DNA from: Corynebacterium marinum DSM 44953
GTDB lineage: Bacteria; Actinomycetota; Actinomycetes; Mycobacteriales; Mycobacteriaceae
Direction of reading: 5' to 3'
Assembly: GCF_000835165.1 (NCBI RefSeq)
Contig: NZ_CP007790.1
Coordinates: 2,480,001 to 2,544,000, forward strand
Length of the DNA: 64,000 nucleotides
Shown here piece after piece: positions 1-64,000 of the stretch (positions are counted from its first letter, which is position 1; each line of letters opens with the position of its first letter). The notes below the pieces were generated by a model that did no database searches, was not told where the DNA came from, and was given only the letters and a program-made list of their open reading frames with translations. Both the position numbers and the translations under genes were made by a program.

Positions 1-734
1 AGATCAGCCTCGCACAACGGCCAGAAACGGCACGTGGCGCATTCCTTCACCCGGCGCGGGCCGGTGGGCAGGTCCACTGCCAGGGCGGCGTCGAGCGCCG
101 GCTGCAACGGCGCGGTCGGGGTGAGGAACGCGCGGCTGCGGTCCTGGCCGATGGAACCGCCCACCCCGGAATCCAGCCCGAGCTCCGCCAGCGCGCGGGC
201 CGCGAAGGCCAGGCGGTAGCCGTCCGCGGCGTGGTGGCGCAGCCGGAAGGCGCCCTCAACGGGCGCCCCCAGCCCCAGGCGGGAGGTGGCGATGACCGGA
301 GTGGCGGAGCGGGCGTCGGGGCGGGCCACCCGGTGGTTGCTGATCACCACCGGCAGATAGGTGTCGTCGGGACGGCGCACGAGCAGGTCGACGCCCGTCC
401 GCCAACTGATGCCCTCCGACATTCCGGCGAACACGGCACCGGTGATGAGGTCGGCCTGGGCGGCCAACGCCTCCAGCGTCGCGAGCTCCGCGGCGAACGT
501 GTCCTCGTCCGCGTCGAGCCGGTGCGCGGCGACGTCGATACGCAGGAAACGGCGCCGGTCGCCCAGCGCGGCACCGACGGGGAGCCGGGCATGGACGGCG
601 GCGCGGGCGGCGTCGAACCTCGCCTGCCGCATCGCGGCCGCTCTGGCGCGCGGAATCTCGGGATGATGCGCCCGCTGGACCTGCCGGTAACGGCAGCCCA
701 CCAGATCAGCGGGGCTAACGTGCTGGGCAATCAC
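1..734 (-). CDS. RecB-like nuclease family protein, C-terminus outside window
   Basis: The reading frame runs from a GTG at 734 to the left edge (about 244 codons) without a stop; an in-frame TAA lies five codons upstream of the GTG, so GTG is the first good start. The protein opens with a segment reading ADLVGCRYRQVQ and ends, at the window edge, with a cysteine cluster CATCRFWPLCEAD. Paired Cys-x2-Cys and a later Cys are typical of RecB-like PD-(D/E)XK nucleases that hold an iron-sulphur cluster. A segment VDLLVRRPDDTYLPVVISNHR could be part of the nuclease core, but the catalytic lysine motif is not clear here. The gene is divergent from the DUF6474 gene, with about 80 bp between starts. 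Family assignment is by pattern only and the other end of the gene is not visible. Confidence 0.5.
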   Translation of the reverse strand, partial: MIAQHVSPADLVGCRYRQVQRAHHPEIPRARAAAMRQARFDAARAAVHARLPVGAALGDRRRFLRIDVAAHRLDADEDTFAAELATLEALAAQADLITGAVFAGMSEGISWRTGVDLLVRRPDDTYLPVVISNHRVARPDARSATPVIATSRLGLGAPVEGAFRLRHHAADGYRLAFAARALAELGLDSGVGGSIGQDRSRAFLTPTAPLQPALDAALAVDLPTGPRRVKECATCRFWPLCEAD

Positions 735-812
735 AATGTCGTGAGCTTATCCCACGAGCACAGGTAAAGTTGAACCAGACCATTCACTCCGGAAGTTAAA
801 GGCTGAAAAGAC

Positions 813-1448
813 ATGGGCATTTTCGAGGCCATCCGTAAGAGCCGCGCCAAGACCAAGGCAGAGGTGCAGGCGGCCAAGGTCCGCGCCAGGCACGAGGCGA
901 AGGAAGAGGCGAAGCTCCAGCTCAAGCGGGAGCGGCTGCTGCACAAGTACGAGAAGGGCCTGCTGAAGGAGGAGAAGAAGGGGCTGAAGGCGAAACGCAA
1001 GCACGAGGAGAAGATGGCGAAGAGCACCCTCGAGCAGCTGCGGGCGGGCCGACTCAACGCCGACACCTTCAAGCGCTATTCGTCCCTGGCGCGCGTCGCG
1101 CTACCGGTGACGCTGCCGCTCATCTACCGGGCGATCACCTCCGGCCGGGAACAGTTCGTCGACGCGAAGGCACGCCGGGTCGGCGTTTCCGCAGATCAGT
1201 TGGCCCGCTTCTCCGGCCACGGAGCGGATCTCAAGGCGCGCATCGACGGGGTCCGCGAGAACCTCGACGACCGGCAGCTGCCCACCGGATTCGTGCAGGA
1301 CGTGAAGGAACGGCTCGCCGAATTGGAGACCGCCGCCGACAACGCCGAATTCATGACTCCTGAACAGCGCCGCCGGGCCCACAGCACCATTTCCCGCGAT
1401 ATTGATGCGGTGACAGTCGAAATTCAGGACCGCCTCCGCCGCCCCTGA
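813..1448 (+). CDS. DUF6474 family coiled-coil protein
   Basis: A 211-aa soluble protein of unknown function, resembling the actinobacterial DUF6474 family. Residues 1-75 are extremely rich in Lys, Arg, Glu and Ala and should form a long basic coiled coil. A short hydrophobic stretch (ARVALPVTLPLIYRAITSGR) follows near residues 93-112. The C-terminal half is helical and acidic/basic, with repeated Glu, Asp and Arg. The start is ATG 813 with an AAAGG-like element at about 797. It is transcribed away from the RecB-like gene; a TAAAGT hexamer at 765-770 is a possible -10. About 190 bp of AT-rich DNA separates it from lsr2, so it is probably a separate transcript. I can offer no biochemical role. 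Confidence 0.72.
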   Translation: MGIFEAIRKSRAKTKAEVQAAKVRARHEAKEEAKLQLKRERLLHKYEKGLLKEEKKGLKAKRKHEEKMAKSTLEQLRAGRLNADTFKRYSSLARVALPVTLPLIYRAITSGREQFVDAKARRVGVSADQLARFSGHGADLKARIDGVRENLDDRQLPTGFVQDVKERLAELETAADNAEFMTPEQRRRAHSTISRDIDAVTVEIQDRLRRP

Positions 1449-1570
1449 CATCAGGGCGAGTAGAGCCCTGAATTTGGCCGCTGAATTGTTTCTGGAGTGG
1501 ACAATTTGGCGGTTATTCTGTTTCCGCTTTTACTATTTAAGACGTAGTAACAGATTGACCGCACAGGCAC

Positions 1571-1617
1571 TAGAATGAGGAAGCAATTCCGGGGTTGGCC
1601 ATTTCAATGGCCAACCC
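1571..1617 (+). promoter_or_regulatory. lsr2 promoter candidate and 5'UTR hairpin
   Basis: The region 1470-1590 is markedly AT-rich against a GC-rich background. A TAGAAT hexamer at 1571-1576 is a plausible -10 box, which would start the transcript near 1583. Immediately inside that leader is a perfect inverted repeat: GGGTTGGCCAT at 1592-1602, loop TTCA, ATGGCCAACCC at 1607-1617. The repeat stops seven bases before the AAAGGAG ribosome-binding site (1624-1630). It is followed by CACC, not a T-tract, so it does not look like a terminator. It could be an RNA structure controlling stability or translation, or a DNA operator. Confidence 0.5.
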
Positions 1618-1640
1618 ACCACCTAAAGGAGAATTCCCTC

Positions 1641-1991
1641 ATGGCCCGCCGTGAAATCACCCAGTACTTCGACGACATCGACAATTCCCCCCTCAAGGAC
1701 GATGAAGTGAACACCATTCGTTTCAGCGTCGACGGCAACCACTATGTTCTCGACCTGTCCGAAAAGAATGCCGCGGACTTCCGTTCCGCGGTGGAGCCGT
1801 GGATCTCCGCGGCGCGCCCCGCGCCCGCCACCGGGCCGCAGCGCACGACGAACCGGCAGACCTCATCCGCATCCGCCAAGCGCTCCCGCGCGATCCGTGA
1901 ATGGGCCCGCGCCGAGGGTCTCGAAGTATCCGAGCGCGGTAAGATCCCGGCGCGGATCGTGGACGCCTACAACGAGGCGCAGGGCAAGTAA
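1641..1991 (+). CDS. lsr2: Lsr2-family nucleoid-associated protein
   Basis: A 116-aa Lsr2 protein, the actinobacterial H-NS analogue that bridges AT-rich DNA and silences acquired genes. The N-terminal oligomerisation domain (residues 1-58) starts MARREITQYFDDIDN and includes the family-typical VNTIRFSVDGNHYVLDLS. A low-complexity Pro/Thr/Ser linker spans about 60-80. The C-terminal DNA-binding domain contains IREWARAEGLEVSERGKIP, with RGK in place of the classical AT-hook-like RGR. The start at 1641 is set by AAAGGAG ten bases upstream and by the conserved N-terminus; an in-frame upstream ATG at 1575 is rejected. The AT-rich upstream DNA is a natural target for autoregulation. Relevant here because an 11-kb accessory island lies in the same window. 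Confidence 0.96.
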   Translation: MARREITQYFDDIDNSPLKDDEVNTIRFSVDGNHYVLDLSEKNAADFRSAVEPWISAARPAPATGPQRTTNRQTSSASAKRSRAIREWARAEGLEVSERGKIPARIVDAYNEAQGK

Positions 1992-2170
1992 CGCAGCCGA
2001 CATCCTCCGCAACACCGTTCGTTGGGGGTACCTGCGTACGCCATGCGAACATGCGGCATACCCCTTCAGCTGGATCAATGGCTCCGCGGCGCCCCTGAAC
2101 ACCCTTTTCCGGCCGCAGTGAGGGGGTGGGCCCGTGGCCGTTGAACGTGTCCCATGCCACACTATGGGCC

Positions 2171-3469
2171 ATGGCTCTGTCACCACTGCTCGCGATCGAG
2201 AGACCGCACCTGCCCCGCCCCTCGCTGCGGGAGATAGGCCGCGACCTCGGCCCCCAGGAGATCGGTAACGGGCTCGTCGCCCTGATCTTCTCCGCCTCCG
2301 GCCCGATCGCCGTGATTCTCGCGGCCGCCGCCGCCGGAAACCTGGATCCCGGCCAGACCTCCTCGTGGATCTTCGGGGCGTTCCTCGGCAACGGCCTGCT
2401 CACCCTGCTCCTGACCTGGCTCTACCGCAGCCCGCAGGCGTACTTCTGGACCATTCCCGGCACGGTGCTCGCCGGAGACGCGTTGACGCACCTGAGCTTC
2501 GGCGAGGTAATCGGGGCTTACCTGGCCACCGGCGTCCTGGTGTTCCTCCTGGGGTGGACGGGGCTCATCGGGCGGATCATGGCCATCCTGCCGCCGACGA
2601 TCGTCATGGCCATGGTCGCCGGCATTTTCCTGCGCTTCGGCCTCGACCTGATCACCGCGGCCACCGGCGACCCCCTCATCGCCCTCCCGATGATCATCGT
2701 CTTCGTCGCCCTCGGGATCGTCCCGAGAGTGGCAGCGGTGGCACCGCCGGTGGCGGTGGCCGCGGTGGTGGGCACGGCCGTCGCTCTGGCCGCGGGCCGC
2801 CTGGGCTCCGGGATCCTCGACGACGGGCTCGTCGCCGCCCCGGTGTTCACGGCCCCCGAGTTCTCCACCGGCGCCATGATCGAGCTGGTGATTCCGTTGG
2901 CGATCACCGTGGTCATCGTCCAGAACGGGCAGGGCGTGGCCGTGCTGCGGGCCGCCGGGCACCGGCCGGGCGTCAACCTCGCCGCGGCGGCCAGCGGTCT
3001 CGTCTCCATCCCGATGGCGCTCATCGGCAACGTCACCACCTGTCTCACAGGCCCGACCAACGCGCTCATCACCTCCGGGCCGCGCAGCGAGCGGCACTAC
3101 GCGGCCGCGATGGTCACCGCCCTCGGCGCCGTCGCCGTGGGGCTGTTCTCACCCGCCTTCGTGGGCTTCATGCTCGCCATGCCGGCGTCCTTCGTCGCCG
3201 CACTCGCGGGCATCGCCATGCTCACCCCGCTGAAGAACGCCTTCCTCGCCGGATTCTCGGGGCCGTTCTCGACCGGCGCCCTGGTGTGTTTCCTGGTCAC
3301 CGTCTCCGAGATCACCCTGCTGGGCATCACCGCACCTTTCTGGGGGATCCTCTTCGGCTGCGTGACCGCCTGGCTGATGGACCCGAAGCCCGCCGGCACG
3401 AAGAGGTCGCAGACCGTCAGCGCTGAAACCCGCGCGGAGGACGCCCCCCGCGCCGACGTCCGCCGTTAG
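2171..3469 (+). CDS. benE: benzoate/H+ symporter BenE family transporter
   Basis: A 432-aa integral membrane protein with about twelve hydrophobic segments, matching the BenE family of proton-coupled aromatic-acid (benzoate) permeases. Recognisable BenE stretches are IGNGLVALIFSASGPIAVIL near the N-terminus, ILPPTIVMAMVAGIFLRFG in the middle and FWGILFGCVTAWL near the end, with a hydrophilic 30-aa C-terminal tail. ATG 2171 is chosen because the upstream in-frame start (2126) adds a non-conserved leader. The ribosome site is weak. No aromatic-degradation gene is nearby, so the substrate is not confirmed by context. The stop codon overlaps the stop of the convergent response regulator by three bases. 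Confidence 0.85.
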   Translation: MALSPLLAIERPHLPRPSLREIGRDLGPQEIGNGLVALIFSASGPIAVILAAAAAGNLDPGQTSSWIFGAFLGNGLLTLLLTWLYRSPQAYFWTIPGTVLAGDALTHLSFGEVIGAYLATGVLVFLLGWTGLIGRIMAILPPTIVMAMVAGIFLRFGLDLITAATGDPLIALPMIIVFVALGIVPRVAAVAPPVAVAAVVGTAVALAAGRLGSGILDDGLVAAPVFTAPEFSTGAMIELVIPLAITVVIVQNGQGVAVLRAAGHRPGVNLAAAASGLVSIPMALIGNVTTCLTGPTNALITSGPRSERHYAAAMVTALGAVAVGLFSPAFVGFMLAMPASFVAALAGIAMLTPLKNAFLAGFSGPFSTGALVCFLVTVSEITLLGITAPFWGILFGCVTAWLMDPKPAGTKRSQTVSAETRAEDAPRADVRR

Positions 3470-4104
3470 AGCACGCCCTGTTCGCGGGCGGCGGCCACCG
3501 CGGAGGTGCGCGAGCGGACTCCGAGTTTGTCGTAGATGTGCACCAGGTGGGACTTCACCGTCGCCTCCGAGAGCATGAGCTCATGTCCGATCTCCCGGTT
3601 CGAGGAGCCGGCAGCGACGAGGGTGAGCACCTCCAGTTCTCGGGGGGTCAGCGATGTGCGCGGGGTACGCACCCTGGTCATCAACCGGTCGGCGACGACC
3701 GGCGAGAGCGCCGAGTCCCCCTCCGCGGCGGAACGCACGGCGGCCAGGAGCTCGGCGGGCGGGGCGTCCTTGAGCATGTACCCGACCGCGCCGGCCTCGA
3801 TGGCGCCCAGGATATCGGCGTCCGTGTCGTAATTGGTCACCACGAGAACCTGCGGCGGGTTGGTCATGGTGGCCCTGATCCGGGCGGTGGCCTCTGCCCC
3901 GGTGGCCACCCGGGTGCCTTCCACCCCGGGTCCGAACCGCAGGTCCATCAGCATGACGTCGATTCCGCCGGCCTGCGCGGCCGAGATGGCGGCGTCGGCG
4001 GTCGCGACCTCGCCGACGACCTCGATGTCCTCCGCCTCCTCGAGGACGGCGCGCAGTCCCATACGGACGATCTCGTGGTCGTCGGCCAGCAACACTCGAA
4101 TCAT
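3466..4104 (-). CDS. NarL/LuxR-type response regulator
   Basis: A 212-aa two-component response regulator. The receiver domain (1-120) has the acidic pair D8/D9, the phospho-acceptor D54 (DVMLMDLRF), T90 and K112. The C-terminal LuxR-type helix-turn-helix (about 147-212) reads LTPRELEVLTLVAAGSSNREIG followed by SEATVKSHLVHIYDKLGV. It sits 22 bp downstream of the histidine kinase gene on the same strand, so kinase and regulator form an operon. Targets are unknown; the divergent DUF2020 lipoprotein is a reasonable candidate. Convergent with benE with overlapping stops. Confidence 0.94.
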   Translation of the reverse strand: MIRVLLADDHEIVRMGLRAVLEEAEDIEVVGEVATADAAISAAQAGGIDVMLMDLRFGPGVEGTRVATGAEATARIRATMTNPPQVLVVTNYDTDADILGAIEAGAVGYMLKDAPPAELLAAVRSAAEGDSALSPVVADRLMTRVRTPRTSLTPRELEVLTLVAAGSSNREIGHELMLSEATVKSHLVHIYDKLGVRSRTSAVAAAREQGVL

Positions 4105-4126
4105 GACGGCATCATGTCCCTTCCGG

Positions 4127-5404
4127 TCAGATCCCCGAACTTGGGTCGGCTTCGAGTGTAGCCCCCGGCGCGGCGCCCACCGGCAGGGGGATTGCCACCG
4201 ACACCGCGGTGCCGTAGCCGGGGGAGGACTCCACCTCGAGGCTTCCGCCCTGTTCAGCGGCCCGCTGGCGGATGGCGTCCAGACCTATGTGACCGAGCCC
4301 GGCGGGGCGCTGCTCCACTTCCGAGGGGTCGAAGCCGCTCCCGTTGTCGACGACGTCGAGACGCACCTCGTCCGGTTCGTAGGTCACCGTCACCCGGCAG
4401 CGGGTCGCCCCGGCGTGCTTGGCGACATTACCCACCGCCCCCTGCGCAATCCGCAGCAGCGCCGCCTCGGTGCGCATGGGCAGCTGACGCCCGTCGCCTT
4501 CCACTCCGACCTCGATGGTGAGCTCCCCCGCCGCGGCGAAACCCGAGGCCATCCGCTCGAGTGCCCCCTGCAGTGACGTCTCCGACAACGACGCCGGCTG
4601 CAGGGCCGCGATCATCGCACGGGCCTCTCCCAGATTGTCCCGGGCCGTGGTCCTGGCGAGGGAGATGAATCGGTTGGGCCCGGCCAGCTGCTGCTCCGTC
4701 AGGCCGAGGTTCTGGAGGTCGCGTTCAGCGGAGTGGAGAAGCATCTGGATGCTCGACAGCCCCTGCGCGACCGTGTCGTGGATCTCGTGGGCCAGGCGCT
4801 GGCGTTCCTCCGCGACGCCGGCGGCCCGCTCGGTCTCCGCGAGCTGTGTGCGTGTGGCGATGAGCTGCGCGATCAGCTCCTCGCGCTCGCGACTGATGCG
4901 CACCAGCGTACGGAAGGCGTAGTGGATGGCCAGCACCACCGCCGCGGACACCGCCGGCCCCATGACACCGCCCATCGTCAGGCCCGTCGGCGCCTGGGTG
5001 AGCACGGAGGCCGCCGTCGCCGCGAGGACCGCGACGACGCCGCGGACGTCGTCCATCACCCGCAGATAGAGGAAGAACAGGGGGAACAGGAGGTAGATGC
5101 TCACCGGGGAGACGACCATCGCCAGCACCCACAGCAGCGTCAGCGCCGCCAACCACGCCAGGCTGGTGCGCTCCCGCCACGCCGGTTGCAGGGTGGTGCC
5201 GTAGAAGTACAGCACCGCGAAACCGGAGCAGAGCAGCAGGTTGAGCGCCGCCTCGCCGAACGGCAGGTTCACCGAGGACACCAGCGCGGCGATGAGCAGC
5301 GTGGTGGTGAGGATGTGGACTCCGTCGTTGAGCGCGTCCTCATCGGGTGCCTGGGTGCGCCGAAGCTTCTCGACGCCCGCCCGGGGATCTAGGCTGGTCT
5401 CCAT
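4127..5404 (-). CDS. NarL-partner sensor histidine kinase (HisKA_3)
   Basis: A 425-aa membrane sensor kinase. The N-terminal half (about 30-165) has around six hydrophobic segments with very short external loops, suggesting a sensor that reads membrane or intramembrane signals. A helical linker leads to the HisKA_3 motif RQRLAHEIHDTVAQGLSS, with H209 as the phospho-acceptor. The ATPase part has the N-box (GAVGNVAKHAGATRCRV), DNGSGFDP and GHIGLDAIRQRAAEQGG. ATG 5404 is chosen because a TAGGCT -10 hexamer lies exactly seven bases upstream (plus-strand AGCCTA 5412-5417), implying a leaderless mRNA; an open frame continues upstream but would run through the divergent lipoprotein gene. Partner regulator follows at 4104. 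Confidence 0.92.
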   Translation of the reverse strand: METSLDPRAGVEKLRRTQAPDEDALNDGVHILTTTLLIAALVSSVNLPFGEAALNLLLCSGFAVLYFYGTTLQPAWRERTSLAWLAALTLLWVLAMVVSPVSIYLLFPLFFLYLRVMDDVRGVVAVLAATAASVLTQAPTGLTMGGVMGPAVSAAVVLAIHYAFRTLVRISREREELIAQLIATRTQLAETERAAGVAEERQRLAHEIHDTVAQGLSSIQMLLHSAERDLQNLGLTEQQLAGPNRFISLARTTARDNLGEARAMIAALQPASLSETSLQGALERMASGFAAAGELTIEVGVEGDGRQLPMRTEAALLRIAQGAVGNVAKHAGATRCRVTVTYEPDEVRLDVVDNGSGFDPSEVEQRPAGLGHIGLDAIRQRAAEQGGSLEVESSPGYGTAVSVAIPLPVGAAPGATLEADPSSGI

Positions 5405-5417
5405 GCGTCTGAGCCTA
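5390..5417. promoter_or_regulatory. paired facing leaderless promoters
   Basis: The plus strand has TAGGCT at 5390-5395, seven bases before the ATG of the DUF2020 lipoprotein (5403). The minus strand has TAGGCT (plus AGCCTA 5412-5417), seven bases before the ATG of the kinase (5404). The two start codons share the tetramer CATG (5402-5405). The -10 boxes therefore form an inverted repeat around the starts, and each promoter lies within the opposite gene. Both mRNAs would be leaderless and RNA polymerase could not occupy both at once. Confidence 0.6.
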
Positions 5418-6017
5418 CCGAGCGTTCCCGTCGCCACCACCGCCGTCGCCGCCGTGACCGTCGTCGCCGCCTCTCTGCTGGCCGGTTGCGCGCCCTCCGC
5501 GGAGGAAGCCACCCCGGCGGCTGCCGGGACCGGGGATCCCTCGCAGCCCAGCGTCGTGGCGGCAGATTCCGGCCTGCCCTTCGATGCTATGCCCGAGGTT
5601 CCGGGCGGCCGGGAGAGCTGGGAGGAGTGCCCCTACCTGGACACCGGTTGGGTGTCCGACACCAACGGGCAGCGCACCCTGGGAGTCGGGGTGGACGCCC
5701 GTTTCGACACCCCGGCCTGCGTCTTCTGGTCCTACCCCGAGGAGCCGCACCTGACGGTCATCGTCCGCGACATGCCGGACGTGGACGCCGCGATCGCGGT
5801 GGTCGACTGGGCCGCCCCCATCGACACCACCGAGCCCGCCGAGGAGCCCGCGGGGTGGTCCGGGGGCCGGGCCGGCGCGGGCATGGTTCCCGAGCGGCAG
5901 GGCGCGCTGTACGCGGTGCAGAAGGGCGACCGGGCGGTCGTGGTATTCAGCAACCAGGACCAGTCGCTCAAGGCGGAGCAGGTGGCCAAGGAGGCCATCG
6001 CCCGGCTGGGCCTCTAG
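5403..6017 (+). CDS. DUF2020 lipoprotein
   Basis: A 204-aa exported lipoprotein. Residues 1-28 form a signal peptide ending in the lipobox LLAGC, so Cys becomes the lipidated N-terminus. A Ser/Pro/Thr/Ala-rich spacer (about 30-55) precedes the folded domain, which matches the corynebacterial DUF2020 family: ECPYLDTGWVSDTNGQRT, ACVFWSYPEEPHLTVIV and the C-terminal helix KAEQVAKEAIARLGL. Two cysteines (in EECPYL and PACVFW) could form a disulphide outside the cell. Start codon and probable leaderless promoter are shared back-to-back with the sensor kinase, making it a candidate accessory or target of that system. Molecular function unknown. Its stop overlaps the stop of the convergent 50-aa gene. 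Confidence 0.82.
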   Translation: MRLSLPSVPVATTAVAAVTVVAASLLAGCAPSAEEATPAAAGTGDPSQPSVVAADSGLPFDAMPEVPGGRESWEECPYLDTGWVSDTNGQRTLGVGVDARFDTPACVFWSYPEEPHLTVIVRDMPDVDAAIAVVDWAAPIDTTEPAEEPAGWSGGRAGAGMVPERQGALYAVQKGDRAVVVFSNQDQSLKAEQVAKEAIARLGL

Positions 6018-6166
6018 ACGGCCACGTCGTTGTAGGGCATCAGCGTGGAGACCCAGGGGAAGGCCACTTCCATGAGCAGCAGGAACACCGCGGCCAGAAG
6101 AATGAGAAGCAGCAGCAGCTTCACCGGCCAGGGGCCCGGGAGGGCCCGCCACAAAGGTCCGTACAT
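6014..6166 (-). CDS. 50-aa single-span membrane protein coupled to sortase
   Basis: A 50-codon gene starting at the base after the sortase stop codon (TAG then ATG), with a GAGGAG ribosome site inside the last sortase codons, so it is translationally coupled. The product starts MYGPLWRALPGPWPVK, has one strong hydrophobic helix (about 17-36, mostly Leu/Ile/Ala/Val) and ends VSTLMPYNDVAV. It should sit in the membrane with a short exported C-terminus. A tiny membrane protein next to a class E sortase suggests a partner or assembly factor, but that is inference. Its stop overlaps that of the convergent DUF2020 gene. Confidence 0.72.
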   Translation of the reverse strand: MYGPLWRALPGPWPVKLLLLLILLAAVFLLLMEVAFPWVSTLMPYNDVAV

Positions 6167-6982
6167 CTAGTTCTCCTCCAGTAGCACTGCCGGGATCTCC
6201 CCGGCGATCTTCGGGGTCGACTCGACCTCCATGGCATGGACGATCATGCGTTCCGCGTTGGAGAACTGCGGGTGGCACGTGGTCAGCGTGACCAGGCTCT
6301 CCATCTCCGGGGTGGGCGCGAACGCGGACTCGCCCGGAACCGGGTTGATCACCTCGACGTCCCCCGGGAGGGTGATCGTCCTGCCCTGCACCCCCGCGTA
6401 CTCGCCGCCGGACACCCGTTCCACCTGTTCCGGGCTCAGGCACCCGGTGGCCTCCGCCCGGCGGGCGTCGCCCTCGACATCGATGGGCAGCACCCGGTAG
6501 GTGATCCACTCGGACTGCGTCTCAACGACGATCGCGTCGCACACCTGCAGGTTGCCCAGGTCGTTGAAGGGCGCACCCTTGCCCACGCGGTGACCGGCGA
6601 CGGCGAAATTGCCCGCCTGGCCCGGCATCTGGGATTCGGTGTAGCGGCCCGGGCCGGCCAGGAGATCCTCGTCGGAGGTGCCCTCGACGACGGCGAACTG
6701 GAAGTCCGAGCCGAAGGCGGGGATATGGATCCGGGCGAAGGCCTCGCCGAGCTCCGGCGTCAACCGCTGGCGCGGGTTCACCCGTTCGCCCTCCTCGCCC
6801 CCGCCCCATTTCTCCTCCAGGGCGCTCGACTTCTCGTCCTGGAGCCTGCCGGAGGAGATGTTGGTCCAGTAGGACTCGTAGAAGGCGAAGAGCAGGATGA
6901 CCGCACCCACCGTGAGCAGTAACTCACCGAGGACCTGGGTGACGCTCATGCGCCTGCGCCCTGCTGGATCTCGTTGACTCAT
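6167..6982 (-). CDS. srtE: class E sortase
   Basis: A 271-aa sortase, a membrane-anchored transpeptidase that joins sorting-signal proteins to the cell wall. An N-terminal basic stretch and one transmembrane helix (about 15-36) orient the catalytic domain outward. The sortase domain (about 80-250) has the catalytic histidine H131 (AVAGHRVGKG), the nucleophile C236 (TLTTCHPQFSNAER) and the stabilising R245. TLTTCHP is characteristic of the actinobacterial class E group. A linker rich in Glu and Gly lies at about 45-75. Start ATG 6982 has AGGAG about eleven bases upstream. No pilin or LPxTG substrate gene is adjacent, so it is likely a housekeeping enzyme. The next gene is the coupled 50-aa membrane protein. 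Confidence 0.93.
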   Translation of the reverse strand: MSQRDPAGRRRMSVTQVLGELLLTVGAVILLFAFYESYWTNISSGRLQDEKSSALEEKWGGGEEGERVNPRQRLTPELGEAFARIHIPAFGSDFQFAVVEGTSDEDLLAGPGRYTESQMPGQAGNFAVAGHRVGKGAPFNDLGNLQVCDAIVVETQSEWITYRVLPIDVEGDARRAEATGCLSPEQVERVSGGEYAGVQGRTITLPGDVEVINPVPGESAFAPTPEMESLVTLTTCHPQFSNAERMIVHAMEVESTPKIAGEIPAVLLEEN

Positions 6983-7073
6983 GCGGGAAAAACTCCTGGG
7001 AACGCTACGATCGACTGGGGCTGAATCAGTTTAACCCTGTTCGCACGTCTCCTGAAGGTTGGTGGATCCCACC

Positions 7074-8282
7074 GTGCTTGAACCGTTCATCTATCCGGTC
7101 TCCGGAGTCCTGAAGCTCTGGCACGTCCTGATGCACTCGATGCTGGGGATGAATGACTCCACCGCGTGGCTGGTGTCGCTCTTCGGACTGGTGCTCACGG
7201 TGCGCATTCTGCTCATCCCCCTCTTCTGGGCCATGGCGAAATCCGCACGCACCGGTGTCGCCATGCGGCCGGAGAAGGCGGCCCTCAAGCAGGAGTACGC
7301 CGCCCGGACCGACCGGGAATCCGTCCTCGAGTTCGAACGCAAATCGAAGGAACTGCAGGAACGCTACGGCTACAAGGTCTCCGCGGGCTGCCTTCCGGCC
7401 TTGATCCAAATCCCGGTGTTCCTCGGTCTGTACCAGGTGCTCCTGCGCATGGCCCGCCCTTCGGCGGGCCTCGAGGTCGAGCCTGGCACGCGGATCGGCT
7501 TTCTCAACGCCGCCGAGATCCAGGCTTTCCAGCGTTCCTCGGTCAACGACATCCCGCTGCCGGCCTATGTGGCGATGCCGGAGGAGACCCTCGCCCGCCT
7601 CGGCACCACCAGCGCCGACGTCCGCAGCTTCATCCTGCCCTTCCTCCTGGCAGCGGTTGTCTTCACCACGGGCAACATGCTCATGTCGATCGCCCGCAAC
7701 ACAAAGACGATGGACTGGGACTCCGGAATGTCCCGGGGCATGAACAGGTTCCTTCTGCTGCTCACCGTGTTCATCCCGGTTCTGTTGATCACTCTCGCCC
7801 TGACCGGGCCGCTGCCGGTGGCGATCATCCTCTACTGGTTCGCCAACAACCTGTGGACCCTCGCCCAGTCCCTCATCCTCTACCCCCTCGTCCACCGGAA
7901 GGTTCCCCTCCACGCATCCTTCGAGGAGTTCTCGCAGGAACGCCGTGCGGCCGCGCTGGCGGCGGACCGGGAGAAGAGGGCACGGAAGTGGGACGTGCGG
8001 CGCCGGAAAGCGGTCGGCGCGGTGAAGCCGTGGCGGATCCCGCAGATCAGGCGCGAGTTGAACGCGGAGAAAGCCGCCCGCCGGGAGGCGGCGGCGGAAC
8101 GGAAGGCGGAGCGGAAGGCCCTCTCGAAAGCGAAGCGCGCGACGACCGCCGAATTGCGGAAGGAACGGCTCGCCCGGCGGCAGGAAGCGCGGGCGGCGAA
8201 GAAGCAGGCTAAATCGAGTAGTCCGCAGGCGGAGCCGACAACATCTGACGCGCCAGATCCCGGGCGGTCTGAAGAGGCGTGA
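7074..8282 (+). CDS. yidC: YidC/Oxa1-family membrane protein insertase
   Basis: A 402-aa membrane insertase of the YidC/Oxa1/Alb3 family. It starts MLEPFIYPVSGVLKLWH and has about five hydrophobic helices, including the family segments GLVLTVRILLIPLFWAMAKS and SAGCLPALIQIPVFLGLYQVL, and NLWTLAQSLILYP near residue 265. The hydrophilic-groove arginine (TVRILLIP) is present. From about residue 290 the protein is a long Lys/Arg/Ala/Glu-rich cytoplasmic tail, as in YidC proteins that bind ribosomes directly. GTG 7074 is chosen by similarity to the usual N-terminus; in-frame TTG 7059 and GTG 7062 are alternatives. It is not next to rpmH-rnpA, so it may be a second paralogue. Its 3' end overlaps the convergent TetR gene by 74 bp. 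Confidence 0.88.
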   Translation: MLEPFIYPVSGVLKLWHVLMHSMLGMNDSTAWLVSLFGLVLTVRILLIPLFWAMAKSARTGVAMRPEKAALKQEYAARTDRESVLEFERKSKELQERYGYKVSAGCLPALIQIPVFLGLYQVLLRMARPSAGLEVEPGTRIGFLNAAEIQAFQRSSVNDIPLPAYVAMPEETLARLGTTSADVRSFILPFLLAAVVFTTGNMLMSIARNTKTMDWDSGMSRGMNRFLLLLTVFIPVLLITLALTGPLPVAIILYWFANNLWTLAQSLILYPLVHRKVPLHASFEEFSQERRAAALAADREKRARKWDVRRRKAVGAVKPWRIPQIRRELNAEKAARREAAAERKAERKALSKAKRATTAELRKERLARRQEARAAKKQAKSSSPQAEPTTSDAPDPGRSEEA

Positions 8283-8841
8283 CGTCCCGGACGAACCTGG
8301 CCCCCGCCAATCCGCCGTCCAGGAAAATGAGCAGCTGGTTGGCCTGCGTGGCCGAGGGGTAGCCGTTCTTCGCGGTGAGCAGATCGGTCATGGTCCGGTG
8401 CATCCAGTGCCTGTGGGCCTGGCACGCGGCGACGATCCCGTGCTCCGACTCGGTCTCCGGGCGCGGGTACTCGTTGGCGGCGTTCTGGAAGTGGGAACCC
8501 CGGAAATCCTTGCCCGGCTCCTCGGCGATGGCAATGTCGAAAAACGCCAGGATCTTGTCCTCCGCGTCAGCCATATCCTTCGTGCGCTCCTCCCACTCGG
8601 CGCGGTACTGCTGGTCCAGGTTCTCCAGGTACGCCATGACGAGGGCATCCTTGGAACCGAAGAGGGAGTAGAGGGACGCCTTGGCCACATCCGCCTCACG
8701 GAGGATACGGTCGATGCCGATGACGCGTATTCCCTCGGTGGTGAACAGGTTGGTGGCTGAATCCAGCAGACGCTGCCGGGGGCTCGGCCGATTACGACGA
8801 CGGGTGCTCGTCGTCTTTTTCCTCGCGGTGCCTGCGGCCAC
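8209..8841 (-). CDS. TetR-family transcriptional regulator
   Basis: A 210-aa TetR-type one-component repressor. After a basic N-terminal arm (KKTTSTRRRNRPSPRQR) the helix-turn-helix reads FTTEGIRVIGIDRILREADVAKASLYSLFGSKDALV, then an all-helical ligand-binding domain to the C-terminus (MLSAPPADYSI). GTG 8841 is preferred; an in-frame ATG at 8901 would add a 20-aa non-conserved leader. The ligand is unknown and no obvious efflux gene is beside it. It converges on yidC with 74 bp of overlapping coding sequence, so the two mRNAs are antisense at their 3' ends. Confidence 0.85.
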   Translation of the reverse strand: MAAGTARKKTTSTRRRNRPSPRQRLLDSATNLFTTEGIRVIGIDRILREADVAKASLYSLFGSKDALVMAYLENLDQQYRAEWEERTKDMADAEDKILAFFDIAIAEEPGKDFRGSHFQNAANEYPRPETESEHGIVAACQAHRHWMHRTMTDLLTAKNGYPSATQANQLLIFLDGGLAGARFVRDVTPLQTARDLARQMLSAPPADYSI

Positions 8842-8975
8842 TGATGTACCCGATCCTTCCTGAGGTTTCCTCTCGCGCGGGAGAATATCTCTCCCAAACA
8901 ATGTCTCCTACACAATATAGACAAACCGGTACGTCTTTTGACAGCCCGCCGGAACTGGCACAGGATCCGGGCATG

Positions 8976-9010
8976 AAAAAACCCGCCCTCCCGGTCGGGG
9001 AGCGGCGGGC
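8976..9010 (-). terminator. rho-independent terminator of glsB
   Basis: Read on the minus strand, CCCGCC pairs with GGCGGG around an inner CTCCC/GGGAG stem and is followed by six T residues (plus-strand A-tract at 8976-8981). It lies about 15 bp beyond the glsB stop codon. Confidence 0.8.
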
Positions 9011-9024
9011 CGTAAAGCGGCTGA

Positions 9025-9291
9025 TTAGCCGCGGCGGCTGGTTACCGCGTTGACGATGGTGAGCAGGATGACAGCACCAAGCAGACAGGTCAGGAAGCTG
9101 AAGATGATGCCCGCCCCCTGCACATCGACGCCGAAGAGGCTGAGGAGGAATCCGCCGAGCAGGCCGCCGACGATACCGACCACGATGTTCATGAGAAGGC
9201 CCATCTGGGCGTCCCGTCCCTTGATCTTCGAGGCGATCCAGCCGGCGATGCCACCGATGATGACCCAACCCAGAATTCCGAGTCCAAGCAT
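9025..9291 (-). CDS. GlsB/YeaQ/YmgE family stress membrane protein
   Basis: An 88-aa small integral membrane protein of the transglycosylase-associated (GlsB/YeaQ/YmgE) family linked to envelope and general stress. It has three hydrophobic helices rich in Gly and Ile: ILGWVIIGGIAGWIASKI, then NIVVGIVGGLLGGFLLSLFG and FSFLTCLLGAVILLTIV, with the conserved polar turn KGRDAQMG between the first two. Start ATG 9291 has TAGGAG nine bases upstream. It stands alone with its own terminator. Biochemical role not established. Confidence 0.9.
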   Translation of the reverse strand: MLGLGILGWVIIGGIAGWIASKIKGRDAQMGLLMNIVVGIVGGLLGGFLLSLFGVDVQGAGIIFSFLTCLLGAVILLTIVNAVTSRRG

Positions 9292-9457
9292 TGTGTTCTC
9301 CTAAGTTTGTGGTTCATTCGTGATTGCTCGCATGCAACCCATTACATATCCAGTGTTTCATGAGTTTCGGAGTCATGCGAACCCAGAAATAGACCGTTAT
9401 GGGATCGTTGCAGGTGAACAAGCACTTTGAAGGAAAAAAGAGGGCCCTGAAGCGCAG

Positions 9458-9490
9458 CGTCCCGCGCCGACGACATCGGCGCGGGACGCT
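9458..9490. terminator. 14-bp perfect hairpin, probable terminator
   Basis: GCGTCCCGCGCCGA (9458-9471), loop CGACA, TCGGCGCGGGACGC (9477-9490). The plus side is followed directly by TTTT and then a seven-T run at 9501-9507. The minus side lacks an immediate T run but reaches six T about 20 bases later. It lies 25 bp beyond the stop of the minus-strand universal stress gene, so it most likely ends that transcript, possibly in both directions. Confidence 0.7.
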
Positions 9491-9514
9491 TTTCCCTCAT
9501 TTTTTTCTCAGCTT

Positions 9515-10411
9515 TTACACGGCTTCCGGGCGGACGACCATCATCGGGCACGGAGCGGACTGCAGGAGAGCCCGGGAGGTGGAACCCAGGAGCATCCCCT
9601 TGAAGCCGCCGCGTCCGTGGGAACCGACGACCAGCAGCTGGGCGCCTTCGGAGTTCTCCACCAGCGCGCGGACCGGGCGGTCACGGGTGATCACCTTGCG
9701 GACCTCCACGTTCGGGTACTTCTCCGTCATCGGGGCGAGACGCTCGGTGAGCATGTCGATCTGCTCGCGCTCGACGACCTCCCACTGCTGCTGGGCGGCG
9801 GAGAGGCCGGCCAGGGAGGCCTGGACCTGCATGTCCATCCAGGTGTGGACCGCGACGAGCTCAGCGCCGCGGGCGTCCGCCTCGGCGAACGCGATCTCGG
9901 TGGCCTTCGCGGAGACGTCGGAACCGTCGACACCGATCACGACGGGGCCGTACTTGCTGGCCTCGTCGAGCTGGTTGTCCTCGCGGACGACAACCACCGG
10001 GCAGGAAGCGTGCGAGACCACGGCGGCGGAGACGGAGCCCATGACCATGCCGGAGAGTCCGCCGAGGCCACGGGAGCCCATGACGATCATGGTGACGTCG
10101 TGGGCCATGTCCAGCAGCATGTCGATCGGGGAACCTTCGGCGATGGTGTGGCCGATCTTGATGTCGGGGGCGACCTCGTGGGCGACCGCGCGGGCCTCGT
10201 CGATCTTCTCCATCGTCTCGGACTGCAGGTCGTCGAAGAGTTCCTGCGGGGGGACCATTCCCTCCGCGTAGAGGAACTGCGGCATCGTGTACGAGGACGC
10301 CAGTCGCAGCGGAATGCCGCGCTTGTTTGCGGTGTTGGCTGCCCAACGGACTGCGTTGCGGGAGGCCGGGGAGCCGTCAACTGCTACGACGACGATATCT
10401 TCCTGAGTCAT
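9515..10411 (-). CDS. tandem-domain universal stress protein
   Basis: A 298-aa protein with two UspA domains in tandem (about 4-145 and 155-295). Each carries the ATP-binding glycine-rich loop: GSRGLGGLSGMVMGSVS in the first and GSHGRGGFKGMLLGSTS in the second, so both should bind ATP. It starts MTQEDIVVVAVDGSPAS. ATG 10411 is set by AAGGAAAGG about seven bases upstream and by the domain edge; an upstream in-frame ATG is rejected. Cytosolic, presumably induced by starvation or stress. A second Usp gene lies at 56304. Monocistronic with the 9458 hairpin as terminator. Confidence 0.93.
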   Translation of the reverse strand: MTQEDIVVVAVDGSPASRNAVRWAANTANKRGIPLRLASSYTMPQFLYAEGMVPPQELFDDLQSETMEKIDEARAVAHEVAPDIKIGHTIAEGSPIDMLLDMAHDVTMIVMGSRGLGGLSGMVMGSVSAAVVSHASCPVVVVREDNQLDEASKYGPVVIGVDGSDVSAKATEIAFAEADARGAELVAVHTWMDMQVQASLAGLSAAQQQWEVVEREQIDMLTERLAPMTEKYPNVEVRKVITRDRPVRALVENSEGAQLLVVGSHGRGGFKGMLLGSTSRALLQSAPCPMMVVRPEAV

Positions 10412-10570
10412 CTCGATCGCCTTTCCTTCATGCGGATGGAATTTTGAGGTCATCATCGATTGTAGCCGTTTATGACCCGCTCCCGGGGGTTGTTACAACC
10501 AGTTCGGGAACACCCCGTCAGAGAGGATAGGCTGGTCTCATCTGCTTTCCGGAGGTGGACAGCCGTCGGA

Positions 10571-10717
10571 TCAGGCGGGAACCACGACCGGGGTAGCCGG
10601 GTCGGAGTTCGCCGGGTAGAGGAGGGCGTACAGGTTCTCCGCGATGTTGAGCAGGAAAGCTCCGATGCCGTCGGACGAGAAAGCAATGGCCTGGTTGAGG
10701 AGTTCGTCGAAGTTCAT
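10571..10717 (-). CDS. 48-aa small protein, possibly membrane-associated
   Basis: A 48-codon gene starting MNFDELLNQAIAFSSDG and ending PANSDPATPVVVPA. The middle (GIGAFLLNIAENLYALLYP) can form one amphipathic or weakly hydrophobic helix. Size and composition recall the small helical corynebacterial outer-membrane porins (PorA/PorH type), but there is no sequence match I can assert. A TAAAGT hexamer (plus 10726-10731) lies eight bases before the ATG, giving an almost leaderless mRNA. Its start codon overlaps that of the divergent pseudouridine synthase gene in a shared CATG. Confidence 0.6.
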   Translation of the reverse strand: MNFDELLNQAIAFSSDGIGAFLLNIAENLYALLYPANSDPATPVVVPA

Positions 10718-11717
10718 GAGAGACACTTTAGTACAACCCCCTCGGGGGCAAAGGTCGCCGTTGCCCGTCCGGGACGGCCTGACCGCCACCCGAGCGCGCC
10801 TGCCGGAGACAGCCCCGGAGACCACCGCCGGCGAATTCGTGGGGCATCTCATCGCGACGCAGCGGCACCGCCACCCGCTTGACGACGCCGCCGCCCTCCG
10901 CGCCCGCTTCTCCGACGGTCAGGTCGTCGACCGCCGCGGCCGCCCCTTCTCCCCCGCTTCTCCGCTCAGCCCCGGCGAGGACGTCTTCTTCTACCGGATG
11001 CCGGCCCCGGAAACCCCGGTCCCCTTCGACATCGGCATCCTGTACCGCGACGACGACCTCCTGGTCGCGGACAAACCCCCGTTCCTGGCGACCATGCCGC
11101 GGGGCAGGCACATCACCGAAACCCTCACAGTCCGGCTCCGCCGCTCCCTCGACATCCCGGAGCTCGTCCCCGCCCACCGCCTCGACCGGGTCACCTCGGG
11201 CGTCCTGCTGTGCACGCTGCGCCGCGAGGTCCGCGGCGCGTACCAGACCCTCTTCGCCGAACGCGCCGTCGAAAAGACCTACGAGGCCATCGCCGCCCAC
11301 GACCCGGCGCTGCGCCCGGGCACCGTCTGGCGTTCCCGCATGGAGAAGATTCCAGGGGAGATCCAGGGGAGCATCGTGTCCGGCGAGCCCAACGCGTTCA
11401 CCCTCCTCGCCGACATCCTCCCCCTCTCCCCCGCCGAGCACTCCGCCCTCGAGGCAGTCCACGGGCCTCTCCCGCCCCAGGCCCGCTACATCCTGCAGCC
11501 GGAGACCGGCCGCACCCATCAGCTCCGGCTGCACATGTGGGCCGCGGGGGTGCCGATTCTCGGCGACAACATCTATCCCCGCATCCACACCGAGGAAGAG
11601 GAGGACATGACGCGCCCCCTGCACCTCGTGTCCACGGGGCTGGCGTTCACGGACCCGCTCTCCGGCGAGCGGCGGGAATTCACCGTTCCCCGGCGTCTGT
11701 TCCACGGGGGCCTCTGA
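10716..11717 (+). CDS. RluA-family pseudouridine synthase
   Basis: A 333-aa RNA pseudouridine synthase that isomerises uridine in rRNA or tRNA. The catalytic block is VPAHRLDRVTSGVLLCT with the essential Asp in HRLD. Other family features are DDDLLVADKPPFLATMP before it and LQPETGRTHQLRLHMWAAGVPILGD after it (GRTHQLR is the RluA signature). The N-terminal 90 residues form an actinobacteria-type extension (VQPPRGQRSPLPVRDGL). ATG 10716 is the most likely start but the ribosome site is poor. Target base unknown. Its 3' end overlaps the convergent mrpE gene by 38 bp. Confidence 0.88.
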   Translation: MRDTLVQPPRGQRSPLPVRDGLTATRARLPETAPETTAGEFVGHLIATQRHRHPLDDAAALRARFSDGQVVDRRGRPFSPASPLSPGEDVFFYRMPAPETPVPFDIGILYRDDDLLVADKPPFLATMPRGRHITETLTVRLRRSLDIPELVPAHRLDRVTSGVLLCTLRREVRGAYQTLFAERAVEKTYEAIAAHDPALRPGTVWRSRMEKIPGEIQGSIVSGEPNAFTLLADILPLSPAEHSALEAVHGPLPPQARYILQPETGRTHQLRLHMWAAGVPILGDNIYPRIHTEEEEDMTRPLHLVSTGLAFTDPLSGERREFTVPRRLFHGGL

Positions 11718-12210
11718 CTCCGGGATCCACCCCGAAGGCTATTCCCACCCGGCGCTGCAGGGCATCCCACTGCTGCGCCGGTTTCAGCGACGCGGACAGG
11801 GTGTGCAGCTCCACGTCGTCGCCGACCACCCGCTGCACCATCGACCCCGGCATGAGGTTCATCAGCAGCAGCGCCATCCCGCGCGCGTGCCCCGGAGGCA
11901 GACGCAGGGGCGCGGTCACCACCACCGGATCGACATCCGGGGTCGACCGCACCGCACGCAGGGACACGTCCATGCCCCCGTGCACTGCCTTGCGGAGGAA
12001 CCACCCGGCCAGGGCCGCCACCCCCAGCGCCCGGCGCGGCCACTGACGCACCCGCAGGTCACCCGGCGGGATGAGCGCGATGCTCAAAGCCGTGGCGGCG
12101 AGGACGCTGACCAGGCCGTACAGGATGTAGTCCCGCTCCCAGGAGCCCAGCGCCGCCCACACCAGCGAGAAGGCCGCCGCCCGTCCGGCCACCGCCACCG
12201 CGAATCTCAT
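11680..12210 (-). CDS. mrpE: Mrp antiporter subunit E (MnhE/MrpE/MbhA-like)
   Basis: A 176-aa membrane subunit of the MrpE family, last gene of the eight-gene Mrp/Mbh operon. Two or three N-terminal hydrophobic helices (VAGRAAAFSLVWAALGSW and YILYGLVSVLAATALSIALI) are followed by the conserved cytoplasmic part GGMDVSLRAVRSTPDVDP and RGMALLLMNLMPGSMVQRVVGDD. The family signature of Asn-Leu-x-Pro-Gly followed by a V-x-x-D element is present (NLMPGSMVQRV). ATG 12210 overlaps the stop of the preceding subunit (ATGA). Convergent with the pseudouridine synthase, overlapping 38 bp. Confidence 0.88.
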   Translation of the reverse strand: MRFAVAVAGRAAAFSLVWAALGSWERDYILYGLVSVLAATALSIALIPPGDLRVRQWPRRALGVAALAGWFLRKAVHGGMDVSLRAVRSTPDVDPVVVTAPLRLPPGHARGMALLLMNLMPGSMVQRVVGDDVELHTLSASLKPAQQWDALQRRVGIAFGVDPGVRGPRGTDAGER

Positions 12211-13955
12211 TGCGCCCCACCGCCGTTGATCAGAAGCGGCAGCAGCAGCACCACCAGCAACGTGAGGACGGCGATTCCGGTCAGCGTCCACACGCGTGCG
12301 CGGGTCTCCACCGCCTCCACGCCCTGCCGGGTCAGAGCCGCGGCGGCGGCCCAACCCCGGTCCCAGCCGTCCGCGACACGGCCCGTACGGTCGTGCACCA
12401 GCTTCAACCCCGCGCCGCCGTGTTTCCGCGCCGCCCCGACCGCGGACTCCGCGAGCACGACGGCATCACCCGGGGGGATCACCGAGCCGTCGGATGCTGG
12501 CCATGCGGCGGGCAGGCGTCCACGGGAGGCGAGCAACCACACCGGCACGCCGGCGGCCAGCGCCAGGAGTATCGGCCAGGCCATGTCCCACAGCGTCGCC
12601 GATGTCCACTGCGGAGCGCTCAGTCCCAGCCAGCTGGCACCGATCCACCAGGGCACCGTCAGTCCCAGGACGCAGAGCACCAGCCATGCGCCGAACTGGG
12701 CATCCGCCCGCCCCGCCGAACGTTCCCCGTGCCACATCACCCAGGCCAGCCGCAGGAGCAGCAGGGTGGAGCCGGTGGCCACCAGCGGCAGCAGGTCCGC
12801 CAGGCCGGCAACACCCAGGTAGACGTCCTCGACCGCGTATTTCGCGTCGTATTTGGCGAACGCCCCCGAGGTCCACGGCGCACCCGCCAGCGCCAGCCCC
12901 GCCCACGTCATACCGAGCAGCGTAACTGCGCTCAGCGCGCCGCGGCCGTGCTTCTTCACCACCGGAACGCCGATGAACAGTGCGCCCTTGACCAGCCCGT
13001 GGTGCACCGCGTACAGGGCCACAGCCGAGGTGGTGGCGGGGTGGATCCCCGGCGCGAGGACGCCGGCGGCGAGCACCGCGGTGATGAAACCGAGCTGGGA
13101 GATCGTCGAATACGCGAGGATGACCTTGGGGTCGTTCTGCAGCAGGCCGGCCGCCACCGGGAGGAACGCGCCGGCCAGGGCGAGGACGAGCAGAATCCAG
13201 GCGTACGCGGAGACGCTGTCTGCCGGCGGCAGGAAGCGCAGCCAACCGACGACGCCGACTTTGACCATCACCCCCGAGAGCACCGCCGAGGCCGCTGGCG
13301 GCGCGGCCGGGTGGGCGAGCGGGAGCCACAGGTGCAGGGGCACCAGGCCGGCTTTGACGCCGAAGCCGAAGATGAGCAGCCCGACGATGAGGCCGGGCTG
13401 ATCGGCTGCGGCGACGGCTGAGTGGGCGTCGGCAAGCAGGGCGCCACCCGCGCCGACGACGAGCAGGAGCGCACCGAGCAGCGCGGTCTCGCTCAGCACC
13501 GTCATGGCGAGGTAGACCGCCGTCGCACGGTGCGCATGCGGCGTGCGGTGGTGGATGACCAGGCCGGCCGCGGAGAAGCTCATCACCGCGAACGCCAGAT
13601 AGAAGACCACTGCATCGGCGGCAAGGTAGGCGCCGGCTGTCCCCACGTAGCTGGCCAGCAGAAACGCCGTCAACGCAGGGGCCCGCCGCCGCGTCCACGC
13701 CACGGCGATGAGGGCAGCGCCGTAGAGCACCGCGGCGACGAACAGGAGGGGCCGGGCGATGTCGTCCATCTGGAGGGACGTCCCCATCAGCAACCACGGG
13801 AGATCCAGCGCAGCGGTCGGCGTGCTCACCGTCAACACGATCGCCGGGGCGACGGCGAGGGGTGCCGCGGCGCAGGCCCCGGTGCGTATCGACGCCCGCG
13901 GGACGGCCAGCGCCGCGATCACGAGGATCGGCAGAAGGAGCGTCAGGGAGATCAT
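12207..13955 (-). CDS. mrpD: third antiporter-like subunit (MrpD/NuoL-like) lacking the TM5 glutamate
   Basis: A 582-aa polytopic protein of the NuoL/M/N-MrpA/D proton-conducting family. It keeps the TM7 lysine (GFGVKAGLVPLHLWLP), the TM8 lysine (SGVMVKVGVVGWLRFLPP) and the discontinuous-helix segment ILAYSTISQLGFI. The conserved glutamate of TM5, present in both sister subunits (YVGLELVGL and FYEMLTIV), aligns here with alanine in AFAVMSFSAAGLVIHH. It is the longest of the three, with a C-terminal extension (about 490-582) ending in one more helix (TLTGIAVLTLLVVLLLPLLI). Coupled by 4-bp overlaps to both neighbours. It may be a structural or modified ion channel module. Confidence 0.88.
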   Translation of the reverse strand: MISLTLLLPILVIAALAVPRASIRTGACAAAPLAVAPAIVLTVSTPTAALDLPWLLMGTSLQMDDIARPLLFVAAVLYGAALIAVAWTRRRAPALTAFLLASYVGTAGAYLAADAVVFYLAFAVMSFSAAGLVIHHRTPHAHRATAVYLAMTVLSETALLGALLLVVGAGGALLADAHSAVAAADQPGLIVGLLIFGFGVKAGLVPLHLWLPLAHPAAPPAASAVLSGVMVKVGVVGWLRFLPPADSVSAYAWILLVLALAGAFLPVAAGLLQNDPKVILAYSTISQLGFITAVLAAGVLAPGIHPATTSAVALYAVHHGLVKGALFIGVPVVKKHGRGALSAVTLLGMTWAGLALAGAPWTSGAFAKYDAKYAVEDVYLGVAGLADLLPLVATGSTLLLLRLAWVMWHGERSAGRADAQFGAWLVLCVLGLTVPWWIGASWLGLSAPQWTSATLWDMAWPILLALAAGVPVWLLASRGRLPAAWPASDGSVIPPGDAVVLAESAVGAARKHGGAGLKLVHDRTGRVADGWDRGWAAAAALTRQGVEAVETRARVWTLTGIAVLTLLVVLLLPLLINGGGAQ

Positions 13956-15454
13956 GGTGAGAACACCGCCCCCGCGATCTGCTCGGCGATGCCCAACGGG
14001 AGGAAGGAGGTGGAGGCGGCCACGCCGAAGATGATCACCATCGCGGTCGTGCTCAGCGTCGGCACCAGCAGCGCCCGCGGCTCAGCCGCCCGCTGATCGA
14101 GCTCGGGTTCCCGGAACCACAGGCTGTAGATCACCGGCAGGAAATAGAGTGCGTTGAGCAACGAGGAAACCAGGAGCACCGCCACCACCCACGGGTGGGA
14201 GGAGTCCAGCGCACCCAGGCCGAGCTGCCACTTGGAGATGAACCCCGCCGTCGGCGGGAGCCCGATCATGCCGAATGCCGCCACGGTGAAGGCGATCGAG
14301 GTGCCCGGCATCCGCCGCCCCAGGCCGTTCAGCTGATCTACCCGCTTGGCCCCCAGGGATTCCGCGAACAGGCCCGCGCAGAAGAACAGGGTGATCTTCA
14401 TGATGCCCTGGTGCACCAGATGGACGATTCCTCCGGTCGCCCCGGACATCGTGGCCAGAGCTATGCCGAGGGTGACGTAGCTGACCTGGGAGACGGTGGA
14501 GTAGGCGAGCCGCTTCTTCAGGTCCTTCTGCCGCAAGGCCTGGTAGGAGCCGTAGAGGATGGTGAAACTGGCGAGGACCAGCAGCGGGGTGAGAACCCCG
14601 AGTTCCGCCGCGACGTCGACACCATAGACGTCGTCAATGACCCGGATGATCCCGAAGACACCCGCCTTGACCACCGCCACCGCATGCAGGAGCGCCGAGA
14701 CCGGCGCCGGCGCCACCATCGCGGCGGGCAGCCAGCCGTGGAGCGGGAAGAGCGCCGCTTTCACCCCGAGACCGCCGATGAGCACCGCGAAAATTGCCGC
14801 GGCGATGCCCGGCGAATGCGCCGCCAGCTCCGTCACGCCGGCCGCGCCGCCCGGGGCAAAGTCCACGGGGCCCGCGTAAATGGTCAGCCAGACCACCCCG
14901 AAGAGCAGCGCCAGGCCGCCCGACAGGGTGTAGCGCAGGTACAGCCTCGCCGCGCGGAGCGACTCCGGGTTTCCCCAGTGCGCCAGCAACGGGTACGTGA
15001 CGATGGTGAGCATCTCGTAGAAGATGAGGAAGGTGATGAGGTTGCCGGAGAATGAGATTCCCACCGTCGCGGTGACGCACAGGCTGAAGAACCCGAAGAA
15101 GCGGCTGCGGTGCTTCTTCCCCTTCAGGTAGCCGATGGCGTAGATCGTGGTCAGCAGCCAGAGAATGGACGAGAGCGCGGCGAAGAAGACCGACAGCTGG
15201 TCCACCCGGAGCACCAGGTCAATGCCTGGCAGGAAGGACATGGAGAACTCGGGCCGGACGTCCGCGTCGACAACCACGGGAATCAGGAGGATGACCAGCG
15301 ACACCTTCAACAACGCCGCACTGATGTTCACCGTCGCACGGAGCCGGGTGCGCTCCTCGGGCAGGGGGAAGATCAGCATTGCGGCCAGCAGCGACAACGC
15401 CAGCATCACGACCGGGATATAGGTCAGGAGGCCCTCCGGAATCTGGCTCACCAT
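13952..15454 (-). CDS. mrpD: second antiporter-like subunit (MrpD/NuoN-M-like)
   Basis: A 500-aa polytopic membrane protein of the proton-conducting antiporter family, about fourteen helices. All key charges are visible: TM5 glutamate (FLIFYEMLTIVTYPLLA), TM7 lysine (GGLGVKAALFPLHGWLPAAM), TM8 lysine (AVVKAGVFGIIRVI), and KKRLAYSTVSQVSYVTLG around the broken helix. Residues FISKWQLG correspond to the C-terminal-half lysine. The start overlaps the end of the first antiporter gene by seven bases and the stop overlaps the third by four. Best described as the canonical MrpD-like module. Confidence 0.9.
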   Translation of the reverse strand: MVSQIPEGLLTYIPVVMLALSLLAAMLIFPLPEERTRLRATVNISAALLKVSLVILLIPVVVDADVRPEFSMSFLPGIDLVLRVDQLSVFFAALSSILWLLTTIYAIGYLKGKKHRSRFFGFFSLCVTATVGISFSGNLITFLIFYEMLTIVTYPLLAHWGNPESLRAARLYLRYTLSGGLALLFGVVWLTIYAGPVDFAPGGAAGVTELAAHSPGIAAAIFAVLIGGLGVKAALFPLHGWLPAAMVAPAPVSALLHAVAVVKAGVFGIIRVIDDVYGVDVAAELGVLTPLLVLASFTILYGSYQALRQKDLKKRLAYSTVSQVSYVTLGIALATMSGATGGIVHLVHQGIMKITLFFCAGLFAESLGAKRVDQLNGLGRRMPGTSIAFTVAAFGMIGLPPTAGFISKWQLGLGALDSSHPWVVAVLLVSSLLNALYFLPVIYSLWFREPELDQRAAEPRALLVPTLSTTAMVIIFGVAASTSFLPLGIAEQIAGAVFSP

Positions 15455-17076
15455 GGCGCGCCCACCTCCAGCAGATCAGCGACCCGGGCGCCGAGGAAGC
15501 CGGTCACGAGGGTGAGCGTCCCCAGGGCCAGGGGCGGGAAGACGGCGATCGCCGGAAGGCCCGACTGCCGACGCCCCGGCAGGCTGACCGGGTGCCCGTC
15601 CTCCTCCGCCTCGAGGAGCAGCGGGGCCATCATCTTGAGCAGGTACGCAGCAGACAGCAGAGTCGCGACGACCACGACCCCCACGATCCAGTACTGCCCC
15701 GAGGCGAACGCCGAGGTGGACAGCTGCCACTTCCCGGCGAAGGACAGGGAAATCGGCAGGCCGGCCAGCCCGACGGCGGACATGCCCATCGCCAGGACAA
15801 GGCCGGGGTGTTCCTGGCCGACGCCGCGCAGCTCGTCCAGTTCATCGGTCCCGTAGATCTCCTTGAGGTAGCCAGCGGCGAGGAACAGCGCGGCCTTCGC
15901 GACGCCGTGCCCGAGCGCCAGGCTCAGCGTTCCGCCGAGCGCGCCCGCGATGACGACGTCCTCCGTGAGTTCCGTGACCGGAAGCTCCTCGAGGCGGCGG
16001 GAGTCCGGGTTCGTCAGGATCGGGAAGAAAAGGAACCAGTAACCGACCTGCGCCACCGTCGAGTAGGCGACCAGCGGCTTGAGCCGGGTCTGCCGCAGCG
16101 CCATCACTGAACCGACGAAGATGGCCAGGACACCGAGCGCCGCCAGCACCCACGACATCCAGGCCAGCGTAGCGGTGATGGCCGGCGACGCCGCCGCCTC
16201 GGGCGCGCCGACGTTCGGGCTGACCCCGGGGGCCACGAGCCACAACCAGCAACGGAGGAGGACGAAGAGCGAGGCCTTGATGACCAGCGCCGACAGCAGC
16301 GGGGACACTGCCGTGGGGGATCCGGCGTGGGCGGGGATGAGCCAACCGTGCAGCGGGACGAGCGCCACCTTCAGGGACAGCCCCACGGTCAGCAGGATCA
16401 ACGCCGCGAGGACGACCGGGTGGCTCTCCGGCGTCTCCGCGATGACGCCCGCCGCCTGGTTGATGTCCAGGGTGCCGGTCACCGAGACCACCAACCCCAC
16501 CGCGACCAGAAATAGCAGGGAACCGAGCACCGCGACGAAGAGGTAGCGCAGCGCAGCGTGCCACGCATCCGTCTTTCCCAGGGCGACCAGGCCCACCGCC
16601 GTCAGCCCGACCAGTTCCAGGCCGACGTAGGTGTTGAAGAGATCCCCCGCCACGAAGACTGCGTTGAGGCCGGCCCAGCACCCCAGCCACAGCGGCCAGA
16701 AGGCCGGATGCTCCCCTTGCCAGCGGAGAGTCCCCTCATCGTCGGCGGATGCGAGCCTGCGCCCCGTCGAGGCAGGGAAAACTGCGGCGAAGAGGGTGAC
16801 GAGCCCGCCGACGGCCGTGGTCAACAGCGCCAGCAGCACGGAAAACCCGTCCGCCCGCAAGGTGATCCCCAGCGGGGCGTCGTACCCGCCCAGGCTGAGT
16901 TCCACCACCTCACCTGCACCCACGGCTGAAACAACGGCCGCGGTGAACCCGGCGCAGCCGAGCGCCACGGCGAGCCCCAGGACACGGCGGGCCGCCACCG
17001 GCATGAGCGCCGCGCACGCCGCCGCGATCAGCGGAAGGAGCACCAGCGCACCTGTGCTGAACTGCGCGGCGTTCAC
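15448..17076 (-). CDS. mrpD: first antiporter-like subunit (MrpA N-terminal/MrpD-like)
   Basis: A 542-aa polytopic protein of the same family as the next two genes. It has the TM5 glutamate (NTYVGLELVGLTAVG), TM7 lysine (VGLSLKVALVPLHGWL), TM8 lysine (LVIKASLFVLLRC) and LVAYSTVAQVGYWFLFF. An insertion between the first and second halves (PDSRRLEELPVTELTE) is distinctive. In a conventional Mrp operon this module would be the N-terminal half of a large MrpA; here it is free-standing, and the MrpA C-terminal parts (DUF4040 and following) are in the separate gene at 17357. Overlaps mrpC by four bases. Confidence 0.89.
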   Translation of the reverse strand: MNAAQFSTGALVLLPLIAAACAALMPVAARRVLGLAVALGCAGFTAAVVSAVGAGEVVELSLGGYDAPLGITLRADGFSVLLALLTTAVGGLVTLFAAVFPASTGRRLASADDEGTLRWQGEHPAFWPLWLGCWAGLNAVFVAGDLFNTYVGLELVGLTAVGLVALGKTDAWHAALRYLFVAVLGSLLFLVAVGLVVSVTGTLDINQAAGVIAETPESHPVVLAALILLTVGLSLKVALVPLHGWLIPAHAGSPTAVSPLLSALVIKASLFVLLRCWLWLVAPGVSPNVGAPEAAASPAITATLAWMSWVLAALGVLAIFVGSVMALRQTRLKPLVAYSTVAQVGYWFLFFPILTNPDSRRLEELPVTELTEDVVIAGALGGTLSLALGHGVAKAALFLAAGYLKEIYGTDELDELRGVGQEHPGLVLAMGMSAVGLAGLPISLSFAGKWQLSTSAFASGQYWIVGVVVVATLLSAAYLLKMMAPLLLEAEEDGHPVSLPGRRQSGLPAIAVFPPLALGTLTLVTGFLGARVADLLEVGAPW

Positions 17077-17360
17077 GGCCCACCACCCTCTTCGCGCAGG
17101 CCCTCAATCCGTCGGATGAGCACGGCGGCCACACCGGTGAAAGCCACCGTGATGACCAACCCGGTGATCACCAGAGCACTGAGAACAGGATCCACCGGAT
17201 CACTCCGGGCGGCGAGCGCGAGCAGGAAGAGCAGGGAGCCCGACCCGAGGACATTCATCGCGACCAGCCGTGCCACACGGTCGCGGACGAGCAGGAAGCG
17301 GGCCAGTCCGGCGGCGATGAGCGCGACCGCCACCAGGAGGTACCACAGGGAGACCGTCAT
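17073..17360 (-). CDS. mrpC: Mrp antiporter subunit C (MnhC/NuoK-like)
   Basis: A 95-aa NuoK-like subunit with three hydrophobic helices: WYLLVAVALIAAGLARFLLV, VAMNVLGSGSLLFLLALAA and ALVITGLVITVAFTGVAAVLI. The second helix in MrpC/NuoK normally carries a glutamate; here the polar residue is not obvious (MNVLGSGSLLF). The C-terminus is short and charged (RRIEGLREEGGGP). ATG 17360 overlaps the preceding gene's stop and the stop overlaps the next start, both by four bases, so it is translationally coupled. Confidence 0.88.
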   Translation of the reverse strand: MTVSLWYLLVAVALIAAGLARFLLVRDRVARLVAMNVLGSGSLLFLLALAARSDPVDPVLSALVITGLVITVAFTGVAAVLIRRIEGLREEGGGP

Positions 17361-18313
17361 GCCTTCCCCTCCCCGGTCGCCGTGCTGATGCGCTGGCCCG
17401 GATCCGCCAACGCCAGGTAGAGGAGATAGAGACCGGAGGTTATCCCGAGGGTGAGGAAGACCTCGATGGTGAAGATCATCAGGAACGGCTGCCCGCCGAC
17501 CCAGGTGAGCCATGGCTCGCCGGCCAGCGGACCGACCAAACCCATGCCGACGAAGACAACGACACCGACGATCAGCAACGGCACAAGCAGCCTCTGCAGC
17601 AGCGGCGGACGGATCTCCGCCAACCGCAGAAGAATCAGCAATCCCGCGAAGACCGCACCGGACTGGAACGCTCCGCCGGAATCGGAACTCCCGACGAACA
17701 GCAGCCACAGGCCGAGTATCAGCAGCACCGGGGCAGCGACGCTCACGAACCACTTGAACACCGAGGGCAACCGGACTTTCCGCGCCGGCGGCTCACTATC
17801 GCCGCTGAGCGCCAGGGCCACGATCCCGGAGAACAGCAGCACCGCGGATTCCAGCAGGGTGTCGTAGGCACGGAACGCCAGAAGAACCGCGGTGATGTCG
17901 TGCTCCACCCCGGTGCCCGCCATCTCGGCGGACAGGCTCTGCGGCCACTGCGGCCCCGCCTGCCGGGCGCGCAGCACCACCGATCCGAGAACGACCGTGA
18001 TGGCCGCGCCACTGAGCACTCCGGTGCCGGCCTTCAGCCAGCCGGGCGCACGCAGGGGTTTCCCGTCCGCCGGGCGCCCGGGGATTCGTCGGTCGGCAAG
18101 CACCAGCCACACCAGTATCGCGGAGAGCACGCCGCCGCCCAGGGCGGCCTCCGCCAACGCCACGTCCACGGATCCCAGACGCAGCCATACCCCGCTGAGC
18201 ACGGCGCCCAGACCCAGCAACCCGCCGACCTGGGCCCGGCGGTCCGGAACTGCAACTATCAGCAGGACCATACCCAGCAGCAGAACACTGAGCAGGACGT
18301 CGAGGATGCCCAC
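17357..18313 (-). CDS. mrpB: fused MbhD-MbhE-MnhB-like antiporter subunit
   Basis: A 318-aa protein that joins modules usually found at the end of MrpA and in MrpB. Residues 1-70 form a DUF4040/MbhD-like segment (VLLSVLLLGMVLLIVAVPD, then LGSVDVALAEAALGGGVL, typical of that domain). About 80-170 is an MbhE-like hydrophobic linker ending AFRAYDTLLESAVLLFSGIVAL. About 190-315 is MnhB: VSVAAPVLLILGLWLLF, SSDSGGAFQSGAVFAGLLILL and FTIEVFLTLGITSGLYLLYL. GTG 18313 is selected because it begins the conserved helix four bases after the mrpG stop; an open frame extends to 18373 but would overlap mrpG. Confidence 0.82.
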   Translation of the reverse strand: MGILDVLLSVLLLGMVLLIVAVPDRRAQVGGLLGLGAVLSGVWLRLGSVDVALAEAALGGGVLSAILVWLVLADRRIPGRPADGKPLRAPGWLKAGTGVLSGAAITVVLGSVVLRARQAGPQWPQSLSAEMAGTGVEHDITAVLLAFRAYDTLLESAVLLFSGIVALALSGDSEPPARKVRLPSVFKWFVSVAAPVLLILGLWLLFVGSSDSGGAFQSGAVFAGLLILLRLAEIRPPLLQRLLVPLLIVGVVVFVGMGLVGPLAGEPWLTWVGGQPFLMIFTIEVFLTLGITSGLYLLYLALADPGQRISTATGEGKA

Positions 18314-18317
18314 GGCA

Positions 18318-18638
18318 TCATCGGGCAGCAGACCCACGTCGCCCACCGTCCTCCCTGTTCTCTGCCTCCACACCCGCCAGGATCTGGGCGGAGACCGACG
18401 AGGAACCGAGTACCAGCAGCCACACCAGGAAAAGAGCGAAACCCGTTCCGGGGCTGCCCAGGTGCACCGCGGCGCCCAGAAGAAGAAATCCGAGGCCCAG
18501 ATTGTCTGCCTTCGTCAGGGCATGGAGCTGGCTTCTGACATCCGGGAACCGTATGAGGCCGATGGTCCCTGCGGTGAAGAACAAGAGACCCACGATCATC
18601 AGGAGCGCCGCGAGCAGATCAGACAGCATCGTCGGCAC
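18318..18638 (-). CDS. mrpG: Mrp antiporter subunit G (MnhG/MbhC-like)
   Basis: A 106-aa MrpG-family subunit with three helices. The signature TIGLIRFPDVRSQLHALTKADNLG (Arg-Phe-Pro-Asp followed by a conserved histidine) is clear at about 26-49, then LGLGFLLLGAAVHLG and LFLVWLLVLGSSSVSAQIL. The C-terminus is charged and poorly conserved. It overlaps the end of mrpF by 20 bp and is second in the operon. Confidence 0.9.
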   Translation of the reverse strand: MPTMLSDLLAALLMIVGLLFFTAGTIGLIRFPDVRSQLHALTKADNLGLGFLLLGAAVHLGSPGTGFALFLVWLLVLGSSSVSAQILAGVEAENREDGGRRGSAAR

Positions 18639-18921
18639 CCTGCCCCGGCGGTCTCCGCTCTGCCATTCCGGGGAAAGCGGCGATCACGACGGCGGCGCTG
18701 ATCGCGGCCAGACCGGCGAACACGAGCGCCACGTCGACGCTGCGCCCGCCCAGTTCGGCCGACAGCATCCCGATAAGCACTGCGAGGGCTGCACCCGTTG
18801 TACTGGACAGCAGCAGGATCAGCAGCCAGCTGCCGCCCTGCGCCCGCCGCAGAACTGCCACGGCCGCAGCCAGAAAATTCAGCAGGAGGACCGCAGCGAC
18901 CACGATCAGCACGTACTGCAT
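18619..18921 (-). CDS. mrpF: Mrp antiporter subunit F (MnhF/MbhB-like)
   Basis: A 100-aa MrpF-family subunit, first gene of the Mrp/Mbh operon. Helices are MQYVLIVVAAVLLLNFLAA, LLILLLSSTTGAALAVLIGML and VDVALVFAGLAAISAAVVIA; the conserved Asp in RSVDVALVFAGL matches the family's D-x-A-L-x-x motif. ATG 18921 begins at the first membrane helix. The open frame continues upstream, but that part is non-conserved. The promoter must lie in the 140 bp between here and the rRNA terminator; no clear -35/-10 pair stands out. Confidence 0.82.
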   Translation of the reverse strand: MQYVLIVVAAVLLLNFLAAAVAVLRRAQGGSWLLILLLSSTTGAALAVLIGMLSAELGGRSVDVALVFAGLAAISAAVVIAAFPGMAERRPPGQGADDAV

Positions 18922-19061
18922 TCGAGGCAGACCTCCCTCCGCTGGCTCTGGATAACTCACCGCCATGCTACGGGAGTCAACGAAGCGCAGTCGGGGGAAA
19001 ACGGACTTTTCCCAAGCCTGGCGAGGCTCGCACGCTGCGGTCCCGGGCAGGCACAAAGCAC

Positions 19062-19120
19062 AAAAACCCGCCGCCGTGATAGCCGCACCCTGTGAGGGGT
19101 GCGGCTATCACGGCGACGGG
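19062..19120 (-). terminator. rRNA operon terminator
   Basis: A long hairpin: on the minus strand CCCGTCGCCGTGATAGCC... pairs with ...GGCTATCACGGCGGCGGG around a CTCACA loop (stem over 20 bp with one or two mismatches), then five T (plus A-tract 19062-19066). It lies about 30 bp beyond the 5S gene and ends the rrn transcript before the divergent intergenic gap. Confidence 0.9.
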
Positions 19121-19150
19121 TCTTCATTTATTCAGTTGTGTATGTTTTAG

Positions 19151-19269
19151 TGTCGGCGGTAACCTACTCTCCCACACCCTCCCGGGTGCAGTACCATCGG
19201 CGCGGGCAGGCTTAGCTTCCGGGTTCGGAATGGGACCGGGCGTTTCCCTGCCGCTATCAACCACCGACA
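19151..19269 (-). rRNA. rrf: 5S ribosomal RNA
   Basis: About 119 nt. The terminal stem pairs TGTCGGTGGT at the 5' end with ACCGCCGACA at the 3' end. Internal blocks are the universally conserved GGGAAACGCCCGGTCCCATT (plus-strand complement near 19227-19246), CCGAACCCGGAAG and GAGAGTAGG. Ends are set by the closing stem. Third gene of the operon, about 150 nt from 23S. Confidence 0.95.
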
Positions 19270-19420
19270 CACCCTCGGAACAACACCCCCCTGGGGGGGT
19301 GTGCCCGGTGATACGGGTGTGTTGTGTCAGATACTGCATAGTGGACGCGGGCAAACCTTGAGTGTTTGCTTGATTTTGTTACGGTGCGTAAGTCCACACC
19401 TCCCACACGTGGGGGGTGGT

Positions 19421-24491
<5,071 letters not shown>

Positions 24492-25154
24492 ATAAACTTC
24501 AGAAGAAATCAGAGCTGTGAAAAGCCCAAAACCCAACCAAAAACAAACAACCAGCACACCACCACCCCCACAACGGAGACGATGGCACACAAAATTGTCC
24601 ATCAAAAACAACCACAGACACCCCCCACCACACAACCGCGCAGCAGGAAACGCCATGATCACAAAAAACAAACGACCCCCACTCCAACCCTGACGGGGAA
24701 AAAGCATCCGGAGGCCGCCACTTTCCAAACGCGACCATGATCCATGCCTGCACCACAACAACTCACACGATCACAACAACCGCGCGCATTATTTACAGTG
24801 GCACCCATTGCAGCAGGTACCACCCGGCACACACCCACCACACACCCCCCACAAGGGGACATGCAGCCGATGAACGACACAACCAAAGTCACAAACAAAA
24901 GTACATTGGCACACTATTGAGTTCTCAAACAACATCTCCACGCAAGGTCTCCACAAGACTGAGAGTCCAGCAGATCCGCCAGCGGGATAATAATTTTGTC
25001 AGGGCCTGTTTTCCTTCCGCCTACTCACATAGCCAAACTCACTGGGAGTCTGTCTGCGGGGCGTTGTCGGTCGCGCTGACCTGTTTAAAGTTACACACCC
25101 TCAAAGTTCAACACAAATCACCAGGTCACAACGTTTAAAGCCGGATCAGAGACG
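24492..25154 (-). promoter_or_regulatory. rRNA operon promoter and leader region
   Basis: About 660 bp without a convincing gene. Two promoter candidates face the rRNA genes: TTGAAC (plus GTTCAA 25106-25111) with a poor TTAAAC hexamer 17 bp on (25088-25083), and a TATTAT -10 (plus ATAATA 24987-24992) without a good -35. The stretch next to 16S (24500-24760) is C/A-rich on the plus strand, like the ITS, and probably forms the long processing stem with the spacer. Open frames here are low-complexity and not credible. Confidence 0.5.
24908..24933 (-). promoter_or_regulatory. rrn leader antitermination/processing box
   Basis: The minus strand reads GTTGTTTGAGAACTCAATAG followed by TGTGCC. The core TTTGAGAACTCAATAGTGTG is a strongly conserved actinobacterial pre-16S leader element (BoxB-BoxA like) used in antitermination and RNase processing. 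It lies about 420 nt upstream of 16S. A related copy sits in the ITS before 23S. Confidence 0.65.
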
Positions 25155-25550
25155 TCATCCGTAGAGCCCACGGCTTTCCGCAACGGCGTCGACCAGCTCC
25201 CTGACCTCCTGCCGGGTGAGGTCGAGCTTGACTGCTTCGTCGACAAGCGGGACCAGGTAGCCGGCGGTGAAGCTCTCCCGCCGGCGATCGAGGATGAGCC
25301 GGCGCGCCTTATCTGTCACGAACATGCCGACTCCGCGGCGCTTGAACAGGACCCCTCTCTCCACCAGGAGTCCGAGTCCTTTTCTTGCAGTTGCCGGGTT
25401 GATGTCATGGAAGCCCGCCAACTCGTTCGTGGAAGGGACCTGTTGGCCGGCGGCCAGGTCCCCGTTGACGATGGAGTCCTCCACGAGCATCGCGATCTGC
25501 CGGAAGAGCGGCGCTGCACCGTCGTCCATGTCCACCTTCCCCAGGTTCAT
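25155..25550 (-). CDS. GntR-family (YtrA-like) transcriptional regulator
   Basis: A 131-aa GntR regulator of the short YtrA type. The winged-helix domain (about 10-80) reads APLFRQIAMLVEDSIVNGDL, QQVPSTNELAGFHDINPATARKGLGLLVERGVLFKRRGVGMFV. The short C-terminal helical tail (85-131) is for dimerisation, with no ligand-binding domain. YtrA-type genes usually lead an ABC transporter operon; here no transporter follows, and the gene is followed only by the rRNA leader. It is divergent from the NYN gene across 180 bp. Repeated TTAACT/AGTTA motifs sit at its start and may be its operator. Confidence 0.88.
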   Translation of the reverse strand: MNLGKVDMDDGAAPLFRQIAMLVEDSIVNGDLAAGQQVPSTNELAGFHDINPATARKGLGLLVERGVLFKRRGVGMFVTDKARRLILDRRRESFTAGYLVPLVDEAVKLDLTRQEVRELVDAVAESRGLYG

Positions 25551-25553
25551 TGG

Positions 25554-25575
25554 TTAGTTACTTAACTCATTAACT
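25554..25575. promoter_or_regulatory. candidate GntR operator (TTAGTTA/TTAACT repeats)
   Basis: Immediately upstream of the GntR start, plus strand TTAGTTA (25554-25560), TTAACT (25562-25567) and TTAACT (25570-25575) occur in a row in otherwise GC-rich DNA. A further TTAACTTA is at 25695-25702 in front of the divergent NYN gene. Spaced A/T repeats of this kind fit autoregulation of both genes, but the pattern is not a clean palindrome. Confidence 0.35.
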
Positions 25576-25731
25576 TAGCCAGGAATGCGGGCGCACAGGT
25601 GGCCCCCCGCTTTCGACCTGCGAATCTGCCGTTAATCTTCCGCCCCTCATCGACGTGGACCTCGTGGTTAAGGCATGCTGGTGGGGACAAACCCTTAACT
25701 TATGACCAACGAAAAAAAGAAATTAGGAGCC

Positions 25732-27000
25732 ATGCTTGAACGCACACTGGTATTCGTCGACACCTCTTATCTCCTCGCGAGCTTTTACAACTCCTGGGAG
25801 ACCGGCGCGCGCTCCCAGTTGGAGATCGATCTTCCCGAGGTAGTGAGCGCTCTGGGGGGCATGATCCAGAACCAGCTCCACCAGCCGATCCACCGTCAGC
25901 TCTGGTATGACGGCATTCCGGATTCCGGCCCGCACCGGTACCAGCGGGCGCTACGCACCTGCGACGGCGTGCAGCTCCGTGCCGGCCAACTCATTGAATG
26001 GGGTGAACGCCGCACCCAGAAGGCGGTGGACACCAGGCTCGTCGCGGACATGGTCGTGGCCGCCTGCCGGCAACAGGTGTCGGACATGGTTCTCGTCTCC
26101 GGCGACGCCGACATGATCCCCGGCGTGCAGGAGGCCACCAACCACGGCATCCGAGTCCATCTCTACGGCTTCGGCTGGGATTCCATGTCCTCCGCGCTCC
26201 GCCACGCCTGCGATTCGACCACCATCCTCGACCCGCGCGAGGATTTCGCCGACGCCATGCAGCTGCAGGTCCTCGAGGGGCCGCTCCCGCCGGTGGTCCG
26301 CGAACGTCCGCTCGCCGACGCCGAACCGATCGAGGAACTCGGCATGACCGCGGTCCCGGTTCCGCCCGTCCCGCCGATGCCCGGCAGCGCGCGGCACACG
26401 CAACCCGCTCCGGAGCCGGGCGGTCCGGACGAGGACCCGACGGAACCCGCCGCAGAGGTCCCTGCCCCGGCGGTGGAGGACACCGTCTCCCTCGTGGAGG
26501 CGGCGGTCGAGGCCGCCGTCGACACTGCGGAAAAAGTGGATGAGGTGGAGGAAGCAGACCGGGATCCCGAAGTCGAGGCCCCCGCGGCCTCCGAACCCGC
26601 TGTCCCCGGCTCCGCTGTCCCCGGCCCCCCGAAACCCGGACCGAAGCCCGGCATCCCGAAACCGTCGATGATGGCGCCGCGCCGCAGGCTTCGTTCCCGT
26701 TATGTGCCGCTTCCGGAGGAAGTCTGGTCTTCCGCCGGGTTCCAGACGCCCTTCGACGTCGGCCAGCAGTACGCGACCTGGTGGTACGAGAATGCCGCCA
26801 CGGCCGAGCAGCGCGACCAGGCGCATCTGCTCTCCGGTGGCGGCCTTCCGCCGGAGATCGACCGCCCCCTGCTGCAGTTCGCGTGCGAAACTCTCCACGA
26901 GTACACCCTCAGCGAAGGGCAGCGGGTGAATCTCCGGGACGGCTTCCACTCCGGGATCCGCGGCGTGCTGATCAGCTACCGCCGCGAGCCCCGCGAGTGA
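25732..27000 (+). CDS. NYN-domain (PIN-like) putative ribonuclease
   Basis: A 422-aa protein. The N-terminal NYN domain (about 1-160) has the PIN-like acidic residues: LVFVDTSYLLASF, the DTRLVADMVVAAC helix and VLVSGDADMIPGVQEA, consistent with a metal-dependent RNase fold. Residues about 175-320 are a long Pro/Glu/Ala-rich, acidic low-complexity linker, probably disordered. The C-terminal domain (about 325-422; LRSRYVPLPEEVWSSAGFQT through the end) is compact and of unknown function. ATG 25732 is fixed by TTAGGAGCC just upstream; an ATG ten codons earlier lacks a ribosome site. Monocistronic; RNA target unknown. Confidence 0.85.
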   Translation: MLERTLVFVDTSYLLASFYNSWETGARSQLEIDLPEVVSALGGMIQNQLHQPIHRQLWYDGIPDSGPHRYQRALRTCDGVQLRAGQLIEWGERRTQKAVDTRLVADMVVAACRQQVSDMVLVSGDADMIPGVQEATNHGIRVHLYGFGWDSMSSALRHACDSTTILDPREDFADAMQLQVLEGPLPPVVRERPLADAEPIEELGMTAVPVPPVPPMPGSARHTQPAPEPGGPDEDPTEPAAEVPAPAVEDTVSLVEAAVEAAVDTAEKVDEVEEADRDPEVEAPAASEPAVPGSAVPGPPKPGPKPGIPKPSMMAPRRRLRSRYVPLPEEVWSSAGFQTPFDVGQQYATWWYENAATAEQRDQAHLLSGGGLPPEIDRPLLQFACETLHEYTLSEGQRVNLRDGFHSGIRGVLISYRREPRE

Positions 27001-27006
27001 CGGAAG

Positions 27007-27900
27007 CTACTTTTCGGTAGCTCCGGCCTCGCCTGCGGTCTTGTCCTTCATGTCCGCGGCCGGGGCCTCCTGCTCGGTCTCCGTCTCTACCGTCTCCGCT
27101 TCCACGAGCTCCGGCTTTTCCGCCGCACCCTCGGCGCTGTCGGTGCCCTCGGTGAGTTCCCGTCCGCCCTGTCCCCCGTCGGAGGACAGGGCGGCGCGGA
27201 TCTCCGCGAGCCGGGCCGACGCCTTCATGTCGGTGCCGGCCGCGGCGATCTCCGTCATCCGGTCGTGCACGGAGTTCTGCGTGAGCTCCTGCGCGCCCAG
27301 GGCGTCCGCGTATCGACGCTCGATCTTCTCGCGCACCGCATCCAGCGTCGGGACGTCCGCGTCAGGACGAAGTTCCTGCATGGAATCCATTGCCCGGGTC
27401 GTGGTCTCCTGCATCGCGGCCTGATCCGCCTGGGCCCGCAGCTGGTCGATCTGCGCGAGCTGCTCCTTGAGGCGGAGCTCCGATTCCTTCTGCTGGCGCT
27501 GGGCCTGCTCTGCGTTCTGCGAGGCCTGGGCGTGCAGCTGCTTCGTCTCCTCGAGCTGCTGCTCCACGGCCACGAGCTGGGAGGCGAAAATTTCGGCGGT
27601 GTTGTTGTACTCCTGCGCCTTGGCCTGGTTGCCGTCGGCGACAGCCTTGTCCGCGGCATGGATGGCGGTGCGCGCCTGATCCTGGTGCTCCTGCTGGGAC
27701 TTGAGGAGACGGTCGAGCTTCATCTCCAGCTGCTTCTTGTTGCCGATGACGGCCGCGGCCTGCTCGGTGATCTGCTGGTGCTGGCGCTTCGCGGCGTCGG
27801 TCGCCTGCTGGATCTGCACCTTGGGGTCCGCATTCTCGTCGATCTTGGTGTCGAAGGACGCCATCAGGTACTTCCAGCCCTTGCTGAACGGGTTAGCCAT
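27007..27900 (-). CDS. pspA: PspA/IM30-family coiled-coil protein
   Basis: A 297-aa PspA-like protein of the ESCRT-III superfamily, which coats stressed membrane. It starts MANPFSKGWKYLMASFDTKIDENADP, the usual amphipathic helix plus family start. About 30-190 is one long Gln/Ala/Glu-rich coiled coil, then MQELRPDADVPTLDAVREKIERRYADALG. The last 60 residues are an acidic, Glu/Ala/Thr-rich tail. ATG 27900 is set by the family N-terminus; a longer open frame upstream runs through the thioredoxin region and is spurious. A short hairpin lies at the stop codon (around 27003-27025) shared with the convergent NYN gene. Confidence 0.9.
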   Translation of the reverse strand: MANPFSKGWKYLMASFDTKIDENADPKVQIQQATDAAKRQHQQITEQAAAVIGNKKQLEMKLDRLLKSQQEHQDQARTAIHAADKAVADGNQAKAQEYNNTAEIFASQLVAVEQQLEETKQLHAQASQNAEQAQRQQKESELRLKEQLAQIDQLRAQADQAAMQETTTRAMDSMQELRPDADVPTLDAVREKIERRYADALGAQELTQNSVHDRMTEIAAAGTDMKASARLAEIRAALSSDGGQGGRELTEGTDSAEGAAEKPELVEAETVETETEQEAPAADMKDKTAGEAGATEK

Positions 27901-28013
27901 GGTGTGGGTCTCGCTTTCTGACAAAATGATCACGGAGCTTTCGTGTCTTAACCCACAGCTTACGGAGATATCCACATGCCCGCTGAGCTCCCGGGAACCA
28001 CCTTCCAGCCGGA

Positions 28014-28059
28014 AAGGCCCGGCGCGGGACCCGCCGTACGCGGGTTCCGGGCCGGGCCT
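28014..28059 (-). terminator. terminator of the thioredoxin gene
   Basis: A GC-rich hairpin about 15 bp after the thioredoxin stop: on the minus strand AGGCCCGG... and ...CCGGGCCTT pair around ACCCGC/GCGGGT with a short loop, followed by TTTCC. The T-tract is weak. Confidence 0.6.
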
Positions 28060-28073
28060 GGAAGGGTGTGGGG

Positions 28074-28457
28074 CTACTGGCCCTCGGCGTCGCGGGCCGC
28101 GTTGGCCTCGGCGACCTGCTGGCGGACATCGTCCATGTCCAGACCCTTGACCTGGCCGATGAGGTCCTCCAGGGCGGCCGGGGGAAGGGCACCGGCGTCG
28201 CGGTAGACCATGATGCCGTCGCGGAAGATCATGAGCGTCGGGATGGACTGGATCTGCAGAGCGGCAGCGAGGGACTGGTGCGCCTCGGTGTCCAGCTTCG
28301 CGAAGGTGGCGTCCGAATGCTTCTCGGAGGCTGCCTCGTAAGTGGGGGCGAAGGCGCGGCAGGGGCCGCACCAGGATGCCCAGGCGTCGACGAGGACGAT
28401 GCCCTCACCGGTGACCGTGTCTTCGAAAGTTGCCTCTGTGATGTCAATGGTTGCCAA
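28074..28457 (-). CDS. trxA: thioredoxin
   Basis: A 127-aa cytosolic thioredoxin with the redox motif WCGPC (Cys30/Cys33) in VLVDAWASWCGPCRAFAP, and the cis-proline loop QSIPTLMIFRDG. The C-terminal extension (about 105-127, LDMDDVRQQVAEANAARDAEGQ) is longer than in minimal thioredoxins, as in many actinobacterial TrxA-like proteins. The start is TTG 28457 with AGGAG eight bases upstream. No thioredoxin reductase is adjacent. Monocistronic, with a terminator just downstream. Confidence 0.95.
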   Translation of the reverse strand: MATIDITEATFEDTVTGEGIVLVDAWASWCGPCRAFAPTYEAASEKHSDATFAKLDTEAHQSLAAALQIQSIPTLMIFRDGIMVYRDAGALPPAALEDLIGQVKGLDMDDVRQQVAEANAARDAEGQ

Positions 28458-28601
28458 GGGAATCTCCTGATTCGTGGTTTTGTATGGTCATATATATAGA
28501 ACCGCGTATCAATGCGGCACTGTTCAGCTCAACCCTACCCGGCTGACCTCTATTCCCGACCGGTGGCGATAGAGGGCTTCCACGCCCGGTGAAAGGACCC
28601 C

Positions 28602-28808
28602 ATGATCAAGCATTACGTCGTCGAAGGCATGACCTCCGATCAGTCCCGCGCCTCGGTGGAGGGCGAGATCAACGATCTCCCCGGCACTCAGGGCGTGGAG
28701 GTGAACCTGTCTGCCGGCACTGTGTCGGTGACCGGCGAGGGCTTCACCGACGCCGACATCGCCCATGCGGTGGAGACTGCGGGTTACGTGCTGCGGCTCG
28801 AGGACTAG
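28602..28808 (+). CDS. HMA-domain copper-chaperone paralogue lacking CXXC
   Basis: A 68-aa heavy-metal-associated (CopZ-like) domain with the usual fold: VEGMT...ASVEGEINDL, VEVNLSAGTVSVTGEGFTDADIAHAVETAGY. The metal-binding loop is GMTSDQSRAS: both cysteines are serine (S12, S15; codons TCC and TCC, one change each from TGC). The neighbouring intact chaperone at 39871 has [10 protein letters not shown] at the same place. It should fold but not hold Cu(I) by thiolates. ATG 28602 has GAAAGGA upstream; no CsoR-like palindrome precedes it. Its stop codon TAG lies in the CTAG flank of the adjacent IS, so the insertion did not alter the protein. Confidence 0.85.
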   Translation: MIKHYVVEGMTSDQSRASVEGEINDLPGTQGVEVNLSAGTVSVTGEGFTDADIAHAVETAGYVLRLED

Positions 28809-29813
28809 GTCGTGTTACGAAAATCCGGTGAGTGACACCGGTGTGTCATAAACGGCAACGAGGGTTTCCCCACGCACGCTGTTGGTGTCGAATCATCAAC
28901 GCTTGCAAGGAAACCCTCGTTGCCTACTTTACCGCCCTCGGCACGCCACGACCTCACCGATGCCGAATGGGCCCTGCTCGCCGCATTCCTGCCCACCCCG
29001 TCTCGGCGGGGCCGTCCCCCCACCTGGGACCTACGATCCCTGGTCAACGGCATCTTCTTTAGGGTGCGTACCGGCTGTCCGTGGCGCGACGTCCCTGAAC
29101 GCTACGGCCCCTGGTGGCGGGTCTACCACCTGTTTGTCCGTCTCCGGGCTGACGGGGTGTGGACGAACGTGCACACCCGGCTGCTGTCTCATGCCCAGGA
29201 GAAGGGACAACTGTCCTGGGAGGTCAGCGTGGATTCCACCACCAGCCGCGGGCACGTCCACGCCGCCGGCGCGCGTGCCGACAGCGCAGTCCGGCACCCG
29301 GATGAGCCAGCCGATCACGGGTTCGGCCGCTCCCGGGGCGGGTGGTAAACCAAGATCCACGTCGGTATCGACGCCGGTTGCGGGGTGATGTCGTTTCTCA
29401 TCACACCCGGCCAGACAGGGGATGGTCCGCAGATGATGCCGGTGATCGAGAACATCCGGGTGCCGTCCGCCGGGCGTGGCCGGCCGCGGCGTCGACCCGA
29501 CCGGGTGCTGGCGGACAAGGCGTACTCCTCACGGGCCAACCGAAAGTATCTGAGGTCAAGGGGCATCAAGGCGACGATCTCCCAGCCGAAGGACCAGCTC
29601 GCGAACCGGCGGCGCCGGGGATCGGCCGGTGGCCGACCTCCGGCCTTCGACACCGTGGCCTACCGGCGGCGTAATGCCGTGGAGCGGGGAATCAACCGGA
29701 TCAAGCAGCACCGCGGGTGTGCCACCCGGTTCGACAAGTTAGCGGTGCACTTCGAGGCAACCGTTCAGGTGGCGGTGATCCGGTACTGGCTGAAACGACT
29801 TTCGTAACACCGC
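28809..29813 (+). mobile_element. IS5-type insertion sequence, copy 1
   Basis: A 1005-bp element flanked by CTAG on each side (28805-28808 and 29814-29817). Terminal inverted repeats are about 15 bp: GTCGTGTTACGAAA at the left and, inverted, GCGGTGTTACGAAA at the right. The transposase is on the plus strand. A second, diverged copy in opposite orientation is at 37326-39791. This copy is inactive because its transposase has an internal stop. Confidence 0.9.
28920..29807 (+). pseudogene. IS5-family transposase with internal stop
   Basis: 295 codons encode an IS5-family DDE transposase: MPTLPPSARHDLTDAEWALL, SLVNGIFFRVRTGCPWRDVPERYGPWWRVY, DSTTSRGHVHAAG, then ADKAYSSRANRKYLRSRGI and NRIKQHRGCATRFDKLAVHF. 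The frame is broken by TAA at 29346-29348 in GRSRGGW-stop-TKIHVG. The other copy has serine at that place (GGWSTKIHVG), so a single TCA-to-TAA change explains it. No frameshift is present. Both halves stay in one frame, so only suppression could give a full product. Confidence 0.9.
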
Positions 29814-29852
29814 CTAGTGGGGGTGTGCTGGTGTGGAGTGGGTGTGGGCGGT

Positions 29853-30665
29853 TCAGGAATCGAGAACCCGGGCGCTGCGAAATCCGCGGGCGGTGAGGTA
29901 GACGATGAGCGCACTGGCGGCCACAGTGGTGGAGAAAATAAGGGCAAGGACGGGCAGTGCCCATTCGTGCAGGAGCATGAGGCAGGGGGCTGTCAACAGT
30001 GACGGTGCGATCGCGAGGAGGCGGATGGGTCCGCCGTTCATCCCTGCCCGCGATTCCAGGCTGCGTGGATACAGTAGTGCCCCGAACAGGGTGGCGGTTG
30101 CAGACCAGATGCCCAGCGACAGGGGGAGGATGAGTAGTGCAGCCACGAATGGGAAGGTCACTGATACGGATATGCCCGTGATCAGCGCCACGAGAATGGT
30201 TGCGGTGGTGAATCCGGTGGCTGCCATGGCCCAGGAGGCTGTGGTGAGGATGAGACTGGCTCCCAGGTAGGACTGGAAGAGGCGACGGCGTGGGATCGGC
30301 CCGGCCAGAAGGACTTCGATGCCGCCGCCGTGGATGTCATCGGCGACGACTCCCGGGAGGGTCAGTGTCGCGACGATTCCGACCAGGGCGCCCAGCAGGA
30401 CCGGTGTCATGATCAGCAAGTAGGAGGCGATCGGCTGGACCTCGCCCAGGCTGTCGCGGACGGTGGCGAGGTGGAGGGTCTGGTTCGGGATCATGGTCTC
30501 CATGCCGGGCCTCATGTCGACGTTGCCGGCTCCGAGGAGGGCAAGTATCCCGATGCCGGCTCCGACCAGTGCGGAAAGCCAGAGTGTCATGCCGCCCTGC
30601 TGGATCCACGCCCGCTTCGCGAACGCCTGAACCTGATGAGGTGTGGCGGTGGTGGCTCGGGTCAT
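29853..30665 (-). CDS. ABC-2 type exporter permease
   Basis: A 270-aa membrane protein with about six helices: TLWLSALVGAGIGILALLG, SYLLIMTPVLLGALVGIVATL, TTASWAMAATGFTTATILVAL, FPFVAALLILPLSLGIWSA, and two near the C-terminus. Between helices two and three, VVADDIHGGGIEVLLAGPIPRRRLFQSYLGA is the coupling segment typical of ABC-2 permeases. It is last in the operon; its start overlaps the ATPase stop by four bases. The IS right end lies only 40 bp beyond the stop. Substrate unknown. Confidence 0.85.
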   Translation of the reverse strand: MTRATTATPHQVQAFAKRAWIQQGGMTLWLSALVGAGIGILALLGAGNVDMRPGMETMIPNQTLHLATVRDSLGEVQPIASYLLIMTPVLLGALVGIVATLTLPGVVADDIHGGGIEVLLAGPIPRRRLFQSYLGASLILTTASWAMAATGFTTATILVALITGISVSVTFPFVAALLILPLSLGIWSATATLFGALLYPRSLESRAGMNGGPIRLLAIAPSLLTAPCLMLLHEWALPVLALIFSTTVAASALIVYLTARGFRSARVLDS

Positions 30666-31381
30666 GATGATGCTCCTAGTGACTGCAGGATCTGCGTCTC
30701 GGTGATGGCAGTGCCGTCGCTGCCCAGGGTCAGCACGTCACGTCCATCGACGATGAGGAAACGGGACGCGAGTTCCAGCGCCTCCGGGACACTGTGGGTG
30801 GAGTAGAGCACCGTCCGGGTTGTGCCCCACTCGTGCAGGAGTGCGCGGGTCTCAGCGGCGTAGACCGGGTCGAGGCCCGTCAGGGGCTCGTCGAGCACCA
30901 CAAACTCTGGATCTGTCATCGCCAATCGTGCGAGATCCACGCGTTGACGCTGCCCGCGACTGAGCGCGGACACGCGTTTGTCGAGGATCGGTTCAAGATC
31001 GAAACGTCCGATCAACTCCGCCTCTGCTATCAGGGATATCTGCGGAAGGCTGGCGTTGATCGTGCGCCAGAACGACAGGTTCTGCGCGACACTGAGCCCG
31101 GAAGACAGGGCGGATTTATGCCCGAGATAACCAACCCGGGACCGTACCGCAGCCCCGTCCGCCACCTCTTCACCCAGCACGACGCAGCGTCCTGACAGCG
31201 GGGGGATGATGCCGCAGAGGGTGCGCATGAGTGTAGTCTTGCCCGACCCATTGCGCCCCAGCAGGGCGGTGATGCCTGGGTGGAGTCGAAGCTGGAGGGG
31301 GCCCAGGACCGCGGTGTCGTCGTATCCTGCGATCATATCGTCGGCCCGGGCGGTGATAAGTTCGCTGCCTTCTGGGGTCAT
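30662..31381 (-). CDS. ABC transporter ATP-binding protein
   Basis: A 239-aa ABC ATPase of the ABC-2/drug-exporter group. Walker A is LLGRNGSGKTTL, the signature LSRGQRQRVDLARLAM, Walker B EFVVLDEPLTGLD and the switch histidine STHSVPEAL. The Q-loop is atypical, around VGYLGHKSALSSGLSV (His in place of the usual Gln). Middle gene of a three-gene operon, overlapping both neighbours by four bases. Lower GC than core neighbours, in keeping with the accessory island. Confidence 0.92.
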   Translation of the reverse strand: MTPEGSELITARADDMIAGYDDTAVLGPLQLRLHPGITALLGRNGSGKTTLMRTLCGIIPPLSGRCVVLGEEVADGAAVRSRVGYLGHKSALSSGLSVAQNLSFWRTINASLPQISLIAEAELIGRFDLEPILDKRVSALSRGQRQRVDLARLAMTDPEFVVLDEPLTGLDPVYAAETRALLHEWGTTRTVLYSTHSVPEALELASRFLIVDGRDVLTLGSDGTAITETQILQSLGASS

Positions 31382-31920
31382 GGTGTCGTCTTTTCGGCCG
31401 GGCGGGGAATCATGATGGTCGTCAGTGCACGGCGGCGCCGGTTATGGCCGGCGGTGTTGGCCATCAGGGGGCGGAGCGCTGTCATAACCGCCTGCGAAAA
31501 GACCTCGACTTCGGTATCGGTCGCCCAGAAATCCGCCAGCGCGAAGCTCACCTGATCTTTGGCCAGATCAGGCACACCCTGGTCGAGATAGTCCCCGAAA
31601 TCCCGGATCACCCCGGAGGCGAACACGGTGAACGCCGCCAGGATCTCTTCGGGGGTCAATGAGGCTAGTTCGTCTGCCGTGGGGTTGGTGAGTTCTTCGG
31701 CCACCTTGTAGGTCTTTTCGCTTGTGCCTCTGACTGGTCGTTCCTCCACCACTTCAATGAGGCCGTGGTCGACGAGATGGGCGATGTGTCGGTAAAGGGT
31801 TGCGATGGGAACATCAGGGAGTCGGTCGTGGAGCTGGCGGGTGGTGGATCCGTCGGTGGCGAGCAGTGTCTGGACGATGCGGAGGCGAACAGGGTGGAGA
31901 AGCGCGGAGGAGGTGGCCAT
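31378..31920 (-). CDS. winged-helix regulator of the ABC operon
   Basis: A 180-aa ArsR-like winged-helix protein leading the operon. The DNA-binding part (about 1-75) reads LHPVRLRIVQTLLATDGSTTRQLHDRLPDVPIATLYRHIAHLVDHGLIEVVEER. The remaining 100 residues are helical (ADELASLTPEEILAAFTVFA) and probably form a dimer or sensor domain. Such regulators often repress an adjacent ABC-2 exporter. ATG 31920 has TATCAT six bases upstream (plus ATGATA 31927-31932), implying a leaderless transcript; a TGATATCA palindrome overlaps that -10. Confidence 0.85.
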   Translation of the reverse strand: MATSSALLHPVRLRIVQTLLATDGSTTRQLHDRLPDVPIATLYRHIAHLVDHGLIEVVEERPVRGTSEKTYKVAEELTNPTADELASLTPEEILAAFTVFASGVIRDFGDYLDQGVPDLAKDQVSFALADFWATDTEVEVFSQAVMTALRPLMANTAGHNRRRRALTTIMIPRPAEKTTP

Positions 31921-31926
31921 ACCCCA

Positions 31927-31940
31927 ATGATATCAGTATC
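31927..31940 (-). promoter_or_regulatory. leaderless promoter and operator candidate of the ABC operon
   Basis: The TATCAT -10 hexamer (plus 31927-31932) is six bases before the regulator ATG and overlaps the 8-bp palindrome TGATATCA (31928-31935); GTATCAAT follows. Autorepression by the winged-helix protein would block the -10 directly. From here to 32047 there is AT-rich DNA with no gene. Confidence 0.45.
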
Positions 31941-32053
31941 AATAATGATAGGAAAAGATAAGGCGATCTTAATGTCACTTTAGTGGTCTTAACCACCGTT
32001 GACGTAACCTAGAATAAATAACGTGTTAAGTGACAGACCGGGAATTTCTCCGC

Positions 32054-32104
32054 TGTGACTCGCAGCTTCGTTTGGCGGCTTTTTAGCAACTTCAGATGGC
32101 GGTT
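32054..32104 (+). repeat. transposon left terminal repeat
   Basis: 51 bp matching the right end, inverted, at 43 positions. Inside are two direct repeats about 23 bp long: GCAGCTTCGTTTGGCGG (from 32062) and GCAACTTCAGATGGCGG (from 32086). These look like two transposase binding sites. Confidence 0.88.
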
Positions 32105-32151
32105 TTAAATGTAGGCGTGCCCATGCCAACAGCACCCTTTAGGGTGGAACC

Positions 32152-32541
32152 ATGACTGATGAGCAGCCTGGCCGCCGGGTGACATATGTGACCTGGAATC
32201 TCGTGGCCACAGGTGTGCTCGGAGTCTTGGCGTTCGGAGACGTAGCTCCCGCCCTGGTAGATGACCCCAGGTCCCCGGTTCTGTGGGTTATCAGTGCGGC
32301 TGTCGTAGCGGCCGTGGCGTGGGCCGTGTGGAAACGTCGCCGTCGACCCACCTGGCTTCTTCCACGTCTTTACCTATTCAGCGTGATTCCAGTGGGGCTT
32401 GCCTTGCTGCTGACGAACGCGATGACCGCGTTCTGGCTCGGTGCCATCTGGTTGTTGATCATCCCGGCCCTCCTGAGCGGTGACTGGCTGGACCGATGGC
32501 TAGGCGCTCCTGTTCAACCGCCATCAACACCTCACCGCTAA
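32152..32541 (+). CDS. small membrane protein carried by the transposon
   Basis: A 129-aa hydrophobic protein of unknown function, between the left terminal repeat and tniB. It has about three or four helices: VTWNLVATGVLGVLAFGDVA, SPVLWVISAAVVAAVAWAVW, LYLFSVIPVGLALLLTNAM and FWLGAIWLLIIPALLS, separated by a basic loop KRRRRPTW. ATG 32152 follows AGGGTGGAACC. It converges on tniB. It may be passenger cargo; no link to cadmium can be shown. Confidence 0.65.
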   Translation: MTDEQPGRRVTYVTWNLVATGVLGVLAFGDVAPALVDDPRSPVLWVISAAVVAAVAWAVWKRRRRPTWLLPRLYLFSVIPVGLALLLTNAMTAFWLGAIWLLIIPALLSGDWLDRWLGAPVQPPSTPHR

Positions 32542-32552
32542 TATCAGTTCTT

Positions 32553-33365
32553 TTAGGTGATGCCGATGACCAGCGTGGAGCGGGCTGCTTCGACGACATC
32601 ATCGGTGATGGTGGTCAACTCGTTGATCTTCATGATCCGTTGCATCTGGGTGAACAGCCGGTCGACGAGGCGGAAGTTGCCGCGGGTGATCCGGGCGATC
32701 GCGGCGATGGCCTGGGCGTCGGTGAAGTCTTCGGTGTTGAGGTCCTGGCCGAGGGCGCGCCACCGGCGTTCGAGGACGAAGACCAGTTCTTCCTCGGCCA
32801 GGGGGCGGTATTCATGCGCGAAGCCGACCCGGCTGTAGAGCTGGGGAAACCGGCTGAATTTCCGCTCCATGCCGGGCATGCCGATCAAGATCAGGGCGAT
32901 GTTGGTGCGGTCGAAGCGATCGCGCATCATCTCCAGGGCGGTGGGGTTGAGGCGCTCGGATTCGTCGATGATGATCATGTCGAGGTACTTGTTCAACCGC
33001 GAGGTCGGTCGTGCCACCTCGCCACTGTTGATCAGGTGTTGTTCGATGCAGATGGCGACCCGGTCGCTGAGATGGGCGAGGTCTTCCCTGATCCGCTTCG
33101 GGGTAGTGGCGACCTCCGGGGTGTAGAAGACCGTGCGTTTATGCGCCAGGGCTGCATAGACCTGAAAATCCGAGTCATCTCTGGGGCCCCAGTCCTCCAG
33201 CAGGGTCTCGGCCACCGGCCAGTGGGCATAATGCCGGGCGGAGAGTGTTTTCCCGGTGCCGGCCTGCCCGTAGCAAATGCCGATGGTGCGTTGCCGGCGC
33301 ACCGCGTCGGCGAATTCGACGAACCGACGGTGTTGTTTGGTGGCGATGAAGCGGTGCGGGGACAT
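32553..33365 (-). CDS. tniB: TniB-like AAA ATPase transposition protein
   Basis: A 270-aa AAA-type ATPase related to TniB, IstB and MuB, which selects target DNA and activates the transposase. Walker A is CYGQAGTGKTLSAR and Walker B LDMIIIDESERL; a sensor-like IALILIGMPGMERKF follows, then an arginine-containing C-terminal helical region. ATG 33365 overlaps the tniA stop by one base (TGATG), with AGGAGGA just upstream. Works with TniA at the terminal repeats. Confidence 0.92.
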   Translation of the reverse strand: MSPHRFIATKQHRRFVEFADAVRRQRTIGICYGQAGTGKTLSARHYAHWPVAETLLEDWGPRDDSDFQVYAALAHKRTVFYTPEVATTPKRIREDLAHLSDRVAICIEQHLINSGEVARPTSRLNKYLDMIIIDESERLNPTALEMMRDRFDRTNIALILIGMPGMERKFSRFPQLYSRVGFAHEYRPLAEEELVFVLERRWRALGQDLNTEDFTDAQAIAAIARITRGNFRLVDRLFTQMQRIMKINELTTITDDVVEAARSTLVIGIT

Positions 33366-34828
33366 CAATCCTCCTCCAGATAGGTACGCAGCTTCGGCTT
33401 CTTCCTGGCTGGTGTCCCGGATGGTGATGGTTCCGGGCTCGTGGGTCTGGGACGGGGGTTATGGTCGGCGACCACGGCGATGCGTTCATTGATCTGCTCG
33501 CGTAACTGTCGGCGTCGTGCCCGCCTAGCGGCCTGGATGTCTTTGAGACTGACGGTGGCGGCAGCGTGGTCGGGGTCGACGGCGGTACAGATGTACTGGT
33601 CGTGGTGGAAGACTTTGATCTCGGAGATATCGCGTGGGTCGTAGCGGATGACCACGGGTTCTTTGACGTAGGCCGCCAGCAGTGGGGAGAGATACCGCAA
33701 CCCCTGGAAATGCACCCCATCGCGGTGGACGACCCGCGGTGTCGCCACGGTGAGCAGCAACAGGTTGAGATCGTCAATCGAGTCGGGCAGACGTGGCAGC
33801 CAACCGGTGCCGAGCCAGGCCTGCTGCGGGGTGGTGTTAATCTCCGGGTGAATCCGCTGGTGGTAGGTGCTACTGATAAACGCCCCGATGGCGGCATCCA
33901 GCTCCGGGAGAGTCAGCACCGGTTCGGGACGCCGGTGTCCTGGTGCGAGATAACCGGGCAATTCGGCCAGGAGCTCGGTGTTAAGGGTGCGGAAGATCCG
34001 CTCGATCTTGCCGCGTCCCTGGGGGCGGGCGACCGCGGAGTAGATGATCTCAAAGTGCAGGTCCCTCGCGGTTTGGGCGAGGTGATGGCTGGTGAAATCC
34101 GGGCCGTGATCGACATAGAGCACGTCCGGGATCCCGCACATCGGCCACTCGGGATCACGTTTGGGCCAGATTCCCTGCCGCAGCGCCAGGGCGGTGTTCA
34201 TCGCCGAGGGGGCACCGAGAAAGACCAGGTAACCGCAGACCGCGCGGGAGTAGTCATCCAGGATCACCGTCAACCAGGGGCGGGCGGGGGCACCGTTGGC
34301 GTCCCGAATGAGGAGGTCGAGTGCGGTGTGATCGGCCTGCCAGGTGGCATTGGCCCGCTCGGCCCGGTGTCGCCAGACCAGCTCGAAGGTGTCCCGGTAG
34401 GCCACTGGCCCCTGGTGGGCGAGGGTGAGCAGGCCCGGATCCAGGTCACCGATGATCGAGCGGACGGTGCTGGAGGAGACGGTGTTCCAGCCCTGTTCGG
34501 CGGCGACCGCCTTGGCCCTGCGGGTGATCGCCGCTCCTGTCAGCCGTGGTCTGATCAGGGCCAACCCCTCGATCAGGGCATGGAGTTCCGGATGGATCCG
34601 TCGCCCCCGGGGTGCTGGTTGGACCGGGGATAACCCGGCTATTCCCTCGGTGCGGTAGGCCGCGTGCCAGCGCTGCAGGGTCCGTAACCCGATCCCTGCC
34701 TGGGTGGCCAGCCGGGTCAACGGGATCCCGTCCTCGACGTGTCGGCGCAGTATCTCCCAGCGGGCGGCGGCGGTGTGTTCACGTGCGGAGACGCCGGTGG
34801 GTGTCTGGGACCTGCCGCCTGCGCTCAT
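33365..34828 (-). CDS. tniA: TniA-like DDE transposase
   Basis: A 487-aa Mu/TniA-type transposase. An N-terminal helix-turn-helix (about 20-70, LTRLATQAGIGLRTLQRWHAAY) and a second HTH-like part precede the integrase core: D in NATWQADHTALDLLI, D in VLYVDHGPDFTSHH and E in GRGKIERIFRTLN form the DDE triad. The C-terminal part (from about 350) is a Mu-transpos_C-like domain with a basic, Pro-rich tail (RPRPTSPEPSPSGTPARKK) that probably contacts TniB. Intact and full length. Confidence 0.93.
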   Translation of the reverse strand: MSAGGRSQTPTGVSAREHTAAARWEILRRHVEDGIPLTRLATQAGIGLRTLQRWHAAYRTEGIAGLSPVQPAPRGRRIHPELHALIEGLALIRPRLTGAAITRRAKAVAAEQGWNTVSSSTVRSIIGDLDPGLLTLAHQGPVAYRDTFELVWRHRAERANATWQADHTALDLLIRDANGAPARPWLTVILDDYSRAVCGYLVFLGAPSAMNTALALRQGIWPKRDPEWPMCGIPDVLYVDHGPDFTSHHLAQTARDLHFEIIYSAVARPQGRGKIERIFRTLNTELLAELPGYLAPGHRRPEPVLTLPELDAAIGAFISSTYHQRIHPEINTTPQQAWLGTGWLPRLPDSIDDLNLLLLTVATPRVVHRDGVHFQGLRYLSPLLAAYVKEPVVIRYDPRDISEIKVFHHDQYICTAVDPDHAAATVSLKDIQAARRARRRQLREQINERIAVVADHNPRPRPTSPEPSPSGTPARKKPKLRTYLEED

Positions 34829-34830
34829 GA

Positions 34831-34985
34831 CTACTCCACCCGGTTCGTTTCCCGCCGACGTCGGGGTGGGGTGACTCCGGCCTCGCGGCGCAAGGTCCGG
34901 CAGGCGGTGGTGCGGCTCACACCTAGAACTGTACCGATCTAGGCGAGGGTCATGTCTTTGTGCTCATAGCAGTTTCCGCGCGGTG
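34831..34985 (-). pseudogene. C-terminal remnant of a serine resolvase
   Basis: Directly upstream of tniA the minus strand encodes MTLA-stop-IGTVLGVSRTTACRTL followed by RREAGVTPPRRRRETNRVE and TAG at 34831-34833. IGTVLGVSRTTACRTL is the C-terminal helix-turn-helix of Tn3/Tn552-type resolvases. An in-frame TAG (near 34939) interrupts it and no catalytic domain is found upstream, so this is a relic. The end at 34985 is approximate. It shows that the element once had a different resolvase next to tniA. Confidence 0.6.
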
Positions 34986-35161
34986 CGCAGTGTATCTCCA
35001 CTCAGGAGCGGGGCGGGCCCCTCGGGCGGCCTCGAGCCCGGCTGGGGTTTTCAGAACTCGTCTGTCTAGCTGCCTATCGTGACCTGGGCGAGTGAAGTCG
35101 AATTCTGACATTCTGATGCCAGTACTCACCTGCACTGTCCGTCATTTTTCAGAAGCCATGT

Positions 35162-35785
35162 TCACTCACCAGCACCAGGAGCGAGGTCCTGTCCTTCGGC
35201 GGTGTGGGTATCTACCGGTCGGGGAGGTAGGTACCGGTAGAGGGTGGTGCGGGCAATGTTTGTTTTCTCCACGATCTCGCGCATCGAGAATCCTTCATTG
35301 CGCAGATGCTCGGCATATTTCAACTTGTCTGGGTCGACCACACTGGGCCTGCCCACCCGCTTGCCCTTCGCCGTGGCCACGGCTCGGGCGTGAGCTGCGC
35401 GCTCGAGGGCGTAGGTGCGTTCCATCTGCCCGAACAACGACAGGATCACCACCGCCAGTTGGGCCATCGGATCATGAGGGTCGGAGGAATCGACCTTGAT
35501 CGGATCGGCCAGGGTGCGTACCCCGACCTCGCGCTCCTGGAGGTCGTGGATCAGGTTGAGGGTGTCGCGAACGGTGCGCCCCAACCGGTCGAGGGTGTGG
35601 ACGACGATGACATCACCCGCGCGAGCTTGATCCAGTGCCTTGTGGAGTCCCGGGCGGTTGGTGGTGGATCCGGATTTCTTGTCGACGTAGATGTATTTGT
35701 CCGCAATACCTTCCTGGCGCAGCGCGTCGACCTGACGGTCGAGGTCTTGTTTTGCGGTCGACACTCGGGCATATCCGATCTTCAT
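35162..35785 (-). CDS. tnpR: serine recombinase/resolvase
   Basis: A 207-aa small serine recombinase that would resolve transposition cointegrates. Catalytic domain MKIGYARVSTAKQDLDRQ with Ser9, then VVHTLDRLGRTVRDTLNLI and FGQMERTYALERAAHAR. The C-terminal DNA-binding domain carries KRVGRPSVVDPDKLKYAEHLRNEG and the HTH SMREIVEKTNIARTTLYRYL. ATG 35785 has no strong ribosome site. Two long palindromes at 35871-35930, just upstream, are likely its binding sites. Intact. Confidence 0.93.
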   Translation of the reverse strand: MKIGYARVSTAKQDLDRQVDALRQEGIADKYIYVDKKSGSTTNRPGLHKALDQARAGDVIVVHTLDRLGRTVRDTLNLIHDLQEREVGVRTLADPIKVDSSDPHDPMAQLAVVILSLFGQMERTYALERAAHARAVATAKGKRVGRPSVVDPDKLKYAEHLRNEGFSMREIVEKTNIARTTLYRYLPPRPVDTHTAEGQDLAPGAGE

Positions 35786-35870
35786 GCCGAAATCGTACCG
35801 GAAGTATATTCCGCAACGGGTCTGACGGGACAGTCTATTGGGATAACTTGTGGAACAGGCGCGTCCTGGG

Positions 35871-35930
35871 ACAATGAATTTTCAATTCATTGTCAATAGA
35901 GGTGTCCCACTTCCAAGGAAGTGGGACACC
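35871..35930. promoter_or_regulatory. candidate resolution (res) site palindromes
   Basis: Two adjacent dyads lie upstream of the resolvase gene. ACAATGAATT-TTC-AATTCATTGT spans 35871-35893, and GGTGTCCCACTTCC-AA-GGAAGTGGGACACC spans 35901-35930 with perfect 14-bp arms. Their lengths (23 and 30 bp) and location match resolvase subsites. From 35935 to 36120 I see no gene, only GC-rich sequence leading to the cmtR promoter. Confidence 0.5.
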
Positions 35931-36122
35931 TTGATCGGTACGTGGGCCGCCGCTGGCCTGGGCCGGAAGCTGCCGGCAATAGCCCTCACCTTTAAATCAC
36001 GTCGGGAACACCGCCAACTAGGCAGCCACTTCCTTCCTGCGCAGTGAAGGCCTCAGCCTGAAAGTGCAGACGACCTCTGGCAACGACGCCACCCCATGTC
36101 GAAGTTAGTTCAGCAACAGCTG

Positions 36123-36146
36123 TATAGTTCAGCACATGCTGACTAT
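36123..36146 (+). promoter_or_regulatory. cmtR leaderless promoter with overlapping operator
   Basis: TATAGT at 36123-36128 is a good -10, seven bases before the cmtR ATG. The imperfect inverted repeat ATAGTTCAGCA / TGCTGACTAT (36124-36146) covers both the -10 and the first codons. A dimeric ArsR-family repressor bound here would block its own promoter. Confidence 0.55.
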
Positions 36147-36495
36147 TGCTTCTCGTCTAGACGTGATGAACCGGTTGGGTCGGGCCATGGCGGATCCGAC
36201 TCGTTCCCGCATTCTCCTGGCGCTGCTGGAGGGGCCGGCCTACCCGGCCGCTCTCGCCCAGGATCTGGAACTGACGCGCTCGAACGTGTCGAACCATCTC
36301 GCCTGCCTGAGGGACTGCGGAATTGTTGTCGCCGAACCGCAGGGGCGACAGACCCGCTACGAGATCGTTGATGCTCATCTGGCGCAGGCGTTGAACGCGT
36401 TGCTGGATATCACCCTGGCCGTCGATGACAACGCCGAATGCATCGACGTCGGATGCGCCGTACCTGGGTGTGTCACTGGACAGGAGAGTGCGTAG
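36136..36495 (+). CDS. cmtR: CmtR-type Cd(II)/Pb(II)-sensing ArsR repressor
   Basis: A 119-aa ArsR/SmtB-family metal sensor. The winged helix spans about 10-90 (LGRAMADPTRSRILLALLEG, LTRSNVSNHLACLRDCG). Cysteines 57, 61 and 102 fall exactly at the positions of the cadmium/lead ligands C57, C61 and C102 of Mycobacterium tuberculosis CmtR; two further cysteines lie at 107 and 112. Metal binding should release DNA and induce cadD, whose start overlaps the cmtR stop. Cargo of the transposon. Confidence 0.93.
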   Translation: MLTIASRLDVMNRLGRAMADPTRSRILLALLEGPAYPAALAQDLELTRSNVSNHLACLRDCGIVVAEPQGRQTRYEIVDAHLAQALNALLDITLAVDDNAECIDVGCAVPGCVTGQESA

Positions 36496-37091
36496 TGGTA
36501 ACCGGTCTACTGTCGGCGATTGGTCTGTTTATCGCCACCAATATCGACGACATCATCGTGCTCTCGCTGTTTTTTGCCCGCGGGGCGGGGCAAAAAGGGA
36601 CCACGCTTCGGATTCTGGCTGGTCAGTACCTCGGCTTCATGGGCATCCTCGCGGCCGCAGTCCTGGTCACGCTGGGGGCAGGAGCATTCCTACCCGCTGA
36701 GGCGATCCCGTACTTCGGACTAATTCCCCTGGCCCTGGGACTATGGGCGGCCTGGCAGGCCTGGCGAAGCGATGATGACGACGATGATGATGCGAAGATC
36801 GCCGGGAAAAAGGTGGGTGTGCTGACCGTCGCCGGTGTGACGTTTGCCAACGGTGGCGACAATATCGGCGTCTACGTCCCGGTCTTCCTCAACGTGGACA
36901 CTGCCGCCGTCATCATCTACTGCATCGTTTTCCTCGTCCTGGTGGCAGGCCTGGTCCTGCTGGCAAAGTTCGTGGCCACCCGCCCGCCCATCGCAGAAGT
37001 CCTTGAGCGCTGGGAGCACGTGCTGTTCCCGATCGTCCTGATCGGCCTGGGCATCTTCATCCTCGTCAGCGGCGGCGCCTTCGGCCTCTAA
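36495..37091 (+). CDS. cadD: CadD-family cadmium resistance transporter
   Basis: A 198-aa membrane protein of the CadD family (LysE superfamily), exporting Cd(II). It starts (V)VTGLLSAIGLFIATNIDDI with the family-typical N-I-D-D motif and LSLFFARG. About six helices are visible. The cytoplasmic loop in the middle has seven consecutive aspartates (SDDDDDDDAK), a possible metal-collecting site. The second half repeats the pattern with FANGGDNIGVYVPVF. GTG 36495 overlaps the cmtR stop (TAGTG), with GGAGAG upstream: one operon. Confidence 0.92.
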   Translation: MVTGLLSAIGLFIATNIDDIIVLSLFFARGAGQKGTTLRILAGQYLGFMGILAAAVLVTLGAGAFLPAEAIPYFGLIPLALGLWAAWQAWRSDDDDDDDAKIAGKKVGVLTVAGVTFANGGDNIGVYVPVFLNVDTAAVIIYCIVFLVLVAGLVLLAKFVATRPPIAEVLERWEHVLFPIVLIGLGIFILVSGGAFGL

Positions 37092-37148
37092 TAAGCCCAT
37101 CCCGAGCGCCCGGGTGGCCTATCCAGGTGTTGCCATCGGCGTCGACTG

Positions 37149-37199
37149 AACCGCCATTCGAAGCCGCGGAAAAACCGCCAAACGAAGCTGCAAGTCACA
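37149..37199 (-). repeat. transposon right terminal repeat
   Basis: Inverted 51-bp counterpart of the left end (43 of 51 identical), again with two internal repeats, GCAGCTTCGTTTGGCGG and GCGGCTTCGAATGGCGG on the minus strand. The target duplication CTCCGC follows at 37200-37205. Confidence 0.88.
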
Positions 37200-37205
37200 C
37201 TCCGC

Positions 37206-37325
37206 CTGTGGGAACGGCAATCGTCCCCCTTGTCACGTAAACGATCGAATATGACACAAGGGGGAGGGGAGAACTCCGGGACGCTTCAGTGTGACCTGCC
37301 CCGCGGTCATGCTCGGTGGGTCTAG
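37206..37325. other. short remnant between transposon and IS copy 2
   Basis: 120 bp of the DNA into which the transposon inserted. It holds an inverted repeat CCCCCTTGT / ACAAGGGGG (about 37225 and 37265) around an AT-rich centre. No gene. Joined across the transposon to the sequence left of 32053, it is the original target. Confidence 0.5.
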
Positions 37326-37456
37326 GTCGTGTTACGAAAGTCGCTTGAGCCAGTACCGGATCACCGCTACCTGAACAGTGGCCTCGAAGTGCACCGCTAA
37401 CTTGTCGAAACGGGTGGCACACCCACGGTGCTGCTTGATCCGGTTGATCCCCCGTT

Positions 37457-38908
37457 GGTTGCGTCCGTTAGCGTGGTGTATCTGTAACTGCCGGTGACGA
37501 CCCCATGAATGCACGAGGCGACCACCGCAGTACCTTTCGAATCAACTCCTACATCTCCTCGAAAGGGACAACCGCGATGGCCGCTGGCCCCCATTCTATC
37601 GACCCCACCACCTATCTCGACGACCTGCTGTCCCAAGCCTCCCCGGACCTGATGAGACAGATGCTGCAGAACTTCATCAACCAGATCCTCTCCACCCAGG
37701 CCGACCAGATCTGCGGCGCCGAATACGCCACCACCAGTGATGCTCGCACCAATGTCCGCAACGGCTACCGCCACCGCGACCTCGACACCCGCGTCGGCAC
37801 CGTGGACGTCGCCGTGCCTAAGCTGCGCACCGGGTCGTTCTTCCCGGACTGGCTACTGGAGCGCCGCACCCGGGCCGAACGGGCCCTGACCACGGTGATC
37901 GCCACCTGCTACCTAAAAGGCGTGTCGACGCGCAGGATGAACGACCTGGTCGCCAGCCTGGGGATCAACAATCTCTCGAAATCACAGGTCTCAGAAATGG
38001 CCAAGGATCTTGATCAGATGGTGGAGGATTTCCGGACCCGCCCGTTGGATTCCGGCCCGTACCTGTATGTCTCGTGTGACGCGCTGACCATGAAGGTCCG
38101 CGAAGGCGGCCGCGTGGTCAAAACCTCCGTCCTGCTGGCCACCGGAGTCAACGCCGAAGGCTACCGGGAACTACTCGGTATGCAGGTCGCCACCTCGGAG
38201 TCGGTCGCCTCCTGGACCGGGTTCTTCCGCGACCTCAAGGCCCGCGGCCTGGACCAGGTGTACCTGGTCACCAGCGACGCGCACCTGGGCATCCAGCACG
38301 CCATCGGCGACGTCCTGCCCAACGCCTCCTGGCAACGGTGCCGCACGCACTTCGCGAAGAACCTCTCCGGGCTGGTGCCCAAGACCCAGTGGCCGACGCT
38401 GTCGGCGATGTTCCACACGATCTTCCAGCAACCCGATGCCCAGGCTGTATGGGATCAGGCCCGGGAGGTGGTGGGCTTCTGTGAGCAGAAGTTCCCCCAT
38501 GTCGCGCACTCACCTCGAGGAAGCGCTCGACGAGCTGCTGGCGTTCACGAACACGCCAAGGGCGGTGTGGACGAAGGTGTGGTCGAACAACCCGACCGAA
38601 AGGCTCAACCGGGAGATCCGCCGGCGCACCGACGTCGTCGGGATCTTCCCCAACCGCGACGCCGTCGTCCGCCTCGTCGGTGCCGTGTTGGCGGAGCAGC
38701 ACGATGATTGGATCCAGCAGAAGCGCTACATGTCGCTGACGAGCCTGGAGCAGACGAAGACGATGATGACCGCCGGCGTCATCGATGCCGGCGAGCCCAC
38801 CCGGGAGGTCGCATGAGCCAGTCTCACCATCGGGCTCGTGCCGGTCCCTGACACCGTCATGCTGCTTGTTTTATCGAAAGGCAGAAACACCACTTCCGTG
38901 GACTTGAC
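37457..38908 (+). mobile_element. IS256-family insertion sequence nested in IS copy 2
   Basis: About 1452 bp. Imperfect 28-bp terminal repeats share GGT, GTCC and GTGGTGT-TCTG. The 8-bp target CCCCCGTT is present on both sides (37449-37456 and 38910-38917), with one extra C in the right-hand run. It carries a single frameshifted Mutator-type transposase. Confidence 0.88.
37577..38816 (+). pseudogene. IS256-family (Mutator-type) transposase, frameshifted
   Basis: Starts MAAGPHSIDPTTYLDDLLSQ at ATG 37577. Family blocks: [56 protein letters not shown] and [15 protein letters not shown]. At about 38505 (PHVAH) the frame changes; the real C-terminus continues in another frame as [33 protein letters not shown] and [10 protein letters not shown]. 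The shift separates the last catalytic acidic residue from the first ones, so no active product is expected. Confidence 0.9.
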
Positions 38909-39805
38909 CCCCCCGTTCCACGGTGTTGCGGCGCCGGTAGGCTGCGGTGTCGAAAGCAGGGGGTCGGCCACCGGCCGATCCCCTGCGCCGACGGTTCGCG
39001 ACCTGATCCTTCGGCTGGGAAATCGTGGCCTTGATGCCCCTCGATCTCAGATACTTGCGGTTGGCGCGTGAAGAATACGCCTTGTCCGCCAGCACCCGCT
39101 CGGGTCGTTTCCGCGGCCGACCACGCCCGGTGGACGGCACCCGGATCTTCTCCAGTACCGGCACCATCTGCGGCCCATCTCCTGCCTGACCAGGGGTGAT
39201 CACCACCGACATCACCCCGCAGTCCGCGTCGGTACCGACGTGGATCTTCGTTGACCACCCGCCCCGGGATCGTCCGAAGCCATGATGGGCCGGCTCCCCC
39301 GAGTGCCGGGTGACACTGTCCTTGCGCGCACCTGCGGCGTGGACATGCCCGCGGGTGGTCGTGGAATCGACGCTGACCTCCCAGGAGAGCTTTCCGGTGT
39401 GCTGGGCCTGGGCAAGCAACCGGGTATGCACGTCCTGCCACACCCCGTCAGCCCTGAGCCGGACGAACAGGTGGTAGATCCGCCACCACGGTCCGTAGCG
39501 TTCGGGGACGTCGCGCCAGGGGCAGCCGGTACGGATGCGGAAGAAGATGCCGTTGACCAGGGATCTCAAGCCCCAGGTGCGGGGTCGGCCCCGGCGTGAC
39601 GGGGCGGGCAGGAGTGTGGCGAGCAGGGTCCATTCGGCGTCGGTGAGGTCATGCCGGGCCGAGGGCGGTAAAGTAGGCAACGAGGGTTTCCTTGCAAGCG
39701 TTGATGATTAGACACCAACACCGTGCGCTGGGAAACCCTCGCTTGTGTTTAAGACACGCCGGTGTCACTCACCGGACTTTCGCAACACGACCTAGACCCT
39801 TGTGA

Positions 39806-39824
39806 CATACCCTACTGGGGTATA
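39806..39824 (+). promoter_or_regulatory. CsoR-like operator before copZ
   Basis: ATACCCTACTGGGGTATAA: TACCC and GGGGTA arms around a short centre, the pattern bound by the copper-sensing repressor CsoR. A TATAAC -10-like hexamer overlaps its right arm. About 50 bp upstream of copZ, and 10 bp from the end of IS copy 2. Confidence 0.75.
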
Positions 39825-39870
39825 ACATCAGAAGACAGCGACTATCCGACACGCGAAGGGAAGCAGCCGC

Positions 39871-40077
39871 ATGGCCGACATCACCAAGAATTACCAGGTC
39901 GAAGGGATGACCTGCGGACACTGCGAGAAGTCCGTGCAGGAGGAGATCGGCGAGATTCTCGGAGTCACCGACGTGCAGGCATCGCACGAGACCGGCGCAG
40001 TCAGCGTCTCCGGCGCCGGCTTCACGGACGAGCAGATCGCAGAAGCGGTGGAGGAGGCCGGCTACTCCCTCAAGTAG
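39871..40077 (+). CDS. copZ: copper chaperone CopZ
   Basis: A 68-aa HMA-domain copper chaperone: [20 protein letters not shown] with the Cu(I)-binding Cys-Gly-His-Cys, then [25 protein letters not shown]. It delivers Cu(I) to CopA in the cytosol. ATG 39871 with GAAGGGAAG upstream. It follows a CsoR-like palindrome and has its own terminator before copA. The cysteine-less paralogue at 28602 is similar along its whole length. Confidence 0.95.
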
Positions 40078-40092
40078 CGGCTGCACCTCCCG

Positions 40093-40123
40093 GCCCGGCA
40101 CCCTCCAGGGGTGCCGGGCTTTT
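40093..40123 (+). terminator. terminator between copZ and copA
   Basis: GCCCGGCACCC, loop TCCA, GGGGTGCCGGGC, then TTTT (40120-40123). It lies 15 bp after the copZ stop, so copZ and copA can be separate units, each with a CsoR-like operator. Confidence 0.85.
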
Positions 40124-40144
40124 CGCGTGCACGCCCCTTGCCAG

Positions 40145-40161
40145 ATACCCCAGTGGGGTAT
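40145..40161 (+). promoter_or_regulatory. CsoR-like operator before copA
   Basis: ATACCCCAGTGGGGTAT is a perfect 7-bp inverted repeat around AGT, the second copper-type palindrome of the locus, 35 bp before the copA start. Confidence 0.78.
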
Positions 40162-40195
40162 AGCGTCGGAAGTTGAAGGAAGGAATGGTACAGCC

Positions 40196-42478
40196 ATGAC
40201 ACACACGCCACAGATGCAGCCGGCGGTCGACCTGGTGCAGGTCGACCTCGGCGTGACAGGAATGACCTGCACGTCGTGTTCGGCCCGCGTCGAGCGCAAG
40301 CTCAACAAGGTCGAGGGCGTGGAGGCGACCGTCAACTTCGCCACCGAATCGGCGAGCGTCTCCTACGACCCGGCCAAGATCGACCCAGGCTCCCTCATCG
40401 AGGTCGTCCGGAACGCGGGTTACGATGCATTCGAGGTCGCCGGGGAGTCCGCGGCGGAGGATGCGGGGATCGACGGGGCGTCGATAAGCGAGGACCCCCA
40501 TGAGGCCGCCCGCCGGCGCGAGGCCGCGGACCTCAAACACCGCCTCACCATCTCCGCGCTCCTCACCGTGCCGATCGTGCTGCTGAGCATGATCCCGGCG
40601 CTGCAGTTCACCAACTGGCAGTGGGCCGTGCTCACGATGACCACGCCGGTGTTCTTCTGGGGCGGAGCGCCCTTCCACCGCGCGACCTTCGTCAACCTGC
40701 GCCACGGTTCCTTCACCATGGACACCCTCATCACGCTGGGCACCTCCGCCGCCTACCTGTGGAGCCTGTGGGCGCTCTTCCTCGGCAACGCCGGCCACCC
40801 CGGTATGACGATGGAGATGCACCTGTTCCCCTCCGACACCACGATGGACGAGATCTACCTCGAGACCACCGCCGTGGTGATCACCTTCCTGCTGCTCGGC
40901 CGCTGGTTCGAGACGAAGGCCAAGGGGCAGTCCTCCGAGGCGTTGCGCGCTCTGCTCGACATGGGGGCGAAAGACGCCGCCGTGCTCCGCGACGGCCGCG
41001 AGGTGCGCGTCCCCGTCAACCGCCTGCAGGTGGGGGACGTCTTCGTGGTGCGTCCGGGCGAGAAGATCGCGACGGACGGCACAGTGGTCGAGGGTTCCTC
41101 GGCGGTCGACGAATCGATGCTCACCGGCGAATCCGTTCCCGTCGAGGTGGGCGCGGGTTCCCGCGTCACCGGGGCCACGATCAACGCCTCCGGCCGCCTG
41201 CTGATCGAGGTCACCCGAGTCGGGGCGGACACCACGTTGGCGCAGATGGCCCGCCTGGTCACTGACGCGCAGGCGAAGAAGGCGCCGGTCCAGCGTCTGG
41301 TGGACCGGATCTCCCAGGTGTTCGTGCCCACGGTCATCGTCGTCTCGCTCATCACCCTCGGAGTCCACCTGGCCACCGGCTCCGGCCTGGCCCCGGCGTT
41401 CACGGCCGCAGTCGCGGTACTCATCATCGCCTGCCCCTGCGCCCTCGGGTTGGCCACGCCCACCGCGCTGCTCGTGGGCACGGGCCGCGGCGCGCAGCTG
41501 GGCCTGCTCATCAAGGGTCCGGAGGTCCTCGAGTCGACCCGGCGCGTGGACACCATCGTCATGGACAAGACGGGCACCGTCACCGAGGGCGTCATGTCCA
41601 TGACCGGCATCGACGCGGCGGATGGCTTCGACCCGGACGATGTCCTGGCGAAGGCGGCGGCCGTCGAGGCCGCCTCCGAGCATCCGATCGCCCGGGCGGT
41701 GGTCCGCCGGGCGGAGCAGGAGGTCGTGGTCCCCGAGGTCAGCGGCTTCGAGAACCTGGCTGGCCGGGGAGTCACCGGCACGGTCGAGGGACGGACCGTC
41801 CTCGTGGGACGTCCGGCAGGTGCGCTGCCCGGCCGCCTGCGGGAAGCCTTCGATCAGGCGCAGAGCCGGGGCGCCACCCCGATCGTCGTGTCGATCGACG
41901 GTGCGGCGGCCGGCGTGATCACCGTGCGGGACACGGTGAAGGCCACTTCAGCGGAGGCCGTCGCCGAGCTCCGGAAGCTCGGCCTGACCCCCATGCTGCT
42001 CACCGGCGACAACGCCGGGGCGGCGCAGGCGGTCGCCGCGGAGGTCGGCATCGGCGCCGACGACGTCGTCGCCGAGGTGATGCCGGACGACAAGGTCGCG
42101 GTCGTCGAGAAGCTCCAGCAGGAGGGCCGCGTCGTGGCCATGGTCGGCGACGGCGTCAACGACGCCGCCGCCCTGGCCCAGGCCGACCTGGGCCTGGCCA
42201 TGGGGGCGGGCACCGACGTCGCGATCGAGGCCTCCGACATCACGCTGATGAACAACGATCTACGGTCCGCGGTCGACGCCATCCGGCTCTCCCGCCGCAC
42301 CCTGGGCACCATCAAGGGCAACCTGTTCTGGGCCTTCGCCTACAACGTGGTGCTCATCCCCGTCGCGGCCCTCGGCCTGCTCAACCCGATGTTGGCGGGC
42401 GTGGCCATGGCCTTCTCCTCGGTGTTCGTGGTGAGCAACTCGCTGCGCCTGCGCCGGTTCCGCTCGCTGCACCAGTAG
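40196..42478 (+). CDS. copA: Cu(I)-exporting P1B-type ATPase CopA
   Basis: A 760-aa P-type ATPase that pumps Cu(I) out. One N-terminal HMA domain ([20 protein letters not shown]) is followed by eight membrane helices. Features: actuator TGES ([14 protein letters not shown]), transmembrane CPC ([20 protein letters not shown]), phosphorylation site [19 protein letters not shown] (the P1B HP motif) and hinge [17 protein letters not shown]. The C-terminus has helices with [14 protein letters not shown] and [16 protein letters not shown], as in Cu(I) pumps. ATG 40196 is fixed by GAAGGAAGGA; upstream in-frame starts fall in the operator. Copper-induced through CsoR is likely; no csoR gene is in the window. 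Confidence 0.96.
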
Positions 42479-42536
42479 GCGCCGGCAGGACGCCGCCGGG
42501 ACGCCGCCGGGCCCGGCCCGGGTCTACGATCAGACC

Positions 42537-43877
42537 ATGAGCCAAGAACTGACCAGAAATCAACGGTTGGACAGGCTGCCGGTCACGGGAAAACACCGGC
42601 GGCTGCTCCTCGGGTCCGGCATCGGCTGGGCGCTCGACGCCATGGACGTCGGGCTCATCTCCTTCATCATGGCGGCCCTGGCCGTCCACTGGGGTCTCAC
42701 GCCCACCCAGACCTCGTGGCTGGGGTCCGTCGGGTTCGTGGGCATGGCCCTGGGCGCCACCTTCGGAGGGCTGCTCGCCGACCGGATCGGCCGGCGCCAG
42801 GTATTCGCCATCACCCTGCTCGTCTACGGCCTGGCCACCGGCGCATCGGCGCTGGCCACCGGCCTGGGGGTGCTCATCGCCCTCCGGTTCATCGTGGGCA
42901 TCGGCTTGGGCGCCGAGCTCCCCGTGGCGTCCACCCTCGTCTCCGAGTTCGCGCCGCGCCGCATCCGCGGCCGCATGGTGGTCCTGCTCGAGGCTTTCTG
43001 GGCGGTCGGCTGGATCGCCGCGGCGATGATCGGCGCTTTCGTGGTCACCGCCGACGACAACGGTTGGCGCTGGGCGTTGGCGCTCGGCATGGTCCCGACG
43101 CTCTACGCCATCTACGTGCGCAAGGGTCTCCCGGAATCCGTGCGCTTCCTGGAGGACAAGGGCCGCCACGAGGAGGCGGAGCAGGTCGTCTCCTCCTTCG
43201 AGGCGCAGGTCGACCCGGCGGAACTGGAGCGCCTCGACGCCGCCGAGCACGACCACCTCCGGTTGGCCCCCCGGGAGGACTTCGAGGACGCCACCTCCAT
43301 CTGGGAGCGCCGCCTCCGCCGGCGCACCGCCGGCCTGTGGATCGTCTGGTTCTGCGTGAACCTCTCCTACTACGGCGCCTTCATCTGGATTCCGTCGTTG
43401 CTGGTGGCTGACGGATTTTCGCTGGTGCGGTCCTTCCAGTTCACGCTCATCATCACGCTCGCCCAGCTGCCGGGCTACGCCGTGGCGGCCTGGCTCATCG
43501 AGGTCTGGGGGCGTCGGAGCACGTTGGCGACCTTCCTTCTCGGGTCGGCTGCTTCCGCGCTGTTTTTCGGGACGGCGTCCACCGAGCTGACCATCATCGT
43601 CGCCGGCTGCCTACTGTCCTTTTTCAACCTGGGCGCCTGGGGCGCGCTCTACGCCATCGGCCCGGAGCTCTACCCCTCCCCCGTCCGGGGCGCCGGAACG
43701 GGAGCGGCGGCCGGTTTCGGCCGCATCGCGTCGATCATCGCCCCGTTGGTCGTCCCCCCGATACTGGCCTTCGGCGGTTCCATCGCGTTGTTCGGCCTGT
43801 TCTCCGCTGCGTTCCTCGTCGCAGCGGGCGCGGCGCTCACGCTCCCCGAGCAGCGCGGCAAGGTTCTCGACGCCTAG
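42537..43877 (+). CDS. MFS transporter (AAHS/NiaP-like)
   Basis: A 446-aa twelve-helix major-facilitator transporter of the metabolite:H+ symporter type. The first helix, SGIGWALDAMDVGLISFIMAALA, is typical of AAHS and NiaP carriers. The A-motif between TM2 and TM3 is GGLLADRIGRRQ, its repeat in the second half VWGRRSTL, and RFIVGIGLGAELPVASTLVSE is the TM4 segment. A cytoplasmic loop (KGLPESVRFLEDKGRHEEAEQVVS) joins the halves. TACGAT six bases before ATG implies a leaderless mRNA; there is no ribosome site. Substrate not deducible, possibly an aromatic acid or nicotinate. 58 bp downstream of copA. Confidence 0.88.
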   Translation: MSQELTRNQRLDRLPVTGKHRRLLLGSGIGWALDAMDVGLISFIMAALAVHWGLTPTQTSWLGSVGFVGMALGATFGGLLADRIGRRQVFAITLLVYGLATGASALATGLGVLIALRFIVGIGLGAELPVASTLVSEFAPRRIRGRMVVLLEAFWAVGWIAAAMIGAFVVTADDNGWRWALALGMVPTLYAIYVRKGLPESVRFLEDKGRHEEAEQVVSSFEAQVDPAELERLDAAEHDHLRLAPREDFEDATSIWERRLRRRTAGLWIVWFCVNLSYYGAFIWIPSLLVADGFSLVRSFQFTLIITLAQLPGYAVAAWLIEVWGRRSTLATFLLGSAASALFFGTASTELTIIVAGCLLSFFNLGAWGALYAIGPELYPSPVRGAGTGAAAGFGRIASIIAPLVVPPILAFGGSIALFGLFSAAFLVAAGAALTLPEQRGKVLDA

Positions 43878-43894
43878 AAGACGCCCGGAAACCG

Positions 43895-44065
43895 TCAGGC
43901 CGCGGAGAACATGTCCGCGAGCCGGCCGAGCAGGCTCGGCTTGCGCTCGCGGGTAAAATCGTCGAGGCTGCGCGGAACGGCCAGGATGGTGGCTCGCTCG
44001 GTGCGCTCGACGCGGATGGTGGCGTTGAAGTCGGCGGTGCGGGGGTTGAACTCTCGAGTGGTCAT
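43895..44065 (-). CDS. 56-aa small protein
   Basis: A 56-codon gene missed by size filters. It has an excellent AAGGAGGG site six bases before ATG 44065. The product starts MTTREFNPRTADFNATIRVE, continues RTERATILAVPRSLDDFTRE and ends RKPSLLGRLADMFSAA, possibly an amphipathic C-terminal helix. Upstream are TAGACT (-10 candidate, plus 44126-44131) and a DtxR-box-like sequence. No family recognised. High GC3 and codon use like its neighbours support coding. Confidence 0.65.
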   Translation of the reverse strand: MTTREFNPRTADFNATIRVERTERATILAVPRSLDDFTRERKPSLLGRLADMFSAA

Positions 44066-44185
44066 AATGTCCCTCCTTGGTCCGTGATCCGTTGATGGTC
44101 CGTTGATCGGTTTCTGATTGCCCTGAGTCTAGGAAGTTTTTGCAGGTCAGGCACCATTGCTAAGCCATGCCTAACTAATGTCGCC

Positions 44186-44204
44186 CTTATATAGGCTGAC
44201 CTAA
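44186..44204. promoter_or_regulatory. candidate DtxR (iron) box
   Basis: CTTATATAGGCTGACCTAA resembles the corynebacterial DtxR site (TTAGGTTAGGCTAACCTAA): the right half is nearly perfect and the left half poor, 13 of 19 bases. A weaker TTAGTTAGGCATGGCTTAG (minus strand, near 44158-44178) is adjacent. Both are upstream of the 56-aa gene. The rest of 44205-44505 holds no gene; TAGACT at 44446 is a possible -10 for the next MFS gene. Confidence 0.4.
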
Positions 44205-44505
44205 GGACGCCAAAAGCGCAGGCCAGGCCAACCTTGAACAGTGACCTGCATCACTGATAGGCAGGGCCGCAGGACGCGCGCCACATCGCGAACCACCCCA
44301 TTTCGGGGGCGCCCTAACGCAGGGGAATACCCCAGGGCACATTAGGGGGGACTCGTCCGGCGCCCCCATCCGTGTTAGCGGAGCCCGCCAGGGCGTCGGC
44401 ACTGCCGGTACTCCCGGCACGGAAGTTCCTGCCCCACGGTGGCATAGACTGTGCTGGCCATCACGGCCGCGTCCGCGCCGTCGAGCAACCCCAGGAGGCA
44501 ACTGC

Positions 44506-45687
44506 ATGTCAGCTCCCGACCCCCGCGCCTGGCTCCGGGTGGGCCTGGGCATGTTCACCGTCGCCTTCGGCGCCAACCTCTTCGCGCCCCTGCTGCCCGC
44601 CTACCGTGCGCACGCCGGGCTGAGCCAGTCCCAGGTGACCTTTCTGCTGGCGGTCTACGTCGTGGGACTCATGCCGGCGCTGCTGGTCGGCGGCCCGCTC
44701 TCCGACACCCGGGGACGCAGGGCAATGATGCGGCCCGCGCTACTGCTGTCGGGGCTCGGATCGGTTGTCCTCGCCTTCGGCGCCACGGGGTCATTCGCTG
44801 CACTGTCGGCCGGCAGGCTCATCGCCGGCGCGGCGACGGGACTGGTCATGGCGGCCGGGGCCGCGTGGCTGCAGGAGTTGTCGACCGGCCCCTCCTACCT
44901 CGGCGCCCGGCGGGCGACCGTCGCCCTGTCGCTCGGCTTCGCGGGCGGCCCGCTCATGGCCGGCCTGATCGCCGAGTTCCTGCCGCGACCCGACCTCCTG
45001 CCCTACCTGGTCCACCTGGGGCTGCTGCTGCTCATCCTCCCGCTGGTGTGGGGCACGCCGGGCGGCGGGGCGCGCACCGACGGCCGCCGCCGCCGGATGC
45101 TCTCCCGCAGCGTCCTGTCCGCGCATTTCCTGTGGACGGTGGCCGCGTGGGCGCCATGGGGTTTCGGCGTGGTGAGCACCGTGATCGCCACGCTCACCGA
45201 ACTGGTCGACGCCCACCTCACCTTCCCCGTCGCCTTCACCGGACTCGTCGCGGCGGTGACGCTGGGCACCGGCGTCCTCATCCAACCCGTGGCCACCCGG
45301 TTCGGCAGCGATCTGGTGCCCCCCGCGGTGCTCGGGCTGGGGCTGGTGGTCGCCGGCATGCTGGTGTCCGTCGCCGTCGCGGCCACGAGGTGGCCGTGGC
45401 TGGTGTTCGCCGCCGCAGTCCTGCTCGGCGCGGCCTACGGCGTGATGATGGTCTCCGGACTCCGGGAGGTGCAGTTGACCGCGCCCGCCGAGGAGCTCGG
45501 CGCCGCGACGGCGGTCTTCTACTCACTGACGTACGTGGGCTTCTTCGCCCCATTCGCCATGTCCTTCCTCGGGCCCGCGGTCGGGTACCACACACTGTTC
45601 ATCGTGGGCGCCCTCATCGCGGCGGCCTCCATCGTTCCGGTGGTGCGGATCGCTAGAGGCCCCGGACCCTCGCGGCGGCTTCGCTGA
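44506..45687 (+). CDS. MFS transporter
   Basis: A 393-aa twelve-helix MFS carrier of the drug-resistance or sugar-efflux type. The TM2-3 loop GGPLSDTRGRRAMMRPAL is the A-motif. GRLIAGAATGLVMAAGAAWLQEL forms TM4. A short basic cytoplasmic loop (GGGARTDGRRRRMLSRS) separates the two halves. ATG 44506 follows AGGAGG. The last 35 bp overlap the convergent PadR gene, which may control it. Substrate unknown. Confidence 0.88.
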   Translation: MSAPDPRAWLRVGLGMFTVAFGANLFAPLLPAYRAHAGLSQSQVTFLLAVYVVGLMPALLVGGPLSDTRGRRAMMRPALLLSGLGSVVLAFGATGSFAALSAGRLIAGAATGLVMAAGAAWLQELSTGPSYLGARRATVALSLGFAGGPLMAGLIAEFLPRPDLLPYLVHLGLLLLILPLVWGTPGGGARTDGRRRRMLSRSVLSAHFLWTVAAWAPWGFGVVSTVIATLTELVDAHLTFPVAFTGLVAAVTLGTGVLIQPVATRFGSDLVPPAVLGLGLVVAGMLVSVAVAATRWPWLVFAAAVLLGAAYGVMMVSGLREVQLTAPAEELGAATAVFYSLTYVGFFAPFAMSFLGPAVGYHTLFIVGALIAAASIVPVVRIARGPGPSRRLR

Positions 45688-46222
45688 CGATGTCGGCGAC
45701 GGCGTCGTGCTTGGCGACGCCCGCCCCGCCCACCGCCTCACGCAGCTCCCGGAGGGCGACGCCGAGTCGGCCGCGCGGATCTTCGTCGGCGTGCTCGCGG
45801 TAGTCGTCGAGGATGCGCGCCCACTCGGTGCGGTTGGCCTCGACCTCCGCCCTGCCGGCCGGGGTGAGGCTGGCCAGCTTGCGGCCCTCCTCCACCGCGA
45901 CGGTGATCAGACCCTCGTCCTCGAGCAGGCTGAGGTTGGGGTAGATGCCGCCCGCCGAAGGAGTCCACGCGCCGTCGGTGCGTTCGCCGATCTTCGCGAT
46001 CAGCTGGTAACCGTGCATCGGCTCCTCGGACAGCAGCACGAGGATCACCTGGCGGAGATCGCCGCGCCCGGCCCTGCCGCCGCGGCCGCGGCCCCGCCGG
46101 CGGTGGCCGTGACCGTGTTCGTGGCCGTGATGGCTCCTGCCGTGCTGCCGTCCGCGGCGGCCCCCTCGGCGCCCTCCGCAGCAGTCGTCGTTCATGTCCT
46201 GGTAAATAGTGATGTCGTACAT
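45653..46222 (-). CDS. PadR-family regulator with His/Arg-rich N-terminus
   Basis: A 189-aa PadR regulator. The winged helix (about 55-125) has LRQVILVLLSEEPMHGYQLIAKIGERT, AGGIYPNLSLLEDEGLI and LASLTPAGRAEVEAN. The C-terminus (125-189) is a dimerising helix pair. The N-terminal 50 residues are unusual: MNDDCCGGRRGGRRGRQHGR followed by SHHGHEHGHGHRRRGRGRGG, with two cysteines and seven histidines, which could bind metal ions such as Ni, Zn or Cu. ATG 46222 with AAGGAACGAG upstream. Palindromic ATAC/GTAT-type operators lie between it and dnaB. Convergent with the MFS gene. Confidence 0.9.
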   Translation of the reverse strand: MYDITIYQDMNDDCCGGRRGGRRGRQHGRSHHGHEHGHGHRRRGRGRGGRAGRGDLRQVILVLLSEEPMHGYQLIAKIGERTDGAWTPSAGGIYPNLSLLEDEGLITVAVEEGRKLASLTPAGRAEVEANRTEWARILDDYREHADEDPRGRLGVALRELREAVGGAGVAKHDAVADIVSEAAARVRGL

Positions 46223-46234
46223 TCTCGTTCCTTT

Positions 46235-46300
46235 CGATATATCGGAATGTCTCCATCAGGATATATTTCGATACATCGCTATGTCAATAGTGATGTATCG
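46235..46300. promoter_or_regulatory. PadR operator candidates
   Basis: Two dyads upstream of padR: CGATATATCG (46235-46244), and a 14-bp inverted repeat with one mismatch, CGATACATCGCTAT / ATAGTGATGTATCG (46269-46282 and 46287-46300, loop GTCA). GATATATC and GATACATC-type cores resemble PadR sites. AT-rich between GC-rich genes. Confidence 0.6.
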
Positions 46301-46347
46301 CTAAAGGTAGGGGGCCCGCCCGGCGGGGGCGGGCGTCGAGAAGCGGG

Positions 46348-47841
46348 CTAGCCGCGCGCCATGTCCACGAAGCGGGAGAAATGCAGCTGGTGGGCGACGG
46401 TGACAGTGTCGATCGGGCCGCCGCGGTGCTTGGCCAGGATGATGTCCGCCTCGCCGGCGCGGACGTCCTCGCGGTCCTGGGAGTCGGGGCGGTAGAGGAG
46501 CATGACCATGTCGGCGTCCTGCTCCAGCGAGCCGGACTCGCGCAGATCGGCGAGCTGGGGCTTCTTGTCGGTGCGCGCCTCCGGGCCACGGTTGAGCTGC
46601 GAAATTGCGATGACCGGCACGTCCAACTCCTTCGCCAGCAGCTTGAGCTGGCGGGAGAACTCCGAGACCTCCTGCTGACGCGACTCGACCTTCTTGCCCG
46701 AGCTCATCAGCTGCAGGTAGTCGAGGACGATCATCTGCAGGTCGTGCTTCTGCTTGAGGCGGCGCGCCTTGGAGCGGATCTCCATCATGGTGAGGTTCGG
46801 GGAGTCGTCGATGAACAACGGCGCCTCCGAGATCTGGCCCGAACGGTTGGCCAACGTGGTCCAGGCCTCGTCGCTCATGCGGCCGGAACGCATGTCGGAG
46901 AGCTTGATGCTCGTCTCCGCGGACAGCAGCCGCATGACGATCTCCGACTTGCTCATCTCCAGGGAGAAGATCACCGACGCCTTGCGGTGCTTGATCGACG
47001 CCGAACGCATGAAGTCCAGCGCGATGGTCGACTTACCCACACCGGGCCGCGCGGCGACGATGATCATCTGGCCGCCGTGCAGGCCGTTGGTCAGGTTATC
47101 CAGGTCGACGAACCCGGTGGGCACACCCTGCGCCAGGCCGCCCAGGTTGGCGATCTGGTCGAGCTCCTCCAGGGTCGGGGTCAGGATGTCGCCCAGCACC
47201 GCGTAATCCTCGGTCTCGGTCTTCTGCGCGATGGCGAAGACCTCCTGCTGCGCCATGTCGAGGACGGTCTCGACCTCCGCGCCCTCGTTCCCCTCGTAAC
47301 CCAGCTGCACCACGCGGGTGCCGGCGGCGACCAGCCGGCGCAGGATCGCCTTCTCCGAGACGATCTCCGCGTAGTAGCGGGCGTTCGCCGCCGTGGGCAC
47401 AGAGGAAATGAGGGTGTGCAGGTAGGGTGCACCGCCGACCCGCTCAAGATCGTTGTGGCGGTCGAGCCGCCCGGCGACGATGACGGGGTCGATGTCCTTG
47501 CTCTCGCCGAACAGGTCGATCATCGCCGTGTAGATCAGCTGGTGCGCCGGGTGGTAGAAGTCCTCCGGGCTCAGCTCACCGACGATCTCCACGACCGTGT
47601 TCGGGCTGAGCAGCATCGCGCCGAGGACGCCCTGCTCCGCCTCCCGGTCATGCGGCGGCTGCCGGTACTCGCCGAAGCTGGGTGCGGGATCCCGCTTGTG
47701 GCGTTCCTTGTGGCGGCGCGGCGCGGCGTCCTTGAAGGCCTGCACCGGGAGCCCCCCGCCGCCTGTGTCCTCCGGCAGATCCGGTTCAGCCGGCGGAACA
47801 AAATCATCGTCGAAACTGGTGCCGCCGAGTCCTGAGGTCAT
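46348..47841 (-). CDS. dnaB: replicative DNA helicase DnaB
   Basis: A 497-aa hexameric helicase that unwinds DNA at the replication fork. A disordered acidic/basic N-terminal stretch (1-60) precedes the N-domain (PPHDREAEQGVLGAMLLSP). The RecA-like motor has Walker A AARPGVGKSTIALDF, Walker B MQMIVLDYLQLM and the C-terminal DLRESGSLEQDADMVMLLYR. No intein is inserted at the P-loop, unlike in some mycobacteria. A TAGACT -10 (plus 47912-47917) gives a 60-nt leader. Start ATG 47841 with AGGAAAGGA 13 bases upstream. Separated from rplI by 580 bp holding DnaA boxes. Confidence 0.97.
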   Translation of the reverse strand: MTSGLGGTSFDDDFVPPAEPDLPEDTGGGGLPVQAFKDAAPRRHKERHKRDPAPSFGEYRQPPHDREAEQGVLGAMLLSPNTVVEIVGELSPEDFYHPAHQLIYTAMIDLFGESKDIDPVIVAGRLDRHNDLERVGGAPYLHTLISSVPTAANARYYAEIVSEKAILRRLVAAGTRVVQLGYEGNEGAEVETVLDMAQQEVFAIAQKTETEDYAVLGDILTPTLEELDQIANLGGLAQGVPTGFVDLDNLTNGLHGGQMIIVAARPGVGKSTIALDFMRSASIKHRKASVIFSLEMSKSEIVMRLLSAETSIKLSDMRSGRMSDEAWTTLANRSGQISEAPLFIDDSPNLTMMEIRSKARRLKQKHDLQMIVLDYLQLMSSGKKVESRQQEVSEFSRQLKLLAKELDVPVIAISQLNRGPEARTDKKPQLADLRESGSLEQDADMVMLLYRPDSQDREDVRAGEADIILAKHRGGPIDTVTVAHQLHFSRFVDMARG

Positions 47842-47956
47842 CTGTACGCGTTAGTCCTTTCCTCCGGGCCGGCCCCCCCGGTGAGGAGGCGCGGCCCACG
47901 CTTCTGCTCGCAGTCTAGCCCCCGGCGGGCCTGGGGCGAATCCCCTTGCCGACCCC

Positions 47957-48160
47957 TGTGGACAAGCCCCCTCCCGAGGCCCGCGATGACGTCCGTCACC
48001 CGAGTTATCCACAGGGTTTGTGGACAACCCGAGGTAAACAGGGGGTTTATCCCCCGGCGTCCCCTCCGGCCTGTGGACAACATGTGGACAACCGTCCACA
48101 CAGACTCGACGTTCTCCCCTGTCGTACCAGTTCAGAAGCGTTTTTCCCCGTTGTGGACAA
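47957..48160. promoter_or_regulatory. cluster of six DnaA boxes upstream of dnaB
   Basis: Exact 9-mers: TGTGGACAA (the inverted form of the actinobacterial box TTGTCCACA) at 47957-47965, 48019-48027, 48072-48080, 48083-48091 and 48152-48160, plus TTATCCACA at 48005-48013. The 48005/48019 pair is inverted with 5 bp between. Near matches: 48092 (CCGTCCACA), 48287 (TTCTCCACA) and 48297 (TCATCCACA). The gap 47842-48423 has no gene. The cluster ends about 40 bp upstream of the dnaB -10 box. Confidence 0.75.
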
Positions 48161-48313
48161 CTCTGCGCCACCGGTGCATAACCCCCAAGACCAGCACGTT
48201 TGACAGGCCAGGAAGGGCAAGGTAGCGCGGAACGTGCGGGTAAAGGACGGAAACCACACGGTTACTGGCAGGTTAAATGCCCCAGTTTCTCCACAGTCAT
48301 CCACAGGCGGCAG

Positions 48314-48357
48314 AAAAAACCGACGGCCCTGCGGATCACGAATCCACAGGGCCGTCG
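48314..48357 (-). terminator. terminator of rpsF-ssb-rplI
   Basis: On the minus strand CGACGGCCCTG and CAGGGCCGTCG pair with an inner GGAT/ATCC stem, followed by six T (plus A-tract 48314-48319). It lies about 65 bp after the rplI stop and isolates dnaB from the upstream operon. Confidence 0.88.
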
Positions 48358-48423
48358 GAGTGCTGTTGTCGTTGGGCCGGAGATCCCGTTCACGCGGGAA
48401 CACCGGCCGTCGTCTGGCGCGAG

Positions 48424-48876
48424 TTACGCGGCGACGACCTCGAAGTTGATCTTGCCGGCGACGTCGGCGTGGAGCTGAACGGAAACCTGGTAGTTTCCGG
48501 TCTGCTTCACGAGACCCTTGGGCAGCTTGATGATGCGCTTGTCCAGGGTCGGGCCGCCGGCCTTCTTCACTGCGTCAGCAATATCATCGGTTTTCACGGA
48601 ACCGAAGAGCTTGCCGGAGTCAGAAGTACGGACCTGCACGGTCACGCCGGTCAGCTGCTCGAGCTGGTGGCGCACCTCGCGGGCATGGTCGAGGTCGCGA
48701 ATTTCGCGGGCCTCCTGGGCACGCTGAATGCCCTCGATCTGCTTCTCAGCACCACGGGTGGCCACAATGGCCAGTCCGCGGGGAAGCAGATAGTTACGTC
48801 CGTAACCGTCCTTGACCTCGATAATGTCGCCTGCGACACCGAGGTTTTCAACGGCAGCGGTGAGGATCAGCTTCAT
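48424..48876 (-). CDS. rplI: 50S ribosomal protein L9
   Basis: 150 aa, full-length bL9: MKLILTAAVENLGVAGDIIEVKDGYGRNYLLPRGLA, a long connecting helix (about 45-75), and the C-terminal domain TLDKRIIKLPKGLVKQTGNY. ATG 48876 is set by the conserved start; upstream codons are non-conserved. Third gene of rpsF-ssb-rplI. rpsR, usually between ssb and rplI, is absent here. Confidence 0.97.
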   Translation of the reverse strand: MKLILTAAVENLGVAGDIIEVKDGYGRNYLLPRGLAIVATRGAEKQIEGIQRAQEAREIRDLDHAREVRHQLEQLTGVTVQVRTSDSGKLFGSVKTDDIADAVKKAGGPTLDKRIIKLPKGLVKQTGNYQVSVQLHADVAGKINFEVVAA

Positions 48877-48975
48877 GATCCCTGCCTTTCGTTGTGTGTC
48901 CCTGTCCGGCCCCGCATGCGTTGAGCACCCGGGCGCCGTCAAGAAAAGTCAGTTGAGATGGGTTGATCTGCTCGA

Positions 48976-49611
48976 TCAGAACGGAGGCTCGTCCTCGGCT
49001 CCACCGCCGAAACCACCGGCCGGCGGGGCGGAACCCCACGGGTCGTTGGCCGGCATCTGCTGCGGCTGGTTACCCTGCTGCCCGCCGAAGCCACCCTGCT
49101 GTCGCTGGGGCTGCTGCTGCGGCGGCGCCTGGTTACCCTGCTGCTGCCCGCCGAAACCGCCCTGCATCTGCTGGGGCGGGGACTGAGGCTGCTGAGGCTG
49201 GCCGCCACCGAAGTTTCCGCCGCCACCGAAACCGCCGCCCTCACGGGCTTTACGGTTGACGGTCGCGGAAGCGAACTTCAGTGACGGGCCTACCTCGTCG
49301 ACCTCGATCTCGAACACCGTGCGCTGCTCGCCCTCTTTGGTCTGGTAGCTTCGCTGCTTCAGACGTCCGTTGACGATCACGCGCATGCCCTTGGAGAGGG
49401 ACTCGGCGACATTTTCGGCGGCCTGGCGCCACACGTTGCAGGTCAGGAACAGTGCTTCGCCGTCCTCGTACTGCCCGGTGTCCTTGTTGTAGACACGGGG
49501 CGTGGAGGCGATGCGGAAATTGGCCACCGCCGCACCCGAAGGGGTGAAGCGGAGTTCGGGATCAGCAACTACGTTGCCGATGACGGTGATCGGGGTATCT
49601 CCAATTGCCAT
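48976..49611 (-). CDS. ssb: single-stranded DNA-binding protein
   Basis: 211 aa. OB-fold in 1-115 ([53 protein letters not shown]). A Gly/Gln/Pro-rich disordered linker (about 120-200) leads to the acidic tip DEPPF, a variant of the DDIPF partner-binding tail. Operon with rpsF and rplI. ATG 49611. Confidence 0.97.
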
Positions 49612-49698
49612 TACTGTTCAGCCTTCCTGCTTCGCGTGTGATGCTCTGTGACGTGCCTGCCGGGTGACGGGCATATGCTCGTCTCCCAGTATCCGTTC

Positions 49699-49986
49699 TT
49701 AAGCGTCGGTCCGCAGGACCTTGGTGCGCAGGACAGAGTCGTTCAGGCTCAGCACGCGGTCAACCTCGAGCACGGTCGCAGACTCGCACTCCACGTTGAC
49801 TACGGCGTAAACGCCCTCTTCCTTCTTGTTGATCGGGTACGCAAGACGACGCTTGCCCCACACATCAACCTTCTCGACCTTGCCGTTGTCCTTGCGGACA
49901 ATCTCAAGGTACTTGTCCAGGGACGGGGCAACGGTGCGCTCATCCTGAGACGGATCCAGAATGATCATGATTTCGTAGTGACGCAC
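49699..49986 (-). CDS. rpsF: 30S ribosomal protein S6
   Basis: 95 aa, bS6: [47 protein letters not shown]. It begins with GTG at 49986, preceded by AGGAGGTGAT, a perfect anti-SD match. First gene of the ribosomal/ssb operon, 90 bp from ssb. No acidic C-terminal tail. Confidence 0.97.
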
Positions 49987-50122
49987 GACCTCATCACCTC
50001 CTATGGTCTAGTATTTTGGCTCGGCCACACCCATTGTGGGCGTGACAGGAGGGTCTGTTGCGTCAAGCAACCCCCGCAGCCTACCGCAACCGCCCCGGAA
50101 TGCGTTAATTGCTTTTCTACGT

Positions 50123-50323
50123 TCAGCGGGTGACGTCACCGGGCATCGTCGCGAAGAAGACGGCGAGAAACACCGGGATGACGGTGACGAAGACGAAAGC
50201 CGCGAGACCGAAGCCGACCGCCCAGGCGGTGGGCTTCTTCTTCATGAAGGAGTAGAAGGCCGCGGCGATGCACAGAAAGCCGACGGCGATGGAGATGATT
50301 CCGATAACGGTCGTGGTGGTCAT
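50123..50323 (-). CDS. 66-aa two-helix membrane protein
   Basis: Starts MTTTTVIGIISIAVGFLCIA; helix one at about 5-26, basic loop MKKKPTAW, helix two at about 34-60 (FGLAAFVFVTVIPVFLAVFF), short tail MPGDVTR. No ribosome site stands out. It lies between the GT87 gene and rpsF on the same strand and is probably cotranscribed with the glycosyltransferase. Function unknown. Confidence 0.72.
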   Translation of the reverse strand: MTTTTVIGIISIAVGFLCIAAAFYSFMKKKPTAWAVGFGLAAFVFVTVIPVFLAVFFATMPGDVTR

Positions 50324-50330
50324 GCGTCCA

Positions 50331-51758
50331 TCATGGTCGAGCCGGCACCGGTTCGGGAAACGCCAGGGGGTCCGCGCCGCCGTGGGCGGCCGTCACCTTG
50401 TCCACCCCGCGGCCGAGCATCTGGCGGACCACCAGTACCGCCATCGCCGCGAGGATGACCAGGCGCGCGAGGAGGACGACATCGAGAAGCCCGGCGGGGA
50501 TGCCGTTGTTGTCCGTGCCGAGCATGTGCCACATGAGCAACGGCCACACCAGGGCGTCGACGAACATCCAGGCGAGCAGGAGCCGCCACCGGGGAAACGC
50601 CAGCACCGCGGGGACGATCAGCCAGAGCGAATACTGCGGCGACCACACTTTGTTGAAGAGCAGGAACGCCACGACGATGAGGAAGACCAGCTCGGCCACG
50701 CGGGGGCGCCGGCGCGCGCGCAGGCCCAGAACCGCGATGGCCAGGCAGGCCGCGGCGAACAGCCCGAAGGAGACCGTGTTGAGGACCTGGACGGGCATGT
50801 CCGGCAGGAGGGTGTTCCGGGAGACGAGCGCGTAGATGGTGGTCCACTCGAAGCCGCGCTCGCTGTTGAGCCGGAGGAATTCGTTCCACGCCGCCGGGTA
50901 CATGACCATGACCGGGAGGTTGACCGCCAGCCAGGTCACCGCGGAGGTGAGGAGCATGGTGAGGAACGGGGCCGGGCGGCGGTCCCGGACGGCGAGCACC
51001 AGGAAAGCGCCCAGCACGTACAGCGGCCACAGTTTGAAGGCGGTGCCCAGGCCGATGAGTACACCGGCCAGGCCCGGGCGGCCGCGGCTGACTGCGTGGA
51101 GCGCTCCGACCACGAACATGATCGACGGGATGTCCCAGTTGGTGAAGGCGTGGACGACGACCAGCGGAGAGGCCGCCACGAGCACGGTGTCCCAGACGCG
51201 GTTGCCCGCCAGATCGGCCACGAGCCGGATGGTGAACACCCACATGCCCGACATCGCCAGCGCCGTGAGGGCGAAATACCAGGAGGCGGCCGGAATGATC
51301 AGCGGGGTGAGTTCGATGAGCGGGTACGTCAGGCGGGACAGTCCCGCCATGAGCCACTGGAACAGGCCCGCCAACACCGGGTACTCGAGGTAGCGGGTCA
51401 GATCCCCCTCCACCCAGGAGAAGGCGTAGGGGAAGCCGCCCTGATCCAGGCCGCGCCCGGAGTAGAGCGGGGTGATGTCGTTGTAGCAGGCAGCGACATA
51501 CTGGCGGTTGCCGGACCAGTTGAGGGAGATCAGGCCGTCCTCACCTTGCGATCCCCCGAGGCAGCGCGCCTTGGACAGGAAACCGAAGGACAGGAACACC
51601 AGGGCCACCGAGATGAGCACCCGCAGCGGCGTCCACCACCGCTGCCGCCCCACCGCGGCGAACCGGCCGACGGGCCCGCCCAGGAAGGAGACAACACCTC
51701 CGGAGACGGGTTCCGTCAGGGCCGGGGAAACCCGCTCTTCGGGGTGGAGGGTCCGCAT
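50331..51758 (-). CDS. GT87-family polyprenyl-phosphate mannosyltransferase-like protein
   Basis: A 475-aa GT-C type integral membrane glycosyltransferase with about ten to twelve helices, resembling the Rv0051-type protein next to ponA1 in mycobacteria. The first extracellular loop has GLDQGGFPYAFSWVEGDLTRYLEYPVLAG, with the acidic residues expected to bind the lipid-linked sugar. FTNWDIPSIMFVVGALHA and GLGTAFKLWPLYVLGAFLVL are GT87-like. Probably builds mannan or arabinogalactan-linked envelope glycans. ATG 51758 has AGAAGG very close upstream. 16 bp after ponA. Confidence 0.85.
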   Translation of the reverse strand: MRTLHPEERVSPALTEPVSGGVVSFLGGPVGRFAAVGRQRWWTPLRVLISVALVFLSFGFLSKARCLGGSQGEDGLISLNWSGNRQYVAACYNDITPLYSGRGLDQGGFPYAFSWVEGDLTRYLEYPVLAGLFQWLMAGLSRLTYPLIELTPLIIPAASWYFALTALAMSGMWVFTIRLVADLAGNRVWDTVLVAASPLVVVHAFTNWDIPSIMFVVGALHAVSRGRPGLAGVLIGLGTAFKLWPLYVLGAFLVLAVRDRRPAPFLTMLLTSAVTWLAVNLPVMVMYPAAWNEFLRLNSERGFEWTTIYALVSRNTLLPDMPVQVLNTVSFGLFAAACLAIAVLGLRARRRPRVAELVFLIVVAFLLFNKVWSPQYSLWLIVPAVLAFPRWRLLLAWMFVDALVWPLLMWHMLGTDNNGIPAGLLDVVLLARLVILAAMAVLVVRQMLGRGVDKVTAAHGGADPLAFPEPVPARP

Positions 51759-51773
51759 CCTTCTGACTTTCTG

Positions 51774-54014
51774 CTAGTTGGGCACTTCGATGGTCAGGCC
51801 GGGCAGGATCTCGATCTCACCGTTCTCGTCGGGGGTCGGCAGCTGCGGCATCGGGATCGACTGGGCGGGCGGCTCCGCCGGCGGCTCGACGGCCGGAGCC
51901 TCCTCGACCTCCTCCGGGGCGGGCTCCGGCTCCGGCTCCGGCGCGGGGGCGGGTGCCGGCGCCGGCACCCGGGCGGGCGCGGGCGCCCGCACCGGAGCGG
52001 GGGCCGGGGCGTAGCGCATCCCGTTGCCGCCGGAGGGGATGCCGGTGCCGAAGTTGATGGGGCCGGGCGCCGCGAACTGGAGGATCTCCTTGTCCTGGTG
52101 GGCGCCGTCCATCGCCGCCTTCCAGATGCGGGAGGGGGAACCGGAGCCGAACATGTTGCCGCCCCACTCGTTGAAGATGGCGGAGGTGTTGTCGGCGGTG
52201 CCGACCCACACGGCCGTGGCCAGCTGCGGGGTGGCGCCTACCATCCAGGCGTCCTTGTTGTTGCCCGTGTCGCCGAGCTGTGCGGTACCGGTCTTGGCCG
52301 CGGAGGGGCGCCCGCCTGCGAGGGCGTTACCGTTGGAGAACGCGGCGATCGGTTGCATGGCGTAGAGCAGGTTGTCGGCGACGACCTCCGCGACGCGGCG
52401 CTCACCCTGCCCGGACTCATGCTGGTAAAGCAGCTCGCCGTCGCCGGTCTCGACCCGCTCGACGAAGTAGGTCTGGTGCCACACGCCACGGTTGGCCACC
52501 GTGGCCAGGGCGGTGGCCATGTCGAGGGGACGGGACTGGTACTGGCCGAGGATGATGCCCTCGTAGGGCTGCGCGCCGTTCTCGGTGAGGGTCTGCGGGA
52601 CACCCGGGAGAGACTCCGCAACGCCCAGGGCGTGCGCCATGTCGGCGGTGTCCTGGGTGGTGTTGTTCAGGTCGTCCTGAAGGCGGATGAAGCTGGTGTT
52701 GTAGGAGTTCTTCAGGGCCTCTGAGAGGGTGGTGTATCCGGCGCTGCCGCCGTCCCAGTTCTCCACCACGATGTTGCCCGGAAGCGTCACCGGGGAGGAG
52801 TCGTACATCGCCGTCAGCGGGATGCCCTGCTGGAGGGCGGCGGCCAGACCGAAGATCTTGAAGGTCGAGCCGGTCTGCAGGGCCGCGTTGCCGTAATCCC
52901 AGCCCGCGGCGTCCTCGCCGCCGTAGTAGGCGCGGACGGCGCCGGTGCCCGGCTCGACGGAGACGGCTGCGGCGGCGGCGTCGTCCTGGAGCGGGGCGAG
53001 GTTGTTCTGCACCGCGTCCACCGTGGCGGACTGCGCCGCCGGGTCGATCGTGGTGGTGATGCGCAGACCCCGGGTGGTCACGTCCTGTTCGGTGATGCCG
53101 ACGGCCTTCAATTCGTTGATCACGTGATTCTTGATCATGCCGTTGGTGCCGGTCGCCTCGGTGTAGGCGGAGTACTCGGCCGGGTCGCGGGTCTCGGGGT
53201 AGACCATTCCGTTGCGTTCCTCGGCGGGGAGGACCTCCATGTCGACCATGCCGTCAAGGACGTAATTCCACCGCTGCTCGGCGCCCTGCGGGTTGTTCCA
53301 GGGGTCCAGCTGGCTGGGCAGCTGGACCGTGGCGGCGAGCATGGCGCTCTGCTCGGGGGTCAGGTCCGTCACGGGCTTGTCGAAGTAGGCGTGCGACGCC
53401 GCCTCGACCCCGTAGGCGTTGCGCCCGAGGTAGACGGTGTTGAGGTAAGCGGAGAGGATCTCCTCCTTGGACCACTGGTTGGTCATCTTCACCGAGTAGA
53501 CCAGCTCGCGGGCCTTGCGCACGTAGGAGTGGTCGTCGCCCACCAGCGCGTTCTTCACGTACTGCTGCGTGATCGTGGATCCGCCGCCGGCGGAGGTGTT
53601 GCCGGTGATCTGGCCGAGGACGGCGCGGCCGAATCCGGTGAAGGAGAAGCCCTGGTTGGTCCAGAACTCGCGGTCCTCCGCGGCGAGCACCGCGTTCTGC
53701 AGCGACTCCGGGACCTCTTCCAGCGACACCTGCCGGCGGTTACCCTCCGGCGGCACGACACGGGCGAGCTCGGTGGCGGAGTCGGAGGCGTAGATGGATG
53801 ACACCTGCGCGGTCGTCAGCTCACCCGGTTCCGGGACGTCGACCGTGGAGTACGCCACGAGAAAAACGCCCAGGGGGATGAGGATCAGCGCAAGCAGCCC
53901 GCCGAGCACGGCCAGCAGAACCGGCCGGTCCCGGAGGTCCCGCTTGTCCTTCGGCTTCGACGCGGAACCTGCCCGGGTCGACCCGCGCGATGCGTTGTTC
54001 TTCTTCTCAGTCAA
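51774..54014 (-). CDS. ponA: bifunctional penicillin-binding protein (class A PBP)
   Basis: A 746-aa peptidoglycan synthase. N-terminal cytoplasmic basic tail, one helix (PVLLAVLGGLLALILIPLGVFLVAY), then the GT51 glycosyltransferase domain (EDREFWTNQGFSFTGFGRA, GGSTITQQYVKNA) and the transpeptidase with motifs SxxK (TGSTFK), SxN (NSYNTSF) and KTGT (AAKTGTAQLG). The last 80 residues are Pro/Ala/Glu repeats with a small C-terminal motif (EIEILPGLTIEVPN). TTG 54014 is the likely start. Followed by GT87; preceded by the DUF5318 gene. Works with the divisome or elongasome. Confidence 0.96.
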   Translation of the reverse strand: MTEKKNNASRGSTRAGSASKPKDKRDLRDRPVLLAVLGGLLALILIPLGVFLVAYSTVDVPEPGELTTAQVSSIYASDSATELARVVPPEGNRRQVSLEEVPESLQNAVLAAEDREFWTNQGFSFTGFGRAVLGQITGNTSAGGGSTITQQYVKNALVGDDHSYVRKARELVYSVKMTNQWSKEEILSAYLNTVYLGRNAYGVEAASHAYFDKPVTDLTPEQSAMLAATVQLPSQLDPWNNPQGAEQRWNYVLDGMVDMEVLPAEERNGMVYPETRDPAEYSAYTEATGTNGMIKNHVINELKAVGITEQDVTTRGLRITTTIDPAAQSATVDAVQNNLAPLQDDAAAAAVSVEPGTGAVRAYYGGEDAAGWDYGNAALQTGSTFKIFGLAAALQQGIPLTAMYDSSPVTLPGNIVVENWDGGSAGYTTLSEALKNSYNTSFIRLQDDLNNTTQDTADMAHALGVAESLPGVPQTLTENGAQPYEGIILGQYQSRPLDMATALATVANRGVWHQTYFVERVETGDGELLYQHESGQGERRVAEVVADNLLYAMQPIAAFSNGNALAGGRPSAAKTGTAQLGDTGNNKDAWMVGATPQLATAVWVGTADNTSAIFNEWGGNMFGSGSPSRIWKAAMDGAHQDKEILQFAAPGPINFGTGIPSGGNGMRYAPAPAPVRAPAPARVPAPAPAPAPEPEPEPAPEEVEEAPAVEPPAEPPAQSIPMPQLPTPDENGEIEILPGLTIEVPN

Positions 54015-54121
54015 GTGTTGTCCCCGTTGCGATCACTGATGACGGTTGTTTCACCCGTGAACACTACTGCGCCTGATGCATGTTAGGGAAACATCCGGAA
54101 CGTGAATTGGCGCATGTCTCC

Positions 54122-54496
54122 TCAGCCGGCGGTGGCGGTGGCGGCGGTGAGGAGATGGTTCCACCGGCACGCGGGGCACACCTCGACGATGTGGACGGTG
54201 ACCTCTTTACCCGCGGCCACGATGGCGGCGATCTCCTCGTCGCTGCGCGCCGTGCCCGACTTACGGCCGAGGTGTTCGCCGTGAATCCACTGGACGATGC
54301 GCAGGTCCCCCGAACCGCAGACCGGGCACGGGTGGGTGGCGGGCACGCCGTGGTAGCGGGCGGCAGTGACCAGCAGGAAGTCCGCGTCGCACACGTCCTC
54401 GCGGGAAACCTCGTTGGCCCGCCAGCGGCGCAGGAGGTCCTGTCGGGCGAATCGGTGGGAGATTTCGTTGCGGTAGACCACATTTCCGGCAGGCAC
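54122..54496 (-). CDS. DUF5318 zinc-ribbon protein
   Basis: A 124-aa actinobacterial protein matching DUF5318, next to ponA as in mycobacteria. Two CPxC knuckles (THPCPVCGSGDL and VEVCPACRWNHLL) make a likely zinc ribbon. It starts (V)PAGNVVYRNEISHRFARQDLL at GTG 54496. A TAGAGT hexamer lies six bases before the GTG (plus 54503-54508), a leaderless arrangement. Function unknown, possibly linked to cell-wall growth by location. Confidence 0.85.
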   Translation of the reverse strand: MPAGNVVYRNEISHRFARQDLLRRWRANEVSREDVCDADFLLVTAARYHGVPATHPCPVCGSGDLRIVQWIHGEHLGRKSGTARSDEEIAAIVAAGKEVTVHIVEVCPACRWNHLLTAATATAG

Positions 54497-54665
54497 ACCG
54501 CCACTCTACCGGGGAGCCCCGGCGGGGCTTCTTGATCGATACCGCCCCAACCCGACCACCATTCCCCGGACAGGTGCGCTTACGATGGGCTGTTGAACAC
54601 GGGGCTTGCAGGCCCCCCTCTTCGACTCTCTTAGACAAGGCCTGCCTCAAGGAGTGAACGAATAC

Positions 54666-55757
54666 ATGAGCAAGGTTCGCGTAGCGATTGTCGGCGTCGG
54701 CAACTGTGCCGCATCGCTGGTCCAGGGCGTGGAATTCTATAAGGACACCCCCGCTGACGGAAAGGTCCCGGGCCTGATGCACGTCCAGTTCGGCGACTAC
54801 CACGTCAAGGACGTGGAGTTCGTAGCCGCCTTCGACGTCGACGCCGCCAAGGTGGGCACCGATCTGGCCGACGCCATCGACGCCTCCATGAACTGCACCA
54901 TCAAGTTCGCCGACGTCCCGGCCACCGGCATCACCGTCCAGCGCGGTCCGACCCTGGACGGCCTGGGGTCCCACTACACGGACTCGATCGAGGAGTCCGC
55001 GGACGCGCCCGTCGACGTCGCACAGGCCCTCCGCGAGGCCGAGGTCGACGTCGTCGTCTCCTACCTCCCCGTCGGCTCCGAGCAGGCCGACAAGTTCTAC
55101 GCCCAGGCCGCCATCGACGCGGGCTGCGCCTTCGTCAACGCCCTGCCGGTGTTCATCGCCTCCGACCCGGTCTGGGCCCAGAAGTTCGTCGACGCGGGCC
55201 TCCCGATCGTCGGCGACGACATCAAGTCCCAGGTGGGCGCCACCATCACCCACCGGGTGATGGCGAAGCTCTTCGAGGACCGCGGCGTCCGCCTCGAGCG
55301 CACCATGCAGCTCAACGTCGGCGGCAACATGGACTTCAAGAACATGCTCGACCGTGACCGCCTGGAGTCCAAGAAGATCTCCAAGACCCAGGCCGTCACC
55401 TCCAACCTGCACGAGGGCCCGCTGGCCGGCAAGGTCTCGGACCGTAACGTCCACATCGGCCCCTCCGACTACGTGGAGTGGCTCGACGACCGCAAGTGGG
55501 CCTACGTCCGCCTCGAGGGCACCGCCTTCGGCGAGGTGCCGCTGAACCTGGAGTACAAGCTCGAGGTCTGGGACTCCCCCAACTCGGCCGGCATCATCAT
55601 CGACGCCGTCCGCGCCGCCAAGATCGCCCTCGACCGCAAGATCTCGGGCCCGGTCCTCCCGGCTTCGGCCTACCTGATGAAGTCCCCGCCGGTGCAGATG
55701 GCCGACGACGATGCCCGCGCCCAGCTCGAGGCCTTCATCATCGGCGCCGAGGACTAG
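54666..55757 (+). CDS. ino1: inositol-3-phosphate synthase
   Basis: A 363-aa enzyme converting glucose-6-phosphate to myo-inositol-1-phosphate with NAD, feeding mycothiol, phosphatidylinositol and LAM synthesis. Rossmann glycine-rich start [19 protein letters not shown], then [35 protein letters not shown] and [17 protein letters not shown] 54666 has AAGGAG about eleven bases upstream. The upstream in-frame start lies outside the conserved part. Followed by a MarR regulator that may control it. Confidence 0.95.
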
Positions 55758-55792
55758 ATGGTTTTCCGGGGAAAATGCCTAGGATCAACTCC

Positions 55793-56254
55793 ATGACATC
55801 AACAACCCCGGAGGACATCGCCGCCCGGATCCGCCCGGCAATGACGAAGTTGTACGTCATGTACTTCCGCATTGCCGAGCAGTCCGACCTGACCGGCCCG
55901 CAGTTGTCGATCATGGCCAGGCTCAAGGACAACGGCCCCGCGCGGATCAGCCAGATCGCGCGGGAAGAGGGAATCCGCATGCCCACCGCCTCCAACGCGC
56001 TCCACCAGCTGGAGCAGCGGGAGCTGGTGGAGCGGATCCGCGACGAGCAGGACCGCCGCGGCGTGCGGGTCAGGCTCACCCGACTGGGAGTGAGCGAGCT
56101 CGAGCGGGTCGGCGAAGAACGCACGAAGTACCTCGCCGAGATGATCGGCACCCTCGGGGACGAGGACCTCGCGCGCGCCGGCGAGCTGGTGGACATCATC
56201 AACAAACTCGCGGACAGCTACGGCACGGACCTGATTGACACGAACAGCGGGTAA
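55793..56254 (+). CDS. MarR-family transcriptional regulator
   Basis: A 153-aa winged-helix MarR regulator: LTGPQLSIMARLKDNGPARI, HTH (ISQIAREEGIRMPTASNALHQLEQRELVERI) and the wing RDEQDRRGVRVRLTRLGV. The C-terminal dimer helix ends at TDLIDTNSG. ATG 55793 has TAGGAT seven bases upstream and no ribosome site, a leaderless pattern. 35 bp after ino1. It resembles the MarR proteins found beside Usp genes in corynebacteria; ligand unknown. Confidence 0.92.
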   Translation: MTSTTPEDIAARIRPAMTKLYVMYFRIAEQSDLTGPQLSIMARLKDNGPARISQIAREEGIRMPTASNALHQLEQRELVERIRDEQDRRGVRVRLTRLGVSELERVGEERTKYLAEMIGTLGDEDLARAGELVDIINKLADSYGTDLIDTNSG

Positions 56255-56303
56255 ACGGGAATAATAGGGCGCGTAAACACCCCCCCGACTCTCCGCTGAA
56301 GGA

Positions 56304-57254
56304 ATGGCGACTCCAATTCACGCTGCCACTGATGCACCTGCCCGCATCCTGGTCGCCTGGCGACCCGGATCCCCAGGCACCGAGGCCATCGACCTCGCGG
56401 CCTGGCTCAGCCGCACCGTCGACGTCCAGATCCGCGTCGTGTCCACCTTCCTCCGGCCGTGGCCGGCCGCCCCCCTTGGCCGTCTGGGCGGCAAGTACCG
56501 CAAGTGGTTCCGGAAAGAGGCCGAGGCCTGCGAAACGGCCGTGAAGCGGGCGCTGTCCGACGCGGGTGTCGACAAGGAGAGCTGGAGCGAGCAGGTCTCC
56601 GTCTTCCTCGACGGGCCCTCGGAATCCGTTCTGCTCAGCGACGCGGCGAACAGTTTCGACGCCCACCTGGTCATCCTCGGTTCCGACGCAGCCGCGCCCA
56701 AGGGACGCTTCCTCGCCGGATCCACCGCGGACGCGCTGCTGCACTCCTCCCCCAAACCGCTCGGGCTCGCCCCCCGCGCGGTCAAACTGGCCAAACGAGG
56801 GGTCACCCGCGTCAACTACGCTTTCCTCGAGAGCGAGATCGACGAGAATGACCCTTCCCTCCACTTCGCCGCGCAGCTGGCCGACAGTTGGGGCGTGGAT
56901 CTGCGTGTCCTCGCGTTCTCCCCTTCCGGTCTGGCCGACCAGCCTTTCCACGACAAGTTCGACTTCAGCCGGGAGCTCGTCGACGAGTGGCGCGAGCATT
57001 CCCTCGCCGTCCTCGACCGCTCCCACGATGTCATCGCGGACCTCTTCCCCGACCTGGCCGTCGAGTCGGAGATCGGCTCGGGCAAGGGCTGGCAGGGAGC
57101 GATCGACGCATTGAAGTGGAAGAAGGGCGACCTGCTGGTCCTCGGCTCCACCCCGCCCGGCACGCTGGAGCGGGTTTTCGTCGGCTCCACCGCCACGGAT
57201 TTCCTCCGCCACGTCCACGTGCCCGTCCTCATCCACCCCGCGCACCGGTATTGA
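56304..57254 (+). CDS. universal stress protein, tandem-domain
   Basis: A 316-aa protein with two Usp-like domains (about 12-155 and 165-312). The ATP loops are divergent: in the first GSDAAAPKGRFLAGSTADALL and in the second GSTPPGTLERVFVGSTATDFL, both retaining G-S-T but with altered spacing. GAAGGA directly before ATG 56304. 50 bp after the MarR gene, probably cotranscribed. Distinct from the more standard Usp at 9515. Confidence 0.85.
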   Translation: MATPIHAATDAPARILVAWRPGSPGTEAIDLAAWLSRTVDVQIRVVSTFLRPWPAAPLGRLGGKYRKWFRKEAEACETAVKRALSDAGVDKESWSEQVSVFLDGPSESVLLSDAANSFDAHLVILGSDAAAPKGRFLAGSTADALLHSSPKPLGLAPRAVKLAKRGVTRVNYAFLESEIDENDPSLHFAAQLADSWGVDLRVLAFSPSGLADQPFHDKFDFSRELVDEWREHSLAVLDRSHDVIADLFPDLAVESEIGSGKGWQGAIDALKWKKGDLLVLGSTPPGTLERVFVGSTATDFLRHVHVPVLIHPAHRY

Positions 57255-57276
57255 CGCGGAGACTATGGTGGTGGGC

Positions 57277-57807
57277 ATGAATGGAAGTGACCCGGATAAG
57301 AAACCGCCGCAGCGTGGCGGCCGTCGCTTCGGGAACTTTCTCGAGCACCCGGAAAATGACCTCGCCGACGACGCCGACTTCGCCAACCGGCGCCCCCCGA
57401 CCCCCCGGACCGCGGAGGAACTGGCCTCGTCCACCGATCCGGTCCTGCAGGCGGACCGGAACCGGCAGTCGACGCGCCAGGCCCTGACCTGGCTCTTCGG
57501 CACGATCATCCTCACCGTCGTCGTGGCGTATCTGCTCGCCTGGGTCGCCCGGCTCATGGGCGGCCCTGCCTGTGATGCGGGCGAGGCCGTCTGGCTGTGC
57601 TCGCGTTCCGCCCAGATCTGGTGGCCCATCGCCACCAGCCTCATACCCGCCGCGGGCATCATCGGCTGCGCGATCATCATGGTGCGCAAGCTCAACAGCT
57701 TCACCAGGTGGCGCCCCTGGATGGGCGTGTTCTGGGTGCTCATTCCCTTCGCGATGATGTGGATGCTGCAGACCTGGCAGATCCTGGTGCTCGCTCTGAG
57801 CGACTAG
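57277..57807 (+). CDS. membrane protein of unknown function
   Basis: A 176-aa protein. Residues 1-70 are hydrophilic and charged (KPPQRGGRRFGNFLEHPEND), then three helices: ALTWLFGTIILTVVVAYLLAWV, IWWPIATSLIPAAGIIGCAIIMV and WMGVFWVLIPFAMMWMLQTW. Two cysteines in the loop GGPACDAGEAVWLCSR could form a disulphide. ATG 57277 with TATGGT seven bases earlier suggests leaderless; the in-frame ATG 57265 is an alternative. Confidence 0.72.
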   Translation: MNGSDPDKKPPQRGGRRFGNFLEHPENDLADDADFANRRPPTPRTAEELASSTDPVLQADRNRQSTRQALTWLFGTIILTVVVAYLLAWVARLMGGPACDAGEAVWLCSRSAQIWWPIATSLIPAAGIIGCAIIMVRKLNSFTRWRPWMGVFWVLIPFAMMWMLQTWQILVLALSD

Positions 57808-57823
57808 GACAGGCCAGGAACGG

Positions 57824-58735
57824 CTAGTTCGCGGCGGCGGCCGCCACCTCGGCGCAGTCCGAGCGACCGCAGTGCGCGGTCGCCGGCTGCGCCGCACACG
57901 ATTCGCACACCAGCGCCTGCTTCCGGCAGGTGTCCTCGTTGATGCAGTTGATGAAGTTGTTCGTGTGGTCGCCGCAGTGGACGCAGTGGCCGAGCTTCTT
58001 GTAGTCCTCGCCGAACTCCATGTGCATCCGCTTGTCGAAGACGTAGAGTGAGCCCTCCCACAGCCCCTGGTTGCCGTATTTCTCGCCGTAGCGGACGATG
58101 CCGCCGTCGATCTGGTAGACCTCCTGGAAACCGCGGTTCTTCATCAGTGCGCTGAGCACCTCGCACCGGATGCCGCCGGTGCAGTAGGACACCACCGGGC
58201 GGTCTTTCATCCAGTCGTATTTGCCGGACTCCAGTTCGGCGATGAAGTCGTGGGTGGTCTCTACGTCCGGGACGACCGCGTCACGGAACCGGCCGATCTG
58301 CGCCTCCAGGGCGTTGCGGCCGTCGAAGAAGACGACGTCGTCGCCGCGGGCGTCGACAAGCTCGTTGACCTCCTCCGGTTTGAGGTGCACCCCGCCGCCC
58401 ATGACGCCGTCCTCGTCGACCTTGATCTCCCCCGCCGCGTTGAAGGCCACGATCTCGTCGCGCACCTTCACGGAGAGCTTGGGGAAATCCTCCGCGCCGC
58501 CCTCGGACCACTTGAACTCCATGTCGCGGAAGCCCGGGTAGTCGCGCGTCTTGCGGATGTAGCGCTTGCACGCGTCCATGTCGCCGCCCACGGTGCCGTT
58601 GATGCCGTGCTCGGAGATGAGGATCCTGCCCTTCAACCCGAGGGATTCGCAGAGGTCGCGCTGCCAGAGCATCACTGCCTGCGGATCGGAGATCGGGGTG
58701 AAGCGGTAGTAGAGGAGAATTTTGCTGATGGCCAC
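57824..58735 (-). CDS. trhO: TrhO-type tRNA uridine(34) hydroxylase (rhodanese family)
   Basis: A 303-aa enzyme of the YceA/TrhO family making 5-hydroxyuridine at the tRNA wobble position. N-terminal acylphosphatase-like part ([37 protein letters not shown]), then the rhodanese domain with the catalytic cysteine in [19 protein letters not shown]-terminal cysteine-rich zinc-like tail ([27 protein letters not shown]). ATG 58735. Convergent with the 57277 gene. Confidence 0.93.
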
Positions 58736-59079
58736 GGAAAGGAGTCTATCGGGTGCTCTTCCGTCGCCACTCGAGGAGGCGGTAGCGCTGATTCCGGGAC
58801 GGCTCCGGCGGACGCCGGGATGCTGACAATCTCGAAAAGCAGATCCTGCCCCTCCGACGTGGTGTAGAGATGCGCACAGGATGTCACGACAGGGCTGAGG
58901 TTACCCGACCAGGGACCTTTTTTGTTCAGGTCCTTCTGGTCAAACACCGCCAGGCTCGGAGGAACCTGCGAGAGAGCATCGCGAATAAGGTTGAACTGAC
59001 GAGCAGTCTCCTCACCCAGACCACTCGGACAAAATCCGGACTCCAGGAAAACAATCGCCAGAGGGGCCTCATCCTTCAT
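58672..59079 (-). CDS. hypothetical protein, uncertain
   Basis: A 135-codon frame in the 390-bp gap between trhO and the DUF1846 gene. It starts [20 protein letters not shown] and reads like a protein for the first 95 residues ([39 protein letters not shown]). The C-terminus overlaps trhO by 64 bp and turns low-complexity there. Base composition is lower in GC than its neighbours. The ribosome site (GGGTGGA) touches the ATG. It may be a decayed or recently acquired gene. Confidence 0.4.
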
Positions 59080-59123
59080 TCCACCCGAGCGAAGGTTGAT
59101 GGTGGAAAGAAAAGCAGCGCAGA

Positions 59124-60617
59124 TCAGCGCTTCCGGTAGAGCGACTTCCGCCAGTACTCCGGCTCCGAGGTGACCAGCACGCCGAGGTTGCGGAAGATGT
59201 CCTCGTCCACCGAGCCGAGGATGGTGGTGGTGTGCGCCTCGCTGCCGCGCAGGTCCTTCAGCGCGGCCAGGGCCCGGCGGGACTCCTCCGATCGGGCTGC
59301 GGAGACCGAGAGCGCGATGAGCACCTCGTCGGTGTGCAGGCGCGGGTTGCGCGAACCCAGGTGCTCGGTCTTCAGCGTCTGGATCGGCTCGATCGATTCC
59401 GGGGAGAGCAGGTGCAGCTCCGGGTCGATGCCCGCCAGGTGCTTGAGGGCGTTGAGCAGCATCGCCGCGGAGCAGCCGAGCAGCTCGGAGGTCTTGCCGG
59501 TGATGATCGTGCCATCCGCGAGCTCGACGGCAGAGCCGGGCTCGCCGGTCTCCTCGGCCACCGCGAGGGCGGGGGCCACGACCCGGCGGTCCTCCGTCGT
59601 CGTGCGCGCCTTCGACATGACCATGCCGATGCGGGAGGAGACGATGTCGTCGAGGTCCTCGCGGCGCTCCTCGACGAGCGCCTTGTAGTAGCGGCGCACG
59701 ATCTCCTGGCGGGCGGCGTCGCGGCAGACCTCGTCGTCAGAGATGCAGTGGCCCGCCATGTTCACTCCCATGTCGGTGGGCGACTGGTAGGGGCTTTCCC
59801 CGGCGAGGGTCTCCAGGAGGGCCCGCAGGAGGGGGAACACCTCGACGTCGCGGTTGTAGCTGGTCACCTGCCGGCCGTAGGCCGCGAGGTGGAAGGGGTC
59901 GATGACGTTGATGTCGTCCAGGTCGGCGGTGGCGGCCTCGTAGGCCAGGTTGACCGGATGCTCCAGCGGCAGGTTCCAGATGGGGAAGGTCTCGAACTTG
60001 GCGTAACCGGCTTTCCCGCCCCGCTGGTACTCGTGGTAGACCTGCGACAGGCAGGTGGCGAGCTTACCGGAGCCCGGACCCGGCGCGGTGACGACGACCA
60101 GGTCGCGGGTGGTTTCGACATAATCGTTGACGCCGAACCCGTCCGGAGACACGATGCGCCGGATGTCGGTGGGGTAGCCGGGGATGACGCGGTGGCGGTA
60201 GACCTTCAGGCCGAGGCGCTGGAGCCTGTCCATGAACGCGTGGGCGATGGGGTTGTCGTCGGTCAGCTGCGTCATCACGACGTGCTCGACGAGGAAGCCG
60301 CGCTCCCGGAACACGTCGACGAGGCGCAGCGTGTCCTCCTCGTAGGGGATGCCCAGGTCGGCGCGGACCTTCTGGCGCTCCAGGTCCTTCGCGTTGAGGC
60401 AGACGATGATCTCCAGGTCGTCCTTGAGGCGTTCGAGCATCGCGATCTTGTTGTCCGGGGTGAAGCCCGGCAGGACGCGGGAGGCGTGCATGTCGTCGAA
60501 GAGCTTGCCCCCCATCTCCAGGTACAGCTTGCCGCCGATCTCCGCACGCCGTGCGTTGATGTGCTCCGACTGCATCTCGATGTAGCGTTCGCGGTCGAAA
60601 CCGATCCTGTGCGGCAT
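59124..60617 (-). CDS. DUF1846 domain-containing protein
   Basis: A 497-aa cytosolic protein of the widespread DUF1846 family, structurally nucleotide-hydrolase-like. It begins [42 protein letters not shown] resembles a P-loop, followed by [23 protein letters not shown], and [22 protein letters not shown] later. Full length for the family. AGAAGGGG upstream of ATG 60617. Divergent from the nei gene. Biochemical activity not established. Confidence 0.92.
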
Positions 60618-60691
60618 GGTGCCCCTTCTTTTCGACGTCGGCGGACTGACCCGTTCGACTCTACCGCGCGCCGGAACCCTAAACTGTCCCC

Positions 60692-61510
60692 ATGCCCGAA
60701 GGCCATGTCATTCACCGTCTCGCCCGCGAGTTGAACTCCATCTTCGCCGGCCGGGAGCTCGAGGTCAGCTCACCGCAGGGCCGGTTCGCCGCGGAGGCCA
60801 CGCTTCTCGACGGCCACCGGATCGAGCGTGCGGAGGCCGTGGGAAAGCATCTGTTCATCGACTTCGACGCCCCGCACCCCGCGCACATCGTCTACGTCCA
60901 CCTCGGCCTGATCGGGCAACTGAAGTTCGAGGACGCGGCGTCGGCGGAGGGGCAGATCCGCCTGCGGCTGTCCGACGGCACCACAGCCGCCCACCTGCGG
61001 GGCCCGCAGTGGTGCCGGCTGATCACCGGGGAAGAATACGAGGCGACCCGGGCCAGGTCCGGCGAGGACCCTCTCCGCAGCGACGCCGACCCCTCCGCCC
61101 TCTGGCCGCGGGTCCAGCGCAGCCGGCGGAGCATCGGCTCCCAGCTCATGGATCAGAAGCTCTTCGCCGGCGTGGGCAACATTTACCGCGCGGAGACGCT
61201 CTTCCGCCTGGGTATCTCCCCGTTCCGCCCGGGCAACCGGCTGTCGAGGGCGGAGTTCGACAGCATCTGGCTGGACCTGGTGGGGCTGATGGCCGAGGGC
61301 GTGCGGACGGGGCGGATCGACAGCGTGCACCCCGAGCACACGCCCGAGGCGATGGGCCGCGAGCCCCGCAAGGACGACCACGGCGGAGAGGTCTACGTCT
61401 ACCGCCGCGCTGGTCTGCCCTGCTACCTGTGCGGCACGCACGTCAGCCACCGGGTGATGGAGGGCCGCAACCTCTTCTGGTGCCCCGCCTGCCAGCCGGA
61501 CGCCGACTAG
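60692..61510 (+). CDS. nei: endonuclease VIII-like DNA glycosylase
   Basis: A 272-aa Fpg/Nei-family base-excision repair glycosylase/AP-lyase. It starts [15 protein letters not shown]; the Pro2 amine is the nucleophile and Glu3 the acid. The H2TH helix has [22 protein letters not shown], and the C-terminal zinc finger [21 protein letters not shown] plus PAC holds four Cys. The PEGH start favours the Nei type. TAAACT six bases before ATG: a leaderless transcript. Removes oxidised pyrimidines. Confidence 0.94.
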
Positions 61511-61520
61511 CCTGGAGGCC

Positions 61521-63173
61521 ATGAGCCTGCAGAGCCACGCTTACCCGGTCGACCTCATCCGCATCTGCGAGCAGGTGCTTCTCGACGCCCAGTCGACCCC
61601 CGACGAACTCATGCGCCAGGCGGCGCACGCCGTGGCCGCGGCCGCGGGTGTCATCGTCTCCGCGCCGGCCCCGACCATCCAGCACCTGCAGGCCACCGAC
61701 CGACGTATTCTGCTGCTCGTCGGCGCGGGCGGCAACGGCGGCGACGCGCTCTACGCCGGTGCCGAACTCGTGGCGGACCACACCGTCGAAGCGGTGCTCC
61801 TCGGCCGCGGCGGGAGGGTCCACGAACGCGCCCTCACGGCGTTCCGGACCGCTGGCGGACATGTCGTCGGCGGCCTGCCGGAGGATCTGCGCCCTTATCG
61901 TCTGGTCGTCGACGGCGTCCTCGGCATTGGCGGGTCGGGGGGCCTGAACCAGGGTTTCGGGGAATGGTTGGAACGGGTCCGCGAACACCACAACATCCCG
62001 GTGCTCGCCGTCGACGTCCCGTCGGGGGTGGACGCCGACACCGGCGCCCTGCCCGAGCACCACGTCACCGCCGACGTCACCGTCACCTTCGGCTGCCTGC
62101 GCCGTGCGCACGCGGTGAGCCCGAGTTGCGGGGAGGTGGTGGTGGCCGACATCGGTATCCGGGGGCGGACGTTGAGCGAGGAGTTGCTGCGCCGGGTCAT
62201 CCGGGGGGAGGCCAGCTACGTCATGGCGTTGCGCGCGGTCCCCTCCACGCGTTACGAGTGGCCACCGCTTCTGCGTCCTTTGATCGCCTACAGCAACAAC
62301 GAGCCCCTGGAACCGGAGCCGGGGGACGACAAGTACTCCGGCGGGGTCGTCGGACTGTGCGCCGGATCCGCCACATATCCCGGCGCGGCTCTACTCGCGG
62401 CGACCGGTGCGGTGCGCGCGACCAGCGCGATGGTGCGCTACGTCGGCGGCCAGAAACTCGAGGTGGTCCGTGCCGTCCCGGAGGTGGTCATCTCCGACAC
62501 GGTGGCCGAAACCGGCCGGGTGCAGGCCTGGGTGGTGGGCCCGGGCCGCGGCACGGACGAGGCCGCGGAGGCGGAGCTGGACGAGCTGCTCGCCCGCCCG
62601 GAACCGCTGCTCATCGACGCCGACGCCCTCACCCTCCTGGCCCGCAGTGCGCCGTTGCGCACCGCGCTGCGCGAACGGGCCTCGTCGACACTGCTCACCC
62701 CGCACGACGGTGAATTCCGCCGGCTCGCCGACGCGGTGGACGCGGCTGTCCCCGATCCCGTCGCCGACCGTCTGGGCGCGGTGCGCGCCCTCTCCGACGA
62801 GTTCGGCTGCGGGGTACTGCTCAAGGGCAGGCACACCGTCATCGCCCTGCCGGGCACGCGTCTGGGGATGTACGCCTTCGACGCCGGTTCATCCTGGGCC
62901 GCGACCCCCGGTTCCGGCGACGTGCTCGCCGGCATTGCGGGGGCCTGGCTGGCCAGGGCGGCCGCCTGGTTGGAGAGGATGCCGGTGGAGCCCGAGCAAC
63001 GGTTCCCCACCGAGCTGCTCGGCGCCTGCGACGCCGTGCAGGTCCATTCGACGGCGGCGTGGCTGGCGGCGCAGACTCCGGACGGGCCGGCGCCTACGTC
63101 GGCGTCGAGAATCGCCGGAGCCGTGCCGCAGGCCACGGCACGGCTGAGTCATCCGGAGTTTCTCGGGCGTTAG
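61521..63173 (+). CDS. nnr: bifunctional NAD(P)H-hydrate epimerase/dehydratase
   Basis: A 550-aa metabolite-repair enzyme for damaged NAD(P)H hydrates. The N-terminal epimerase (YjeF_N, about 1-225) has LLLVGAGGNGGDALYAGAEL and VLAVDVPSGVDADTG. The C-terminal ADP-dependent dehydratase (carbohydrate-kinase fold, about 255-520) has STLLTPHDGEFRRL, GVLLKGRHTVIALPG and the catalytic AATPGSGDVLAGIAGAWL. ATG 61521 is preceded by TAGCCT and GGAGG, so either leaderless or leadered start. Ten bp after nei. Convergent overlap with the next gene, four bases. Confidence 0.94.
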   Translation: MSLQSHAYPVDLIRICEQVLLDAQSTPDELMRQAAHAVAAAAGVIVSAPAPTIQHLQATDRRILLLVGAGGNGGDALYAGAELVADHTVEAVLLGRGGRVHERALTAFRTAGGHVVGGLPEDLRPYRLVVDGVLGIGGSGGLNQGFGEWLERVREHHNIPVLAVDVPSGVDADTGALPEHHVTADVTVTFGCLRRAHAVSPSCGEVVVADIGIRGRTLSEELLRRVIRGEASYVMALRAVPSTRYEWPPLLRPLIAYSNNEPLEPEPGDDKYSGGVVGLCAGSATYPGAALLAATGAVRATSAMVRYVGGQKLEVVRAVPEVVISDTVAETGRVQAWVVGPGRGTDEAAEAELDELLARPEPLLIDADALTLLARSAPLRTALRERASSTLLTPHDGEFRRLADAVDAAVPDPVADRLGAVRALSDEFGCGVLLKGRHTVIALPGTRLGMYAFDAGSSWAATPGSGDVLAGIAGAWLARAAAWLERMPVEPEQRFPTELLGACDAVQVHSTAAWLAAQTPDGPAPTSASRIAGAVPQATARLSHPEFLGR

Positions 63174-64000
63174 TGCAGGGACTTGCCCTGGATGCCCTTC
63201 GGAACGTTGAGCACGGCGATCAGGGAGATGACCGAGATGACCGCGATGTAGATGCCGATGGACATGGAGGTCCCGGTGGCGTCGAGAAGCAGGGCCGCGA
63301 TCATGGGGGCGAACGCGCCGCCGATGACCGAACCGATGGCGTAGCCGATGGAGACGCCCGACAGGCGGACCTGCGCCGGGAACATCTCCGCGTAGAGCGC
63401 GGACTGCGGACCGTAGGTGGCGCCGAGGAGGACGCCCAGGATCACGACGGCCAGAGCGAAGAGGAAGGCGTCGCCGGAGTCGATGAGCAGCCACGTGGGG
63501 ATGGCCCACAGGATGGAACCGACGTAACCCACCGCGAAGGTCTGCTTACGGCCGATCGTGTCGGAGAGGGCGCCGAAGACCAGGGTGGAGATGATCCAGG
63601 CGATGGCGCCGAGGGAGGTGATGCCCAGGACCGTGGTGCGCTCGTGGCCGATCACCTGGGTGCCGTAGGACACGAAGTAAGCGATGGCGAGGTAGCCGGC
63701 GGCGTTGACGCCCGCGAAGATCAGGGCGGCGAGGAGGACCAGCTTCCAGTAACCCTTGAACAGCAGCGACAGGGGCGCGGAGGACTTCTTCTTCAGATCC
63801 TCGAGCTCCGAGAAGACCGGGGACTCCTCGACGAGGCGGCGGATCCAGAAGCCGACGATGATCAGGACCAGGGAGGAGACGAACGGGACACGCCAGCCCC
63901 AGTCGTTGAACTGTTCGGTGGTCAGCGCCGCGGAGAGCACGAGCATGAACAGGGTGGCCAGGAGCATGCCGGCCGGCACTCCGACCTGCGGGAATGCACC
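63170..64000 (-). CDS. MFS metabolite:H+ symporter, N-terminus outside window
   Basis: The last 277 codons of a major-facilitator symporter; the open frame continues off the right edge (GAFPQVGVPAGMLLATLFML). Seven to eight helices are seen: WGWRVPFVSSLVLIIVGFWI, the loop RRLVEESPVFSELEDLKKKS (MHS-family style), then TLVFGALSDTIGRKQTFAVGY with the A-motif repeat and YGPQSALYAEMFPAQVRLSG. This last is typical of the metabolite:H+ symporter group (ShiA/ProP/KgtP). Substrate cannot be told. Confidence 0.88.
   Translation of the reverse strand, partial: GAFPQVGVPAGMLLATLFMLVLSAALTTEQFNDWGWRVPFVSSLVLIIVGFWIRRLVEESPVFSELEDLKKKSSAPLSLLFKGYWKLVLLAALIFAGVNAAGYLAIAYFVSYGTQVIGHERTTVLGITSLGAIAWIISTLVFGALSDTIGRKQTFAVGYVGSILWAIPTWLLIDSGDAFLFALAVVILGVLLGATYGPQSALYAEMFPAQVRLSGVSIGYAIGSVIGGAFAPMIAALLLDATGTSMSIGIYIAVISVISLIAVLNVPKGIQGKSLH

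What the first reader, a model, noticed from the sequence alone, without database searches (positions are those of the whole stretch)
47957..48305. Six exact DnaA boxes in the dnaB-rplI gap
In a 580-bp gene-free gap there are five TTGTCCACA-type 9-mers and one TTATCCACA, all within 204 bp, and three near matches. The two at 48005 and 48019 form an inverted pair with 5 bp between. Six exact 9-mers in 200 bp is far above chance. oriC in corynebacteria lies at dnaA-dnaN, which is not here, and no AT-rich unwinding element is visible, so this looks like a DnaA-binding control or titration site tying dnaB expression to DnaA level.
Basis: partly seen in the sequence, partly recalled or inferred. Interest (0 to 1): 0.72.

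Follow-up and report, generated by a model that had tools for sequence, protein, structure and literature searches.

The report
Conserved DnaA-box cluster beside dnaB
Between two genes of this Corynebacterium lies a tight cluster of binding sites for DnaA, the protein that starts chromosome copying; its layout is shared by many related bacteria, so it is probably a switch or a sink that ties DnaA to the helicase gene next door.

Summary
In detail: six exact TTRTCCACA 9-mers lie within 204 bp (47957-48160) of the 582-bp rplI-dnaB gap; shuffles of the window average 0.41. By exact count it is the second-largest cluster in the genome, after seven boxes beside dnaA. Of 120 Corynebacterium dnaB-upstream regions (119 genomes), 114 carry at least two exact boxes, often in one geometry read towards dnaB: + at 0, + at 11, + at 64/65, - at 79. 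Parts of it recur upstream of dnaB elsewhere in the class. Published work shows DnaA bound upstream of dnaB in M. tuberculosis (in vitro) and M. smegmatis (ChIP-seq), and a DnaA mutant that binds there less and under-expresses dnaB. So this is the Corynebacterium counterpart of a known DnaA site. New here are the geometry and natural separations: in three lineages opposed genes lie between cluster and dnaB, or dnaB has moved, yet the cluster persists between convergent genes. That argues against an operator role only. Best reading: an oriC-proximal DnaA assembly site that influences dnaB and also takes up or modulates DnaA. Binding in this species and both functions are inferred.

The parts
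48152..48160 (-). DnaA box TTGTCCACA, outer box 69 bp upstream of B1 (read towards dnaB)
   Evidence: exact match
48083..48091 (-). core box B1, TTGTCCACA
   Evidence: exact match; position 0 of the four-box geometry
48072..48080 (-). core box B2, TTGTCCACA; tandem with B1, 2 bp between
   Evidence: exact match; +11 of the geometry
48019..48027 (-). core box B3, TTGTCCACA
   Evidence: exact match; +64 of the geometry
48005..48013 (+). core box B4, TTATCCACA; inverted to B3, 5 bp between
   Evidence: exact match; +78 in this genome, usually +79
47957..47965 (-). DnaA box TTGTCCACA nearest to dnaB
   Evidence: exact match
48287..48295 (+). near-match box TTCTCCACA
   Evidence: one mismatch
48297..48305 (+). 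near-match box TCATCCACA
   Evidence: one mismatch
47912..47917 (-). putative -10 element TAGACT of dnaB
   Evidence: read by eye; similar TANNNT hexamers lie just upstream of dnaB in several relatives (sequences); the consensus scan found no promoter; inference
46348..47841 (-). dnaB, replicative DNA helicase
   Evidence: TIGR00665, 521.9 bits
48424..48876 (-). rplI, ribosomal protein L9
   Evidence: TIGR00158, 133.3 bits
48320..48358 (-). intrinsic terminator-like site after rplI, separating it from the box region
   Evidence: 18-bp stem and T tail; fold -37.8 kcal/mol

Best explanation
It is an oriC-proximal DnaA assembly site at the head of the dnaB transcription unit. DnaA binds the tandem pair B1-B2 (2 bp apart) cooperatively and the inverted pair B3-B4 about five helical turns further on, forming one compact nucleoprotein complex. 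In the usual layout this complex tunes dnaB transcription, more likely by activation. Because the site is copied soon after each initiation (about 80 kb from dnaA here), it also takes up DnaA or changes its nucleotide state, a role that does not need dnaB next to it. Shown here: the boxes, their conservation and geometry, the location, and persistence without dnaB. Inferred: DnaA binding in this species, cooperativity, the sign of dnaB control, and the uptake role.
For: Six exact boxes where shuffles average 0.41. Of 120 Corynebacterium regions 114 have at least two exact boxes, 3 have one and 3 none; 99 of 120 have at least two within 1000 bp of dnaB and 12 more have at least two ahead of a codirectional GH15-like gene that precedes dnaB (family confirmed for L039 only). 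Geometry: in 88 non-redundant regions '+ then - at 68 bp' occurs in 26 and 'tandem at 11 bp' in 22; in 300 random placements no class exceeded 7. The four-box model scores 30 or more in 44 of 120, against 1 of 120 read the other way and 0 of 120 read backwards; this window scores 35.7 of a possible 36. In the class sample (83 regions, none from Corynebacterium) there are 77 exact boxes against 7 backwards; tandem 11-12 pairs occur in 22 of 83 against 1 of 83 read the other way, and ++64-66 in 28 of 83 against 0 of 83. M. tuberculosis DnaA binds upstream of dnaB in vitro, M. smegmatis DnaA in ChIP-seq, and the I282T protein binds there less while its strain under-expresses dnaB (PMC7738170, passages). 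E. coli DnaA prefers box pairs 2-3 bp apart (PMC11317965, passages). dnaB lies 35-142 kb from dnaA in 29 of 29 genomes measured. Persistence without dnaB.
Against: No binding or expression data exist for this species in what I saw. In 22 regions where rplI is not adjacent, the cluster still lies by dnaB (23 listed, one of them, L147, is a contig end), which favours a dnaB role over a purely positional one. In G058 dnaB has moved and no exact cluster lies by dnaB or downstream of rplI, so the element is dispensable in at least one lineage. In G090/G045 only 2 of 3 boxes are shared (25 of 36 box columns identical, 193 of 392 others) and the inverted pair is part of a longer palindrome, so it may survive there as a terminator. 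The constraint tests are modest: 119, 138 and 9 of 20,000 random block sets were as conserved. The full four-box module was found in 44 of 120 regions, not in all; its commonest pair in Corynebacterium (+ - at 67-69, 66 of 120) occurs in only 1 of 83 class regions.
Confidence: 0.55

Rival explanations
1. The cluster is only a DnaA-responsive operator/enhancer of dnaB; persistence elsewhere is inertia after recent rearrangements.
For: 99 of 120 regions have at least two exact boxes within 1000 bp of dnaB and 12 more ahead of a codirectional GH15-like gene that precedes dnaB; 22 keep them by dnaB although rplI is not adjacent; the I282T DnaA binds the dnaB promoter less and its strain under-expresses dnaB (PMC7738170). 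The box-constraint tests in separated genomes are modest.
Against: G073/G121: 36 of 36 box columns identical against 430 of 599 others although dnaB has left. G011 keeps four exact boxes with the 20/162/68 spacings of a relative, with two opposed genes in between. Distance from the last box to dnaB varies widely while the internal spacing does not.
Confidence: 0.25
2. It is purely a DnaA sink or DnaA activity-switching site (datA-, DARS- or Streptomyces-cluster-like); the closeness to dnaB is incidental.
For: Persistence between convergent genes in three lineages; 35-142 kb from dnaA in 29 of 29 genomes; fixed internal geometry. The datA core of E. coli also lies in an intergenic region downstream of its neighbours (PMC5742627, passages).
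Against: Association with dnaB across 83 class regions and in 22 regions without adjacent rplI; published effect on dnaB expression.
Confidence: 0.15
3. It is a second or former replication origin, or a palindrome/terminator that mimics DnaA boxes.
For: Six boxes resemble an origin; GC skew in 4-kb steps changes sign weakly at 48 kb (-0.015 to +0.028); B3-B4 folds as a hairpin here, z -5.75.
Against: No AT-rich tract in the gap; the DnaA gene and its box group are about 80 kb away; larger skew changes occur elsewhere in the window. Pairing beyond the boxes shows no consistent excess over shuffled partners in 57 non-redundant genomes (11 to 199 of 200 shuffles reach the observed value at each of 12 positions); B1-B2 are tandem, not palindromic.
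Confidence: 0.05

Closest known systems
DnaA site upstream of dnaB (Rv0057 region) in M. tuberculosis / M. smegmatis (PMC7738170)
   Same: Same place relative to dnaB; one of the five regions most enriched for DnaA.
   Different: The 21 loci with mycobacterial titles examined have zero or one exact box near dnaB, against three to five in 93 of 120 Corynebacterium regions. Geometry and separation from dnaB were not in the passages I read.
E. coli datA
   Same: Intergenic cluster of DnaA boxes whose order and spacing matter, with head-to-tail boxes (PMC5742627, PMC4585315, passages).
   Different: datA needs an IHF site and its essential boxes have one direction; here one core box is inverted and no IHF-type site was looked for.
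E. coli DARS1/DARS2
   Same: Small set of DnaA boxes with an opposed pair (PMC5742627, passages).
   Different: ADP-DnaA preference and ADP release are biochemical and untested; box spacing was not compared base by base.
Streptomyces coelicolor DnaA-box clusters near oriC (recalled: H69, H24, D78, J Bacteriol 2006; not seen, the search found nothing)
   Same: Recalled as high-affinity clusters near oriC that limit initiation.
   Different: Whether any of them is the dnaB-upstream cluster could not be checked here.
E. coli 'double DnaA box' targets (PMC11317965)
   Same: Pairs 2-3 bp apart are the preferred in vivo targets (passages); B1-B2 are 2 bp apart.
   Different: There a double box suffices; here it is one half of a four-box module.

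Membership tests
Extra-oriC DnaA-box cluster | several consensus boxes closer than chance, away from oriC | tested here: met
Extra-oriC DnaA-box cluster | DnaA binds it | not testable with these tools
   published for the mycobacterial counterpart only
Actinobacterial dnaB-upstream DnaA site | lies upstream of dnaB | tested here: met
   conserved in the genus and in the class sample
Actinobacterial dnaB-upstream DnaA site | dnaB expression depends on DnaA binding | not testable with these tools
   association for the I282T mutant of M. tuberculosis only
datA (DDAH) | IHF site placed between essential boxes | not tested
   no IHF motif search was made
datA (DDAH) | essential boxes all in one direction | tested here: inconclusive
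   B4 is inverted to B1-B3 and the inverted pairs are conserved, but which boxes are essential is unknown
DARS | promotes ADP release from DnaA; binds ADP-DnaA preferentially | not testable with these tools
   biochemical
Replication origin (oriC) | AT-rich unwinding element beside the boxes | tested here: not met
   lowest 30-mer GC 47% in the gap, 17% beside dnaA
Replication origin (oriC) | GC-skew switch | tested here: inconclusive
   weak sign change at 48 kb (-0.015 to +0.028), smaller than others in the window; no genome-wide skew was computed

The most novel reading that the evidence does not exclude
The four-box module (+0, +11, +64/65, -79) is an ancient DnaA-homeostasis element of Actinomycetes: a site of defined geometry near oriC that binds an ordered DnaA oligomer and switches or stores DnaA after initiation. 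It would do in these bacteria what datA or DARS do in E. coli, with dnaB control as a secondary or later role.
Probability: 0.33. Interest if true: 0.78.

Novelty: new member of a known kind. Interest (0 to 1): 0.5.

Why it matters
How Actinobacteria restrain DnaA between rounds of replication is poorly understood (my own background knowledge). A small site with fixed box spacing, present in 114 of 120 Corynebacterium regions examined (at least two exact boxes) and partly traceable across the class, gives a concrete object to mutate and footprint. The natural separations from dnaB make the question 'operator or DnaA sink?' directly testable.

Tried and rejected
Second origin: rejected on dnaA position and lack of an AT-rich tract; the skew test was inconclusive. 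Conserved RNA hairpin or terminator as the reason for the inverted pair: the window and a few genomes have an extended stem, but pairing beyond the boxes shows no consistent excess over shuffled partners in 57 non-redundant genomes; the lowest value is 11 of 200 shuffles at the twelfth position. Rfam: three hits, all below the gathering score, two of them on the rplI terminator. Promoter scan: none found; the -10 named in parts is by eye. The same four-box geometry at the other clusters of the genome: not found, best 23.9 against 35.7.

Literature (open-licence PMC papers only; listings, except passages of PMC7738170, PMC11317965, PMC4585315 and PMC5742627): DnaA box + dnaB + upstream + Corynebacterium 0 papers; DnaA box cluster + actinobacteria 1; DnaA box + dnaB + mycobacteri + replicative helicase + promoter 12, which gave PMC7738170; DnaA boxes + Corynebacterium glutamicum 11; DnaA binding sites + ChIP-seq + Corynebacterium 0; DARS/datA + spacing 5; 'upstream of dnaB' + DnaA + transcription 1, the same mycobacterial paper; DnaA boxes with Streptomyces or 'outside oriC' 60, 15 listed; D78 + DnaA boxes + Streptomyces 0; DnaA boxes + actinobacteria + 'dnaB gene' 0. 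The unread papers could mention such a site.

Rows dropped before counts: of 121 genus genomes, G102 (no dnaB match) and G046 (partial dnaB) were not fetched; the 120 regions are 119 genomes plus one dnaB paralogue (G116, L204). Of the 88 genomes, the window's own and G127, G141, G189 and G193 were not used; 83 regions were analysed, several from one family or genus. Of the 80 named loci, 68 were examined. For dnaA distances, G019 and G029 were left out for lack of a contig length; circular contigs were assumed.

Full report
Observation. The six boxes are real and placed as described. They are the only exact TTRTCCACA matches in the window. In the whole genome (2.73 Mb, 3 contigs) there are 46 exact matches against 11 for the pattern read backwards. 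They fall partly into groups: seven at C1:1712-1913 just after dnaA, four at C1:2606910-2607062 close to the end of the contig (dnaA lies at its start), four at C1:23196-23500, and the six here. The gap begins at the rplI stop, includes the rplI terminator and ends at dnaB; it is GC-rich and has no unwinding-type tract.

Conservation in the genus. From 121 Corynebacterium genomes I took 120 regions upstream of dnaB (119 genomes plus one paralogue; G102 and G046 dropped). 114 of 120 carry at least two exact boxes, 93 of 120 three to five, 3 have one and 3 none. In 79 regions both the rplI end and the dnaB start were found; 78 of these 79 have no exact box outside the gap. The three regions with none are a second dnaB copy (L204, G116), G058 (L202) and G073 (L257).

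Geometry. Read towards dnaB, the commonest pair classes in 120 regions are + then - at 68 bp (36) and tandem + + at 11 bp (22), followed by + then - at 14 bp (19). In 88 non-redundant regions the first two occur in 26 and 22; random placement of the same boxes gave at most 7 for any class in 300 trials. Together they make a module: B1 + at 0, B2 + at 11, B3 + at 64/65, B4 - at 79. The model scores 30 or more in 44 of 120, against 1 of 120 read the other way and 0 of 120 backwards. Between the boxes the sequence is much less conserved (40 regions selected on the geometry). The window has a near-perfect copy; other clusters of the same genome do not. Box weights in this model were set by hand, and the model was made after seeing the spacings. 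Tandem 11-12 pairs with up to one mismatch also occur in the other direction in 21 of 120 regions, against 61 of 120 towards dnaB.

Beyond the genus. In the named loci (68 of 80 examined) exact boxes upstream of dnaB are common but fewer outside Corynebacterium; L104 (Aeromicrobium) and L105 (an actinomycete MAG) score 32.2 and 34.2 on the four-box model. In 83 class regions, none from Corynebacterium, there are 77 exact boxes against 7 backwards, and 48 of 83 regions have at least one. A scan over all spacings and orientations ranked ++12, ++11, +-12 and ++65 highest (z 5.5, 4.7, 4.1, 3.6); the backwards control reached 3.2. B1-B3-B4 together occur in 12 of 83 regions, from three families (labels); ++64-66 in 28 of 83 against 0 read the other way, tandem 11-12 in 22 of 83 against 1. 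Against a fully shared module: + - at 67-69, the commonest pair in Corynebacterium (66 of 120), is in 1 of 83. The sample includes related genomes, so these are not independent counts.

Natural separations. (a) In 22 regions rplI is not adjacent and the cluster stays by dnaB (L147, also listed there, is a contig end). (b) In 14 regions a codirectional GH15-like gene lies between cluster and dnaB; 12 of these have at least two exact boxes and 2 have one. The family was confirmed for the L039 product only. The gap from that gene to dnaB runs from overlap to about 300 bp, so a shared transcript is likely in some and open in others. (c) In G011 (L162) TatD- and ThiF-family genes, both opposed to dnaB, lie between; four boxes remain with the 20/162/68 spacings of the relative L151. 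(d) In G073 and G121 dnaB is about 9 kb away on the other strand; no exact box lies in the 9.8 kb (G073) and 4 kb (G121) upstream of it. The cluster stays downstream of rplI and faces a convergent UPF0176/rhodanese gene. There 36 of 36 box columns are identical against 430 of 599 others; 119 of 20,000 random block sets did as well. (e) In G090 and G045 the cluster lies between rplI and a convergent alpha-amylase gene, with a TetR gene before dnaB; 2 of 3 boxes are shared (138 of 20,000), and the inverted pair is part of a longer palindrome, so a terminator role is possible. Cases c-e mean that a dnaB-operator role alone does not easily explain retention, but the tests are modest, G011 was compared with an unseparated relative, and G058 shows that loss is possible.

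What is known. Passages of PMC7738170 report five regions most bound by M. [quoted passage not shown] smegmatis ChIP-seq; [quoted passage not shown] Passages of PMC11317965 report that E. coli DnaA prefers boxes 2-3 bp apart. Passages of PMC5742627 and PMC4585315 describe datA and DARS. So the finding is a counterpart of a known site; geometry and separations are what I add, as far as the searches listed in Tried and rejected reach.

Mechanism. Most likely an ordered DnaA complex forms on the module, near oriC (35-142 kb from dnaA in 29 of 29 genomes), influencing dnaB where it is next door and taking up or modulating DnaA in general. Steps shown: sites, geometry, location, persistence. Steps inferred: binding in this genus, direction of control, effect on initiation.

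Noticed in passing
own genome C1:23196-23500 (L011, L243): Four exact boxes in a gap downstream of a cyclophilin gene and a rhomboid gene. Possibly the counterpart of the mycobacterial Rv0010c-Rv0011c DnaA site; the neighbourhood of ppiA there is recalled.
   Followed up: partly
own genome C1:2606910-2607062 (L237): Four exact boxes close to the contig end, next to dnaA if the contig is circular; the position would match the published rpmH-dnaA site. rpmH itself was not looked for.
   Followed up: partly
own genome C1:1618544-1618567 (L241) and C1:2359391-2359415 (L239): Close opposed box pairs near an RNase HII gene and near a carbon-nitrogen hydrolase gene.
   Followed up: partly
G058 (L202, L268): This genome, with dnaB moved and no cluster by dnaB or downstream of rplI, has 127 exact boxes (10 backwards), against 52 in G073 and 53 in G121; eight of the listed ones lie on C21:90980-92612.
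   Followed up: no
L265 2160-2425 and L266 2156-2421, read with rplI on +: Between the boxes these two genomes share conserved AT-rich blocks with TTATTCAC-like words.
   Followed up: no
G116:C1:364000-368000 (L204); G028, G078: Second dnaB-like genes; the G116 copy has no exact box in the region taken.
   Followed up: partly
L120, L219, L223, L224: A TANNNT hexamer 6-7 bases before the likely dnaB start codon suggests a leaderless dnaB mRNA (by eye, sequences).
   Followed up: no
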